This document shows positions 1 to 48,366 of a DNA stretch of 48,366 bases, piece by piece. This stretch comes from Thermoplasmata archaeon (GTDB lineage: Archaea > Thermoplasmatota > Thermoplasmata > Thermoplasmatales > Thermoplasmataceae): assembly GCA_021806295.1 (NCBI GenBank), contig JAJZXS010000023.1, positions 1 to 48,366 on the forward strand. Reading direction: 5' to 3'. The translations under genes were made by a program, and so were the position numbers. A model generated the notes under the pieces. That model saw only the letters and a list, made by a program, of their open reading frames with translations, was not told where the DNA came from and searched no databases. The stretch's first letter is position 1. Every line of letters starts with the position of its first letter.

Positions 1-1020
1 AATTCTTCATCTATGTTATCCCGAATTGAGTTCCTATTTAAAGATCACTTAAATATAGATAGAAACTCTAAACCCAGGGTGAAGTTAAACAATAAGAAAT
101 TAAAATACATAATAAATCAGAAAAAGAAAGGAGTATCATCTGCTGAATTAGCAGCAATATACAGGGTAAGTACAAGATATATCAATAAGATCTATTACAA
201 TTACATCAACTGCAATAAAACAGAATTATACAAACCAGGAAGGAAAGAGAAAGTCATAGATCAGGGGATAGAGGAACTGATAATAGGAATAAGGTATAAT
301 TATCCATTGTCAGGACCAATGGCAATAGAGAACTACCTTATGGAATCAGGAATTAAGATATCCCACAATATTATATACAGGGTATTGTTGAAATATAACA
401 TGGTAGATGAGAATCATAATAAGAAAAAGCAGAGGAAGTATGTAAAGTATGAGAGAAAGCACAGCAATACACTGTGGCATATAGACTGGTCCAGGTACAG
501 TGATGAAGAGAAGTTAATCATTATCGCGGATGATGCATCCAGGTTCATAGTAGGATTTGGAGTATACAGTGAAGAGACCATAGACAATACAATAGAAACA
601 CTGGAAAGGGCTATAGAATTATACGGCAAGCCATTAGAAATACTTACAGACCATGGAACACAGTTCTTCTCCAATGGAAAGAACGGTATACCTGGAGACC
701 ATAATAAGTTCCAGGAATACCTTGATAATAATGGAATAAAACACATACTTGGAAGGGTAGACCATCCACAGACCAATGGCAAACTGGAAAGGTTAAACGG
801 TACAGTAAAGCCATTGAAACCATACTTCTCCACATGGGAAGAGGTAGTGTATTACTATAATTATAAGAGAAGGCATATGTCACTGTCCATAGATGGAAGG
901 CCGGTTGTAACACCTGCCATGGCATATGAGGAAAAGGGAGGCAAGTTAAATGTTAAGGAACAATAAGTATATATGGGAACTAATTACAGGATATCATAAT
1001 CAGGAAATAATTTAAATAAT
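1..1020 (+). mobile_element. Partial IS481-type insertion sequence (right end unresolved)
   Basis: The extent is inferred from the transposase. The left end is outside the window. The right boundary must lie between the transposase stop at 966 and the promoter of the next gene near 1005-1020, but I could not identify an inverted repeat or target-site duplication with only one end available. Confidence 0.45.
13..966 (+). CDS. IS481-family transposase (DDE integrase core), possibly cut at its 5' end by the window edge
   Basis: This is a cut-and-paste transposase with an rve/integrase catalytic core. The N-terminal third is basic and looks like a helix-turn-helix (about residues 28-62). The catalytic acids are visible as Asp158 in WHIDWS, Asp213 in LTDHGTQF and Glu259 in NGKLERLNG. 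The 45 residues between the second Asp and the Glu exceed the usual 35 or so, because of a Gly/Asn-rich insert. The 317-residue length fits a nearly full IS481 protein. The reading frame is open to base 1 with no stop, so the true start may lie outside the window. No terminal inverted repeat can be confirmed because the left end is missing. It sits about 70 bp before an oxidoreductase gene. Confidence 0.9.
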   Translation: MLSRIEFLFKDHLNIDRNSKPRVKLNNKKLKYIINQKKKGVSSAELAAIYRVSTRYINKIYYNYINCNKTELYKPGRKEKVIDQGIEELIIGIRYNYPLSGPMAIENYLMESGIKISHNIIYRVLLKYNMVDENHNKKKQRKYVKYERKHSNTLWHIDWSRYSDEEKLIIIADDASRFIVGFGVYSEETIDNTIETLERAIELYGKPLEILTDHGTQFFSNGKNGIPGDHNKFQEYLDNNGIKHILGRVDHPQTNGKLERLNGTVKPLKPYFSTWEEVVYYYNYKRRHMSLSIDGRPVVTPAMAYEEKGGKLNVKEQ

Positions 1021-1038
1021 CATGGAGACTTATCATGT

Positions 1039-2172
1039 ATGAATAAAATTAATGTTATTATACTGGGAGATGCCAATGCAGGAATAATAACCGCAAATAA
1101 ATTGAGAATGCGTACAGGCAATGATGTTGAAATAACCATTGTAGGCGATTCTGATAAAACCTACTTCAAGCCAGAGGGTGTTCTTATACCATTTTATGGT
1201 ATTGATTACAGGGACACCGTTAAACCCACTGATTCGCTTATAAATTACGGCATCAAGAGAATAAAGTCCATGGCAAAAAAGATTAATCCCGATAACAGGC
1301 AGGTTATTCTGGAAAACGGTGCAATTCTGGAGTATGATTACCTTGTTATTGCAACAGGAGACAGGCTTGTTCCTGAAAATGTTCCGGGATATAACAGTGA
1401 TATTTATCATTTTTATGATATGGAACATGTTATAAAACTGAGAGAAAAACTAAAAACCATAAAAGGTGGAAAAATAGTAGTTGGCCCTGCAAGTATTCCT
1501 TTCCAATGTCCTGTTGCACCTGAAGAGTTTGTTTTCGGGCTTGATGCTTTACTTAGAAAGAAGGGTGTAAGGGGCAAAAGTGAAATAACCCTCATAGTTC
1601 CAATGGATGATGTCCTTCCCTTTAAAAACGTTTCTGACCTTGAAAAAAAAGGATTTTCAGACCTTGGAATAAATTTCGTTCCAAAATTCAAAACACAAAA
1701 TGTCGATCCAGATCAGCATGTCATAATATCAGAAAGTGGTGAATCTATTGATTATGATACGCTTATCCTGATACCTCCCCATATGGGGCAGAAGGTTATA
1801 ATGGAATCGGGCATGGGCGCCGGAAATGGATACATTGATGTGGATAAATTTACAATGAGGTACAGGGACTATGACAATGTTTACGTTGTTGGCGATGCTG
1901 CTAATTTTCCAATGAAGGTCGGTGCCCTGGGGCATTCGGAGGCTGCCTATGTTGCAGGAAGAATCGCATCAGACACAGATGGAACTTACAATGAAGACAA
2001 ATTTGACGGGTTTATGGGATGTTCCAGTGTATATCCTGGCCAAACAGGGTTTACCCTGTCCTTTGATTACTATTCCAAGCCCTTTGTAAATTTTGCATCA
2101 AAAACGGATTATTTTCTTAAATATATTTCTGGGGATACATATTTCTCCTCGATAATAAGAGGCATACTTTAG
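1039..2172 (+). CDS. Sulfide:quinone oxidoreductase-like FAD-dependent oxidoreductase
   Basis: This is a two-dinucleotide-binding-domain flavoprotein of the SQR/NDH-2 group, which moves electrons from sulfide (or a related donor) to the membrane quinone pool. The first Rossmann motif is written GDANAG (residues 10-15) instead of GxGxxG. The second FAD motif is VYVVGDAA (281-288). Two cysteines, Cys157 (FQCPVAPEE) and Cys328 (GCSS), sit where SQRs carry their redox-active pair, which argues against a plain NADH dehydrogenase. At 377 residues it is normal for the family. The C-terminus ends in an aromatic stretch that could dock on the membrane. A TATA-like AT box at 1008-1019 fits a leaderless start at ATG 1039. 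A DUF1641 gene follows directly. Substrate is inferred, not proven. Confidence 0.8.
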   Translation: MNKINVIILGDANAGIITANKLRMRTGNDVEITIVGDSDKTYFKPEGVLIPFYGIDYRDTVKPTDSLINYGIKRIKSMAKKINPDNRQVILENGAILEYDYLVIATGDRLVPENVPGYNSDIYHFYDMEHVIKLREKLKTIKGGKIVVGPASIPFQCPVAPEEFVFGLDALLRKKGVRGKSEITLIVPMDDVLPFKNVSDLEKKGFSDLGINFVPKFKTQNVDPDQHVIISESGESIDYDTLILIPPHMGQKVIMESGMGAGNGYIDVDKFTMRYRDYDNVYVVGDAANFPMKVGALGHSEAAYVAGRIASDTDGTYNEDKFDGFMGCSSVYPGQTGFTLSFDYYSKPFVNFASKTDYFLKYISGDTYFSSIIRGIL

Positions 2173-2181
2173 GTGGTTGTT

Positions 2182-2646
2182 ATGAATGGAAATGATGATT
2201 TATTGAAGGATAATGAGTTAGAGTCTGCACTTGAGAACAATATGGACGTTGTTCTTGCATTTCTCAGGTTAATGGAGAGATTGAAGGCGGCCGGGCTAGT
2301 TGAAGCGCTTGATTATATCAGCAGCGACGTAATCCCGGACAATCTGGCATTTTTCGCAAGGGCATTTACATCAAAGGATATGCTAGAAACCATATCAAAA
2401 TCCGGGAATACACTGATTTCAGCGTTATTTCTGCTCTCCAACAGGGAAATGTCAGATATGATAAAGGCTATCTCTTTCAATGGTCAGGGTATTGCTGAGG
2501 CAGTTCGTGAAGGCGCATCAGGGTCCCGGCCACTTTCAGTGCTAAAAATAATGGGGATGCTCAAGGACCCTGAGGTTGCAGCAGGATTGAATGCAATGAT
2601 TTCCGGGTTAAAAGCCTTCGGAAACGTGCTTAAAAAGTTAGACTGA
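2182..2646 (+). CDS. DUF1641 family protein
   Basis: This is a small helical protein of about 154 residues. The C-terminal segment (DPEVAAGLNAMISGLKAFG) is the typical DUF1641 signature, a family often encoded beside SQR-type or formate-dehydrogenase-related oxidoreductases; its biochemical role is not established. The gene follows the SQR-like gene without a gap. GTG at 2173 would abut the upstream stop, but ATG 2182 is preferred because the AGGTGG at 2172-2177 then lies at normal ribosome-binding distance. The last 9 nt overlap the 3' end of the convergent VWA gene. Co-translation with the SQR suggests an accessory or membrane-attachment partner, which is inference. Confidence 0.75.
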   Translation: MNGNDDLLKDNELESALENNMDVVLAFLRLMERLKAAGLVEALDYISSDVIPDNLAFFARAFTSKDMLETISKSGNTLISALFLLSNREMSDMIKAISFNGQGIAEAVREGASGSRPLSVLKIMGMLKDPEVAAGLNAMISGLKAFGNVLKKLD

Positions 2647-3909
2647 CCTTGCAAGCTCCAGGAGCTCAAGAGCCCCTGACTGGTTTAATTTTGCATCCAT
2701 GTACGAGGTACTTATTTTTTTCAATCCTTCATTATATCCATTTATCATGACGGTTATGAGTTTTGTCCTTGAATCTTTCCTGAAAATATCATCTGCATTC
2801 ACCCGGTCCTCTCCATCAGTAATAATTATGATAGTATTTGTTTCATCAGCGATATGCCCGTTTTCCAGGTCTTTTAATGCAGTTCTCAAAGCACATTCTA
2901 TGCAGGTGCCCTTGTTTGCCTCGACAGTGAGTATATTGTCTACTATATCCAGTGGGCTGTAAAGAAGGTCATGGGGCTTGTTATCAAAAAACCTGAAAAA
3001 ATACTTTCTCCTTTTGCTCCGGGCTATCCTGAACAGTGCAAGGGCAACAGATCTGGACCATAGTGTTTTGTCGCCTTCATACATACTTCCGCTTTTATCA
3101 AGAAGAACATAGTACGCACCAGGGCTCAAAAGCCGTTTCTCTTTCCCGGTAAACCCGTTAATCATTTTGGAATAAAATATTTCGTCCGGCATTGCCAGTT
3201 CCCTTGACAGGACATTTGATATGTGCCTGGTCTTATAATATCCAGCAAGTTCACCTGTATTTGAATATGCCCGCATTTTTTTTGTATACCTGGGCATTAT
3301 GTCAACGAGTTTATTCGCCATTGTAAGTATCTTATCTGCATTTTCTACGTTCATTGCCCTGTCAGTAAGGTCAATTAGGCTTTCTACAGATAATCCCTCC
3401 TTCTGTCCTGTAGACCCGCCCGGCGTCCTGTCCTTTACTATTTTTTCAATTTCATGCGCCGTTTCCATCTTTCTTGAGGCATCTTCCATGGATTTTTCGA
3501 CGGTTTTTGAGTTAAGCGACGGATCTGAATTTCCATTCCTGTTCATATTCTTTTTTGCATTGCTATTAAGCTCCTTCATAAAATTTATACTGTAGAGCAT
3601 TGATAGCCTGTCGTTGAGCATGGAATATGTTTTTGCCTGGTTAAAATCCTTGGTTTTTGTCATATATTCCATCTTGAGCCTGACACTTTCCATAAATTCA
3701 TTTTTATTCCTTGTTCTGCTGACCCCTGTAATACCTGAATAGAATAAAAAGTAGAGGTCTGATGCTGCTGTCTTTATTTCTTCTGCCGTATTCCGGTCAA
3801 GATTTATATTTACCCGTCTTACTAGCCTCTCCATGGTAATCCTGTAGACCGAGCTGTTTTCAGGTATGCCAGTTATATTGCTTTTAGTGGAATTCTCCAT
3901 TTCAATCAT
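2638..3909 (-). CDS. VWA-domain protein, ViaA/CoxE-like partner of a MoxR ATPase
   Basis: The C-terminal third (about residues 263-400) is a von Willebrand A domain with a complete metal-ion site: DKSGS at 271-275, Thr335 in the KGT segment, and Asp365 in the ITDGED strand. The N-terminal 260 residues are charged and helical with no recognised domain and no signal peptide, so the protein is probably cytosolic. Its start overlaps the stop of the upstream AAA ATPase by an ATGA junction (3906-3909), so the two are translated together. MoxR-type ATPases with VWA partners act as chaperones for metal insertion or complex maturation (RavA-ViaA, CoxD-CoxE). The client here is unknown; the nearby MscS channel and SQR are only neighbours. 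An alternative ATG lies three codons downstream. Confidence 0.85.
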   Translation of the reverse strand: MIEMENSTKSNITGIPENSSVYRITMERLVRRVNINLDRNTAEEIKTAASDLYFLFYSGITGVSRTRNKNEFMESVRLKMEYMTKTKDFNQAKTYSMLNDRLSMLYSINFMKELNSNAKKNMNRNGNSDPSLNSKTVEKSMEDASRKMETAHEIEKIVKDRTPGGSTGQKEGLSVESLIDLTDRAMNVENADKILTMANKLVDIMPRYTKKMRAYSNTGELAGYYKTRHISNVLSRELAMPDEIFYSKMINGFTGKEKRLLSPGAYYVLLDKSGSMYEGDKTLWSRSVALALFRIARSKRRKYFFRFFDNKPHDLLYSPLDIVDNILTVEANKGTCIECALRTALKDLENGHIADETNTIIIITDGEDRVNADDIFRKDSRTKLITVMINGYNEGLKKISTSYMDAKLNQSGALELLELARSV

Positions 3910-5072
3910 CTTCCCTTGAGTTTTTCATATCGTTCCCCGGCAAAGTTGAGAGATGAGTTTATCCTGTTTACAATATCCTTATGGTAAGGAGATTTGTCAC
4001 TGCCCAGATCGAACTTCATTTTTTCCAGCTTCTTTATATAAATCTCAAGAAGACTCAGCTGATCCAGAACAACGTTGTATGGTGAGTTCCTGTTTATAGC
4101 ATCTTCCGTGGCCTGTATCAGGGATTTTGTTTCTTCCATGGTGGTTTCTGCCTTCTGTACAATCTCCGATTTATTTTCCAGTTTTGAATCAATTATAGCT
4201 GCCTCTATTTTCGGTTTGTAATCCTCGCTATCTGCACTGTACCGCAGCGCCATGGCTATATCATTACCTGTAATGACTTTCGAGTTCATCAGTATGCTGA
4301 AGGCAGATGCTATCTTCAAAAGTTTTATTTTCCTTCTGTCGCTGAGCACAACATCATTTTCCTCCAGCTGGAACAATGCTTCCATGTATCTGTCTATAAC
4401 GTCACTGTTTATGTTCCTGAGATGGTTCAGCCTTTCCACTGCCTCTGTTTGAAGATTTCTGACTTCTTCTATAGTTATAAACGGTTTTTCCTCATCCTTC
4501 CGGGCTTCCATGTTTATACCCCTATCCAGCAGGTCCCTGAGAATAGTTCTTTCTACATAACCATGAAACACCTTTATGGGATACCTATCGTACAGGGCCA
4601 TATCCTCCTCATCATCAGAAATTTCATTGCTTGCAGAGTAAATGCCCAGAAGATCCAGATCCATCATTATGCCCCCATTGGGAAGCCTGCGGTTTAGCAT
4701 TATATCAAGCAGGGTATTTCTTATGGCCGAACTTGCCTTGAATATCTCATCCAGAAACACTATATTTGCATCAGGCAATTTCCCTGTTATGATATTCCTG
4801 TATTCCCCGTTTTTGAGAGCATTTATATCTATGGGTCCAAGCAATTCTTCCGGTTCAGTAAACTTTGTTAGGAGATAATAAAAATACCGGGCGTTCATAA
4901 GCTTGCTCATTGTATCTATTATGGACGTTTTGGCTGTTCCCGGTGGGCCAACCAGCAGTGTTGGCTCCCCCGATATCAATCCAGCAAGTACGCCGTTTAT
5001 TACATCTTCCCTGCCCACAAATGTACTGGTAAGATAGTTCTGTAACTCAAAAATTTTGTTGATACTTTTCAT
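3906..5072 (-). CDS. MoxR/RavA-family AAA+ ATPase
   Basis: The ATPase core shows Walker A GPPGTAKT (residues 42-49), Walker B IVFLDE (104-109) and a sensor-1 strand ending SASNE (146-150), the arrangement of the MoxR clade and closest to RavA. The remaining 190 or so residues are helical, with a charged coiled-coil-like tail (about 290-388) that could recruit clients. No membrane segments are seen. It is first in a two-gene operon with the VWA gene, joined by ATGA. A TATA-like TTTATAAAA at about 5098-5105 on the minus strand places the predicted transcript start within a few nt of the ATG. It is distinct in sequence and context from the second MoxR ATPase at 15908. Confidence 0.88.
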   Translation of the reverse strand: MKSINKIFELQNYLTSTFVGREDVINGVLAGLISGEPTLLVGPPGTAKTSIIDTMSKLMNARYFYYLLTKFTEPEELLGPIDINALKNGEYRNIITGKLPDANIVFLDEIFKASSAIRNTLLDIMLNRRLPNGGIMMDLDLLGIYSASNEISDDEEDMALYDRYPIKVFHGYVERTILRDLLDRGINMEARKDEEKPFITIEEVRNLQTEAVERLNHLRNINSDVIDRYMEALFQLEENDVVLSDRRKIKLLKIASAFSILMNSKVITGNDIAMALRYSADSEDYKPKIEAAIIDSKLENKSEIVQKAETTMEETKSLIQATEDAINRNSPYNVVLDQLSLLEIYIKKLEKMKFDLGSDKSPYHKDIVNRINSSLNFAGERYEKLKGR

Positions 5073-5123
5073 TCTTATAACAAATTAAAACAATGTTTTA
5101 TAAAGTTTTGCCAGATAAACAAT

Positions 5124-6329
5124 TTACTGTTTTCCATTACCTGGCTTACTGTCATCCGGCTTTTTATCATCTGTCTTTGGCTCACTTTCCCTTTTCAATT
5201 CACCGTATGCCTTCTCGAAGGCAAGATTTGTCTCGTTTATAGTTTTCTCCATGGTCCTTCCGGATAATTTAACCTTCGCAAGAAAGACATTTGTTCCTGC
5301 CCCCCTTGTCAGAAGAATTATTTCGGTATCCGGTAGCAATTTTCCAGTTTCTTCAATTAATTTTTCAGACGAAACATCGGAATTCAGTGTTACTGTAACC
5401 GGGTAAACAATCTCTGACCCTTCATACATTGAATTCGGTCCTAGCACATTGAATTTTGATTTTATATCCCAGTATGCGCCATCTATTGCCATATTCGCCC
5501 TGGCAGTTTTCTCATTTATTTCAGTAACCTCATTGAATGATATCAAAGCCTCGAATGTATTGCTGATGCCGTTTTTACTGGTAAGGAAGAACTTCATATC
5601 CTTAAGGTCATCTCTTGCATTTACCTCTTCAAGTATTTTGTCAGCAGGGACATCTGCCTGTGCAGTTATATTCAAAGGATAGACATAATTGCTACCAGTA
5701 TTTCTGAATTCAGTTATAACACTGTTTCCAAGTATTTCTGAATTCGGCAGGTATATTACGTTGTTGTCCTTTGTCTGTATCTTTGAAAACAGAGTTTTGA
5801 CATCTATAACCTTTCCTGTTGTTTCTACGCTCCATACCCATGAGTTGACCGATATGACCTCACCGAATTTTATGGCGTTGGAAGATGTTGCAAATACACT
5901 GGAAAGAACATTGGAGGCAACCGTCTGGACAGCAAGCCCCAGTACAACACCGCCTATTGCACTCCCTGCCAGTATTCCTGTAACGCTAACATGGAATGCA
6001 CTCATCACCAGAGCAAGTATAATAATATAAAAAATAATTCTAACTACCAGCGATATCCCGTAAAGTCCACGGTTGGTTTTTATCAGTACCTCCCTGAGGT
6101 ATTTGATAAAGGATCCAACTATCAGCAATCCAACTATCAGTATAATTACTGCGTGGACGCTTTCTACTATGAACACTTCATAGGACTTGTACTGCGGCAG
6201 AAACATGTTAATGAATAGGTCTGCCAGAAAACCGGAAAGTATGGCCAATATTACTCCTACTATGACCTCTGATGCTATTTTTAATATCTGATCCCTTTTT
6301 GCAGCCATGTTCGATTTAGATTTTGCCAT
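5124..6329 (-). CDS. Small-conductance mechanosensitive channel (MscS family)
   Basis: This is a membrane channel that opens under osmotic stress. Three transmembrane segments (about 17-43, 55-76, 92-113) are followed by a Gly/Ala-rich pore helix (about 117-145, GILAGSAIGGVVLGLAVQ), the hallmark of MscS. A cytosolic beta/alpha-beta domain follows. The last 25 residues are Lys/Asp/Pro-rich and probably disordered. The 401-residue length exceeds the 286 of E. coli MscS because the cytosolic part appears to hold two similar beta-rich segments. The start codon overlaps the serS stop by one base (TAATG), so it is likely translated after seryl-tRNA synthetase. The overlap is probably operon packing rather than functional linkage. 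Confidence 0.88.
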   Translation of the reverse strand: MAKSKSNMAAKRDQILKIASEVIVGVILAILSGFLADLFINMFLPQYKSYEVFIVESVHAVIILIVGLLIVGSFIKYLREVLIKTNRGLYGISLVVRIIFYIIILALVMSAFHVSVTGILAGSAIGGVVLGLAVQTVASNVLSSVFATSSNAIKFGEVISVNSWVWSVETTGKVIDVKTLFSKIQTKDNNVIYLPNSEILGNSVITEFRNTGSNYVYPLNITAQADVPADKILEEVNARDDLKDMKFFLTSKNGISNTFEALISFNEVTEINEKTARANMAIDGAYWDIKSKFNVLGPNSMYEGSEIVYPVTVTLNSDVSSEKLIEETGKLLPDTEIILLTRGAGTNVFLAKVKLSGRTMEKTINETNLAFEKAYGELKRESEPKTDDKKPDDSKPGNGKQ

Positions 6330-7663
6330 TACCTTACCTCCATAGATATTTCACTGAACCCTGTGTATGGCACCAGAACTTCCGGAACCTTTATACTGTT
6401 CTCCTCCTGGAAGTTTTCCATTATTGCAACAAGCACCCTCTCTGTTGCGATTGCAGTACTGTTCAGTGTATGTACAAATTTATTTCCATCCGGAGTCCTG
6501 TATTTGATATTAAGCGACCTCGCCTGGTAATCTGTATCGTTAGATGCTGAGACAACCTCTCTGAACTTTCCCTGGGAAGGATACCATACCTCAATATCAT
6601 ATTTTTTTGCTGCCAGGCTTCCGAGATCGCCTGAACATATATTTACAATTCTATAGGGCAGCCCGAGGCTTTTATAAATATCCTCTGCATTGGATACCAG
6701 CTCATCGAAGTAATCCCACGAATCTTCCGGTTTGCAGTAAATAAACTGCTCTATCTTGTTGAACTGGTGAACCCTGAATATGCCCTTAGTATCCTTCCCA
6801 TGTGCACCTGCCTCCCTTCTGAAGCACGGTGAAACGCCACTCAGCCTCAATGGCAGTTCACTTTCCTCCATGGTTTCGCCGGCAAGCATTGACGCAAGGG
6901 GGTGCTCAGCAGTTGCAATGAGATAAAGGTCATCGCCTTCTATTTTATACAGCGCATCCTTGAATGTCTCTATATCTGTGGCACCGGACATGGAAGCATA
7001 ATTAATCATAAACGGCGGCTCCATAACAGTAAAATTTCTCTGGGAAAGAAAGTCGACCGCATAATTGATGAGTGCCAGTTCCAGCTTGAATAGCCGGTTT
7101 TTCAGGAAGTAAAATCTGGAACCTGCTATTTTGCCGGCCCTCTGAAGATCGGCCAGGTCATATTTTTCCATGAGTGTTTGATGGTCAACTGGCCTGCTTT
7201 GCATGATTTCGTAATCTGTGGCATCCATACTGTTCTTTTTGAAATAATCCTCGTCCTCACTGAACACCCTTGCATGGCCGTAATATTTTACAATTTTACT
7301 ATTGTCATCGCCGGAACATACAGGTACATCATCCGCCAGAAGGTTAGGTATAAGGTGTACCAGTTCATCCCTACGGCTTTCTATGATTTTCTGTTCCTGC
7401 TCTATACTGCTGATTTTCTCGTTAATTTCCCTTACACTGTTTTTCAACTTCCCGGTCTCATCATTACCTGCCTTTACCATTCTTGAAATATCAAGGCTTA
7501 TAGTATTTTTCTCATGTTTGTAGTCATTTATGGCCTTTAGGTTCTCCTTCCATTTTGAATCAATAGTGAAAAATTCATCAAGAACTTTCGTATCAAAGCC
7601 CCTGGCTCTGCATGAATCATAGAATATTTTACTGTTAGACCTCAGAAGTTTTACATCTATCAT
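6329..7663 (-). CDS. serS: Seryl-tRNA synthetase
   Basis: This enzyme charges tRNA-Ser (and tRNA-Sec where present) with serine in the cytosol. The N-terminal 110 residues form the long antiparallel coiled coil that grips the tRNA-Ser variable arm. The class II core follows, with motif 2 recognisable as FRREAGAHGKDTKGIFR and motif 3 near LNSTAIATERVLVAI. At 444 residues this is the ordinary bacterial/archaeal-type SerRS, not the rare methanogen form. The start is supported by a minus-strand TATA-like TTTTTATATTAA at about 7684-7696, 26 nt or so before the ATG, which fits a leaderless message. The MscS gene follows with a one-base overlap. Confidence 0.96.
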   Translation of the reverse strand: MIDVKLLRSNSKIFYDSCRARGFDTKVLDEFFTIDSKWKENLKAINDYKHEKNTISLDISRMVKAGNDETGKLKNSVREINEKISSIEQEQKIIESRRDELVHLIPNLLADDVPVCSGDDNSKIVKYYGHARVFSEDEDYFKKNSMDATDYEIMQSRPVDHQTLMEKYDLADLQRAGKIAGSRFYFLKNRLFKLELALINYAVDFLSQRNFTVMEPPFMINYASMSGATDIETFKDALYKIEGDDLYLIATAEHPLASMLAGETMEESELPLRLSGVSPCFRREAGAHGKDTKGIFRVHQFNKIEQFIYCKPEDSWDYFDELVSNAEDIYKSLGLPYRIVNICSGDLGSLAAKKYDIEVWYPSQGKFREVVSASNDTDYQARSLNIKYRTPDGNKFVHTLNSTAIATERVLVAIMENFQEENSIKVPEVLVPYTGFSEISMEVR

Positions 7664-7720
7664 TATCTCAACCTTTGATATTAATATAAAAATACTATAT
7701 GTTTTTTATGATACATATTT

Positions 7721-8485
7721 TTATAATTCTCTGCTGGAGAAAACATCAAGGAACTCCCTTTCTTTGTCATTTAGATTGGCAGGTATGATTATTGATGCAG
7801 GAGATCCTTCCGGTTTTGTCCTGATAATGTCCCCTATGCTGGAATTTATTATTTTTTCATTACCGGATGCTATGCCTATCCCCACAATTACTTCGGTAGC
7901 ATCGCTTATCATTCCCTTTTTTCTCTTTTCTTCCATTCCTTCCAGTGTCAACAGGGCCTGATATGCGGGCATGGTCTTTCCATTTGACAGGTCCAGCAGC
8001 AGCAGTGTGTGCATATTATTTGAATAATTTAAATAGATTTTATCATAGACACTGACAGGAAAGAAATTCTCATATACAAAGGGCATGGAAACTATGTTGC
8101 CGAACCTGTAGTTAAACAGGCCGGTCTTTGAGATAAAGGCAGTAATAATTGATGCGTTTTCAAATATATTAACGGTAATCCCAAGTTTTTCTGCTTCGAG
8201 CCTGATTTCATTGTGTGTTGTAGCAGAAAGTGCATCTCCGGTTACCAGAAGTGTTACATTTTTATTTTTTGCCTCTCTTAAGATTTCTGTCCCAGTTTCA
8301 ATAAATTCTCTATTTGCCTCGGCCAGCGTTCCCCTGCATAGGGTCCTCAAAGAGTTGAATGTAGTTTCCGGGGAAACGGAAGTATAGGTTTCAAAATAAA
8401 CCATATCAGATTTTTGGAGAATTTCTAATTCCTCCACTGTGATACTTTTTATTCCCCTGAGCCCTAAACCCATTATGTTCAGCAT
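7721..8485 (-). CDS. dphB: Diphthine synthase (diphthamide biosynthesis methyltransferase)
   Basis: This SAM-dependent methyltransferase of the tetrapyrrole-methylase (CbiF-like) fold methylates the modified histidine of elongation factor 2 on the way to diphthamide. The N-terminus MLNIMGLGLRGIKSIT and the segment SDMVYFETYTS are typical of DphB/Dph5, as is the LLVTGDALSATTH motif near residue 80. At 254 residues the length is normal. It follows the enolase stop with a 2-bp gap, so the two are probably co-transcribed. No separate promoter is seen. EF-2 itself is not in the window. Confidence 0.93.
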   Translation of the reverse strand: MLNIMGLGLRGIKSITVEELEILQKSDMVYFETYTSVSPETTFNSLRTLCRGTLAEANREFIETGTEILREAKNKNVTLLVTGDALSATTHNEIRLEAEKLGITVNIFENASIITAFISKTGLFNYRFGNIVSMPFVYENFFPVSVYDKIYLNYSNNMHTLLLLDLSNGKTMPAYQALLTLEGMEEKRKKGMISDATEVIVGIGIASGNEKIINSSIGDIIRTKPEGSPASIIIPANLNDKEREFLDVFSSREL

Positions 8486-8487
8486 TT

Positions 8488-9693
8488 TTATACCAGATCT
8501 TCTTCAAGCCTTATGACTTCATTAAGTTTCGCCAGCCTTTCTCCCCCTATTGTTCCAGTTTTTATAAATCTGGAATTGAACGCTACTGCCAGGGATGCAA
8601 TAAAATCATCTGTAGTCTCTCCGCTTCTGTGGGAAACCACGGTGTCCATGGAATTCTTTGTTGCCAGTTTTACTGATGTAACTGTATCGGAAAGGGTGCC
8701 TATCTGGTTTACCTTGATCAGCACTGCATTAGTGGATTTCATTTCTATGCCCTTCTGGATCCTTGTTGCATTGGTGGTGTACAGGTCGTCACCCACTATC
8801 ATGGCATTCTTACCTATACTTTTGGTTATCTCTGCAAAACCTTCAAAATCGCTGTCATACAGCGGGTCTTCTATGTAATAAAACCCGTGATCCCTGTTCA
8901 ATGATATTGCATAATCAATCTGCTCATCCCTTGTTTTTATAGACTTTTTGTAATGGTACTTACCATTCTCATGGAATGAATCAGCTGCAAAATCCACTCC
9001 GAGATATATTTTTATCTTGTTTTCAGAAGATATCTCTCCGGCTGCTTCCTTCATTATTTCTATTGCTTCTTCATCGGAAACATCTGCAGTCCATGCCTTT
9101 TCATCTCCCAGGCCCACGCTCTGCCCCTTGAGCTTTTCAGATAGTTTTTCTCCCACCCTTCTATGTACCATTATATTGTAAAAAACAGAATCATAGAATG
9201 TCTTTCCCTGAGAAGATACCAAGAATTCCTGAATAGTGGTGCCATTCTTTGAGTGTTTTCCACCCCCTATTATATTGCCCATGGGGCGTGGTATTGCAGG
9301 ATTCAGGCCACCAACATACCTGTACAGCGGTATCTCAAGATAGTTGGCCACCGCCTTGGCATTTGCCATGGAAAGTGCTGTGGCAAGATTTCCTCCCATA
9401 TTCGAAAAATCATCTGTTCCATCAAGCTCATGCAGCAGTCTGTCAAATCCGCCCTGATTTATGGCATTAAAACCATGAAGGGCATTTTTTATATGCTTAT
9501 TGTAAAAATCCACGCTTTTATCAATGTTACTGGCAGGATATGCCTTAACCTCCGTTTTGCCTGTGCTGGCACCTGCCGGGGCAGAGGCCGTTCCAGATGC
9601 ATAATTCAAAAAAATCGTTGCCTCAATTGTTGGATTTCCCCGGGAATCAAATATCTTTGTAATTTTCGAATCAACTATTTCTATATCTTCCAT
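8488..9693 (-). CDS. eno: Enolase (phosphopyruvate hydratase)
   Basis: Enolase interconverts 2-phosphoglycerate and phosphoenolpyruvate. The N-terminal [14 protein letters not shown], the catalytic-loop [17 protein letters not shown], the metal ligands in IEDPLYD and VGDDLYTTN, the catalytic lysine region [10 protein letters not shown] and the C-terminal [17 protein letters not shown] are all in order. The 401 residues are close to archaeal enolases. The start ATG 9693 lies about 24 nt after a minus-strand TATATATTT box (9713-9722), consistent with a leaderless transcript. dphB follows at 2 bp. It would serve both Entner-Doudoroff glycolysis and gluconeogenesis, the latter connecting to the glycogen genes at 19.7-25.8 kb. 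Confidence 0.97.
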
Positions 9694-9712
9694 ATATTGA
9701 TAACGTTACAGA

Positions 9713-9722
9713 AAATATATAT
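9713..9722 (-). promoter_or_regulatory. TATA-like box of the eno-dphB unit
   Basis: An AT-only stretch (AAATATATAT reading on minus) is centred about 24-26 nt upstream of the enolase ATG. No ribosome-binding site follows, so the messenger is expected to begin at or very near the start codon. Confidence 0.6.
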
Positions 9723-9857
9723 TTATTGATTATTCCTATGTTAACGTATGGAAATAATGTGGAATTGCCCAGAGCCATTGAAACGTGTTTAGTTATAAAT
9801 ACTGACTAGTTAAAAGAGTATAGGAAAGCTTAATTATTAGGATTAGATAATGATAAC

Positions 9858-11837
9858 GTGGACGCTAAAGATGATGATGTTGAAGAATGGGTGTCTAATT
9901 TAGGCATAAAAAGCACCAAGGAAATTGAGGTTCCCAAACTTCTTTTTAACCAGGTCATCGGGCAGGAGCATGCCGGTGAGGTAATAAAAAAGGCAGCAAT
10001 GCAGAAAAGACACGTGCTGCTTATCGGTGAACCCGGTACTGGTAAGTCTATGCTTGCCCAATCTATGGTTGATTTCTTACCTAAAGAAGACCTCGAGGAT
10101 ATACTATGTTTTCCGAATCCAGAAGATTCAAATAAACCCAAAATCAAGACATTTCCTGCAGGCAAGGGCAAGGAAATATTAAGACAGTACCAGATAAAGG
10201 CTGAACGTGAAAAGAAGGACCGGTCTAAAAGTCTTCTATTCATAGTTTTATCCATAATTTTACTTGGTGCTATCCTTGCCATATATCTGTGGATAACGAG
10301 CCCGACGTTAGAGGGAACCGCCATAGAAATTTTATTCCTTGCCATTATAGGAGCAGCATTCCTGTACATAATCATGGCAATGAATCCTGCAGCCCGTATG
10401 GAAAGGGCCATGGTTCCAAAATTGCTTGTAGGCCATAATCCCAATGATAAGCCACCCTTCATAGATTCTACAGGAGCACATTCCGGAGCGCTTCTTGGAG
10501 ATGTAAGGCATGATCCGTTCCAGTCAGGTGGGCTGGAAACACCTGCGCACGAGAGAGTCGAGGCAGGAAACATGCAGAAAGCCGACAAAGGTGTTCTCTT
10601 CATTGATGAAATCAATCTTCTGAGGCCAGAGGATCAGCAGGCCCTGTTAACTGCCATGCAGGAAAAACGTTTCGCAATATCCGGCCAGAGCGAGAGGAGC
10701 GCAGGTGCCATGGTACAGACAGAGCCTGTTCCATGTGATTTTGTGCTTGTGGCGGCAGGAAATCTGGACGCAATAAGAAACATGCATCCAGCCCTGAGAT
10801 CAAGGATAAGAGGATATGGTTATGAAGTTTACATGAACGATACCATGGAGGATAGCGACGACAACAGAAAGAAAGTCGTTCAGTTCATAGCCCAGGAAAT
10901 CGCCAAAGATAAAAAAATACCTCCTTTTGATTCCGGTGCAATCACTGAGATACTCAAAGAAGCACAGAAACGTGCTGGTAGAAAGGGCAGGTTAACATTG
11001 AGGCTCAGGGAACTTGGCGGACTTGTCAGGGTTGCCGGAGATATAGCTGTAACAGGCAAGCAGGCTATTGTGACTGCAGATGATGTAAACGAGGCAAGAT
11101 CACTAAGCAAACCAGTTGAACAGCAGATAGCAGACAGGGCCATAGAGGTCAAAAAACTCTATAAAATGTTCACTGGTAGTGGAAGTGCAATAGGAAAGGT
11201 AAACGGGCTGGCTGTTATGGGATCTTCAGATATGTCTGATTTTACCGGGGTTGTTATGCCTATAGTTGCCGAGATAACACAGGCACAGCATCCCCATAAC
11301 GGAATGGTATATGCGACAGGCAAACTTGGTGAAATAGCCAAGGAGGCAGTGCAGAATGTTTCTGCTGTTATAAAGAAGATCAGTGGTAAAAATGTTGCAG
11401 ATGTGGATATCCATATACAGTTCATCGGAACATATGAGGGTGTTGAGGGAGACTCAGCCAGTGTTTCCATAGCTACAGCTGTTATATCTTCTCTGGAATC
11501 CATTCCGGTTGACCAGACAGTTGCTATGACCGGTTCACTCAGTGTTCGTGGTGATGTCCTGCCTGTAGGCGGAGTTACTGCAAAGGTTGAAGCTGCCATA
11601 GATACAGGCCTTTCCAAGGTTATAGTTCCCGCATCCAATTTCAATGATATCATACTGGACGAGGCACATAAGGACAAGATTCAGATTATCCCGGCAACAA
11701 GAATAGAAGACGTTCTTGAAAACGCCCTTATAACCGGTCCTGAAAAAGATAAATTCCTTCAAAAGATAAAGGACATAGTAAATCCAGCAAGCGATATCAA
11801 AAAGCCCGTTCAGAGAAGGGGCACAAATGTTGCATAA
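9858..11837 (+). CDS. lonB: Archaeal membrane-anchored Lon protease (LonB)
   Basis: This ATP-dependent protease is tethered to the inner face of the membrane. Domain order: AAA+ Walker A GEPGTGKS (57-64), two transmembrane helices inserted between Walker A and Walker B (about 124-147 and 155-175), Walker B GVLFIDE (245-251), then the serine peptidase domain with catalytic Ser533 (GDSAS) and Lys576 (TAKVEAA). The helix insertion is diagnostic of LonB. The start is GTG at 9858; no in-frame ATG lies nearby. A TATA-like TTATAAATA at 9792-9800 suggests a leader of some 35 nt. The last codons overlap the Cgi121-like gene by 11 nt. Archaea lack FtsH, so this is probably the main membrane quality-control protease. 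Confidence 0.95.
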
Positions 11838-12249
11838 AATTTCCTATTTTACCTTAAATAAATTTGATGAACATTTTTTTGAATTTTTTAAAAACACCCA
11901 TGGACTTTTTCAACTGATAGATTCAAGTAATATTATTTCTGAGGTTCAGGTAATGGAGGCAATAAGAAAAACTGACAGGTATATATTACATAATGAAAAG
12001 ATACGGTTCCCTGGAACAGTACTTCTGATGTACATTGCCCGCACAAATCAGATCAATGTGGCAATAGAAAAATGCGGGATAAATGAAAAAACTAGGCATG
12101 GAATTGCGGTATATTCTAACCCAGAGGATTTAGATAGAATAATTGCTGGAGGTTACATAACCATAACAGAGAGATTCCTACCATTTGATGTATCTGGCTA
12201 TGATTTTCATGTATTTTCAGAGATGGCAAAAGTGGATTTTACACTTTAA
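11827..12249 (+). CDS. Cgi121-like KEOPS complex subunit
   Basis: The 140-residue protein matches the Cgi121/TPRKB pattern: an N-terminal beta/alpha part, a helix with [15 protein letters not shown], the central [25 protein letters not shown] segment that mirrors the family's conserved 'leucine/tyrosine-Ala-x-x-x-Gln-Ile' region, and a strand with GIAVYSN. KEOPS makes the universal N6-threonylcarbamoyl-adenosine in tRNAs reading ANN codons; Cgi121 helps deliver tRNA and binds Bud32. The start ATG overlaps the end of lonB (11827-11837), so translation is probably coupled. A Pcc1-like subunit lies at 42068, while Kae1/Bud32 are not in the window. Identification is from pattern by eye. Confidence 0.7.
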
Positions 12250-13129
12250 TAGCTGAGACAACATCATAAATTGCGCTGTATGTAAGGTTAAATTGACTGA
12301 TCGGGTTTTCTATGGCCTTAGCGGCAGTAATATTTCCGAACTTTATGGCCTTTTTCAGTTCCACTCCTCTATACAGGGCAGCATAAAGTCCGGCTCTAAA
12401 AGAATCTCCCGCTCCAATGGTATCATTTATATTTTCTGCCTTATATCCCGGTATCCGCAGACTTTTACCATTTTGGATCAGTACAGCTCCCTCTGCACCC
12501 TCGGTAACAATTACATCCTCTACAGTTCTATTAATATCCTGTTCATCCAGGCCAGTCATTTCTTTGAGGTGTTCAAATTCTTTCCTGTTCATGATTAGCA
12601 TGTGGCTGTGATCAACCATATACCTCGCAGTTTCACCTGAATATGTATACCATATTTCCTGCCCGGGGTCAAATATTATATCTGCTGATTTTTCCCTTTC
12701 TATTATTTTTATATATTCTTTAACAGGTCCGGTGCCTATGTTTATGTGTTTATAAGTTCCATATTGAAAATTTACAGATGGTTTCCAGTCATTCATAGGA
12801 CCCTGAAACATATAAGCTATCTGCTCCCTTCCATCTGACGGGATATAGCAAATAGGGCCCATTGCATCTGGTATTATGTCCACATGCTCAGTACTGATAC
12901 CCAATTCCTTGAATTTTTCAATATACGGAACATGGGTAGAGCCACCCACCGAGGAGTATAGATCGAATTCAAGTCCAAGTGAATGAGCCACATATGCAAA
13001 ATTGCCCGCTGTGCCAGCAAATTGCTCTTTCAGTCCTGTAACGCCTCTGGCTTCTCCAGGTTTTGGTAGGGAACTTACACCTATATTTACGTCAATGTTG
13101 AGATGACCGAAATAGGCTAAAAATTTCAT
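12239..13129 (-). CDS. PfkB-family sugar or nucleoside kinase
   Basis: This ribokinase-fold kinase has the N-terminal FGHLNIDVNI strand, the di-Gly signature GTAGNFAYVA, and the C-terminal PfkB signature DTIGAGDSFRAGLY, whose Asp is the catalytic base and whose Gly-Ala-Gly-Asp forms the anion hole. At 296 residues it is typical. It closely resembles ribokinase-like proteins of Thermoplasma (the MKFLAYFGHLNID start in particular), for which a nucleoside kinase role seems possible. ATG 13129 is preferred to the upstream frame start at 13171 because the protein homology begins there and a minus-strand TATA-like TTATATACAA at about 13148-13157 fits a leaderless start. Its 3' end overlaps the Cgi121-like gene by 11 nt. 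Substrate cannot be read from sequence. Confidence 0.87.
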   Translation of the reverse strand: MKFLAYFGHLNIDVNIGVSSLPKPGEARGVTGLKEQFAGTAGNFAYVAHSLGLEFDLYSSVGGSTHVPYIEKFKELGISTEHVDIIPDAMGPICYIPSDGREQIAYMFQGPMNDWKPSVNFQYGTYKHINIGTGPVKEYIKIIEREKSADIIFDPGQEIWYTYSGETARYMVDHSHMLIMNRKEFEHLKEMTGLDEQDINRTVEDVIVTEGAEGAVLIQNGKSLRIPGYKAENINDTIGAGDSFRAGLYAALYRGVELKKAIKFGNITAAKAIENPISQFNLTYSAIYDVVSAIKV

Positions 13130-13246
13130 TACCCTGTAATTATATGATTGTATATAATAATTGATAGGCAACTGTTAACTCTGGGAGAATTTATCTTCCG
13201 GAGTAGATAATTTTATTTCAGGTGATATATAAGTTCATACGAAACA

Positions 13247-13256
13247 TTTATAAGTA
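13247..13256 (+). promoter_or_regulatory. TATA box of the secretory MoxR/DUF58 operon
   Basis: TTTATAAGTA is centred about 26 nt before TTG 13278. The spacing supports a leaderless transcript starting with that UUG codon, and thus decides the start of the secreted protein. Confidence 0.6.
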
Positions 13257-13277
13257 TATATAGTATTAATTCTATCA

Positions 13278-14900
13278 TTGAATCATAAGGTTTTACTGGC
13301 AATGGGGATTAGTGCAATTTTGATAATCATGGTATTTGCAGGTGCTAATATAGCATATCCAGAATATCACCCCGTGGACCGCCTTATAAATGGGCAGGGA
13401 AACAATACCACATCTCACGGCACCCATCCTTTACCGTTTTCAAATAGGAATTATACCCTGAGTGGCAACATATCAAATCTGTATAATGGACTTCCGGTGA
13501 ATGGCACTGTTATAATAAAAAATTCTACAATGTCCAGAGAGTTGAATTATAGTAAGAACGGTACATTCTGCACTATCCTGCCGGGAGGAAGTTACTCTAT
13601 AACCTACTCTTCTCCAGGTTTCAGCAACTATACAACATCTATCGACCTTAATAAAAATACTACAGAAAATCAGGCTATCACACCGGTAGCAAGCATTGGT
13701 CCCGGGCTTTCAGATATAGGTAGCATGGCTGCCATAGCCTCTAACAGCGTCAATATTTCAAATACAGTACCTTATTTGAGCAATAAAAGCATTTCATCCG
13801 GTGCCGGTAACAATGATATAAATTCAATACATGATGTAAATATAACACTCAATCTTGGTAAAGATCTTGCCAATAAACAGTTTGTTGCTTTGATAGATCA
13901 GAACTCGGCTGTTTACCAGTATTCTGGATTTACTAATAGTAGCGGTGAAGATAATATAACACTCGACTATTCGGGGAATTATACAATATCAGCATACACG
14001 CTTTATTATAATTCCAGTGCTATTAGCTACAACACGGCAAATGGAACGGGAACCATAAACTTCCATATGGTAAAAAGGCAAATATATGCCGAAACTGTAG
14101 AGTTAAGCAGCGACTATAGATTAAATGGGAGTGTGGCTGTGGATAACTCCACACTGAACGCTTACGGTGGTATTTTTACCCTGTATAATACAAACATTAC
14201 CTCAAATTCATCAGGAACTTATTACAATTATTCCATTCCTTCGGGTATGTATAGATTTTTCTACACAAATCCAAATTTTGTTAGCAAATCGTTTACTCTG
14301 AATGTTACCCATAGTGGATATTCAAGAGAAACCGTAAAAGCATATATAATATCTGTAAACATTACCGATAATACAGGATTTCCATATTCTTACACACTGT
14401 CAGGAACTTCATACAGCAATGGTGCTCACAGGGCTCATGCAGGAAATAACTTCTTGAATATAATGGTTTCAGGAAAAACTCTTGATACAAAAGATATCTA
14501 TTTAACTCCCGGAACCCCCTATTACGGAATCAATCTAACTATAAATAACAATAACTTCACCCTCAGCGGAACTGAAAATTATAGCAGTGGAAAAACTCTT
14601 TATTTGAACTACACCGGCAGTTCTACCAGTAATAGCCTGGTTGCAGGAATGGAACTGAAAAATATAAAGTTCAATGGTAGCACATCATATGCCACAATTG
14701 TTCAGAGCTCTGGATCAAAAACCGTGGCTGGTTCAATGGCAAATTCTGAATTCAATCTAAGCAATCCATTGGCCATATCATCAAGGTCCATTACAGTTGA
14801 ATTCGATATTAATAATACTGTTGCAGATGAAACAGGTGGAATGCAGCTTTATGTGCTGGCATACACTGTAAATGGAAACGGGAATTACAGTTCGGAGTGA
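13278..14900 (+). CDS. Secreted or signal-anchored Asn/Ser/Thr-rich protein, probably heavily N-glycosylated
   Basis: I do not recognise a domain family. The N-terminus has a short basic stretch (NHK) and a hydrophobic core (about residues 5-26) typical of a signal peptide or anchor. The remaining 510 residues are extracellular in style: rich in Asn, Ser, Thr, Tyr and Gly, with about 30 N-x-S/T sequons counted by eye and repeated beta-strand-like segments. Several 80-100-residue blocks recall carboxypeptidase-regulatory-like or Ig-like folds (VNGTVIIKNSTM, GSYSITYSSPGFSNYT, GMYRFFYTNPNFVSKS). No C-terminal membrane helix is seen. The UUG start is chosen from the TATA spacing; ATG 13302 would remove the basic residues of the signal. 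It heads a six-gene operon with MoxR and DUF58 genes. Surface exposure is inferred. Confidence 0.75.
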   Translation: MNHKVLLAMGISAILIIMVFAGANIAYPEYHPVDRLINGQGNNTTSHGTHPLPFSNRNYTLSGNISNLYNGLPVNGTVIIKNSTMSRELNYSKNGTFCTILPGGSYSITYSSPGFSNYTTSIDLNKNTTENQAITPVASIGPGLSDIGSMAAIASNSVNISNTVPYLSNKSISSGAGNNDINSIHDVNITLNLGKDLANKQFVALIDQNSAVYQYSGFTNSSGEDNITLDYSGNYTISAYTLYYNSSAISYNTANGTGTINFHMVKRQIYAETVELSSDYRLNGSVAVDNSTLNAYGGIFTLYNTNITSNSSGTYYNYSIPSGMYRFFYTNPNFVSKSFTLNVTHSGYSRETVKAYIISVNITDNTGFPYSYTLSGTSYSNGAHRAHAGNNFLNIMVSGKTLDTKDIYLTPGTPYYGINLTINNNNFTLSGTENYSSGKTLYLNYTGSSTSNSLVAGMELKNIKFNGSTSYATIVQSSGSKTVAGSMANSEFNLSNPLAISSRSITVEFDINNTVADETGGMQLYVLAYTVNGNGNYSSE

Positions 14901-14905
14901 TTTAA

Positions 14906-15463
14906 TTGTTGTTCAGGAAAAATTCAAACAAAATTGTAGAAGAGATGCCACAGGAAAAAACTGTTTTAAAGATTAAAACAGTTGACGATATACCTGTAAT
15001 AAAGGAGATGCGTAGAAAAATAGGCAATAATGAGAGAAGAGAAGCCGTGTTATACGGGTATGCCAACCTGAAAAGTGACTATGCAAGATATTTCGGATCA
15101 CCATTGTACGGGTCAAACCGGGAATTTATACTTGGGGAAATGGCAAACTTCGGCGTTAAGCCCGAAAATGAAGAGTCCCTGACAGACAATATTGCAATCA
15201 AGGCGATAATTGCGGAATCCAAATATCCTGAAAAAGCAGATAATGAGGATAAGGAGGGGAAAACAAATGATAGAGAACACACAAGATTTTTTGCCATGAA
15301 GAAGATTGCACTTTTTTACTTTAATTATTATGAAATCGCAAGATTTGGAAACTATAACTGGGAAAAACTGGAAGAAAAAGACATAATAGACCCCGTAAAG
15401 GATATATACAATTATATGGATTTGATGAAATTATTCTATAACGGTGATTCCGGTGGGAATTGA
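14906..15463 (+). CDS. DUF4129-like cytosolic protein of a MoxR/DUF58 operon
   Basis: The 185-residue soluble protein has no signal or membrane helix. The pattern 'Y-x2-L...Y-A-R-Y-F...N-R-E-F...L' followed after a charged linker (about 105-122) by a helix ending FNYYEIARFGNY resembles the C-terminal domain called DUF4129, which usually hangs from a transglutaminase-like membrane protein encoded beside MoxR and DUF58. Here it stands alone. The start is TTG 14906, with GGAGTGAT at 14894-14901 as a good ribosome-binding site. The gene sits 5 bp after the secreted-protein gene and overlaps the next gene. The DUF4129 assignment is a weak resemblance judged by eye, and context carries most of the weight. 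Confidence 0.6.
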   Translation: MLFRKNSNKIVEEMPQEKTVLKIKTVDDIPVIKEMRRKIGNNERREAVLYGYANLKSDYARYFGSPLYGSNREFILGEMANFGVKPENEESLTDNIAIKAIIAESKYPEKADNEDKEGKTNDREHTRFFAMKKIALFYFNYYEIARFGNYNWEKLEEKDIIDPVKDIYNYMDLMKLFYNGDSGGN

Positions 15464-15932
15464 TTTATTACACACAATCTCGGATTACAGCACAGGGGTC
15501 AAATTCCTTTATCCGGTAATGATTCTGGTGGTTCTAACAGTTTTTGTTACAGTGCATTCACGCAAATTCCGGAAATATGATGATGAGGAGGTTATCCATA
15601 AAATAGACCTGCAAATATATGAGACTGATTTTCTTAAGGAGCTTGAATTGATAAAATCCGGTGATTTTTCCCGTTATATTACTATGATAGACAGTGATAT
15701 GAATAAAATATCCACATTAATGAAGGAATACCGCACCATGGTAAAAAAATACAATAAGTATAATTCTCAGGCAGCTTCGTCATCCAGCAGCATCATGAGG
15801 AAGCGTGCAGTTAGATTGAAAGACGAATATCTCATGAATTTACTGCAAGATCTTGAAAGCATGAGGAATCTGAAGATGTCTATAATCAACGAGGAGGTGT
15901 ATGAGGAATGGAAGAAGAAACAAAAACAGTAA
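15453..15932 (+). CDS. Single-pass membrane protein with cytosolic coiled coil, MoxR/DUF58 operon
   Basis: I do not recognise the family. One transmembrane helix lies near the N-terminus (VKFLYPVMILVVLTVFVTV), followed by a basic stretch (HSRKFRKY), which puts the C-terminal 120 residues in the cytosol by the positive-inside rule. That part is charged, helical and coiled-coil-like, with a Ser-rich break (SSSSS). It may tether or regulate the ATPase encoded next. Two GTG starts are possible; 15453 is preferred because a perfect GGTGAT site at 15443-15448 precedes it, while GTG 15444 lies inside that site. Both overlap the end of the upstream gene, so translation is coupled. Its 3' end overlaps the MoxR gene by 25 nt. 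Confidence 0.6.
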   Translation: MGIDLLHTISDYSTGVKFLYPVMILVVLTVFVTVHSRKFRKYDDEEVIHKIDLQIYETDFLKELELIKSGDFSRYITMIDSDMNKISTLMKEYRTMVKKYNKYNSQAASSSSSIMRKRAVRLKDEYLMNLLQDLESMRNLKMSIINEEVYEEWKKKQKQ

Positions 15933-16864
15933 GGGATATAGCAATGGATATGGAAACATCAATTGATGAAAAGGTGATAGGTTCCAGAAGAATAGTCCGC
16001 TTCATGCTGATCTCACTTTTCACAAATAACCATATTCTAATGGAGGGAGTACCGGGTCTGGCCAAGACAATGCTGGCGTCGGAATTTTCAAAGCATTTGG
16101 GGCTGCAGTTCAAGAGAATCCAGTTCACCCCTGATATGCTCCCCTCGGATGTAACAGGAAACATGGTTTTCAACCCTGAAACCCGGAAAATGGAATTCAG
16201 GGAAGGGCCTGTGTTTTCAAATATTGTTCTGGCCGATGAAATAAACAGAACACCGCCAAAGGTTCAGTCTGCGCTGCTGGAGGCCATGGAGGAAAAGCAG
16301 GTTTCAGTTTACGGAATAACCACACAGCTGCCATCACCCTTTCTTGTAATAGCCACACAGAACCCCATAGAGCAGGAAGGCACGTTCCCGCTTGCAGAGG
16401 CATTAATGGATCGTTTTCTGTTCAGGTACTATCTGGACTACCCTGATAGGGAGGATGAGGTGAGAATACTTGCATCTGCGTATAAAAATAGTATTCAGGC
16501 TTATAGTAAACTCGATTCTGATACGATTATGGGCTTTAGAAAAATGGTTGAAAATGTATACGTCAATGAAGATATAATAGAATATATCATAAATATTATA
16601 AGGAAAACAAGAGAATCGGACATGGTATTTGTTGGGGCAAGCACGCGTACGGCTGTAAAATACCTTCACGCAGCCAGGGCAAACGCTCTTTTGAGCGGAA
16701 GGAACTATGTGATACCTGAAGATGTAATCTTCATGGCAAAGGAATTACTTAACCACCGTTTAATACTGCGTCCTGAGGCCCTGATGGACTCAGATTCAGA
16801 CTATAAGAAAATAGTGTACAATGTTATAAATTCAATAATTAACTCGGTAGAGGTACCCCGATGA
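15908..16864 (+). CDS. MoxR-family AAA+ ATPase
   Basis: This is a classical MoxR-proper ATPase: Walker A GVPGLAKT, Walker B ending IVLADEINRTPPKVQSALLEAMEE, sensor-1 VIATQNPIEQEGTFPLAEALMDRF, and a C-terminal helical lid with the sensor-2 region GASTRTAVKYLHAARA. At 318 residues it is typical. ATPases of this clade act on DUF58/VWA proteins and are thought to assist folding or assembly of membrane or surface complexes; the substrate is usually unknown. A GAGGAGGTG stretch at 15891-15899 serves as ribosome-binding site. The stop overlaps the DUF58 start by ATGA. It differs from the RavA-like ATPase at 3906, so the window holds two separate MoxR modules. Confidence 0.93.
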   Translation: MEEETKTVRDIAMDMETSIDEKVIGSRRIVRFMLISLFTNNHILMEGVPGLAKTMLASEFSKHLGLQFKRIQFTPDMLPSDVTGNMVFNPETRKMEFREGPVFSNIVLADEINRTPPKVQSALLEAMEEKQVSVYGITTQLPSPFLVIATQNPIEQEGTFPLAEALMDRFLFRYYLDYPDREDEVRILASAYKNSIQAYSKLDSDTIMGFRKMVENVYVNEDIIEYIINIIRKTRESDMVFVGASTRTAVKYLHAARANALLSGRNYVIPEDVIFMAKELLNHRLILRPEALMDSDSDYKKIVYNVINSIINSVEVPR

Positions 16865-18153
16865 TAAAAAAGCCTGGCTATGCAATACTGGCACTTTTAA
16901 CATACGGGATCATAGAATCACTGCTGCTTGGCTATAAATATTATATTATACTGGCTGTTTTGCTTTTTTTTACTGTTGCCTTTGAGGTTATTTATTTCAA
17001 CATATATGGATCAGGGGTTGTTTCCAGAATATCTGTCAAACGGGAGTCAGATACTGTAAAATTCAGAAAAAACAGAAAATTCAAAATAACCCTCCATTTT
17101 GTAAATGGAAATAAATACCCTGTAACAGTCCATTTCTTTGATGAGGGCATAGATATACTGGAAATTTCCGGCAATACAGGTGGCAATATAAGGATTCCTG
17201 CAAATGGTTATCACGATATAGAATACTGGATAGTTCCCCGGTATATAGGGAAATACCAGTTCGGAAATATAAGGATAACAGTATCCGACCTATTCCATAT
17301 TGCCTCTATTCAGAAAACCTTCCTCAGCAGGTCTGAGATCCATATTTCGCCATCCATGTCAGATATAAAATCCAGCAGGAGCGAAATGCTCAGCAGTTTT
17401 TTATACACATTCGGAAATCATTATTCACACAAAGTGGGTCAGGGATATAATCTCTACGGCGTGAGGCCATATACATTCGACGATGACCCGAGATTCATAG
17501 TGTGGTCTAGATACGATGAGGCAAACAACAATCTACTTGTGAAACAGATGGAGGAGGAGCGGGAAATTACCATAATTTTTATTGTGGATTACAGTACATC
17601 CATGAATTATGGATCCAGCGACCGAATATACGACAGGGCAGTGCTGGACATAATCAATTCCTCATACTTCATGGTTAAAAACAGGGATAATGTTGGTTTC
17701 CTCCTATATTCAGATGCGATAAAGGTTTACATACCTCCTGATAAGGGGGGCAAAAGCATAGAAAGCCTTGAAAGGGAGGTCTCTGACCTGATACCATCAG
17801 GAAATTTCAATCCTCTTAGTGCAATTAAATATCTGGAAAAAAAGCAGAAGAAAAATGCCCTGTTATTTCTGATAACAGCCTCATCCAGTGCAGCTGAAAG
17901 TATTGGTTACCAGAGAAACCTTACGATTTTTATTGTAAACCACGAATCATATTATGACTATAAGCCTGAGGGAGAATTTGATGCACTTTTGATACACGAT
18001 GCAAGGTTCAGGGAGGTCAATAGCCTGGCCAGAACGGCCAGCAGGATAAGAAACAGGGGCGTACGGTGTGCATATGTGAACAGGAGCAATATGATGCAGA
18101 GGATACTCTTTGAGTACAACTACGGGAGGAGCATGAATAAGGGGGCATCGTGA
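16861..18153 (+). CDS. DUF58 domain protein with VWA-like fold
   Basis: Two N-terminal membrane helices (about residues 5-20 and 22-42) are followed by a beta-sandwich-like segment with KFRKNRKFKITLHF and then the DUF58 core GVRPYTFDDDPRFIVWSRYDEANNNLLVKQ. The C-terminal half is a VWA-like domain with a MIDAS-type DYSTSMNYGS. In DUF58 proteins this domain faces the cytosol, where it meets the MoxR ATPase. At 430 residues the length is typical. The start ATG overlaps the MoxR stop (ATGA). The consensus R-x-Y-x2-G-D is written R-P-Y-T-F-D-D here, so a Gly is replaced by Phe-Asp. Function of the family is not established beyond its genetic tie to MoxR. Confidence 0.9.
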   Translation: MIKKPGYAILALLTYGIIESLLLGYKYYIILAVLLFFTVAFEVIYFNIYGSGVVSRISVKRESDTVKFRKNRKFKITLHFVNGNKYPVTVHFFDEGIDILEISGNTGGNIRIPANGYHDIEYWIVPRYIGKYQFGNIRITVSDLFHIASIQKTFLSRSEIHISPSMSDIKSSRSEMLSSFLYTFGNHYSHKVGQGYNLYGVRPYTFDDDPRFIVWSRYDEANNNLLVKQMEEEREITIIFIVDYSTSMNYGSSDRIYDRAVLDIINSSYFMVKNRDNVGFLLYSDAIKVYIPPDKGGKSIESLEREVSDLIPSGNFNPLSAIKYLEKKQKKNALLFLITASSSAAESIGYQRNLTIFIVNHESYYDYKPEGEFDALLIHDARFREVNSLARTASRIRNRGVRCAYVNRSNMMQRILFEYNYGRSMNKGAS

Positions 18154-18154
18154 A

Positions 18155-19003
18155 ATGGACAGATTATCAGTTACAGTGGCAGCAGCAATAATATTCGTTC
18201 CTGATTTTATTATGATATTTGCAATGAGGAATTTAATCTACAGCCAGACAATTGTGTATTTTGTTCTGATTTTTACTGCTGCATTTATACTGATAAAATT
18301 TATAAAAATATATGGCATTGTGGTTTTCTTATTGCTGGTACTGGCAGTTCTCCTCCTTTACCTTAAAACACTTTATGCATATACTACCACTGTTTCAAAA
18401 TATTTTTTCTACTTTCCTAATATGCCAGTATCGTATAAACTGATTCTTACTGTTATCACCCTTATAATAGCTTTTTTTGTAATACAGGGTATATTTTCTA
18501 CAACGTTCTGGCATTTGCTTTCCTACTATTTTACTGCCACGGGAATGCTGCTGATGCAGATGGCAACCCTGGCGTATATGAGGGCCGGAGATATTGGAAT
18601 AAATACGGTTTCTTACCTCTCCAGCTATAATTATATGTGGGTACTGGAATACCGGTCTGTTATTTCACTTCTGGCTCATGGCTACCAGACTTACCTTCCG
18701 CTTTACAGGCTGAGCCTTCCACTATCACTGCAACTCTCCGCAGGGTTTGCCATTTCTGTGATAGGATCTATTTTCTGGCTTTATGTAAAGGATAGCAAAA
18801 GCAATGACAATACAGCCGGTTCCTTCTCTATAGTCCCCGGGGTTATAATTGGATTTATTTTCTTTGTTTCGCTTCGCTATTTTATACCGGATAGATTTGA
18901 ATTCCTTTATATGGCTATTGTCATAGTTCTGGTTTTCATTATTATATCCTACAGCAACAGAAAGGGCAGGGACACTTCTATAAACATTGAAGGCGAACAG
19001 TGA
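18155..19003 (+). CDS. Polytopic membrane protein, last gene of the MoxR/DUF58 operon
   Basis: I do not recognise the family. The 282-residue protein is almost entirely hydrophobic, with about eight transmembrane helices in pairs (for example 10-29, 32-50, 52-69, 90-112, 117-135, 185-210, 220-240, 246-264), and a loop rich in Tyr and Ser between helices 5 and 6. It starts one base after the DUF58 stop, so it is certainly in the same operon. In related loci the membrane partner is a transglutaminase-core protein; no Cys-His-Asp triad of that type is visible here. It could be the membrane platform of the system, by position only. Confidence 0.7.
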   Translation: MDRLSVTVAAAIIFVPDFIMIFAMRNLIYSQTIVYFVLIFTAAFILIKFIKIYGIVVFLLLVLAVLLLYLKTLYAYTTTVSKYFFYFPNMPVSYKLILTVITLIIAFFVIQGIFSTTFWHLLSYYFTATGMLLMQMATLAYMRAGDIGINTVSYLSSYNYMWVLEYRSVISLLAHGYQTYLPLYRLSLPLSLQLSAGFAISVIGSIFWLYVKDSKSNDNTAGSFSIVPGVIIGFIFFVSLRYFIPDRFEFLYMAIVIVLVFIIISYSNRKGRDTSINIEGEQ

Positions 19004-19106
19004 ATTTCTTCTACAGCTACGGCATGATGTCTCCAGCTTTACTTTTAAAGCATACCGTGGCACTGAAACTATGCAAATAAAAGCAAAAATTTATAGTTAA
19101 TGCATG

Positions 19107-19117
19107 TATTATATATT
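19107..19117 (+). promoter_or_regulatory. Predicted TATA box of the candidate small RNA
   Basis: ATTATATATTA is centred about 28 nt before the start of the structured element at 19140, the spacing used throughout this window for transcription starts. No plus-strand open frame of plausible protein follows. Confidence 0.4.
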
Positions 19118-19139
19118 ATCATAGACCAGTAATAAAAAA

Positions 19140-19222
19140 CATGGTTTACCATCCAGCAAAAAGCTGGTGTAGTCCCATCAGCATTGCTGAAAGATGGTAT
19201 AACCCTGTTAAACAAGTGGTTT
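19140..19222 (+). ncRNA. Candidate structured small RNA (three-way junction)
   Basis: Seen in sequence: an outer stem pairs 19143-19153 with 19193-19204 (11 bp, one bulged T). Inside lie two hairpins, CAGC-loop-GCTG at 19154-19166 with an A5 loop, and TCAGC-ATT-GCTGA at 19178-19190, joined by an 11-nt single strand GTGTAGTCCCA. A TATA-like box lies one helical promoter distance upstream, and a T5 run at 19220-19224 could end the transcript. It matches no RNA family I know: no H/ACA or C/D boxes in correct places, not a tRNA. The element lies between two genes that point at each other, so it could alternatively be a bidirectional terminator. Confidence 0.4.
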
Positions 19223-19522
19223 TTCCTCTATTTCCCATCCATATAATCCATTGTATAAATTATAAACATTTTCTATTCCATTCTCCTCCAGGAATTTTCC
19301 AGTATAGTAGCTTCTATGGCCTGAACTGCATACAAGAACTATTTTTTTGCCCTCATATTTTTTTACAATGGAAATATCATTAAAAATATCGTACATAGGG
19401 GCAAGAATGGATCCTTCGATGTGCCCTGCTTCGTATTCGAACGGTTCCCTGACATCAATGATGACACATTCATCCCTGGCAACCATATCTGAAACCTCAT
19501 CGGGAATTATGTTCAAAACCAT
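19208..19522 (-). CDS. Rhodanese-domain sulfurtransferase-like protein
   Basis: This single-domain rhodanese of 104 residues carries the DVREPFEYEAGHIEGS motif and the active-site loop VCSSGHRSY with its nucleophilic Cys, so it should be catalytically competent for persulfide transfer. It is cytosolic. ATG 19522 is chosen over the longer frame (19639) because the rhodanese fold begins there and a minus-strand TTTTTTAAATA box at about 19540-19550 fits a leaderless start. It is encoded alone, facing the MoxR operon. In sulfur-rich acidic habitats, a role beside the SQR-like enzyme is possible but is inference only. Confidence 0.87.
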   Translation of the reverse strand: MVLNIIPDEVSDMVARDECVIIDVREPFEYEAGHIEGSILAPMYDIFNDISIVKKYEGKKIVLVCSSGHRSYYTGKFLEENGIENVYNLYNGLYGWEIEEKPLV

Positions 19523-19716
19523 GATATGTAATTTCAACTCAATATTTAAAAAATAAGTTCCTTTTAAGGCTAATGCAACGGCTTTCTTGTTTTCTATGTA
19601 AACATACCACTGGCATTGCCTCATATACTGCCGGTACATACCTGCAGTAAAGCCTGTTACATCATTTTAGTTCAATATTATTTTCTATTAAATGTCATGG
19701 GCTTCATCATATTCAT

Positions 19717-21630
19717 TTATGCCTTCTGATTATGCGAGTATGAAGAGTATTCCATCAAGGTTATAACCATCTCTGCATGGCTCCACACCAGGGGCGAAAC
19801 TGAGTGTGGCTGGCCTGTATATGGATTTATCTGCTCTGAGAAAATCCCTGATTTCTGCCTGTGTGATTTTACCCATTCTATCAGCGACCATCCTCTCTCC
19901 AGATCGCCGGTTTTCATGAAATACCTTGCCATCCATAGTGTTGTGATGATCCACGGGTTTCCAGGCACATTGCTGTCCTCCTTAATTCGCATATAGTTGT
20001 CATTCTCATATCTTGCTATTCCACCGACCCCGTTAACCCAGAGTTTTTCCATGATAGCCTCCATTGTGCTAACAACCCTCGAATCCTGTGGCTCTTTCAT
20101 TCCGAAGATAACTATGGATGACAGGGCACTATCCACGGTAAAATCAGGTTTTCCACCAATTATTGCCCTTGCATATCTTCCGTATTCTTCTGAATAAAAC
20201 TTTTCCTCGAATGCCTCATACATCCTTGTTGCTGCAGCAGAATATTTTTTTGATAGGTCCTGATCCCCGAAAACACTGGCGAAATTAGAGGCCGCTTTGA
20301 GAGCCGCAAAGGTTGTTGACACTGTGTATGCATGTATTCCGTATCTTTCCTCCCACAGGTCAAATGACTCCCTTGGAAGCCCGTCCTCGTCTACAAAAGA
20401 CGTCATGAATTCGGCTGCCTTTATAACAAGGCCCTCATAGAAAGGTGCCGTGAAGCCGATGTCATTGTATCTCCGGAAATATTCCCAGAGTACCCATACA
20501 AGGAGGGCGGTTTCATCCTCCTGAATGGGGTATATCTCCCTGCCATTGATAATGTGCGGAAGCCAGCTGCTTGCCAGATGGCCATCCATATTATATTTAT
20601 GTTGCATAAAGCCCTGTTCGGTAATCAGGGATGTGGAGAGTCCAAAAAATTGCCTGGCTGTCTGGGAATGGCCTGCAATACTAAGTGCATATGCGGCCAC
20701 TGCTGCGTCCCTGGGCCACATGTAATAATAACCATCATGGCTCATTTTCAGTATATCACTGTCAGAGGAGGCTGCTATTGACCCAAGTACGTTTGAATGG
20801 CTCTTTATAATGAAAAGCGACCGCCTGAAGAGTGCGTTTGTATCCGGGTCAAGATTCGGGGAAATCTTTGATGACCATAGCTCCCAGTAGTTGGTTGTTC
20901 TCCGCTCCAGTTTTCTCAGATAATCCAAATTTATATTGCTCTTTATCTTCTGTATTTCTTTATAGCCCTCCCCGGCTATAATATAATAATAAACAGAGAA
21001 TTTCTTTCCTGGGTCGATGTCTATTGAGTGTCTCAAAACTGAGTCCACGGAACCTATTGATACAGGGTTCATTGAAAGCTCATTATCTTCCGCGTCTTTC
21101 CAGGTCCCCTTGAGCGTTCCTGTGTCCTTTATGCCGGTGGCATACTGGTCGAGGGTCTTATTATTATCATCAAGTGTTGATGCAAGAAAATACCTGTTCT
21201 CCTTGTAATGCACAACACCGCCAAGATCAGGATAAAATGCGGCAGTGTCCCCTATATCGTTTCCATAAATGTAAAAATTCTGATGGAAAAAGAATTTAAC
21301 ATTCTTTCTTGTGTTAGAAGCGTTTGTAATATTTATGTGCCGTAGATAAATATTGGTGTACATATCCACCATATCAAGGCTTTCAAAATCTATCCCGGCC
21401 ATGGGATAAAAAACAGTGCCCACCATTGTATGGTCATAATAATCCATAAATTTCAAACCATTCCTATCAAGCCACAAAAAATTTCCATCTATAGAAAGGC
21501 CGTACATAAAAGGATGGCCACCAGAATGATTTTCAGATGCATATTTTGAATAATAAAAGTCCGTTATACGGTAATCCTCATCAAATGTTAATAGCATTCT
21601 ACCGTTTCCCAGTGGAAGGTATCTAACCAT
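19717..21630 (-). CDS. GH15 glucoamylase-type glycoside hydrolase
   Basis: The N-terminal 250 residues form the beta-sandwich of archaeal/bacterial glucoamylases (PLGNGRMLLTFDEDYRITDFYY), and the C-terminal 370 residues form the alpha/alpha barrel. GH15 landmarks are YYMWPRDAAVAAYAL, the catalytic-acid region IQEDETALLVWVLWEYF, SFDLWEERYGIHAYTVSTTFAAL, and GNPWIITTLWMARYFM. No signal peptide is present, so it acts inside the cell, probably releasing glucose from glycogen or trehalose-like glucans. At 637 residues it is the Thermoplasma-type length. A TATA-like TTTTAAACC at about 21649-21658 (minus) fits a leaderless ATG. It diverges from the debranching-enzyme operon. Confidence 0.92.
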   Translation of the reverse strand: MVRYLPLGNGRMLLTFDEDYRITDFYYSKYASENHSGGHPFMYGLSIDGNFLWLDRNGLKFMDYYDHTMVGTVFYPMAGIDFESLDMVDMYTNIYLRHINITNASNTRKNVKFFFHQNFYIYGNDIGDTAAFYPDLGGVVHYKENRYFLASTLDDNNKTLDQYATGIKDTGTLKGTWKDAEDNELSMNPVSIGSVDSVLRHSIDIDPGKKFSVYYYIIAGEGYKEIQKIKSNINLDYLRKLERRTTNYWELWSSKISPNLDPDTNALFRRSLFIIKSHSNVLGSIAASSDSDILKMSHDGYYYMWPRDAAVAAYALSIAGHSQTARQFFGLSTSLITEQGFMQHKYNMDGHLASSWLPHIINGREIYPIQEDETALLVWVLWEYFRRYNDIGFTAPFYEGLVIKAAEFMTSFVDEDGLPRESFDLWEERYGIHAYTVSTTFAALKAASNFASVFGDQDLSKKYSAAATRMYEAFEEKFYSEEYGRYARAIIGGKPDFTVDSALSSIVIFGMKEPQDSRVVSTMEAIMEKLWVNGVGGIARYENDNYMRIKEDSNVPGNPWIITTLWMARYFMKTGDLERGWSLIEWVKSHRQKSGIFSEQINPYTGQPHSVSPLVWSHAEMVITLMEYSSYSHNQKA

Positions 21631-21756
21631 GCTACCTTATAATGTATGTGGTTTAAAACCTTTCCTAATTGATATTTTATACCTGCTTTTTGTGATTTCT
21701 GATTTTTAGACTGTTAAATCTCGCAATGTTTATTAGTAAAATAAGGTTATGATTTC

Positions 21757-23589
21757 ATGGATTGTAACCAGGAATGGCTAATCGCCAATTCCCGGGGTTC
21801 TTACTCCTCTTCCACCATATCATTTGCTGGCACAAGGACCTATCACGGGATATTAGTTGTATCAGATCCGGCTGACTATCAGCGGTATGTTATACTCTCG
21901 AAGCTCTTTGAAGAACTGGAGTTTTCAGGCAAGCAGTACAGCCTTGATACAAATTATTATCCAGGTACTGTGTATCCCACGGGATGCAAATATATTGAAG
22001 ATTTTTCCATATTCCCATTTCCTGTAATAAATTATACTGTGGATGGAAACCGCATAAAAAAATCCATTGTGATGGACCCCGGGTCAGATACGGTTGTAAT
22101 AAGGTATGAGTTTTTTGAAAAAATCCCGGAAAAAATTACACTGTACCCATTACTTGCATTCAGAAATTTCCATAAAGTTATAAGGTCAGGTGAAAGGCAA
22201 TTCTCATTCTCGGAGTCAGGGAATTTCTATAATTTCAGCGATTCCAACTTCACCCTGCATATTTCAAAGGCCGGGTCTTTTCTAAATGAAGGATACTGGT
22301 ATTATAATTTTATATATCCTGTAGAGGAGGAAAGGGGGACAAACAGCATGGAGGACCTATACAATCCCGGAAAAATTATAATAAATCCGGTTACAAATCC
22401 TCTTGATATAAAAATCACCATGGAAGATGCACAAACCAATAATTTTGATGAAATCAGGGATATTATCACTAAACTGGGATCAAGCACAGAGAAAAATCCG
22501 GATATTAACGCCCTCAGATTTTCTTCCGCAAAGTTTAAACTGAAGGATGATTTAATTGCAGGTTTCCACTGGTTTGGACCCTGGACACGGGACACATTCA
22601 TCTCAATGCCCGGACTTGTAATCATACCGGGAAATTATACATTTGCGAAACGTATATTCACCAATTATTCTGGCAGGATGGTTAACGGAATTATACCTAA
22701 CAATGCCTATTCCCGTGAATTTTACAGATCTGCCGATGCCTCCCTGTGGTTCATATATGCCCTGCATAAATATTACCACTATTCACGTGATAAAAACTTT
22801 ATTTCACTGATGTACAGCAGGGTAAAAAGCATTGTGAATGCATACTTTAACGGCAATGATGATTTCTACCTTGATGGAAAATTTATCCATATCAAATCGG
22901 CACAGATGACATGGATGGATGGAAAAACCGGCGATATTTCATTCACACCAAGACTGGGAAAGCCGGTGGAAATAAATGCACTGTGGTACAATGCGTTGAA
23001 ATCATATTCATATTTTTCCAGAATTACAGGCAGCAGGGTCGAGGAGTATGTTGAAGACGTTTTAGCCTCGTTCAGAAGGGAATTCACTGAAAGATTCACT
23101 GTAAACGGTCAAATTGCGGATGTAATCGACCCTGTTGATTTATCATTCCGCCCAAACTTTCTGTTTGCATATTCATTGCCATATCAATTGATGGATAGGC
23201 CTGATTTACTTGAAAAAGCAAGGCAGGATCTTGCAACTCCATATGGAATCAGGACGCTTTCCCCGGAGGACCCTAAATTTAAAGGGACCTATTCCGGAGA
23301 CCAGTATGACCGTGATAGTGCGTACCATAACGGCACTGTATGGCCCTGGCTTGCCGGTCCCTATATATCTGCCATGGTGAAGAACGGCCATGCTCCCGGT
23401 GACCTTTTACGATATTTTTCTCACCTATTCTCCATGAAGAACATACCGGAAATTTTCGATGGGTTAAACCCGGGAATGCCCAGGGGATGCATGATGCAGG
23501 CATGGAGTTATGGTGAATTGATCAGGTCTTATTACGAGGATTTAAAAATTGCAGGGCATTCAAACACTGCTGGGGATGATACAAGTTGA
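21757..23589 (+). CDS. Glycogen debranching enzyme (archaeal type, GH133 amylo-alpha-1,6-glucosidase)
   Basis: The N-terminal domain starts EWLIANSRGSYSSSTISFAGTRTYHGILV, the typical opening of archaeal debranching enzymes. The catalytic alpha/alpha barrel has the signature AGFHWFGPWTRDTFISMPGL and a late YHNGTVWPWLAGPYISAM segment. It cleaves alpha-1,6 branch points of glycogen in the cytosol. The 610 residues are normal. A TTTATTAG box at about 21728-21735 lies one promoter length before ATG 21757. Its stop overlaps the TTG start of the glycosyltransferase (23586-23589), so the two are coupled. Confidence 0.93.
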   Translation: MDCNQEWLIANSRGSYSSSTISFAGTRTYHGILVVSDPADYQRYVILSKLFEELEFSGKQYSLDTNYYPGTVYPTGCKYIEDFSIFPFPVINYTVDGNRIKKSIVMDPGSDTVVIRYEFFEKIPEKITLYPLLAFRNFHKVIRSGERQFSFSESGNFYNFSDSNFTLHISKAGSFLNEGYWYYNFIYPVEEERGTNSMEDLYNPGKIIINPVTNPLDIKITMEDAQTNNFDEIRDIITKLGSSTEKNPDINALRFSSAKFKLKDDLIAGFHWFGPWTRDTFISMPGLVIIPGNYTFAKRIFTNYSGRMVNGIIPNNAYSREFYRSADASLWFIYALHKYYHYSRDKNFISLMYSRVKSIVNAYFNGNDDFYLDGKFIHIKSAQMTWMDGKTGDISFTPRLGKPVEINALWYNALKSYSYFSRITGSRVEEYVEDVLASFRREFTERFTVNGQIADVIDPVDLSFRPNFLFAYSLPYQLMDRPDLLEKARQDLATPYGIRTLSPEDPKFKGTYSGDQYDRDSAYHNGTVWPWLAGPYISAMVKNGHAPGDLLRYFSHLFSMKNIPEIFDGLNPGMPRGCMMQAWSYGELIRSYYEDLKIAGHSNTAGDDTS

Positions 23590-24704
23590 AAGTTGCAGTG
23601 ATAGGATGGGAGCTCCCACCTGCATTCTCCGGGGGACTTGGAATACATACATACAATGTGTTTTCCATAGTTGGAAAAATTATTCCGGTTGATATATATC
23701 TTCCTGATATGGGGTATTCCTTTCCACAGTACCCATTCAATGTGAGGACAGTTAAAATTAAATCCGGGATAGCCGGCAGCGTTTATTCCCATGTAACCAA
23801 TTTTATTGAAGCGGTCAACGACTATAATGATCGCGTCGTAGAAAATTTCAGGCCCGAAGGCGTTGCACTGATACACTGCCACGACTGGATAACGTTCAGG
23901 GCAGGAATTGAAATTAAAAAAAGGTACAGGATTCCACTGGTAGTAACGTTCCACAGCACGGAGTTTGATAGGTCTGCATATTTCAATCCACAGGAATCAA
24001 TAATGAAGGTTGAGGCAGAAGGCGCCAGTGAGGCTGATGCAGTAATTACAGTATCGAATCTTACAAGGGATATTGTAGCGCATAATTACCACATAAATCC
24101 TGATAAGATAACAACAGTATACAATGGAGTAAAGGCATCTGCATACACATCTGGGATCAAATTCAGAAGGGAACGGCAGGTACTATATTTCGGCAGAATA
24201 ACAAGCCAGAAAGGCCCAAAATTTTTTATGGAGATGGGTAAAAAGGCACTTGAATATGAAAACAACATAAGGTTTATAATGGCCGGAACAGGGGACATGC
24301 TGGACGAGATGAAGGCATATGCATATAACCATGGCATTCAGGATAAATTTTATTTTCCTGGATTTGTGGATTTCCAGAAGGCTATTGAGTACTATAAAAA
24401 ATCATCGGTATTCGTTATACCCTCTGTTTCAGAACCTTTCGGAATAACTGTCCTGGAATCTATGGTATCCGGTACGCCTGTAGTCATGAGCAGAACAACG
24501 GGCGTCGGGGAAGCCCTGAACAATGCATTGAAAGTGGATTTCTGGGACACCGATGTGATGTCATCATACGTGGTTTCTGTACTGAATCATAGAAGTCTTA
24601 TGGAAACACTTTCACTTTACGGTAAATATGAGGGCATGTCATTTACATGGGAAAAATCCGCCATGAAAACGCTGGAGGTTTACAGATCAGTATGGAAGAT
24701 ATAA
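23586..24704 (+). CDS. Glycosyltransferase, glycogen-synthase-like (GT4/GT5 type)
   Basis: This GT-B fold enzyme has the N-terminal GWELPPAFSGGLGIHTYNV (nucleotide-sugar synthase Gly-rich loop), the HDWITF and VVTFHSTEFDR strands, the hinge VLYFGRITSQKGPKFF and the E-x7-E motif SEPFGITVLES. It most likely elongates an alpha-1,4-glucan from NDP-glucose, given its place between debranching enzyme and GH57 amylase. The start is TTG 23586, overlapping the upstream stop as TTGA. At 372 residues it is shorter than bacterial GlgA (about 480) but near archaeal forms. Donor specificity cannot be read from sequence. Confidence 0.88.
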   Translation: MKVAVIGWELPPAFSGGLGIHTYNVFSIVGKIIPVDIYLPDMGYSFPQYPFNVRTVKIKSGIAGSVYSHVTNFIEAVNDYNDRVVENFRPEGVALIHCHDWITFRAGIEIKKRYRIPLVVTFHSTEFDRSAYFNPQESIMKVEAEGASEADAVITVSNLTRDIVAHNYHINPDKITTVYNGVKASAYTSGIKFRRERQVLYFGRITSQKGPKFFMEMGKKALEYENNIRFIMAGTGDMLDEMKAYAYNHGIQDKFYFPGFVDFQKAIEYYKKSSVFVIPSVSEPFGITVLESMVSGTPVVMSRTTGVGEALNNALKVDFWDTDVMSSYVVSVLNHRSLMETLSLYGKYEGMSFTWEKSAMKTLEVYRSVWKI

Positions 24705-25810
24705 TTTTTTATTTTGAATTGCACCAGCCATTCAGGCTCCGTCCATTGAGAATGCAGGATAAAATACAGCCAGAGGATGTTTTCTGGGAAGAAAAGAACA
24801 TGGAATTATTCAGGCGGATATCTGAAAATACATATATACCGGCTACAAGAACTTTCATGGAAAGCGGCATACATTCAACCTTTTCCCTATCAGGCACATT
24901 CATAGAACAGGCCCTGAAATATAGCCCGAAAACAATAGATGTTATTGAGGATTATGTGAAGTCTGGTCTGTGTGAATTAATGGGGGAAACATACTTTCAC
25001 TCACTTTCATCAATATGGGACGAGGATGAATTTGCATTACAGGTAAATGACCAGATGAAGCTTATAAGGGACACGTTTAACTATATCCCTGAGTCCTTCA
25101 GGAATACCGAGCTCATATATAATAATAGAATAGCCGAGATCGCCAGAAATATGGGGTTCAAGAGCATTATTACCGAGGGAACTGACGATATTATAAAATA
25201 CCACAACCCAGATTACAGATATCTTACCCCTTCCGGAATAAATCTATATTTAAGGAATTATCCAATGAGTGATAATATATCCTTTAGGTTTTCCAATGAC
25301 AGGTGGCCCGGATACCCGCTTACGGCCGATAAATTCATAAAATGGGTTGCTGAAAGCCCGGGAGAAATTATGAATCTTTTCATGGACTATGAAACCTTTG
25401 GCGAGCATCAGAAAAAGGAAAGCGGAATATTTGAATTTGTTAAATATCTTCCTGGATATATGAGGGAATACGGGCTGAAAACCATGAATATCAGGGATAT
25501 TTCAAAATATCACCGGCCTATGGGGAATATAAGCATTGAAAAAACCATCTCCTGGGCGGATACCGCGAGGGACTTATCTGCATGGCTGGGAAACTCAATG
25601 CAGAAAGATGCTTTCAATAGATTAAAGTCATGTAAAAATACTGATAAAACGAAAATATGGAGATACCTACAAACATCTGATTTAATATACTATATGTCCA
25701 TGGGAAATCCTGAGGATTTCAGTGTTCATGAGTATTTTAACCCTTACAGGTCTCCATACCTGGCTTTTATATACTATATGTTTGCCCTGGATATTTTATG
25801 CAATAAATAA
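24692..25810 (+). CDS. GH57 alpha-amylase-type glycoside hydrolase
   Basis: The GH57 motifs are in order: FELHQPFRLR, GETYFHSLSS, FRNTELIYNNRIA with the catalytic Glu, and FMDYETFGEHQ with the catalytic Asp. The protein is cytosolic with no signal peptide. Length from ATG 24692 is 372 residues. The frame is open further upstream to 24647, but homology begins at MEDIIFYFELHQP; this start overlaps the glycosyltransferase stop by 13 nt. It could be an amylase, a 4-alpha-glucanotransferase or a branching enzyme, since all occur in GH57; the short length argues against a branching enzyme. It completes a three-gene glycogen operon. Confidence 0.9.
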   Translation: MEDIIFYFELHQPFRLRPLRMQDKIQPEDVFWEEKNMELFRRISENTYIPATRTFMESGIHSTFSLSGTFIEQALKYSPKTIDVIEDYVKSGLCELMGETYFHSLSSIWDEDEFALQVNDQMKLIRDTFNYIPESFRNTELIYNNRIAEIARNMGFKSIITEGTDDIIKYHNPDYRYLTPSGINLYLRNYPMSDNISFRFSNDRWPGYPLTADKFIKWVAESPGEIMNLFMDYETFGEHQKKESGIFEFVKYLPGYMREYGLKTMNIRDISKYHRPMGNISIEKTISWADTARDLSAWLGNSMQKDAFNRLKSCKNTDKTKIWRYLQTSDLIYYMSMGNPEDFSVHEYFNPYRSPYLAFIYYMFALDILCNK

Positions 25811-25891
25811 AATGATAAATATTCTTAAGTGACTTCCTCATTCCTCTAAAGATCGGGGCATCCCGCTTGAGAGCTAAATACTGCATTTAAA

Positions 25892-25901
25892 AATATATTT
25901 A
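25892..25901 (+). promoter_or_regulatory. TATA-like box of the MFS transporter gene
   Basis: AATATATTTA is centred about 28 nt before ATG 25926, which favours 25926 over the internal ATG 25938 as start of a leaderless transcript. Confidence 0.5.
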
Positions 25902-25925
25902 ATATTTAAAACGTATAAGCCTAAA

Positions 25926-27134
25926 ATGGGAGGAACTATGGTGAAAACTACAAACAGGCATCTGCCTGCAGTGTTCCAGAGCATGTTTATTATAGCCCTG
26001 GGTAATTTCATAGATTCCTCATATGCCCCACTTGCACCGTTTATCAAGAATTATTATATTCTAACGGCAACACAGGTCGGCCTTATAACCAGCATACTTT
26101 TTATAGGTTCCTCCAGTGTCTCAGTATTTACAGGATTTCTGGTGGACAGGATGGGCTATCATAACGCCATGAAATTATCATTTGGCATAATGGCCCTGGG
26201 ATCAACCATTCTATTCAGCTACAGGGATTATGCAGTGCTCCTGGCCGGGTTTTATTTCATAGGCTTCGGCTATGGCATACTCACTCCGGCAACCAATAGC
26301 CAGGTAATGAAAGAATATTACCCCGACCATATTACCAGAATGGGGATAAAACAGGCAGGTGTTCCAATGGGTGCCGCACTGGCGGCAATAGTGACCCCTC
26401 TTGTGGTTATTAAGGTAGGAATACCGCATATTTATCTCCTGATTATAGCCATGGCAGCCATCATGCTTATTGTAATGCCACTGAGAAAAACAGTAAATAA
26501 GGACAAATTCCAGCTGGGAAAATATATCAGGGAAATGTTTGAAACTGCAAGGGACAGATATCTACTTTTAATAGGTTTTTCGGCGCTTTTCATGTCGTGG
26601 TCACAGCAATCTGTCATGACATACTATGTACTTTATTTCAGAAATATCAAATTCGGAACCCTCATTGCAGAATCATTTCTTTACTCCGTTCTGATCAGTG
26701 CCATATTCGGGAGAATCCTGTGGACGAGGCTGGGAAACAGGCTGTTTAGCCAGAACCACATAAAAACATTTTCACTTATAATGATTTCCTCTGCTGCAGT
26801 GGCAATCCTGCTTCCTTACTTCTCATCTGATATTTACACTGCCTACGTATTCTCTGTTTTTGTCGGCATCACTGTAATTTCCTGGAATGGTGTATTTGTT
26901 TCAATGACTTCAGAAATTGCACCGTCGGGCAAGGTGGGAATGTACAGTGGCATGGGAATCCTGCTGATTAGCTCCGGAACAATAATTGGAACACCTATTT
27001 CAGGGTTGATAATAGACCATTTTCATTCATACAATTTGATGTGGATGGTTATGGGAATTACCGTAATGGTAGTTGGTATAGTGCTGTTTATTATATCCAA
27101 TAAAATGAAAATAACCTCTAAAAGGCCAACCTGA
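25926..27134 (+). CDS. Major facilitator superfamily transporter
   Basis: This is a secondary transporter with about twelve transmembrane helices in two halves and a charged central loop (KTVNKDKFQLGKYIREMFETARDRY). The MFS loop 2-3 motif appears as GFLVDRMGYHNAMKLS. The best family guess is the general MFS-1 group; substrate is not visible. At 402 residues it is a standard size. Start ATG 25926 is supported by TATA spacing; ATG 25938 has a GGAGGA only 3 nt away, which is too close for normal initiation. It is probably monocistronic, with tRNA-Leu downstream on the other strand. Confidence 0.88.
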   Translation: MGGTMVKTTNRHLPAVFQSMFIIALGNFIDSSYAPLAPFIKNYYILTATQVGLITSILFIGSSSVSVFTGFLVDRMGYHNAMKLSFGIMALGSTILFSYRDYAVLLAGFYFIGFGYGILTPATNSQVMKEYYPDHITRMGIKQAGVPMGAALAAIVTPLVVIKVGIPHIYLLIIAMAAIMLIVMPLRKTVNKDKFQLGKYIREMFETARDRYLLLIGFSALFMSWSQQSVMTYYVLYFRNIKFGTLIAESFLYSVLISAIFGRILWTRLGNRLFSQNHIKTFSLIMISSAAVAILLPYFSSDIYTAYVFSVFVGITVISWNGVFVSMTSEIAPSGKVGMYSGMGILLISSGTIIGTPISGLIIDHFHSYNLMWMVMGITVMVVGIVLFIISNKMKITSKRPT

Positions 27135-27168
27135 AAACCTATAAAAACAATATAATAGAAAGATAAGA

Positions 27169-27253
27169 TGCGGAGAGTGGGATTTGAACCCACGAATCCC
27201 TGCGGAAATGGACCCTGAATCCATCGCCTTTGTCCTAGCTCGGCAATCTCCGC
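27169..27253 (-). tRNA. tRNA-Leu (anticodon CAG)
   Basis: On the minus strand a perfect 7-bp acceptor stem (GCGGAGA with TCTCCGC) encloses a D arm with AGCTAGGAC, an anticodon stem ATGGA/TCCAT with loop TTCAGGG (anticodon CAG), a long variable arm as in leucine tRNAs, and a T arm GTGGG-TTCAAAT-CCCAC. The discriminator is A at 27169; CCA is not encoded. No intron is seen. The 5' 19 nt overlap the coding end of the alkyltransferase-endonuclease V gene on the same strand. Confidence 0.97.
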
Positions 27254-28152
27254 TTTCTGAAGTCCACAGTTTCATTGTGAACCCTTTTCAATATATCAGG
27301 ATATTTATCTTTTCCTAATAACTTTATCTTTCTTATACTTGACTCCATACCTATCATGTTCCCGGGGCTCACGATGCAGTGCCTGTTAATCATATAGCCC
27401 AATTTCTCACCATTATAGACTATGTAGCCATTTACATCTGGCTTTCCCAGCAGCAGTGATTTGGCAACGCCGATCGTAGGCCTTCCCATGATGACACCTG
27501 CAAATGTTGCCAGTCCACATTTTCTTGGATGAAGGAGGCCATTGGCATCTATGATCAACATGCCATCAAATCCTTCTGAAAGCCGCTCTATGAAGGGTGT
27601 TTCTCTGTATCCTAAATATCCGGGTATATAGGGAAAATCGACCCTCTGATAAAATGTATTTATGATATAGCCCCCATCCCGATAAACCGCTATTGCCCCG
27701 TAACCATCCCTGCCGTCATAGGATACATCAATGGCTGCATAATTGTCAACCACCTCCACGTCTTCAAAGGATGCAAACTTTCCTATGCTTTCCTGCTCTT
27801 TCTGCAGTTTAATAAGGGGATAATCTGTCCTGAAATCAGAAAAGAAGCGTTCATTAAAATTATCCACCATACCATCTGATATTATAATACCGTCTTTTCT
27901 CAATCTTCTCTCCTTCTCTTCAACTCCGAGTGCATATTTTCCTATTCTCCTGTCAGTATGAACTACCCTGTAGCATGGAATTCCTTCAGGGTCGGAATTT
28001 ACAGACAGCATATAGCCGACAGCTCTTGCGGCCTTTATATCTCCCAGTGCCCTGGCAAGTTCTCCGTAAGTTGTAATATATCCATCCGGTATCTGCTTCA
28101 CCAGGTTGTAAAAATATTCGTAGAGATTCATATGTGTATATTTTAATTGCAT
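27235..28152 (-). CDS. Fused O6-alkylguanine-DNA alkyltransferase / endonuclease V
   Basis: Residues 8-95 are the DNA-binding/active-site domain of an alkyltransferase (YGELARALG, RAVGYMLSVN) with the acceptor Cys60 in IPCYRVV; the usual PCHRV is PCYRV. Residues 100-305 are endonuclease V, with Asp142 (AAIDVSY), Glu184 (GYRETPFI) and Asp202 (LIIDANGLLHPRKCGLA) as metal ligands. It would repair alkylated guanines and nick beside deaminated bases. The fusion is known from Ferroplasma acidarmanus. The position of the usual endonuclease V His appears as Asn265 (SPGNMIG), judged by eye. ATG 28152 fits a TATA box at about 28172-28180; ATG 28131 is an alternative. The final 19 nt lie inside tRNA-Leu. 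Confidence 0.92.
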   Translation of the reverse strand: MQLKYTHMNLYEYFYNLVKQIPDGYITTYGELARALGDIKAARAVGYMLSVNSDPEGIPCYRVVHTDRRIGKYALGVEEKERRLRKDGIIISDGMVDNFNERFFSDFRTDYPLIKLQKEQESIGKFASFEDVEVVDNYAAIDVSYDGRDGYGAIAVYRDGGYIINTFYQRVDFPYIPGYLGYRETPFIERLSEGFDGMLIIDANGLLHPRKCGLATFAGVIMGRPTIGVAKSLLLGKPDVNGYIVYNGEKLGYMINRHCIVSPGNMIGMESSIRKIKLLGKDKYPDILKRVHNETVDFRKRRLPS

Positions 28153-28228
28153 GGGCTTTCATGCACCCTATCTATAAATTCTTATTGAAATATAATAATT
28201 CATGTAAAGAATTATTTACTCATAAACT

Positions 28229-28238
28229 TTATATTTTA
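28229..28238 (+). promoter_or_regulatory. TATA box of the MMPL transporter gene
   Basis: TTTATATTTT is centred about 25 nt before ATG 28258, consistent with leaderless transcription. The divergent promoter of the alkyltransferase-endonuclease V gene lies about 50 bp away. Confidence 0.55.
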
Positions 28239-28257
28239 AGCATCAATTACCCTATCA

Positions 28258-31032
28258 ATGTTTGAATCTTTCTTCTATAAGGTTGGAAAATATGTCAGAA
28301 AGAATAAGAAAAAGGTACTTGTATTCTGGATTATTGCCTTTTTGCTCATGGCATATCCGGCAACCCTGATATTTACCGATACTTCCTATAATCTTACCAA
28401 TTCCCTTGTAACAAAAAATTCACAATCTTCAAAAGCCAATGATATACTTACCTCACAGTTCAACAGTTCTTCAGATCCTTCAATAATCATTGTATCCAAC
28501 AATACCTCAATTGATAACCTGACAATTAGCAGGGATATGATAGAATTCCAGCATTCCATGTCAGCCTACCTTAAAAGCATAAATGTAGGTTATAATGGAA
28601 CTACCAGCATTTTCACTGTTGAAAATAAGACCTTAACCAGGTATTCAAATAGTACATATAAACTGGAAAATGCAACTGAATTTTTAATTAAGTACACTAC
28701 ACAAAATTTGAGTATGTCTCATAATATAACACTTGCAATAAAAAATATAACACAAACCTCACCATACGAATCTTCGTTTAAAACTATACTTGGTGAACTT
28801 TTCCCTGAATCTGTTTCCAACATAACACTTTTCGAACAAAATGTATTTAAATTTGTAACAACTATAAACTATACAATAGTTCCATTTTTAAAAGATAAAC
28901 TACGCTTTAATAGTGCTGTTGAAAACTACACTGTAAGCCTGGTAAATTCCAGCCAGATATACTTAATCAACAATGCGAAACCTCTGGCAAATCCGCTTAT
29001 AAAGATTAATGTTCCTTATTTTTCAAATTATCTCTACTCACTTTATAATAATTCTGGTTCAAATTATACTGCCTTTGTAAGTTCAATAATGAATAATACA
29101 ACATATAACCAGTATCCAGTGCTTCCATCCTCTTATGCATCTTCTTCACTTATAAATCCCGGAAATTCCACACTTATAATGATATTTGATTATAAGACAA
29201 ACATTACCGCTGCACAGCAGTCACACATAGAATCCATGGAAAAAACATACAGCTCAAAAATTTCTAACAGCTCATATTATCTTGCAGGGTCAACAGTTGC
29301 TAATAACCAGCTTGCAAACGAATCCATACATGGCCTTATTATCGCCCTGATAATCGGTATAATAATATCTATCTTCATAGTTGGTATATTCTTCAGGTCC
29401 CCGGTGGCGGCCTTCCTTCCATTCCTGATATTTGTGTTTTCATCTGTTATAGCAGCAGGAATAAACGGGCTTCTTTATAAGTATGTGTTCCATACTACAA
29501 TTTCATTTATAACGCCCACGCTGTTACTTATATTAATTCTTGGTATAGCTTCAGATTATTCTGTTTACATCCTGGCAAGATACCGTAGCGAGGTAAGGGC
29601 AAAAAATCCGGATGCGATTCTAGAATCCTCTAAATGGGCCGGGCATGCGGTATTTACATCCGGAACCACGGTGGCTATTTCCTATCTTATACTGTGGATA
29701 TCAAATATACCCATATTCAGTGACGCAGGCCTTACCAATGCAATAGCAGCTGTGGTAACGATCATACTTGGCAATACATTTTTGATCGCCATACTGGCAC
29801 AGTGGGGAAAGAAAGCATACTGGCCACATAAACTTGAAGAAAGCAAGAAGCTTCCCTTCGAAAGATCAATGGAGAAGGTCGCACATGCTGCACTCAATAA
29901 CAAGAAAAAAATAATAGTGATACTTCTCATAGTGGCACTGGGCGCGCTTTTCATATATTCGACAACACCAACAAACATGGATGTCTTTGAACTAATACCT
30001 GCAAGCAGTGGTGTTCAGGCAACAACTGTAATAAACAGTTCTCTGCATTATGATTTATTCGATCCGGCATATGTCATGGTTAATTTCACTTCTCCGATTA
30101 TGTATACAAACAGCACGGGAGCCCTGCAGTTCAACAGTACTGAATATAACCAGACTCTGGCTATGGAGGACAATTTAAAGGATTCTCCATATGTGCACAG
30201 CATTTCTGGTCCCGGGTACCCATATGAGAAAAGAGTAAATTACACAGACCTGCAATCACCAATTTATGGCAATGAATATAAAACTCAGACAGCCACATAT
30301 ATAGGGCATAATAACAAATCAGTGGAAATAGTAGTTTACCTTTCCAATGTTGCATGGAGCAACCCCTCAGCAAATTTTGTGAACAAGATGCCATCCATAG
30401 TATCCAACGTAGCCGGACCCTCAGATTACAAGGCATATGTGGGCGGTACCACAGAATATCTTAACAATGCATATTCCTTCACATCCCATTCATTTGACAA
30501 CATGGTTCCAATTCTGGGAATAACAATATTTATAATACTGCTTATACAGCTTGCATCGGCACTAACACCTGTAAGGTTAATACTCATGGTTATGGCGGCG
30601 GTCATGATGGCCCTTTCAATTACATACATTATATTCTACTATATTCTGCACCTGCCGGTAATAATATTCCTCCCACTGTTTGTCTTCATTACACTGCTGG
30701 CTGTGGGACTGGATTATGATATATTCATGATCACAAAGGTACAGGAGAATATCATGAAGGGCATGAAAAATGATGAGGCCATCAAAAACTCCATCATAGA
30801 AAACGGTGGAGTCATAATTACCCTGGGTTCACTGCTTTTCGCAACATTTGGTGCCCTTTACTTCAGTGGGCTGGGCATTATAGAGGAGATCGGTGTTGGC
30901 CTTGCACTGGGTGTCTTAATAGATACATTCGTGAGCTGGATGTTCTTTGTTCCTGTAATAATGGCTGTAATGAATAAATACAACTGGTGGCCATCAAAGA
31001 TTGGAAATGAGGTAGCTCCTAAGGAAAAATAA
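28258..31032 (+). CDS. MMPL/RND-superfamily membrane transporter
   Basis: This is a 924-residue protein with the RND two-fold layout: one helix near residue 20, a large Asn/Ser/Thr-rich extracellular domain (about 45-360), five or six helices (about 365-560), a second extracellular domain (about 580-740), and five helices at the C-terminus. The Asp-containing helices ILGIASDYSVYI and AVGLDYDIFMI match the proton-relay positions of MMPL proteins. It probably exports lipids or hydrophobic compounds; cargo is unknown. There is no periplasmic adaptor nearby, as expected for an archaeon. The extracellular domains carry many N-x-S/T sequons. Confidence 0.92.
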   Translation: MFESFFYKVGKYVRKNKKKVLVFWIIAFLLMAYPATLIFTDTSYNLTNSLVTKNSQSSKANDILTSQFNSSSDPSIIIVSNNTSIDNLTISRDMIEFQHSMSAYLKSINVGYNGTTSIFTVENKTLTRYSNSTYKLENATEFLIKYTTQNLSMSHNITLAIKNITQTSPYESSFKTILGELFPESVSNITLFEQNVFKFVTTINYTIVPFLKDKLRFNSAVENYTVSLVNSSQIYLINNAKPLANPLIKINVPYFSNYLYSLYNNSGSNYTAFVSSIMNNTTYNQYPVLPSSYASSSLINPGNSTLIMIFDYKTNITAAQQSHIESMEKTYSSKISNSSYYLAGSTVANNQLANESIHGLIIALIIGIIISIFIVGIFFRSPVAAFLPFLIFVFSSVIAAGINGLLYKYVFHTTISFITPTLLLILILGIASDYSVYILARYRSEVRAKNPDAILESSKWAGHAVFTSGTTVAISYLILWISNIPIFSDAGLTNAIAAVVTIILGNTFLIAILAQWGKKAYWPHKLEESKKLPFERSMEKVAHAALNNKKKIIVILLIVALGALFIYSTTPTNMDVFELIPASSGVQATTVINSSLHYDLFDPAYVMVNFTSPIMYTNSTGALQFNSTEYNQTLAMEDNLKDSPYVHSISGPGYPYEKRVNYTDLQSPIYGNEYKTQTATYIGHNNKSVEIVVYLSNVAWSNPSANFVNKMPSIVSNVAGPSDYKAYVGGTTEYLNNAYSFTSHSFDNMVPILGITIFIILLIQLASALTPVRLILMVMAAVMMALSITYIIFYYILHLPVIIFLPLFVFITLLAVGLDYDIFMITKVQENIMKGMKNDEAIKNSIIENGGVIITLGSLLFATFGALYFSGLGIIEEIGVGLALGVLIDTFVSWMFFVPVIMAVMNKYNWWPSKIGNEVAPKEK

Positions 31033-31057
31033 TTATAGGTTGCGGGATTACGGTAAT

Positions 31058-31282
31058 ATGAAAACATTCCTTAAGGTGATATTTAATAGCGAGGGCACAA
31101 AACCCAGTGAAGTAGTAGGTAGATTAAGGTCGCTGGGTTTTTCCCTCATAAAAGGAGAACAGGATATGGTATACAACTGGCCTGACTCAGCAACAGCAGA
31201 CGATGCTATATGGTTCGCGGATAAAATCCAGGCAACACTCCAGGGTTTCAACGTTTATTTTGAACTCGAGACAATGGATTAA
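31058..31282 (+). CDS. Small protein of unknown function
   Basis: I do not recognise it. From ATG 31058 it has 74 residues with a predicted beta-alpha-beta-like order: MKTFLKVIFNSEG, a helix with SEVVGRLRSLGFSL, a charged turn, and a second helix DDAIWFADKIQATLQ followed by strand FNVYFELETM. No signal or membrane helix. TTG 31040 would add six residues. It begins 25 bp after the MMPL gene and could be co-transcribed. The composition looks like real protein, with an alpha-beta fold of ACT-like size, though that is only a guess. Confidence 0.6.
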   Translation: MKTFLKVIFNSEGTKPSEVVGRLRSLGFSLIKGEQDMVYNWPDSATADDAIWFADKIQATLQGFNVYFELETMD

Positions 31283-31284
31283 TT

Positions 31285-31575
31285 CTATTTTTTCTGTTTA
31301 TTTATTGGGATTCTCCTTATACTGCCACAGTAAGGGCAGTGGACCATAACCATTTTATTTTTTACTGTTACAGATATATTCTTATAAGGTGTTTTGCAAA
31401 TCTTGCAGTACATCCTCTTTATACGCCTATCGACTGTGATATTCATTCTCATTCCTATTTTTTCCATAATTTTTATATAACGTCTGGAGAGTTCAATATT
31501 ATCTGTTTTCATTGCTTCTGAAAATAATGTGTCGATTCTCTCCAGTGATATGTTGATAAGCGCCCTATCTTTCAT
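31285..31575 (-). CDS. rnp4: RNase P protein component 4 (Rpp21/Rpr2 family)
   Basis: This is a 96-residue subunit of archaeal RNase P, the ribonucleoprotein that matures tRNA 5' ends. The N-terminal helices (RIDTLFSEAMKT, LSRRYIKIMEKIGMRMNI) and the zinc ribbon with CKIC (residues 57-60) and CPYC (about 80-83) are characteristic. The spacing of 20 or so between Cys pairs is right for the family. The ATG lies about 26 nt from a minus-strand ATATTTATAA box at about 31598-31607. It diverges from the phosphatase gene across only 40 bp. Confidence 0.92.
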   Translation of the reverse strand: MKDRALINISLERIDTLFSEAMKTDNIELSRRYIKIMEKIGMRMNITVDRRIKRMYCKICKTPYKNISVTVKNKMVMVHCPYCGSIRRIPINKQKK

Positions 31576-31579
31576 TCCC

Positions 31580-31608
31580 TATAAATATTTATTAGCATTA
31601 TAAATATT
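31580..31608. promoter_or_regulatory. Interleaved divergent TATA boxes (rnp4 / phosphoglycolate phosphatase)
   Basis: The 40-bp gap between two divergent starts holds two TATA-like boxes. The one at 31580-31590 fits the plus-strand gene and the one at 31598-31608 fits rnp4; each lies about 26 nt from its own start, so the two promoters cross each other. Simultaneous full occupancy by TBP and TFB looks difficult. Confidence 0.55.
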
Positions 31609-31615
31609 GCCTATC

Positions 31616-32287
31616 ATGATTAAAATCATGGTCCTGGACGTGGATGGAACAATAACTGACCAGAACAGAGTCCTGAATCCTGAGGCCGTTTCCTGTATTG
31701 CGAATGGCATAAATAATGGACTTAAATTTTCCCTGATAAGCGGGAATGTAATCCCTGTAATGTACGGGTTGCGAACCTTTCTCGGAATAAATGGTCCTGT
31801 TTTCGGGGAAAATGGCGGCATTATGTATTATAATAATACTATTGAGAAATTTTTTGATAAGTCCAGGCCATTGAGCTTTCTTGAATATATTTCAAAGAAA
31901 TCCTCGGCTGTGCCATATTTTACAAACCAGTGGAGGGAAACCTCCGCAGCATTTTCCATGAATCCGGAGGATGAAGGCCTTGTTAGCAGCGAGGCCGCTA
32001 AATGGGACCTGGAAATAGTCAATAGCAAATTTACATGGCATATAATGAATAGGGGCCAGAACAAGGGCTATGCTGTTGAAATGATAAGGAAAATGCTCAA
32101 TATAGACTGGGATGAAATCCTGGTTGTGGGTGATTCAGACAACGATAATGCAATGTTCACGCTGCCCGTACACAAAGCCTGCCCCTTCAATGCCACTGAT
32201 TCTATAAAATCGATGAGCGATTATGTCTCAAAAAAATCATATGGCTATGAAATAAAGGACGTAATGAATAAATTCAGTTTATTTTAG
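31616..32287 (+). CDS. Phosphoglycolate phosphatase (archaeal HAD type)
   Basis: This HAD-superfamily phosphatase closely resembles the Thermoplasma enzyme of known structure. Motif I is LDVDGTITD (nucleophile and acid Asp), motif II LISGNVIPV, motif III includes a Lys near NRGQNKGYAVEMI, and motif IV GDSDNDNAMF. The type IIB cap lies between motifs II and III (about 65-150). It removes phosphate from 2-phosphoglycolate made during DNA repair or oxidation. ATG 31616 gives 223 residues, as in relatives; TTG 31607 is unlikely. The 3' end overlaps pyrC by 9 nt. Confidence 0.93.
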   Translation: MIKIMVLDVDGTITDQNRVLNPEAVSCIANGINNGLKFSLISGNVIPVMYGLRTFLGINGPVFGENGGIMYYNNTIEKFFDKSRPLSFLEYISKKSSAVPYFTNQWRETSAAFSMNPEDEGLVSSEAAKWDLEIVNSKFTWHIMNRGQNKGYAVEMIRKMLNIDWDEILVVGDSDNDNAMFTLPVHKACPFNATDSIKSMSDYVSKKSYGYEIKDVMNKFSLF

Positions 32288-33517
32288 GGGTTCAAGGTCC
32301 TCTACATACTTTCCTGACCTATCGTTTACCAGCTCCCTCCTCTCTATAACAGATCCGCCCCTGATTATCACATCTTCGGGGAAAATCGCATCGAAACCAT
32401 TAAAGGGAGACCCAGGATTTTTTGAGTGGAGCCTGTAATCATTTATCCTCTCCATGGAAGAGAAATCCACGGTAATAAAATCAGCATAGTTTCCTGTATC
32501 AATTTCTCCCTTTCTGAGACTGAACATCCTTGCGGGGTTCAGTATGCAGGTTTTATAAAATACATCAAAGGGGACAATCTTTTTCTGAACCAGTGCCAGT
32601 ATAAGTGGAATCCTGGTTTCAACGCCGATAATGCCGGATCTGGCAAATTCAAACTCACCCTTGTCCCCCTGAACGTGGGGGGCATGGTCAGATGAAACAA
32701 CAGCAAAACTACCGCCGGTGTAACTATGCAGCAGGTTCTGCTGTGTTTCAGGAGACCTCAGTGGTGGGTTTACCTTTCCGTATGAACCCAGAGGCATATC
32801 ATAATTCAGGAGCAGGTGATGCGGGGTAACCTCCTTTGCATATGGTGTATCAACAGAATGCGTCATATGTGTAATTACGCCTCTGTTGAAATGCATATCT
32901 GTAGCATTCTTTATTGCCACATCCTCACATTCTTCAGGCCTTATGGCAGAGTACTCCTTGAGATTTCTTGCTATTTTATTATGAATTTCAAGGCATTTCC
33001 CATCTTCCGCATGGAAAACTACAGGGATATTCATTGTATTTATAGCTTCAATGCCAGATTCACTGAAACCAGAGGTACCGGCTGCATTGGTGGTTTCCCC
33101 CATGTAAATCTTGATTCCGGAGGATTCCTTTGAAATAACCTGTGCATTGTTTCCGGTAAACATTGAATAAAGCCCGAAATCACAGAACGCCTTTCTCTTC
33201 ACAATTCCAAGTTTATCACTGTACGCTGAATAATTATCTATCTTTACCCTGTTATTGGGCATGTCGAAAATCGTTGAGGTTCCACCATATACCGCGGATA
33301 TGGTCCCTGTTGCAAAATCCTCCTTGTCCGTTTCCCCGGGGTCCCTGAAATGCACATGTGTGTCAGTGCCTGCAGGCATCACCGCATGTTTCAGGATTTT
33401 CCTCTCTCCGGGTATGTGTTTTTTAATTCCCGAAATAATACCATTATTAACACCTATATCCAGTTCCTGAAACGAACCCCTGTAAAGAAATCTTCCGGAA
33501 AATACCTGGTCATACAT
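32279..33517 (-). CDS. pyrC: Dihydroorotase
   Basis: This zinc amidohydrolase closes carbamoyl-aspartate to dihydroorotate in pyrimidine synthesis. The metal-binding HVHFRDPGETDKEDF, the bridging Lys in GIKIYMGETT, the His ligands in VVFHAEDG and ITHMTHS, the EVTPHHLLL segment, and catalytic Asp in VVSSDHAPH are all present, so the enzyme should be active. At 412 residues it is a class I (large) dihydroorotase. ATG 33517 lies about 26 nt from a minus-strand ATATATTTTAA box at about 33539-33549. No other pyrimidine gene is adjacent. Confidence 0.95.
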   Translation of the reverse strand: MYDQVFSGRFLYRGSFQELDIGVNNGIISGIKKHIPGERKILKHAVMPAGTDTHVHFRDPGETDKEDFATGTISAVYGGTSTIFDMPNNRVKIDNYSAYSDKLGIVKRKAFCDFGLYSMFTGNNAQVISKESSGIKIYMGETTNAAGTSGFSESGIEAINTMNIPVVFHAEDGKCLEIHNKIARNLKEYSAIRPEECEDVAIKNATDMHFNRGVITHMTHSVDTPYAKEVTPHHLLLNYDMPLGSYGKVNPPLRSPETQQNLLHSYTGGSFAVVSSDHAPHVQGDKGEFEFARSGIIGVETRIPLILALVQKKIVPFDVFYKTCILNPARMFSLRKGEIDTGNYADFITVDFSSMERINDYRLHSKNPGSPFNGFDAIFPEDVIIRGGSVIERRELVNDRSGKYVEDLEPLK

Positions 33518-33595
33518 GGAAGGTTATTGCCGGTGGATTAAAATATATTCCCTTTCATAGCGAAATAGTTATATTAACAGTCTAAATAAGTAATA

Positions 33596-34669
33596 ATGAA
33601 AGAACGTAGAATATTTGACTATGTTAGAAACGTTGATTCCATACTGGTAATGAATGGAGGGGAAAACCAGATAGACAAGACCTTTTTTTATCTCACAGGA
33701 GCAAAATCAGGCATATTTGAAGGGTCACTTCTTCACGTTAAGCCGGAAAAGGTAACCATTATTACATCCGCCCTTGAGGAGGAGGCTGCCAGGGAGACAG
33801 GCCTTGATGTTCTGGTTTATAAAAATGGAAAGGACAGGGATGAAATAGTAAAAAACGCATTCAAAAACGATGTAAATGTCGGACTTAATTATTCAGCGCT
33901 CACTCTTGACCTCTATAAACAGCTGATGAAATTGATACCTGACAAAGAATTCATTGACGTATCGCAGTCCATAGATGAGGCCAGGAAAATAAAGGAAGAG
34001 AGTGAATTAAAGGACATAAGGGAAGCTGCAAAAATAGCCAGCGACTCTTTTGCAGATTTTACAAAAACGCTCCGTGAAGGCATGACAGAATCCGAACTGG
34101 CCGCCAATATAGTTTATGCCATGATGAAAAATGGGGCATCAGGGGAATCATTTAAAACAATTGTTGCTTTTGGTAAAAACTCTGCAATACCACATTACTC
34201 TCCGGGAAATGCAAAACTCAAGAAAAATGATTTTGTGCTGATGGATTACGGGGCCCTGTACAACCGTTACTGCTCAGATACAACAAGAACCGTGGTGTTT
34301 GGGAGGGCGGACGAAAAGCAGAGAGATATATATGAAACAGTAAAGCTTGCACAGGCAGAGAGCAAGAAAGCCCTGACTGCCATGGCCAACGGGAAGGATA
34401 TTGATAAAATAGCACGTGACATCATAGATAGCAAGTATCCGGGTAGGTTCATACACGGTCTCGGACACGGTGTAGGCCTTGATGTCCATGACCATCCCGC
34501 CCTTTCTCCCACACTTGATTTTATTCTAAAGCCCAATATGGTTGTTACAGATGAACCAGGGATATACCTCCCCGGCTTTGGCGGGGTGAGAATAGAGGAC
34601 GATATAATCATCAAAAAGAATGGCCATGAGGAAATAACCACTGCACCCAGGGACCTCCTGGAACTGTAA
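33596..34669 (+). CDS. pepQ: Xaa-Pro dipeptidase/aminopeptidase (M24B family)
   Basis: The pita-bread metallopeptidase domain occupies residues 125-357, with dinuclear metal ligands in LMDYGALYNRYCSDTTRT (two Asp), HGLGHGVGLDVHDHP (His) and TDEPGIYLPGFGGVRIEDD (two Glu). The N-terminal creatinase-like domain covers the first 120. It trims proline-containing peptides in the cytosol. The 357-residue length is normal. TTATATTAAC at about 33569-33578 fits a leaderless ATG 33596. priL follows after 2 bp, so they share a transcript. Gene symbol is by family; whether dipeptidase or aminopeptidase is not resolved. Confidence 0.92.
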   Translation: MKERRIFDYVRNVDSILVMNGGENQIDKTFFYLTGAKSGIFEGSLLHVKPEKVTIITSALEEEAARETGLDVLVYKNGKDRDEIVKNAFKNDVNVGLNYSALTLDLYKQLMKLIPDKEFIDVSQSIDEARKIKEESELKDIREAAKIASDSFADFTKTLREGMTESELAANIVYAMMKNGASGESFKTIVAFGKNSAIPHYSPGNAKLKKNDFVLMDYGALYNRYCSDTTRTVVFGRADEKQRDIYETVKLAQAESKKALTAMANGKDIDKIARDIIDSKYPGRFIHGLGHGVGLDVHDHPALSPTLDFILKPNMVVTDEPGIYLPGFGGVRIEDDIIIKKNGHEEITTAPRDLLEL

Positions 34670-34671
34670 AA

Positions 34672-35685
34672 ATGATAACCTCTAATTTTTTTGTTGATTT
34701 TAAATTTATAGAAAATTCACGTAGAATAGATGATACTGTTAATTCACTGGATCTGGATAACAGAAGGTCTGTGAGGGAAGCACTGGATTATTTAAACGGC
34801 CTCATAAGAAAATACAGTGAGGAAGAATCATACAGCATTACCCTGGGCAAGAAGGCATTTGCCATAGTCATGTGGATGCTCCGCTACATAAACGAAAACG
34901 GGCTAACATCAAGATTTGTGATAACGCAGAGGGATGTCTTTGAAAAAGAACTGCACAGAATTTCAAGGGAAGATAATGAAAACATTATTTTTTACTGCGA
35001 AAGTGCCGGCATAGAGGCAGTTTCTGAGGCCGATAATTTCAGGATACCATTTGATTTTTTTATCAAAAACAACAGAAAATTATCGGGTTATAAATACAGG
35101 CTCGTCTACCAGAAATTGAAGGATGGTGTTATAGAGGTCAGCAAAGAACAGTTTATACACCTGCTCCGGGAGGACTTTGTGGTAAAAATAATGGGCATAT
35201 ACGGTGCAATGTCCCCAGGTGATTCACAGAATATATTCAGGAAATACATAGACCAGCTGGATCAAATAAAGAATGAATTCCTGGAAATCAAGGCCAAAAG
35301 CACAATATCACTGGGGGATGTAGATTTTACAATGTTCCCTCCCTGCATTAAAACATATATTACCCAGATGAGAGATGGAGAAAATCTCGCACATCTGGCC
35401 AGATTTACACTTGTCAGCTTTCTTCACAATGCGGGCATGACAAATGAGGATATGATAGCACTTTTCAGAACTGTCCCGGACTTCAAAGAAGACCTGACCA
35501 CTTACCAGGTTAACCATATTACAGGCATAATCTCCGGCACTGAGTATTCTCCACCGAAGTGCGCCACACTGAAATCCAACCACTTATGTTTCATGGGTGA
35601 CGATACACTATGCCCCAAAATTAAACACCCAATGCAATACTATGAATATAAAAAGAAATACTCTGGCAGAAAAAGGGATAAATAA
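34672..35685 (+). CDS. priL: DNA primase large subunit
   Basis: This is the regulatory subunit of archaeal/eukaryotic primase, which binds PriS and an iron-sulfur cluster. The N-terminal 200 residues are helical. The C-terminal domain has four cysteines fit for a 4Fe-4S cluster: Cys225 (FPPCIK), Cys297 (PPKCAT), Cys306 (SNHLCF) and Cys314 (TLCPKIKHPM). The surrounding sequence TRFT-like ARFTLVSFLHNAGM is also typical. At 337 residues it is within range. It starts 2 bp after pepQ. The catalytic PriS is not in the window. Confidence 0.93.
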   Translation: MITSNFFVDFKFIENSRRIDDTVNSLDLDNRRSVREALDYLNGLIRKYSEEESYSITLGKKAFAIVMWMLRYINENGLTSRFVITQRDVFEKELHRISREDNENIIFYCESAGIEAVSEADNFRIPFDFFIKNNRKLSGYKYRLVYQKLKDGVIEVSKEQFIHLLREDFVVKIMGIYGAMSPGDSQNIFRKYIDQLDQIKNEFLEIKAKSTISLGDVDFTMFPPCIKTYITQMRDGENLAHLARFTLVSFLHNAGMTNEDMIALFRTVPDFKEDLTTYQVNHITGIISGTEYSPPKCATLKSNHLCFMGDDTLCPKIKHPMQYYEYKKKYSGRKRDK

Positions 35686-35697
35686 AATAATCTGGAA

Positions 35698-35949
35698 TTA
35701 CTGTAATTTTTCTTCTACAATTTTTATGAGTGTTGATTTCTTTATATCTCCATCAACAATAAACATTTTAGAATTTTCATATGGTATTCTGGAATAATGG
35801 GCGTCCCTCACCTCATATTTTACATTCATGGATTTCAATATCTGCTCCAGCCTCGTATCTGAATAGTTTTTTGCCTTTTCCCTGCTTATCCTCCTGCCCA
35901 GCCTCCTGGAAATTCCAGAATTGAAATACTGTGAATATAAAACTATCAT
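35698..35949 (-). CDS. srp19: Signal recognition particle 19 kDa protein
   Basis: The 83-residue protein matches SRP19, which binds 7S RNA and prepares it for SRP54. The opening LYSQYFNSGISRRLGRRISREKA mirrors the family's L-x-P-x-Y-[IFL]-x-S-x-[KR]-[ST]-x2-[EQ]-G-R-R-[IV] pattern, followed by a conserved Tyr and basic tail. The usual Pro after Tyr-Trp/Leu is missing. The start overlaps the S8e stop as ATGA, so it is translated with that ribosomal protein. Its 3' end faces priL 12 bp away. Confidence 0.9.
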   Translation of the reverse strand: MIVLYSQYFNSGISRRLGRRISREKAKNYSDTRLEQILKSMNVKYEVRDAHYSRIPYENSKMFIVDGDIKKSTLIKIVEEKLQ

Positions 35950-36326
35950 TTCAGTAGTACTGCGTTTACAATTCCATCCTGGCCGGGCCTGGATGTAATC
36001 CTTGCATTGCCTTCATCAGTTGATATTATTGTTCCCCTGTTCATTATATTTCTCTGTACATAATGTGGATCTGCATTATTTTCCTTCACTGTAAGTATTT
36101 TGAGTTTTTTGGTTGTTTTGTCCTCCGGATTATATATATTTGCATACTGTTCCTTCAGCAAAAGCAGTTTTCTGTTGCCACCCATGGTTCTTATTGCCCT
36201 GCGCTCTGTTTCTCCTACCTTTGTGAATGATGGTTCCCTTCCAAGCTCGTACCTTCTTTTTGAGTGGTTTCTCCTTAATTTTCCACCAGTAAATTTCTTA
36301 GTGCTTTTACCCTGATAAATTGTCAT
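35946..36326 (-). CDS. rps8e: Ribosomal protein S8e
   Basis: This is a small-subunit ribosomal protein restricted to archaea and eukaryotes. The sequence YQGKSTKKFTGGKLRRNHSKRRYELGREPS is the signature N-terminus, and the end RITSRPGQDGIVNAVLL is the conserved C-terminal strand. 126 residues is normal. An AACTTATATAATT box at about 36345-36357 (minus) places transcription close to the ATG. It leads a two-gene operon with srp19. Confidence 0.97.
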   Translation of the reverse strand: MTIYQGKSTKKFTGGKLRRNHSKRRYELGREPSFTKVGETERRAIRTMGGNRKLLLLKEQYANIYNPEDKTTKKLKILTVKENNADPHYVQRNIMNRGTIISTDEGNARITSRPGQDGIVNAVLLK

Positions 36327-36378
36327 ATAACCCCTTAATTTAATGTAATTATATAAGTTTATTTATTAAAAGCCCGTA

Positions 36379-36418
36379 GCTCATGGAATGTTATCCTGAT
36401 TAGGTTAATCCATGGAGC
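36379..36418. repeat. Imperfect inverted repeat / hairpin between rps8e and the ABC exporter
   Basis: GCTC-ATGGA (36379-36387) pairs with TCCAT-GGAGC (36409-36418) with one bulged G, enclosing a smaller CCT/AGG hairpin. It lies about 20 bp before the first ABC gene and 60 bp before the divergent rps8e start. It could act as an operator or as an RNA hairpin in the ABC leader. Confidence 0.4.
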
Positions 36419-36437
36419 CCTGAACCTTCTATTTTCG

Positions 36438-38198
36438 GTGAAAAATACAAAAAATAAAAATAAACATAAGCAATGTTTACTTACTGTGAACAGATATTCA
36501 ATAATATTCAGGAATATAAGGGGCGTGTGGCATCTCATTGCAGTGGTGGTAGCCTCGTCACTTGCATATGCCTATCTGAGGCTTCTTGTTCCTTTATATA
36601 TCGGAGATTCAGTTAACGATCTTGTATCAAAGAATTATGCAATAATACTACACTTTGTCCTTCTTATATTCGCTGTAACCGTGGCATCCTCTGTTTTCGA
36701 CTTTCTCATTGATTACCTGTCCAATAAGGCAAGCCAGAAATTTGTGTACAATCTCAGGAAAAATGAATTCCATAAGCTGTTATCAAAAAATTACGAGTAT
36801 TTCAATAGCAATTCCACAGGCAATATACTCTCCAAATTTACAATGGATATAGAAACATTGAGGAGGCTTGTAAATATGTCACTTTCAAACCTGTTCAGCG
36901 TAACATTCCTGATAATCATAGCCGGAATTGAGTTAACAAGCCTTTATTATGGTTTTACAATAATATTCTTTATAGTAATAGCACCAATAATTTATTTTAC
37001 TGTGGTAATGCAGAGAAAACAGAGAACATTCTGGAGGTCTCTCAGAAACAAATACGGAAAAATGAACAGTATAATAAATCAGAATATCATAGGAAACAGG
37101 GTAGTAAGAAGTTTTACCGCAGAGCAGGAGGAAATAGGCAAATTCAATGATTCAACAGATTCATATTTTGAGGATTACCGTGGCATAGCAGGAGTCAGGT
37201 CACTATACAACCCACTCCTGACCTTGCTTTTGAGCCTTGCCATAGGCTTTGTGCTTATATATGGGGGTATTGAAAGCATAGATTCCATAATCTCGGTTGG
37301 GAGTGTCATAGCGGCAGTGAATATATTTACACTGGTGCTCAGGCCTGTAAGATTTTACGGCAGATACATATCTTTCTACGAAAATGGTATGGCAAGCCTT
37401 GACAGAATAAATTCTATAAACAGTGATGGTTTCGAGACACACGGAAATCTTGTTCCTGATATAAAGGGAAATATAAAACTGGAGAATCTATCATACAGTT
37501 CAGTCAAAACAACTATACTTTCCGGGATAAATATGGAAATAAAAAGAGGAGACCGTGTCGCAATAGTTGGGGAAACAGGGTCCGGCAAAACCACACTGGT
37601 CAATATAATATCGGGCCTTTACAAAAATTATAAAGGCCATGCCTACCTGGATGGAAACGAGCTGAGGGATGTTGATGATAAAATTATCAGGGAGAAGATA
37701 GGCATAGTTTCACAGGATGCCATACTGTTCTCTGGGACAATCAGGTACAACATAACCATGGGTAATAATTATCCTGACAGCGAGGTAAAAAGGGCAGCAA
37801 AGCTTTCCATGCTGGACGAATTCATTGAAAGCCTCGCATCAGGGTATGAAACCGCTGTTGGTGAAAGAGGTATCACCCTTTCAGGTGGGCAGAAGCAGAG
37901 AATTGCCATAGCCAGAATTATTATAAGAAATCCAGAGATAATAATATTTGATGATTCAACTTCTAATCTTGACGCAGATACAGAAACACAGTTCCTCAGC
38001 ACAATAAAGGAATTTATAGCAGGGAAAACAACCATAGTAATCAGCCACAAACTTTCATCTGTAATGCTTGCTGACCGTGCATTTGTCCTCGAAAATGGAA
38101 GGCTGAAGGAGGAGGGTGAGATTTCTGATTTAATCCATGAAAACGGTTATTTCTCTGATCTGTTCTCCGGTAGATTCAGGGGCGATAACATTGAATAA
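36438..38198 (+). CDS. ABC exporter half-transporter A (degenerate catalytic site)
   Basis: This has an ABCB-type membrane domain (six helices, about residues 28-310) fused to a nucleotide-binding domain. Walker A is GETGSGKTT, Q-loop IVSQDA, signature LSGGQKQR, and Walker B IIIFDDST. The residue after the Walker B Asp is Asp instead of the catalytic Glu. The H-loop His is kept (VISHKLSS). The asymmetry matches one half of a heterodimeric exporter, with the partner encoded directly downstream. GTG 36438 is the longest start and gives a very basic N-terminus; GTG 36486 is a credible alternative. Cargo is unknown, likely a lipid or drug-like molecule. Confidence 0.9.
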   Translation: MKNTKNKNKHKQCLLTVNRYSIIFRNIRGVWHLIAVVVASSLAYAYLRLLVPLYIGDSVNDLVSKNYAIILHFVLLIFAVTVASSVFDFLIDYLSNKASQKFVYNLRKNEFHKLLSKNYEYFNSNSTGNILSKFTMDIETLRRLVNMSLSNLFSVTFLIIIAGIELTSLYYGFTIIFFIVIAPIIYFTVVMQRKQRTFWRSLRNKYGKMNSIINQNIIGNRVVRSFTAEQEEIGKFNDSTDSYFEDYRGIAGVRSLYNPLLTLLLSLAIGFVLIYGGIESIDSIISVGSVIAAVNIFTLVLRPVRFYGRYISFYENGMASLDRINSINSDGFETHGNLVPDIKGNIKLENLSYSSVKTTILSGINMEIKRGDRVAIVGETGSGKTTLVNIISGLYKNYKGHAYLDGNELRDVDDKIIREKIGIVSQDAILFSGTIRYNITMGNNYPDSEVKRAAKLSMLDEFIESLASGYETAVGERGITLSGGQKQRIAIARIIIRNPEIIIFDDSTSNLDADTETQFLSTIKEFIAGKTTIVISHKLSSVMLADRAFVLENGRLKEEGEISDLIHENGYFSDLFSGRFRGDNIE

Positions 38199-39900
38199 AT
38201 ATTTTATAAGGCTGATCAGGGAGGTGCTTTCCTACCGGCGGAATTCCAGCATAATAGTCGTATCAATACTTGCCTCCTCTGTTATAGCCATGATTGGCCC
38301 CTATCTGATAGGAATAGCAACGGATTCAATCATAGCACTGAAATTCAAAATACTCATATTCCTGGCAGCAGGATACCTTGCCATATACCTTGTAAATTAT
38401 GCGGCCGAAAACCGGAGAACAAAGTATATGATGAACACCTCCCAGGAGGTTATTAAAAATCTGAGAAACCGGGCTTTCAAGAAGCTCCAGTATGTCCCGC
38501 TTAAATATTACTCTGGAAAAAATGCTGGCCAGATAATAAGCAGGATTACAAACGATGCCGAGACTTTATCGGATTTTCTTACATTCCAGCTTCCACAGGT
38601 TGTTGCGGGGATAGCCGGAATTATCGCATCTATAATTATAATGGTATACCTTGACCCGGTTTTAACACTTTATGCAGTTATCATAATTCCCATGCTTCTG
38701 GCCACAATACTGCTGATGAATAAGAAAATAAAGTTCAACTATATAAATGTAAGAAGGCGTATAGCCGAACTTACTGGAAATGTGGGTGAATCAATCAACG
38801 GCATCAAGGCTATAAAAAGCTCAGGAACAGAGGATGTGTTCAATAATAATTTCGAATCTGTAAATTCCAGGAATTACAATGCAAATGTCAGGGCGGTAAG
38901 GTTGACATCCATATTTTCCAGCATTGTCCAGGTCATAGAAGGATTGGGAATAATAATAGTCCTATATGAGGGTGGATCGGAGGTTTTCGGAAGGGTAATT
39001 AGTATAGGAATACTGGTTTCATTTATAGTTTATGTCCAGAGTTTCTTCAACCCCATAGTCCAGTTATCCCAGTTCTATAATTCCTATCAGTCCTCATCAA
39101 TCGCCATCGAAAGGATATACAAAATAATAGACGAGGATGCTGATTACAACACCGGTGGCAATAAAATTCCCGTGTTCAAGAATAAAATTTCATTTGAAAA
39201 TGTTTCCTTTGCCTATGATAGAGAGAGAATAATTAACGGCATATCCATGGATATCAGAAAGGGTCAAAAAATAGCTATAATAGGAAAAACCGGAGCTGGA
39301 AAAACTACCCTGTCAGGCCTTATTCTGAACTTTTACAAACCCACTTCTGGCTGCATAACCATGGATGGTGTTGATATAAATAGCTTCAATACACTGGAAT
39401 ACAGGAAGCTCTTCGGTGTGATACTGCAGGACCCGTTCCTATTTGAGGGCACCATACTTGAAAATGTGAGGTTTGCCAACCAAGATATTTCAGAATATGC
39501 AATAGATGCGAAGATGGAAGAACTGGGCCTTGCAACAATTCTGGGGCCACTGGGATTGGATGCTGAGGTCGGGGAAAGGGGCACAAATCTATCGGAAGGC
39601 CAGAGGCAGGCAGTATCAATACTCCGTGCCGCTGTAAATAACCCGCAGATCATCATAATGGATGAGGCAACATCCCAGCTCGATTTAAAGAATGAGGGCA
39701 TTATTCAGAATGCAATTTTCAAGTTTATGGAGGGTAAAACAATAATAACCATAGCACACCATCTGGAAACTATTGTAAATTCAGACTACATTTATTACAT
39801 AGATCATGGAAGCATACTTGAAGAAGGCACTCCAGAGGATTTAATGAACCGTGGTACAAGATTTTATGATTTATATCTGAAAAATAAATTGCTAATATAA
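38191..39900 (+). CDS. ABC exporter half-transporter B (consensus Walker B, altered signature)
   Basis: This is the partner half-transporter, again six helices plus one nucleotide-binding domain. Walker A is GKTGAGKTT, Walker B IIIMDEATSQLD with the catalytic Glu present, H-loop TIAHHLE. The signature is LSEGQ rather than LSGGQ. Together with the upstream gene this gives one competent and one degenerate ATP site, as in TM287/288-type exporters. The start is probably TTG 38191, which overlaps the upstream stop by 8 nt and gives a 569-residue protein beginning just before helix 1. The frame is open back to ATG 38137, a 62-nt overlap that I consider less likely. Confidence 0.9.
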   Translation: MNKYFIRLIREVLSYRRNSSIIVVSILASSVIAMIGPYLIGIATDSIIALKFKILIFLAAGYLAIYLVNYAAENRRTKYMMNTSQEVIKNLRNRAFKKLQYVPLKYYSGKNAGQIISRITNDAETLSDFLTFQLPQVVAGIAGIIASIIIMVYLDPVLTLYAVIIIPMLLATILLMNKKIKFNYINVRRRIAELTGNVGESINGIKAIKSSGTEDVFNNNFESVNSRNYNANVRAVRLTSIFSSIVQVIEGLGIIIVLYEGGSEVFGRVISIGILVSFIVYVQSFFNPIVQLSQFYNSYQSSSIAIERIYKIIDEDADYNTGGNKIPVFKNKISFENVSFAYDRERIINGISMDIRKGQKIAIIGKTGAGKTTLSGLILNFYKPTSGCITMDGVDINSFNTLEYRKLFGVILQDPFLFEGTILENVRFANQDISEYAIDAKMEELGLATILGPLGLDAEVGERGTNLSEGQRQAVSILRAAVNNPQIIIMDEATSQLDLKNEGIIQNAIFKFMEGKTIITIAHHLETIVNSDYIYYIDHGSILEEGTPEDLMNRGTRFYDLYLKNKLLI

Positions 39901-39901
39901 A

Positions 39902-40279
39902 CTACTGTTTATTAACATTATCCGGCGATGGTATTTTTGTGAGTTTCCCTTTAACCTTATCCGGGTCATATCTTATATCAAGCTCCTTCATTTTTTCCAT
40001 ATAAGCATCTTCAAGGTTAAAATTTAAGTGGTCTGCGATTGCAAGGCAGGAGAATAGTATATCAGAAACCTCATTTTTTATCATTGTAAGGGATTGTTTA
40101 TCTTTTCCATTTAAGATGGCTTTCTCAAAATTCTGGTCTCTCCACAGGAATATTTCCATTAGCTCATTTGATTCTATGGAGCAGTTCATTGCCAAATCCT
40201 TAAGTGTGTGAAACTGCCTCCAGTCTCTTTTATCAATAAAATCTTTCGCTATTTGCTGAAGTTCTGATAGATCAGACAT
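39902..40279 (-). CDS. MazG-like nucleotide pyrophosphohydrolase (RS21-C6/dCTPase type)
   Basis: This all-alpha NTP-PPase has 125 residues. The opening RDWRQFHTLKDLAMNCSIESNELMEIFLW follows the RS21-C6 pattern, with the metal-binding E-x2-E and later E-x2-D motif (KNEVSDILFSCLAIADHL) visible. Such enzymes hydrolyse dCTP or modified dNTPs to the monophosphate and clean the nucleotide pool. A minus-strand AATATATTTAT box at about 40299-40311 fits the ATG. Its 3' end abuts the ABC gene in convergent orientation with a 1-bp gap. Confidence 0.9.
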   Translation of the reverse strand: MSDLSELQQIAKDFIDKRDWRQFHTLKDLAMNCSIESNELMEIFLWRDQNFEKAILNGKDKQSLTMIKNEVSDILFSCLAIADHLNFNLEDAYMEKMKELDIRYDPDKVKGKLTKIPSPDNVNKQ

Positions 40280-40481
40280 GATAAGGGAGGTTAATTTATG
40301 ATAAATATATTTTGATTAAATGAACTATACTGCATAATCGATCCGGGAAATTTTCTGTCTTCCAGTCAAAAATTTTATCCTCTACTATTTATATATAAAA
40401 TTATATATGCTAAATTGATTAAGTTTAAAATAATGTATTTCAGACGCAAATCGGGCAAATCATAAATAAAGTTAATACATA

Positions 40482-40559
40482 ATGACTGAAACAGGCCGCT
40501 TTGGCATGTGTTGCATGGCATTAAAAGCGTATGTGAAGATAGGGATTGATATTGTATGA
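40482..40559 (+). other. Short upstream open frame (25 codons) overlapping the HTH gene start
   Basis: ATG 40482 opens a 25-codon frame ending TGA 40557-40559, which overlaps ATG 40556 as ATGA. Product MTETGRFGMCCMALKAYVKI plus five residues, with a Cys pair. A strong TATA stretch lies upstream at 40387-40398. It might be a translated leader peptide or chance. Confidence 0.25.
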
Positions 40560-40640
40560 AAAGTAAGGGTCATTCTAATGGAGAAAATTCAAAAAAGGGA
40601 AACGACAATTCAATTGTGAAATCAATAGTTTTTTTACGTT
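40556..40640 (+). pseudogene. Detached 5' part of the membrane-anchored HTH gene (frameshift at T7 tract)
   Basis: ATG 40556 opens a basic, polar N-terminus (MKSKGHSNGENSKKGNDNSI plus VKSIV) of the kind that precedes a first membrane helix. At the T7 run 40628-40634 the hydrophobic helix continues in another frame. Removing one T joins it to the CDS that ends at 41123, giving a 188-residue protein. The alternative, that this piece is non-coding and the gene starts later, is possible. Confidence 0.5.
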
Positions 40641-40670
40641 ATCTCAATTTTTCTTTCAGTTATAATAATA

Positions 40671-41123
40671 ATGATCTCAATTACTATCATGACAACTGTT
40701 GTTCTTCTTGGATACCGTTTGAATTCATATTATTATTATCTTATTTTTATTGTTATATCAATCAATATCGGAATTCTGGTGATTTCCCTCCGGGGTATTA
40801 TCCATACATATCCATTGTTTGCAGATCACAATAAGGAAAAAATAATCCTGATGCCATCACCTGAATCCAAGAAAACTGATGATAAACCTCCCGGAAAAGA
40901 GATACTGACAACAGAATTTTTTTCCCAGACAGAACTTGACATTATTGATCTTCTCATGAAACACAACAATGCAATGCTTCAGAGCACTATTGTTTCCTCT
41001 TCAGGAATATCCAAGGCCTCAGCCTCAAGAGCCATTACATCCCTTGAAAACAAGGGGGTAATACTAAAGAAAAGAAAGGGCGTAACAAATGAAATAATTC
41101 TTCCTGAAACCTATTTCAAATAG
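40671..41123 (+). CDS. Membrane-anchored winged-helix (MarR-like) regulator, 5' end displaced by a frameshift
   Basis: The frame encodes two transmembrane helices (the first is partly upstream of the ATG, from 40632 onward; the second about residues 20-44), a linker rich in Lys/Pro/Asp, and a C-terminal winged helix (about 82-150, TELDIIDLLMKHNN...SGISKASASRAITSLENKGVI). Membrane-tethered HTH proteins of this layout are common in archaea and are thought to sense envelope state. ATG 40671 falls in the middle of helix 1, so it is a poor natural start; a single-base deletion in the T7 tract restores a full protein from ATG 40556. A SHOCT membrane protein follows at 55 bp. Confidence is high for the domain, lower for the exact product. 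Confidence 0.7.
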   Translation: MISITIMTTVVLLGYRLNSYYYYLIFIVISINIGILVISLRGIIHTYPLFADHNKEKIILMPSPESKKTDDKPPGKEILTTEFFSQTELDIIDLLMKHNNAMLQSTIVSSSGISKASASRAITSLENKGVILKKRKGVTNEIILPETYFK

Positions 41124-41178
41124 TTCCATGAAACCTGTTTCAGATAGAGCTTAAAAGCTATTCCCGGATATATAGAGT

Positions 41179-41547
41179 ATGGAAAAGAAGATTTGGAATA
41201 TGGTTTGGATACTGGTGGCGCTTGTTGCTGTCATGGCAACTATCTCTGTTGTAATGGCCGTGCTTTTTGGTAGGAATTACTATAATGGTCCCTATCCACC
41301 GTTTAATATGCCAGTTAATGGGTACGCACGTGTTGGCATAGCTATAATGATGCCTGTAATGGCCATAATAACTATTATATTTGTTATAATATTTGTGCGT
41401 TTCTTATTAGCCAATATCAGGAGCACTTATATGGAAAGACATGGCATGTGGTCAAATAATGCTGAAAATATTGCAAAAGAAAGACTGGCAAAGGGAGAAA
41501 TAACTGAGGAGCAGTATCAGAGGATAATTGAAACATTAAGGAAGTAA
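41179..41547 (+). CDS. Two-pass membrane protein with C-terminal SHOCT domain
   Basis: This is a 122-residue protein. Helix 1 covers about residues 7-28 and helix 2 about 50-76. The C-terminal 27 residues (NIAKERLAKGEITEEQYQRI) are a SHOCT motif, a short oligomerisation helix pair. The loop between the helices is Asn/Pro/Gly-rich. A CTTAAAAGC box at about 41150-41158 fits a leaderless start. It could be a partner of the membrane HTH gene upstream, since SHOCT proteins often sit beside membrane regulators, but this is inference. Confidence 0.8.
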   Translation: MEKKIWNMVWILVALVAVMATISVVMAVLFGRNYYNGPYPPFNMPVNGYARVGIAIMMPVMAIITIIFVIIFVRFLLANIRSTYMERHGMWSNNAENIAKERLAKGEITEEQYQRIIETLRK

Positions 41548-41803
41548 TGGTGGATATTTATCACAATACCCACCATAAAAATAATATTTTTAACGGATGG
41601 GAATACTGTTAATTTTTAATGCCAATCTGACCTTCATAATTCTAATAAAAATAAACCTATTTCTGTTTTATCATAAAATAAAAACTTCAATGGTAAAATT
41701 ATAAATTTAATTCTGAAAATTAACTTCAAATTCATGCCTAAAATTATAAAATGACATAAATCGGTATTCGTACAGAAGACTCTAAAACATCCATATTATA
41801 AGA

Positions 41804-41888
41804 TGCGGAGGGTCGGATTTGAACCGGCGAACCCCTTTGGGAACAGATTTTGAGTCTGTCACCTTTAGCCTGACTCGGTAACCTCCGC
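41804..41888 (-). tRNA. tRNA-Leu (anticodon CAA)
   Basis: On the minus strand the acceptor stem GCGGAGG pairs with CCTCCGC. The anticodon stem ACAGA/TCTGT carries loop CTCAAAA (anticodon CAA, reads UUG). A long variable arm and D-loop GAGTCAGGC mark a leucine tRNA. The T arm GCCGG-TTCAAAT-CCGAC contains an A-C mismatch at the 50-64 pair. The discriminator is A at 41804; CCA is not encoded. No intron is seen. Confidence 0.96.
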
Positions 41889-42067
41889 TTTTTGATGTAC
41901 AGCATTTACAATGTCATACAAAGCTCACTTACTATTGATTATAGAGCTTATAAATTCAGTATCACAGGACTGCATAAAAATTTTAGCATTGTAATTTTTA
42001 TAACAGGAAATTACCCCAGTATCAGCATGAATCAGAAATATCATAATATATCGTATCATACCATTTT

Positions 42068-42274
42068 ATGGAAATATGCATAACAATAGACGAAGAACAC
42101 TGCAATGAATTATACAATTCATTAATACAGGATAATAATCAGGATATAACCATGGAATGTAGGGATAATAAAATAACTATTAAAATAAAAAATGCAAAAA
42201 TTTCTTCTATATACAATCTCATTGATGATATAGTAAGAGATTATGAAACCTTTAAAAAAATAGGGGAATTATAA
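42068..42274 (+). CDS. Pcc1-like small protein (possible KEOPS subunit)
   Basis: The 68-residue protein has the beta-beta-alpha order of Pcc1: a first strand MEICITID, helix with CNELYNSLIQD, strand pair DITMECRDNKITIKIK, then the long helix ISSIYNLIDDIVRDYETFKKI, which resembles the Pcc1 'L-R-x2-L-N-S' helix in position. It is slightly shorter than usual (75-85). If correct it would be the tRNA-binding dimerisation subunit of KEOPS and partner of the Cgi121-like protein at 11827. An AATATATCG box at about 42043-42051 fits a leaderless ATG. It converges on tfb with a 2-bp gap. Recognition is by eye and tentative. Confidence 0.5.
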   Translation: MEICITIDEEHCNELYNSLIQDNNQDITMECRDNKITIKIKNAKISSIYNLIDDIVRDYETFKKIGEL

Positions 42275-42276
42275 AT

Positions 42277-43212
42277 TTATTCCTCAATTGTGAGGTTGAG
42301 TTTTTCAGTTAATTCCTTGTATCTATTCCTTATGGTTACTTCTGTTACTCCTGCTACCTCTGCAATTGCCCTCTGTGTTCTCCTCTCTCCTGTAATCAAT
42401 GAGGCTATGTAAATTGCTGCAGCAGCTACGCCGGTTGGGCCCTTTCCTGATGTAAGGTCGTTGTCTATTGCCATTTTCAGGATTTCCTCTGCTCTCTTTC
42501 TGGCCTCCATTGAAAGCCTCAGTTTTGAACAGAATCTGTTTACATAATCATCAGGTTTTGATGGGAGTATGTTTAATTTCAGGTATCTTGCCATTATCCT
42601 GTAGGTTCTGCCTATTTCTTTCTTTTTAACTCTTGTAACAGAGGCAATTTCATCAAGTGTCCTGGGCACATTTGTTATCCTGCATGCAGCGTATATTGAT
42701 CCTGCAACGACACCCTCTATGGACCTTCCACGGATCATGTTCTGCTTTACTGCCTTTCTGTATATCACTGCAGATGTTTCCCTCACATCGTTTGGTATGC
42801 TCAGATTGGATGCCATCCTCTCTAATTCCTGCAATGCCTGTGAAAGGTTACGCTCGGCTGCATTTGAAACCTTGATCCTCTTCTGCCATTTCCTGAGCCT
42901 GTACAGCTGTGCCCTGTTTCTGGTGGGTATAGATTTCCCGTACGAATCTTTATTTTTCCATGATATATCTGTGGACAAACCCTTGTCATGTATTGTATAT
43001 GTCATTGGAGAACCTGTCCTTGCCCTGCTTTCGCTCTGTTCTGAGTCAAAGGCCCTCCATTCAGGTCCTTCATCAATGTAACTGTCATCAATGACCAGAC
43101 CGCAGTTTGAGCATACAAGCTCTCCACGCTCATAATCTCTAACAAGCTGTGAAGAACCACATTCCGGGCATTTATCTATTTCGTAAATATTTTTTTTCTT
43201 TTCATTTGCCAT
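42277..43212 (-). CDS. tfb: Transcription initiation factor IIB (TFB), copy 1
   Basis: This is the archaeal TFIIB homologue that bridges TBP-TATA to RNA polymerase. The N-terminal zinc ribbon has CPEC (residues 15-18) and CSNC (34-37). The B-reader/linker [23 protein letters not shown] follows, then two cyclin repeats (about 120-205 and 215-305), with the BRE-reading helix in repeat 2 ([14 protein letters not shown]). The start has a perfect GGTGAT ribosome-binding site at 43218-43223. It follows gar1 by 11 nt, the arrangement commonly seen in archaea. At 311 residues it is standard. Confidence 0.97.
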
Positions 43213-43217
43213 TTTTT

Positions 43218-43223
43218 ATCACC
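43218..43223 (-). promoter_or_regulatory. Ribosome-binding site GGTGAT of tfb copy 1
   Basis: GGTGAT on the minus strand lies 5 nt before ATG 43212 and one base beyond the gar1 stop. It is a full match to the 16S rRNA 3' end of archaea and fixes the tfb start inside the gar1-tfb operon. Confidence 0.7.
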
Positions 43224-43436
43224 TTAGCATTTTATATATATTTTCTGGATATCGCTATCTTTCCCGGATATGTATGCAAGTGCATACGGATCTCTGGTAG
43301 GTCCCAGTACTTTTGTAATTTTTCCGATAACTGCGTCATGTTCATTAACCAGTTTATTATGAAGTCCGATGCAGTTATCAGCCTTCAATAATATTTCATT
43401 ATTGAAAGTATGTATTATGGTGCACTCACTTTTCAT
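43224..43436 (-). CDS. gar1: Gar1-like H/ACA RNP protein
   Basis: This is the small beta-barrel subunit of H/ACA pseudouridylation particles. The segment AVIGKITKVLGPTRDPYALAYI matches the Gar1/Naf1 core (I-G-x-V-x-D-[IV]-[FL]-G-P-x3-P-Y). Length 70 residues from ATG 43436 is typical of archaeal Gar1. ATG 43454 would place the start only 10 nt from the TATA box GTTTATATA at 43461-43470, so 43436 is preferred. It is directly upstream of tfb, a pairing conserved in many archaea, which supports the call. Confidence 0.85.
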   Translation of the reverse strand: MKSECTIIHTFNNEILLKADNCIGLHNKLVNEHDAVIGKITKVLGPTRDPYALAYISGKDSDIQKIYIKC

Positions 43437-43460
43437 ATCTATTAGTAAATGCAATAAGAG

Positions 43461-43470
43461 TATATAAACT
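43461..43470 (-). promoter_or_regulatory. TATA box of the gar1-tfb operon
   Basis: AGTTTATATA on the minus strand is centred about 29 nt before ATG 43436, so transcription should begin within a few nt of the codon. Confidence 0.6.
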
Positions 43471-43653
43471 TTCCGTAATATTATTAAAACTACCTGTTAT
43501 CATATTAAAATATTCGTGCATAAACATGTATATTGCTTGTTTTGCTTAAGTGTTATACAGTTTACTGATAAAATTTTAGCCCTGTTTTTAGCTCCTAAAT
43601 ATAATAAAGCTTTAATACTTATGGTAATATCTATTTAATATTTGGGTGTGCTT

Positions 43654-44571
43654 ATGGAAACAGATGAAATAAAAAAATGTCCAGAATGTAACTCCGCTCA
43701 TCTGGTTAAAGATTATGACAGAGGAGAATTAACATGTTTTGACTGTGGCATAGTTATTGAAGATTCCCTAATAGACCAGGGTCCTGAATGGCGTTCTTTT
43801 GATTCTGAGCAGGATGAAAAAAGGGCCAGAACCGGATCACCCATGAGCTTTTTGAGCCATGATAAGGGACTAGCAACAGAAATATCATGGTCGAATAAAG
43901 ATTATTATGGAAAACGCATACCCCATAAAAATAGGTCTCAGATTTATAGAGTTAGAAAATGGCACCAGAGGATCAGGGTAAGCAATGCGGCTGAGAGAAA
44001 TCTGGCTCTGGCATTGCAGGTTTTGAATGAAGATGGTGCAAAGCTCGGAATTCCAAAGGATATAAAAGAAAATGCTGCCCTTATTTACAGAAAAGCAGTA
44101 GAAAAAAATCTTATAAGGGGAAGAAGCATAGAAAGTATTGTATGTGCGGCAATTTACGCATCGTGCAGAATGATTAATATTCCCAGAACACTGGATGAAA
44201 TTGCCCGTGTTTCCGATGTTAATAAAAAAAAGATAGGAAAAGCATACAGGCATCTGGCAAAGGAACTGGCCCTAAACATAAAACCCACAACTCCCTATTC
44301 ATATATATCACAGTTCTGCAATAAACTGGAACTGGATAAACAGGTAATAATGGATAGTGAACATATTATCAGGCTTGCCGGAGAACACGGCATATCCACA
44401 GGTAAAGGCCCCACTGGCATTGCTGCTGCAGCCATATATATAGCAGCTATGAAAAATGGCAAGGCAAGAACCCAGAAAGATGTTGCCAGGGTATCAGGAG
44501 TAACTGAAGTAACCATAAGGAACCGTTATAAGGAAATAAGCAAAACACTGGGAATAGAAGAACCAGAATGA
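43654..44571 (+). CDS. Transcription initiation factor IIB (TFB), copy 2
   Basis: This is a second full TFB, 305 residues, with zinc ribbon CPEC/CFDC, linker [22 protein letters not shown], and both cyclin repeats ending in [14 protein letters not shown]. By eye it shares well over half of its residues with copy 1, so it is a paralogue, not a fragment. Differences cluster in the linker and repeat 1 and could change promoter choice. ATG 43654 has GGGTG 5-7 nt upstream; the frame is open to TTG 43642. It points away from copy 1 across the gar1 promoter. Multiple TFBs let archaea run separate regulons; which genes this one serves is unknown. Confidence 0.93.
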   Translation: METDEIKKCPECNSAHLVKDYDRGELTCFDCGIVIEDSLIDQGPEWRSFDSEQDEKRARTGSPMSFLSHDKGLATEISWSNKDYYGKRIPHKNRSQIYRVRKWHQRIRVSNAAERNLALALQVLNEDGAKLGIPKDIKENAALIYRKAVEKNLIRGRSIESIVCAAIYASCRMINIPRTLDEIARVSDVNKKKIGKAYRHLAKELALNIKPTTPYSYISQFCNKLELDKQVIMDSEHIIRLAGEHGISTGKGPTGIAAAAIYIAAMKNGKARTQKDVARVSGVTEVTIRNRYKEISKTLGIEEPE

Positions 44572-44586
44572 TCCTACGGCTGCAGT

Positions 44587-45327
44587 TTAAATCCCTGACT
44601 TTCTTATTGCAAATGTTATAAATGCAGTGTGGTCAATAATATTATTGTCCGGCCGTGTTGCATTTTCCCTTACTATGATATTCCTCTTTATAAGCTCCAC
44701 TGTTTCCAGTACGTAAAACCTGTAATTTTTCATTGCTACTACATTTTTCTCTGCCTGGTTGAAGTTAGGAGAATACGTTACAAGGAACGATCCCGGCTTC
44801 ATATATTTCCTTACGTTTTCCACAGCGTTCCACGGATCCGGAATGTCCAGTATGGCCACATCAAATTTTCTATCCAGGGCGGCCGTTCTAATATCTCCAG
44901 TATGTGTATCCCAGTTATCAACAGGAATCAACCCTGCTATTTTTTCCCTGGAGAGTGCTATGTTATTTTCACTGATATCCATGCTCGTGAGCCCTCCTTC
45001 TACTCCAACTGCCTTAAGGATCCCGTAGCTGAGAGATCCGGTTCCCACCCCTGCTTCCAGAACCATCTTCCCCGGAGAGATTCCTGCAGCATAAATGATA
45101 TATGAAGCGTCAAATGGAAGTATAACCTGTGTATTTCTGCCGGATATCTCACTGAAAAATACGGGATCTGGATTTACTGCTATAAACTCCCTATTTTTTA
45201 TTTTAACAGAGTCTCCGGGCTCTATACAGGCATTTCTTGGGAGGCGTATCTGTTCATTCCCAAAATATGCTATTAAATTTTTATCATCCAGCATTCCCGT
45301 TAATGTATCTGACTTCAAAATAAGCAT
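44587..45327 (-). CDS. trmI: tRNA (adenine-N1)-methyltransferase TrmI (m1A57/58)
   Basis: This SAM-dependent Rossmann methyltransferase modifies A57/A58 in the tRNA T loop. The N-terminal beta domain covers 1-60, motif I LEAGVGTGSLSYGI, and the catalytic DIPDPWNAVENVRKYMKPG matches TrmI (Asp-Ile-Pro-Asp-Pro). ATG 45327 is preferred over ATG 45333, because GGTGA at 45334-45338 then has proper spacing. It begins 14 nt after the guaAA stop and shares its operon. Near the C-terminus the conserved R-x-N/T-R-P-D appears as RENATRPDNN. Confidence 0.92.
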   Translation of the reverse strand: MLILKSDTLTGMLDDKNLIAYFGNEQIRLPRNACIEPGDSVKIKNREFIAVNPDPVFFSEISGRNTQVILPFDASYIIYAAGISPGKMVLEAGVGTGSLSYGILKAVGVEGGLTSMDISENNIALSREKIAGLIPVDNWDTHTGDIRTAALDRKFDVAILDIPDPWNAVENVRKYMKPGSFLVTYSPNFNQAEKNVVAMKNYRFYVLETVELIKRNIIVRENATRPDNNIIDHTAFITFAIRKSGI

Positions 45328-45341
45328 GGACATTCACCTGA

Positions 45342-45908
45342 CTATTTTTTACAGACACTTATGAAGTTTCTGAAAATTTCGGTGCCGTATTCCGTATTGT
45401 TTACTTCTGGATGGAATTGCACTGCAAATATATCCCTGCTTTTATGATAGAATGCCTGAACCCTGCATGTATCCGACGATGCACACAGTATATATTCTTC
45501 TGGCAGGACCTTTATCTCATCATTATGGCTTTCCCAGACATTGATATGATCCGGTATTTTCTCGAAAATTGATTCACTTCTGGTAAACGTTACCCTCTTT
45601 TTGCCATACTCTGGATGCACAGCTTTTTCTACCTTTCCCCCAGAATCCAATGCTATAAACTGGGCACCCGCACATATGCCTAAAATAGGGTAATTATGCG
45701 ATTCAATGTACTCTTTAATATAACCGAGTTTTCCTATTTCCGTTTCGATGCTCGCAGGACCACCGGAAAGCACCAGGCCATCCAGGTTATCGAGATCATG
45801 GTTATCAACGGTATTCGGGTATATCTCTGATTCCACATCCAGAGACCTGATAACACGCCATTCCCTGTGTGTCCACTGGCCGCCATTATCAATAACGCCT
45901 ATTTTCAT
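45342..45908 (-). CDS. guaAA: GMP synthase, glutamine amidotransferase subunit
   Basis: This class I glutamine amidotransferase releases ammonia for XMP to GMP conversion. The triad is Cys79 (LGICAGAQF), His166 and Glu168 (QFHPEV), and the GDLSGGP-like LVLSGGPAS loop is present. At 188 residues it is the separate archaeal subunit; the synthetase half is not in the window. ATTTAAATAC at about 45930-45940 (minus) fits a leaderless ATG. trmI follows. Confidence 0.94.
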   Translation of the reverse strand: MKIGVIDNGGQWTHREWRVIRSLDVESEIYPNTVDNHDLDNLDGLVLSGGPASIETEIGKLGYIKEYIESHNYPILGICAGAQFIALDSGGKVEKAVHPEYGKKRVTFTRSESIFEKIPDHINVWESHNDEIKVLPEEYILCASSDTCRVQAFYHKSRDIFAVQFHPEVNNTEYGTEIFRNFISVCKK

Positions 45909-46091
45909 TTCTTCATAATAACTTACCTGTATTTAAATTGAAAGAAATGTTAAAGTCCTAATATGGAATTAGCAAAAGTATTAGAGAAACCAGCACTCCA
46001 TTTACGCTGGTCAGGTTTAAAAATCTTGTTTTAAGAGACATTGAACGATAGTGTTAAATATTGTCATTGATTTATTATACCGTGGTACAGT

Positions 46092-46697
46092 ATGAATGGT
46101 GAACGTTATTTTTACTATCTGAAACTGATTAATAACCCGCCAGAGGAATCGGTTGTTGAATATTACGTAGACCTATCCACACAGCTGGAAAATGACTACG
46201 ATCTTTCATCTACGCAGATCAATGAGCTGGAATCATTAATAAGCAATTATATAAAAATAAAGGCAAATCCCCATGTCAAGGTAATCAATGCTGTTACGGG
46301 CATAGAAGAGGACCCTCCAAAGACCGTAATAGACGATTTTGGTGGGAATGCTGTCTTTACTGGAAGGGAAACAAGATACGGCATCACCTGGAATATATAT
46401 GAACCACGTGCCAGCAATAATCTGTTTTTCAAAAAATGGTATTACAACGAAAAGATAGCATCCATACTGGACAAAGTTCTGGAAAAGGCCGTCCCACACA
46501 AGATTCCAAACTATTTTGATATACCTCCATGGATATTCGGGAACTTTTCATACAAGGGCATGAGATATGTACCCCTGAAAACCATAATTGACAACGCAGT
46601 TGAAATGGAAATAATCCCGAATAAGTACTACCTTGTCCAGAAAGGGATAAGCAGGGAATTTATAGACAATTTGGATGATAACAGCATGTGGCTATAA
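46092..46697 (+). CDS. Hypothetical protein of unknown family
   Basis: I do not recognise it. The 201-residue protein has no signal peptide or membrane helix. The N-terminal 55 residues are a helical, acidic region (QLENDYDLSSTQINELESLI), the middle holds a hydrophilic strand-rich segment (DDFGGNAVFTGRETRYGITWNIY), and the C-terminus is helical with many aromatic residues (FFKKWYYNEKIAS, YFDIPPWIFGNFSYKG). Composition and codon pattern look like a real protein. It has its own upstream AT-rich region (46045-46091) and a perfect inverted repeat 10 bp after its stop. No conserved neighbour helps. Confidence 0.6.
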   Translation: MNGERYFYYLKLINNPPEESVVEYYVDLSTQLENDYDLSSTQINELESLISNYIKIKANPHVKVINAVTGIEEDPPKTVIDDFGGNAVFTGRETRYGITWNIYEPRASNNLFFKKWYYNEKIASILDKVLEKAVPHKIPNYFDIPPWIFGNFSYKGMRYVPLKTIIDNAVEMEIIPNKYYLVQKGISREFIDNLDDNSMWL

Positions 46698-46707
46698 GGT
46701 TATGATT

Positions 46708-46728
46708 TCTGTTAACCATGTTAACAGA
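46708..46728. repeat. Perfect inverted repeat TCTGTTAAC-CAT-GTTAACAGA
   Basis: Nine-base arms surround a 3-nt loop, 10 bp after the stop of the hypothetical gene. No T run follows, which argues against a simple terminator. It could be a protein-binding operator or an mRNA 3' hairpin. Confidence 0.6.
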
Positions 46729-47006
46729 CACCTTTGGAAGTTATCATCTCTTTCATGCTTAAACTTTCAAGATATAACCAGATATCCTCTATCCTATTTG
46801 TAAATGCTTCAGGGGTCCTTTTTATAATAGTATAAGAGGTATGTAGATACGCATGTACTAATGTACCATTTAATGTTATGAATAAACCACCCTGCCTCAA
46901 CTATTTATAGAATTTCTATTATTTAGCATGAATACGGGAAGCATTATGCCTTATAAGAAGAATGGGATGACAAAAATTCTATCCATATCAATTAAGTTTA
47001 AATATT

Positions 47007-47021
47007 TTAGTATTATACTAA
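47007..47021. promoter_or_regulatory. Palindromic operator TTAGTAT-T-ATACTAA over the DtxR gene transcription start
   Basis: Seven-base arms with one central T lie between a TTTAAATATT box (46998-47006) and ATG 47026. A regulator bound here would block TFB/polymerase entry. DtxR-family proteins bind such palindromes, so autoregulation is likely. Confidence 0.55.
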
Positions 47022-47025
47022 TATT

Positions 47026-47424
47026 ATGGAATATAATATTACCAGGAAGGAGCGGGACTGCATTGTTGCACTGCATGAAAATTCTGGTTTTCCAATTAGG
47101 CTCTTCAATATAGCTGATATATTAAAAATCAAAGCCCCAACAGCATTTGAATTAATAAAAAGGCTCGAGTCCAAAAATATAATAAGCAAAACTAACGGTG
47201 TAATTTCTCTGACACCCTATGGCAATTCTATTTACAGTGAAATTATCATGGCACACAGGACCCTTGAACTCATACTGACCAAAAGCGGGGTAAATTCTGA
47301 TATGGCTTGCGAGCAAATAGAAAAAATCGACTATTTAATGGACGACGCATCTGTGCAAAAATTATTTAAAAGCCTGGGGCAACCACAGACATGCCCTCAC
47401 GGGAAACCCGTTAAATTAAGTTAA
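47026..47424 (+). CDS. DtxR/MntR-family metal-dependent transcriptional regulator
   Basis: The N-terminal winged helix (ERDCIVALHENSG...IADILKIKAPTAFELIKRLESKNII) and the dimerisation domain that ends in the family hallmark CPHGKPV are both present. 132 residues is short but complete for two-domain members without an SH3-like domain. Metal-site candidates are His and Glu residues in the AHRTLELIL helix and the Cys/His of TCPHG; the metal (Fe or Mn) cannot be told. TATA spacing supports a leaderless ATG 47026. It carries a palindrome at its own promoter. No transporter gene is adjacent, so its targets lie elsewhere. The 3' end overlaps the convergent phosphatase by 4 nt. Confidence 0.85.
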   Translation: MEYNITRKERDCIVALHENSGFPIRLFNIADILKIKAPTAFELIKRLESKNIISKTNGVISLTPYGNSIYSEIIMAHRTLELILTKSGVNSDMACEQIEKIDYLMDDASVQKLFKSLGQPQTCPHGKPVKLS

Positions 47425-47993
47425 ATGCTGAATATATCTTTTATTCTTCTGGAGACAAGCAAAGACCCAATGGATAATATCTTTCCCTTTTCTGAGTCGA
47501 TAACTGACATGGACGCATGCCTTATGTCTATGCCGAAGCTCTCTTCTTCACAAAGTCCAAGATAATATGAAATGGTGCACTTTATGGGAAAAGAATGGCT
47601 TACCACTATATAATTTCCTTTAAATGAATTTATAAGGTCCACCATCCTTTTCTGCTGGGATTCAAATGATTCCATGCCAAGTTCGTCCCGTGACTTATCC
47701 GGTATATCCACTATTCTCTTACCATTGTATTCTCCAAAATCAGACTCTATCGCCCTTTCATCTGTTTTTATTTCCAAATTCAGGTACTGATTTATTATGT
47801 TTGCAGTTTCAACTGCCCTCAGTACTGGGCTTGTTATAATTCCATCAAATTTCAATCCATTGAGCTGCTCGCCCGTAAATCTTGCCTGTTCTATTCCCTC
47901 TTCTGTAAGTCTGTACCTGTTAAGTTCACTGGAAAGTATACCATTTCTGTTTGTGTAACTCTCCCCATGCCTTATAAGTACGACATATTTCAT
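47421..47993 (-). CDS. Histidine phosphatase superfamily (phosphoglycerate-mutase-like) protein
   Basis: The RHG motif VLIRHGESYTN holds the phosphorylated His, ITSPVLRAVETANI the second Arg, Glu in AIESDFGEYNG, and VVSHSFPIK the second catalytic His. 190 residues is typical of small phosphatases rather than full dPGM (about 230-250), so a broad phosphatase such as cobalamin/alpha-ribazole or sugar phosphatase is as likely as mutase. A TTATAAACC box at about 48017-48025 (minus) fits the ATG. It shares its upstream region with the DUF255 gene. Confidence 0.9.
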   Translation of the reverse strand: MKYVVLIRHGESYTNRNGILSSELNRYRLTEEGIEQARFTGEQLNGLKFDGIITSPVLRAVETANIINQYLNLEIKTDERAIESDFGEYNGKRIVDIPDKSRDELGMESFESQQKRMVDLINSFKGNYIVVSHSFPIKCTISYYLGLCEEESFGIDIRHASMSVIDSEKGKILSIGSLLVSRRIKDIFSI

Positions 47994-48083
47994 TGGGATT
48001 ATATTATTTTGTGGTTTATAATTTTATTGAATTTGAATCCGGCTATTACAATATATTTGTATATAAAAATGCCATAGCATATT

Positions 48084-48366
48084 ATGAACAAACTTGCAAA
48101 TGAAAGCAGTCCGTATTTACTGGAACATTCAAATAACCCTGTAAACTGGTATCCATGGTCAGATGAAGCGTTCAACATTGCCAAAGAGCAGGATAAACCG
48201 GTATTTCTCAGTATAGGTTATTCCAGCTGCCACTGGTGTCATGTCATGGAACAGGAAAGTTTTATGGATAAAAATGTAGCGGAAAAGATGAACAGTACCT
48301 TCGTATGCATCAAGGTTGACAGGGAGGAAAGGCCAGATATAGACAATCTCTATATGACATTCAGCC
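48084..48366 (+). CDS. DUF255 thioredoxin-domain protein (YyaL/SSP411 family), truncated by the window edge
   Basis: The first 94 codons are visible. [24 protein letters not shown] is the family opening, followed by the thioredoxin-like fold with SCHWCHVME, whose Cys-x-x-Cys is written C-H-W-C, and [11 protein letters not shown]. The complete protein in relatives is about 650-700 residues with a C-terminal alpha/alpha-barrel. A GTATATAAA box at about 48058-48067 fits a leaderless start. Function is poorly defined in the family. Confidence 0.93.

Follow-up and report, generated by a model that had tools for sequence, protein, structure and literature searches.

A conserved rod-like RNA in Ferroplasma and its candidate antisense target at the start of a TrpY-family regulator mRNA

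Plasmid antisense RNAs of the CopA/CopT and RNA I/RNA II type begin pairing by kissing-loop nucleation, after which the duplex grows into the stem. In Methanosarcina mazei, trans-acting sRNAs have been described that mask translation starts (PMC3510493, PMC5867862). A different kind of RNA element is known from the Haloferax volcanii gene HVO_1309, which carries a 46-nt bulge-helix-bulge (BHB) intron in its 5' UTR that is cleaved in vitro (PMC7714728). Euryarchaeal splicing endonucleases are strict for the canonical BHB motif (PMC4090602, PMC7714728).

Here we describe an RNA element found in a 48,366-nt stretch of DNA, referred to as the window, whose source genome is a Ferroplasma. Like sRNA162 and sRNA154 of M. 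mazei the element is intergenic and has an unpaired region that is predicted to pair at the translation start of an mRNA; the predicted target of sRNA162 is, like the one proposed here, the mRNA of a transcription factor (PMC3510493). In contrast to these two sRNAs, to which it has no known sequence relation, its seed would consist of a hairpin loop together with the 5' arm, and the site would be codons 2–6 of an apparently leaderless mRNA instead of a ribosome-binding site. As in the plasmid antisense RNAs, pairing would probably nucleate at an apical loop of six bases. Unlike these bacterial kissing-loop RNAs it is archaeal, is encoded in trans at a separate locus and offers 11–13 nt instead of complete complementarity. 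Its middle part can be compared to the HVO_1309 intron, since in both cases a hairpin with an actual or, here, a possible BHB lies outside tRNA and rRNA and the excised segment is short (46 nt in HVO_1309, a predicted 32 nt in Ferroplasma). Unlike in HVO_1309, the putative Ferroplasma motif is off the minimum free energy (MFE) fold in four of six genomes, any cleavage is hypothetical, and the conserved part is the internal hairpin. The literature library that we searched yielded no publication about small regulatory RNAs of Ferroplasma or Thermoplasmatales.

A rod-like RNA between convergent genes

The element is located in the intergenic stretch 19004–19207 with convergent genes on either side. 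The upstream gene on the + strand codes for a membrane protein of unknown family (18155–19003) and closes a run of MoxR-like AAA and DUF58 genes; the downstream gene on the − strand codes for a single-domain rhodanese (19208–19522; PF00581, 70 bits), the start of which was set at a conserved MVLNI. Elsewhere in the window two tRNA-Leu genes with CAG and CAA anticodons are found on the − strand (27169–27253 and 41804–41888).

On the + strand positions 19143–19205 fold into a single long rod with an MFE of −30.0 kcal/mol and a folding z-score of −4.59; none of 200 shuffled sequences folded equally well. From the outside inwards the rod consists of an outer stem, an AAA bulge on the 3' side, a CAGC/GCTG helix, an A-rich asymmetric internal loop and finally a hairpin of 7 bp whose hexaloop reads UAGUCC. 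Our covariance model R1 has a core of 55 nt (19146–19200), with pairing that reaches to about 19143–19205, and the element of the window (19147–19199, + strand) scores 82.8 bits. The outer stem, the words CAGC/GCTG and TCAGC/GCTGA and a T5 run are located between the convergent genes where the earlier note had placed them. Such short complementary words are compatible with the closed three-way junction that it had drawn. The junction is, however, 8.4 kcal/mol less stable than the rod (−21.6 versus −30.0 kcal/mol), with an ensemble probability of about 3e-7. Neither of its inner hairpins has a pair that changes on both sides, and they are broken in G006 and in G001/G002, while the rod keeps pairing; the 11 nt taken for a single-stranded linker actually lie within the apical stem-loop. 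We consider the junction extremely unlikely.

The structure was tested on a gap-free alignment of six genomes (A3). In total 96.7% of the pair cells form, and six pairs show both-sided changes, a number that was reached in none of 500 shuffles; when the partners were slid by 1–3 columns, at most two both-sided pairs remained. Compensatory changes, suggested earlier as something to look for, are present for the rod fold in these six pairs. In the outer stem (19147–19153 pairing with 19193–19199) three of seven pairs change on both sides and 97.6% of the cells are paired. The middle 4-bp helix (CAGC at 19154–19157, GCTG at 19186–19189) is paired in 100% of the cells, and its replacement by CGAT/GTCG in G006 contributes two both-sided changes. 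The 5' side of the A-rich internal loop spans 19158–19162. Under the MFE fold 19158–19159 are paired in the window and 19158 is paired in G008 and G006; in the BHB register 19158–19160 form a 3-nt bulge and 19161–19162 pair with 19184–19185. Pair 17–39 of A3 changes from A-U to U-A in G006. The AAA bulge (19190–19192) is invariant in all six genomes, and so are the C-G pairs closing it on both sides.

The greatest conservation in the intergenic region is found in the apical segment. The apical hairpin (GCTGGTG-TAGTCC-CATCAGC, 19163–19182) is invariant at 17 of its 18 inner positions in the six genomes, and at the sole variable position A or G occurs with the pair kept as A-U or G-U. Since the sequence of the outer stem is free and that of the apical part is not, it is the apical hairpin whose sequence matters. 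Across the six genomes both a conserved secondary structure and a conserved unpaired seed are present. When the same structure is read on the reverse complement, 89.2% of the pair cells form. The drop arises from the wobbles, most of which are G-U on the + strand alone, and we regard the + strand RNA as the selected molecule. The existence of a structured + strand RNA is very probable. The candidate novel structured small RNA of the earlier note is supported by the covariation, the sense-strand bias, the near-invariant apical loop, the lack of a match to known families and the restriction to Ferroplasma.

We considered whether the rod is a 3'-end element, that is a hairpin that stabilizes or terminates the upstream + strand operon mRNA, sets the end of the − strand rhodanese mRNA, or does both, so that no separate RNA would be made. 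The position between convergent genes is consistent with this, and the rod begins 3 nt past the rhodanese stop codon. Furthermore, an A6 run on the + strand (19134–19139) reads as T6 behind the hairpin on the − strand and is a candidate terminator of the rhodanese mRNA; an A-run of 3–6 is present in all six genomes (T6 in the window, T3–T5 in the relatives). However, archaeal terminators are based on oligo-T and not on hairpins. The wobble pattern selects the strand opposite to the rhodanese gene, a near-invariant loop sequence would be needless for a terminator or stabilizer, and three Ferroplasma and two neighboring-genus genomes do without a hairpin at this place. We consider a 3'-end element as the whole explanation quite unlikely. 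As to a function purely as a bidirectional terminator, which had been named earlier as an alternative, such an extra role may exist, but termination alone would leave the invariant loop unaccounted for. The T5 run is indeed found at 19220–19224, but this is within the 3'-terminal part of the rhodanese gene's coding sequence, and the run is not conserved in G001/G002.

Distribution and putative transcription

Using blastn followed by the 55-nt core covariance model we found the element in six of ten Ferroplasma genomes, with one copy each at the same locus (76–84 bits). The clade with the element includes F. acidarmanus Fer1 (G001). In the 117 genomes of the order that were searched R1 had no match outside these six, i.e. 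in 111 others. The covariance search suggested earlier, carried out with the rod model, recovers the element in Ferroplasma but in none of the searched genomes from other genera of the order. The exact 18-nt core was found in only three Ferroplasma records among all GTDB contigs, where near relatives of the window have perhaps been left out. Three 18-mer matches to viral contigs have the core alone in common and no rod fold, and a 14-mer of the core in G005 and G007 is likewise without a rod and seems to be a chance occurrence within coding sequence. In view of the single copy per genome and the missing plasmid match we rejected a mobile element.

Between the flanking genes no hairpin is present in G004, G005 and G007 (Ferroplasma) or in G011 and G012 of a neighboring genus. 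In these five genomes the flanking genes almost abut, which makes a gain in the ancestor of the six genomes the simplest assumption. For G003 no RNA was found; the locus is missing from this 80% complete assembly, probably because of its incompleteness.

In agreement with the earlier statement that no RNA family could be named, there was no Rfam match at the gathering score, only sub-threshold noise (mir-299 and csRNA). A tRNA was rejected since there was no match at the gathering score, and ARAGORN reported nothing at the element. We also rejected a box C/D sRNA, as boxes C (RUGAUGA) and D (CUGA) are not conserved across the members: the words UGAUGU and CUGA are an accident of the stems, and the D-like CUGA is GUCGA in G006. 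An H/ACA guide has neither kept boxes nor a pocket here. We propose a new, Ferroplasma-specific RNA family that would belong to the small antisense-type RNAs.

Upstream of the element a candidate BRE/TATA box (GCAAAAATTTATA, 19083–19095, + strand) is located in a block that aligns in G000, G009 and G008. It has a moderate score with a promoter motif learned from Ferroplasma tRNA promoters and would place the transcription start at about 19117–19123. This site scores above the TATA-like sequence at 19107–19119, yet its strength is not maintained across all relatives. The TATA-like sequence had been placed in the earlier note one promoter distance upstream of the RNA, but it scores like background, so that this promoter assignment is weak. 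The tRNA-derived motif did not single out the region upstream of the element, and no strongly conserved promoter was found there. We infer that the element is transcribed as a separate small RNA.

A candidate target at the start of a TrpY-family mRNA

For the target search the loop with two flanking bases per side was reverse-complemented (TGGGACTACA) and used as a single 10-mer query against the six whole genomes. Each genome contains 2–3 copies of TGGGACTACA including the RNA locus. One of these starts at nt 4 of the same gene (ATG-TGG-GAC-TAC-AT) in every one of the six. The remaining copies of the loop complement are located at coding positions that are not common to all six genomes. The gene codes for an ACT-domain regulator of the TrpY family (170 aa; 163.7 bits with NF053754, compared to a curated cutoff of 180). 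The proposed antisense (seed) segment UG(A/G)UGUAGUCCCA (19165–19177, + strand) is complementary to nt 4–16, i.e. codons 2–6, of the TrpY-family mRNA, so that mRNA UGGGACUACAUCA would pair with hairpin tip UGAUGUAGUCCCA. The complementarity comprises 13 nt in G009, G008 and G006, 13 nt including one G-U in the genome of the window, and 11 nt in G001/G002. As the tip is complementary to the start of the regulator mRNA, the RNA may switch that gene off.

Among 425 genes of G009 (400 kb) the TrpY start site is the best one both in duplex energy (−24.4, with −20.9 for the runner-up) and in length of uninterrupted complement (13 nt, next 7 nt). In 0.3% of the trials for these 400 kb composition-shuffled 18-mers matched some start region over 13 nt, which scales to about 1.4% (about 0.014) for the genome, a chance that is not negligible. 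In the apical hairpin taken in isolation, the net interaction energy including opening costs is −10.6 to −11.7 kcal/mol for all six cognate pairs, compared to +1.0 to −3.1 kcal/mol against the mRNAs of RNA-less relatives; opening the apical hairpin costs 6–9 kcal/mol. When the whole rod was allowed to pair in duplexfold, the net energy was unfavorable in four of the six genomes.

In a comparison of seven genomes of the clade nt 1–14 form the longest identical DNA run of the TrpY-family gene, the coding sequences of the diverged members being 71–80% identical. Of the conserved degenerate codons 20 of 111 are invariant. In the RNA-less Ferroplasma synonymous codons (GAT and/or TAT) break the target site, a comparison that comprises two codons in one clade. 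The TrpY-family start is located two codons earlier (MDMWDY) in the RNA-less genomes G004, G005 and G007. G003, for which no RNA was found, keeps the target site.

A TATA-like sequence (TTATTAAATA) is located at −32 to −23 of the TrpY-family gene, about 27 nt before the ATG, and its position suggests that the mRNA is leaderless. The gene (G009, L330 10534–11046) adjoins carAB-like and purE/purK-like genes, as judged by eye from the translations, and these neighbors suggest a nucleotide/amino-acid context for the regulator. At the end of a contig of G008 (G008:C69:2935-3030) another 5' fragment of the TrpY-family gene is found, which differs from the first and is closer to G003/G001; it probably reflects a strain mixture in the metagenome bin.

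From these observations we propose that the rigid rod presents the near-invariant apical hairpin, and that the loop UAGUCC would first pair with GGACUA of the TrpY-family mRNA. From there pairing would extend along the hairpin's 5' arm, and the resulting duplex at nt 4–16, right after the start codon, would measure 13 bp, or 11 bp in G001/G002. With codons 2–6 covered, ribosome binding would be blocked and translation of the regulator repressed; since the mRNA looks leaderless, a cover at this position should have this effect. The antisense role towards TrpY could as well be right as wrong. The whole explanation, a + strand small RNA gene whose product represses the TrpY-family regulator as a trans-acting antisense RNA, we hold to be only just short of evenly balanced. 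Presumably the regulator would be repressed under the control of a signal. The invariant AAA bulge is left unexplained by antisense action.

This bulge, together with the A-rich internal loop, resembles a protein-binding site and would fit a small RNA whose conserved structure has some other role, such as protein binding, a scaffold function or action on another target; the match to TrpY would then be a coincidence. The chance of such a match is the about 1.4% given above, and the TrpY-family protein keeps its W-D-Y residues anyway. A coincidence is harder to reconcile with a match that has the loop at its center and begins at codon 2 in each of the six genomes. Nor does it fit well that no stretch of invariant DNA in the gene is longer than the target site and that the site is broken in RNA-less species. 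We consider another role unlikely.

Bulge-helix-bulge processing and implications

A further possibility is that the middle of the rod is a BHB motif cut by the tRNA splicing endonuclease, which may equally be the maturation route of an antisense RNA. In all six genomes the 4-bp helix can be drawn with a bulge of 3 nt on the 3' side of both strands, and the helix cells are paired throughout. One h' pair flips from A-U to U-A, the BHB register pairs 96.7% of the cells compared to 94.2% for the MFE register, and the predicted intron has a constant length of 32 nt. The genome encodes a splicing endonuclease (roughly 291 aa), and the introns of Ferroplasma tRNA-Tyr and tRNA-Met share the geometry, that of tRNA-Met with just a 2-bp inner helix. 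HVO_1309 provides a precedent outside tRNA and rRNA (PMC7714728). In contrast, the MFE favors a helix of 5–6 bp with a 3x1 loop in four of the six genomes, by 1.9–3.5 kcal/mol, and the strictness of euryarchaeal enzymes speaks against such processing (PMC4090602, PMC7714728). BHB-compatible sites are also common by chance: the window contains 253, among which the element is second by helix energy and 11th by total energy. As the sole explanation we rejected the geometry, since it arises too often by chance. Processing as a BHB is rather unlikely overall, and improbable is the combined scheme in which the endonuclease would excise a 32-nt, possibly circular hairpin that then pairs with codons 2–6 of the leaderless TrpY-family mRNA.

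In F. acidarmanus Fer1 the tRNA-Tyr and tRNA-Met genes (G001:C1:620790-620889 and 1413926-1414014) contain short introns of canonical BHB geometry, the Met intron having about 15 nt. The Ferroplasma 16S rRNA processing stem is a nearly continuous helix with no obvious BHB in the flanks.

To our knowledge there are few archaeal examples of small-RNA control of leaderless messages. An RNA with a named candidate target, together with genomes that do and do not contain it, offers a direct test of such control in Ferroplasma. The element also bears on whether the splicing endonuclease matures RNAs beyond tRNA and rRNA in this order; if the combined scheme were true, the tRNA-splicing machinery would be reused to mature a regulatory antisense RNA.
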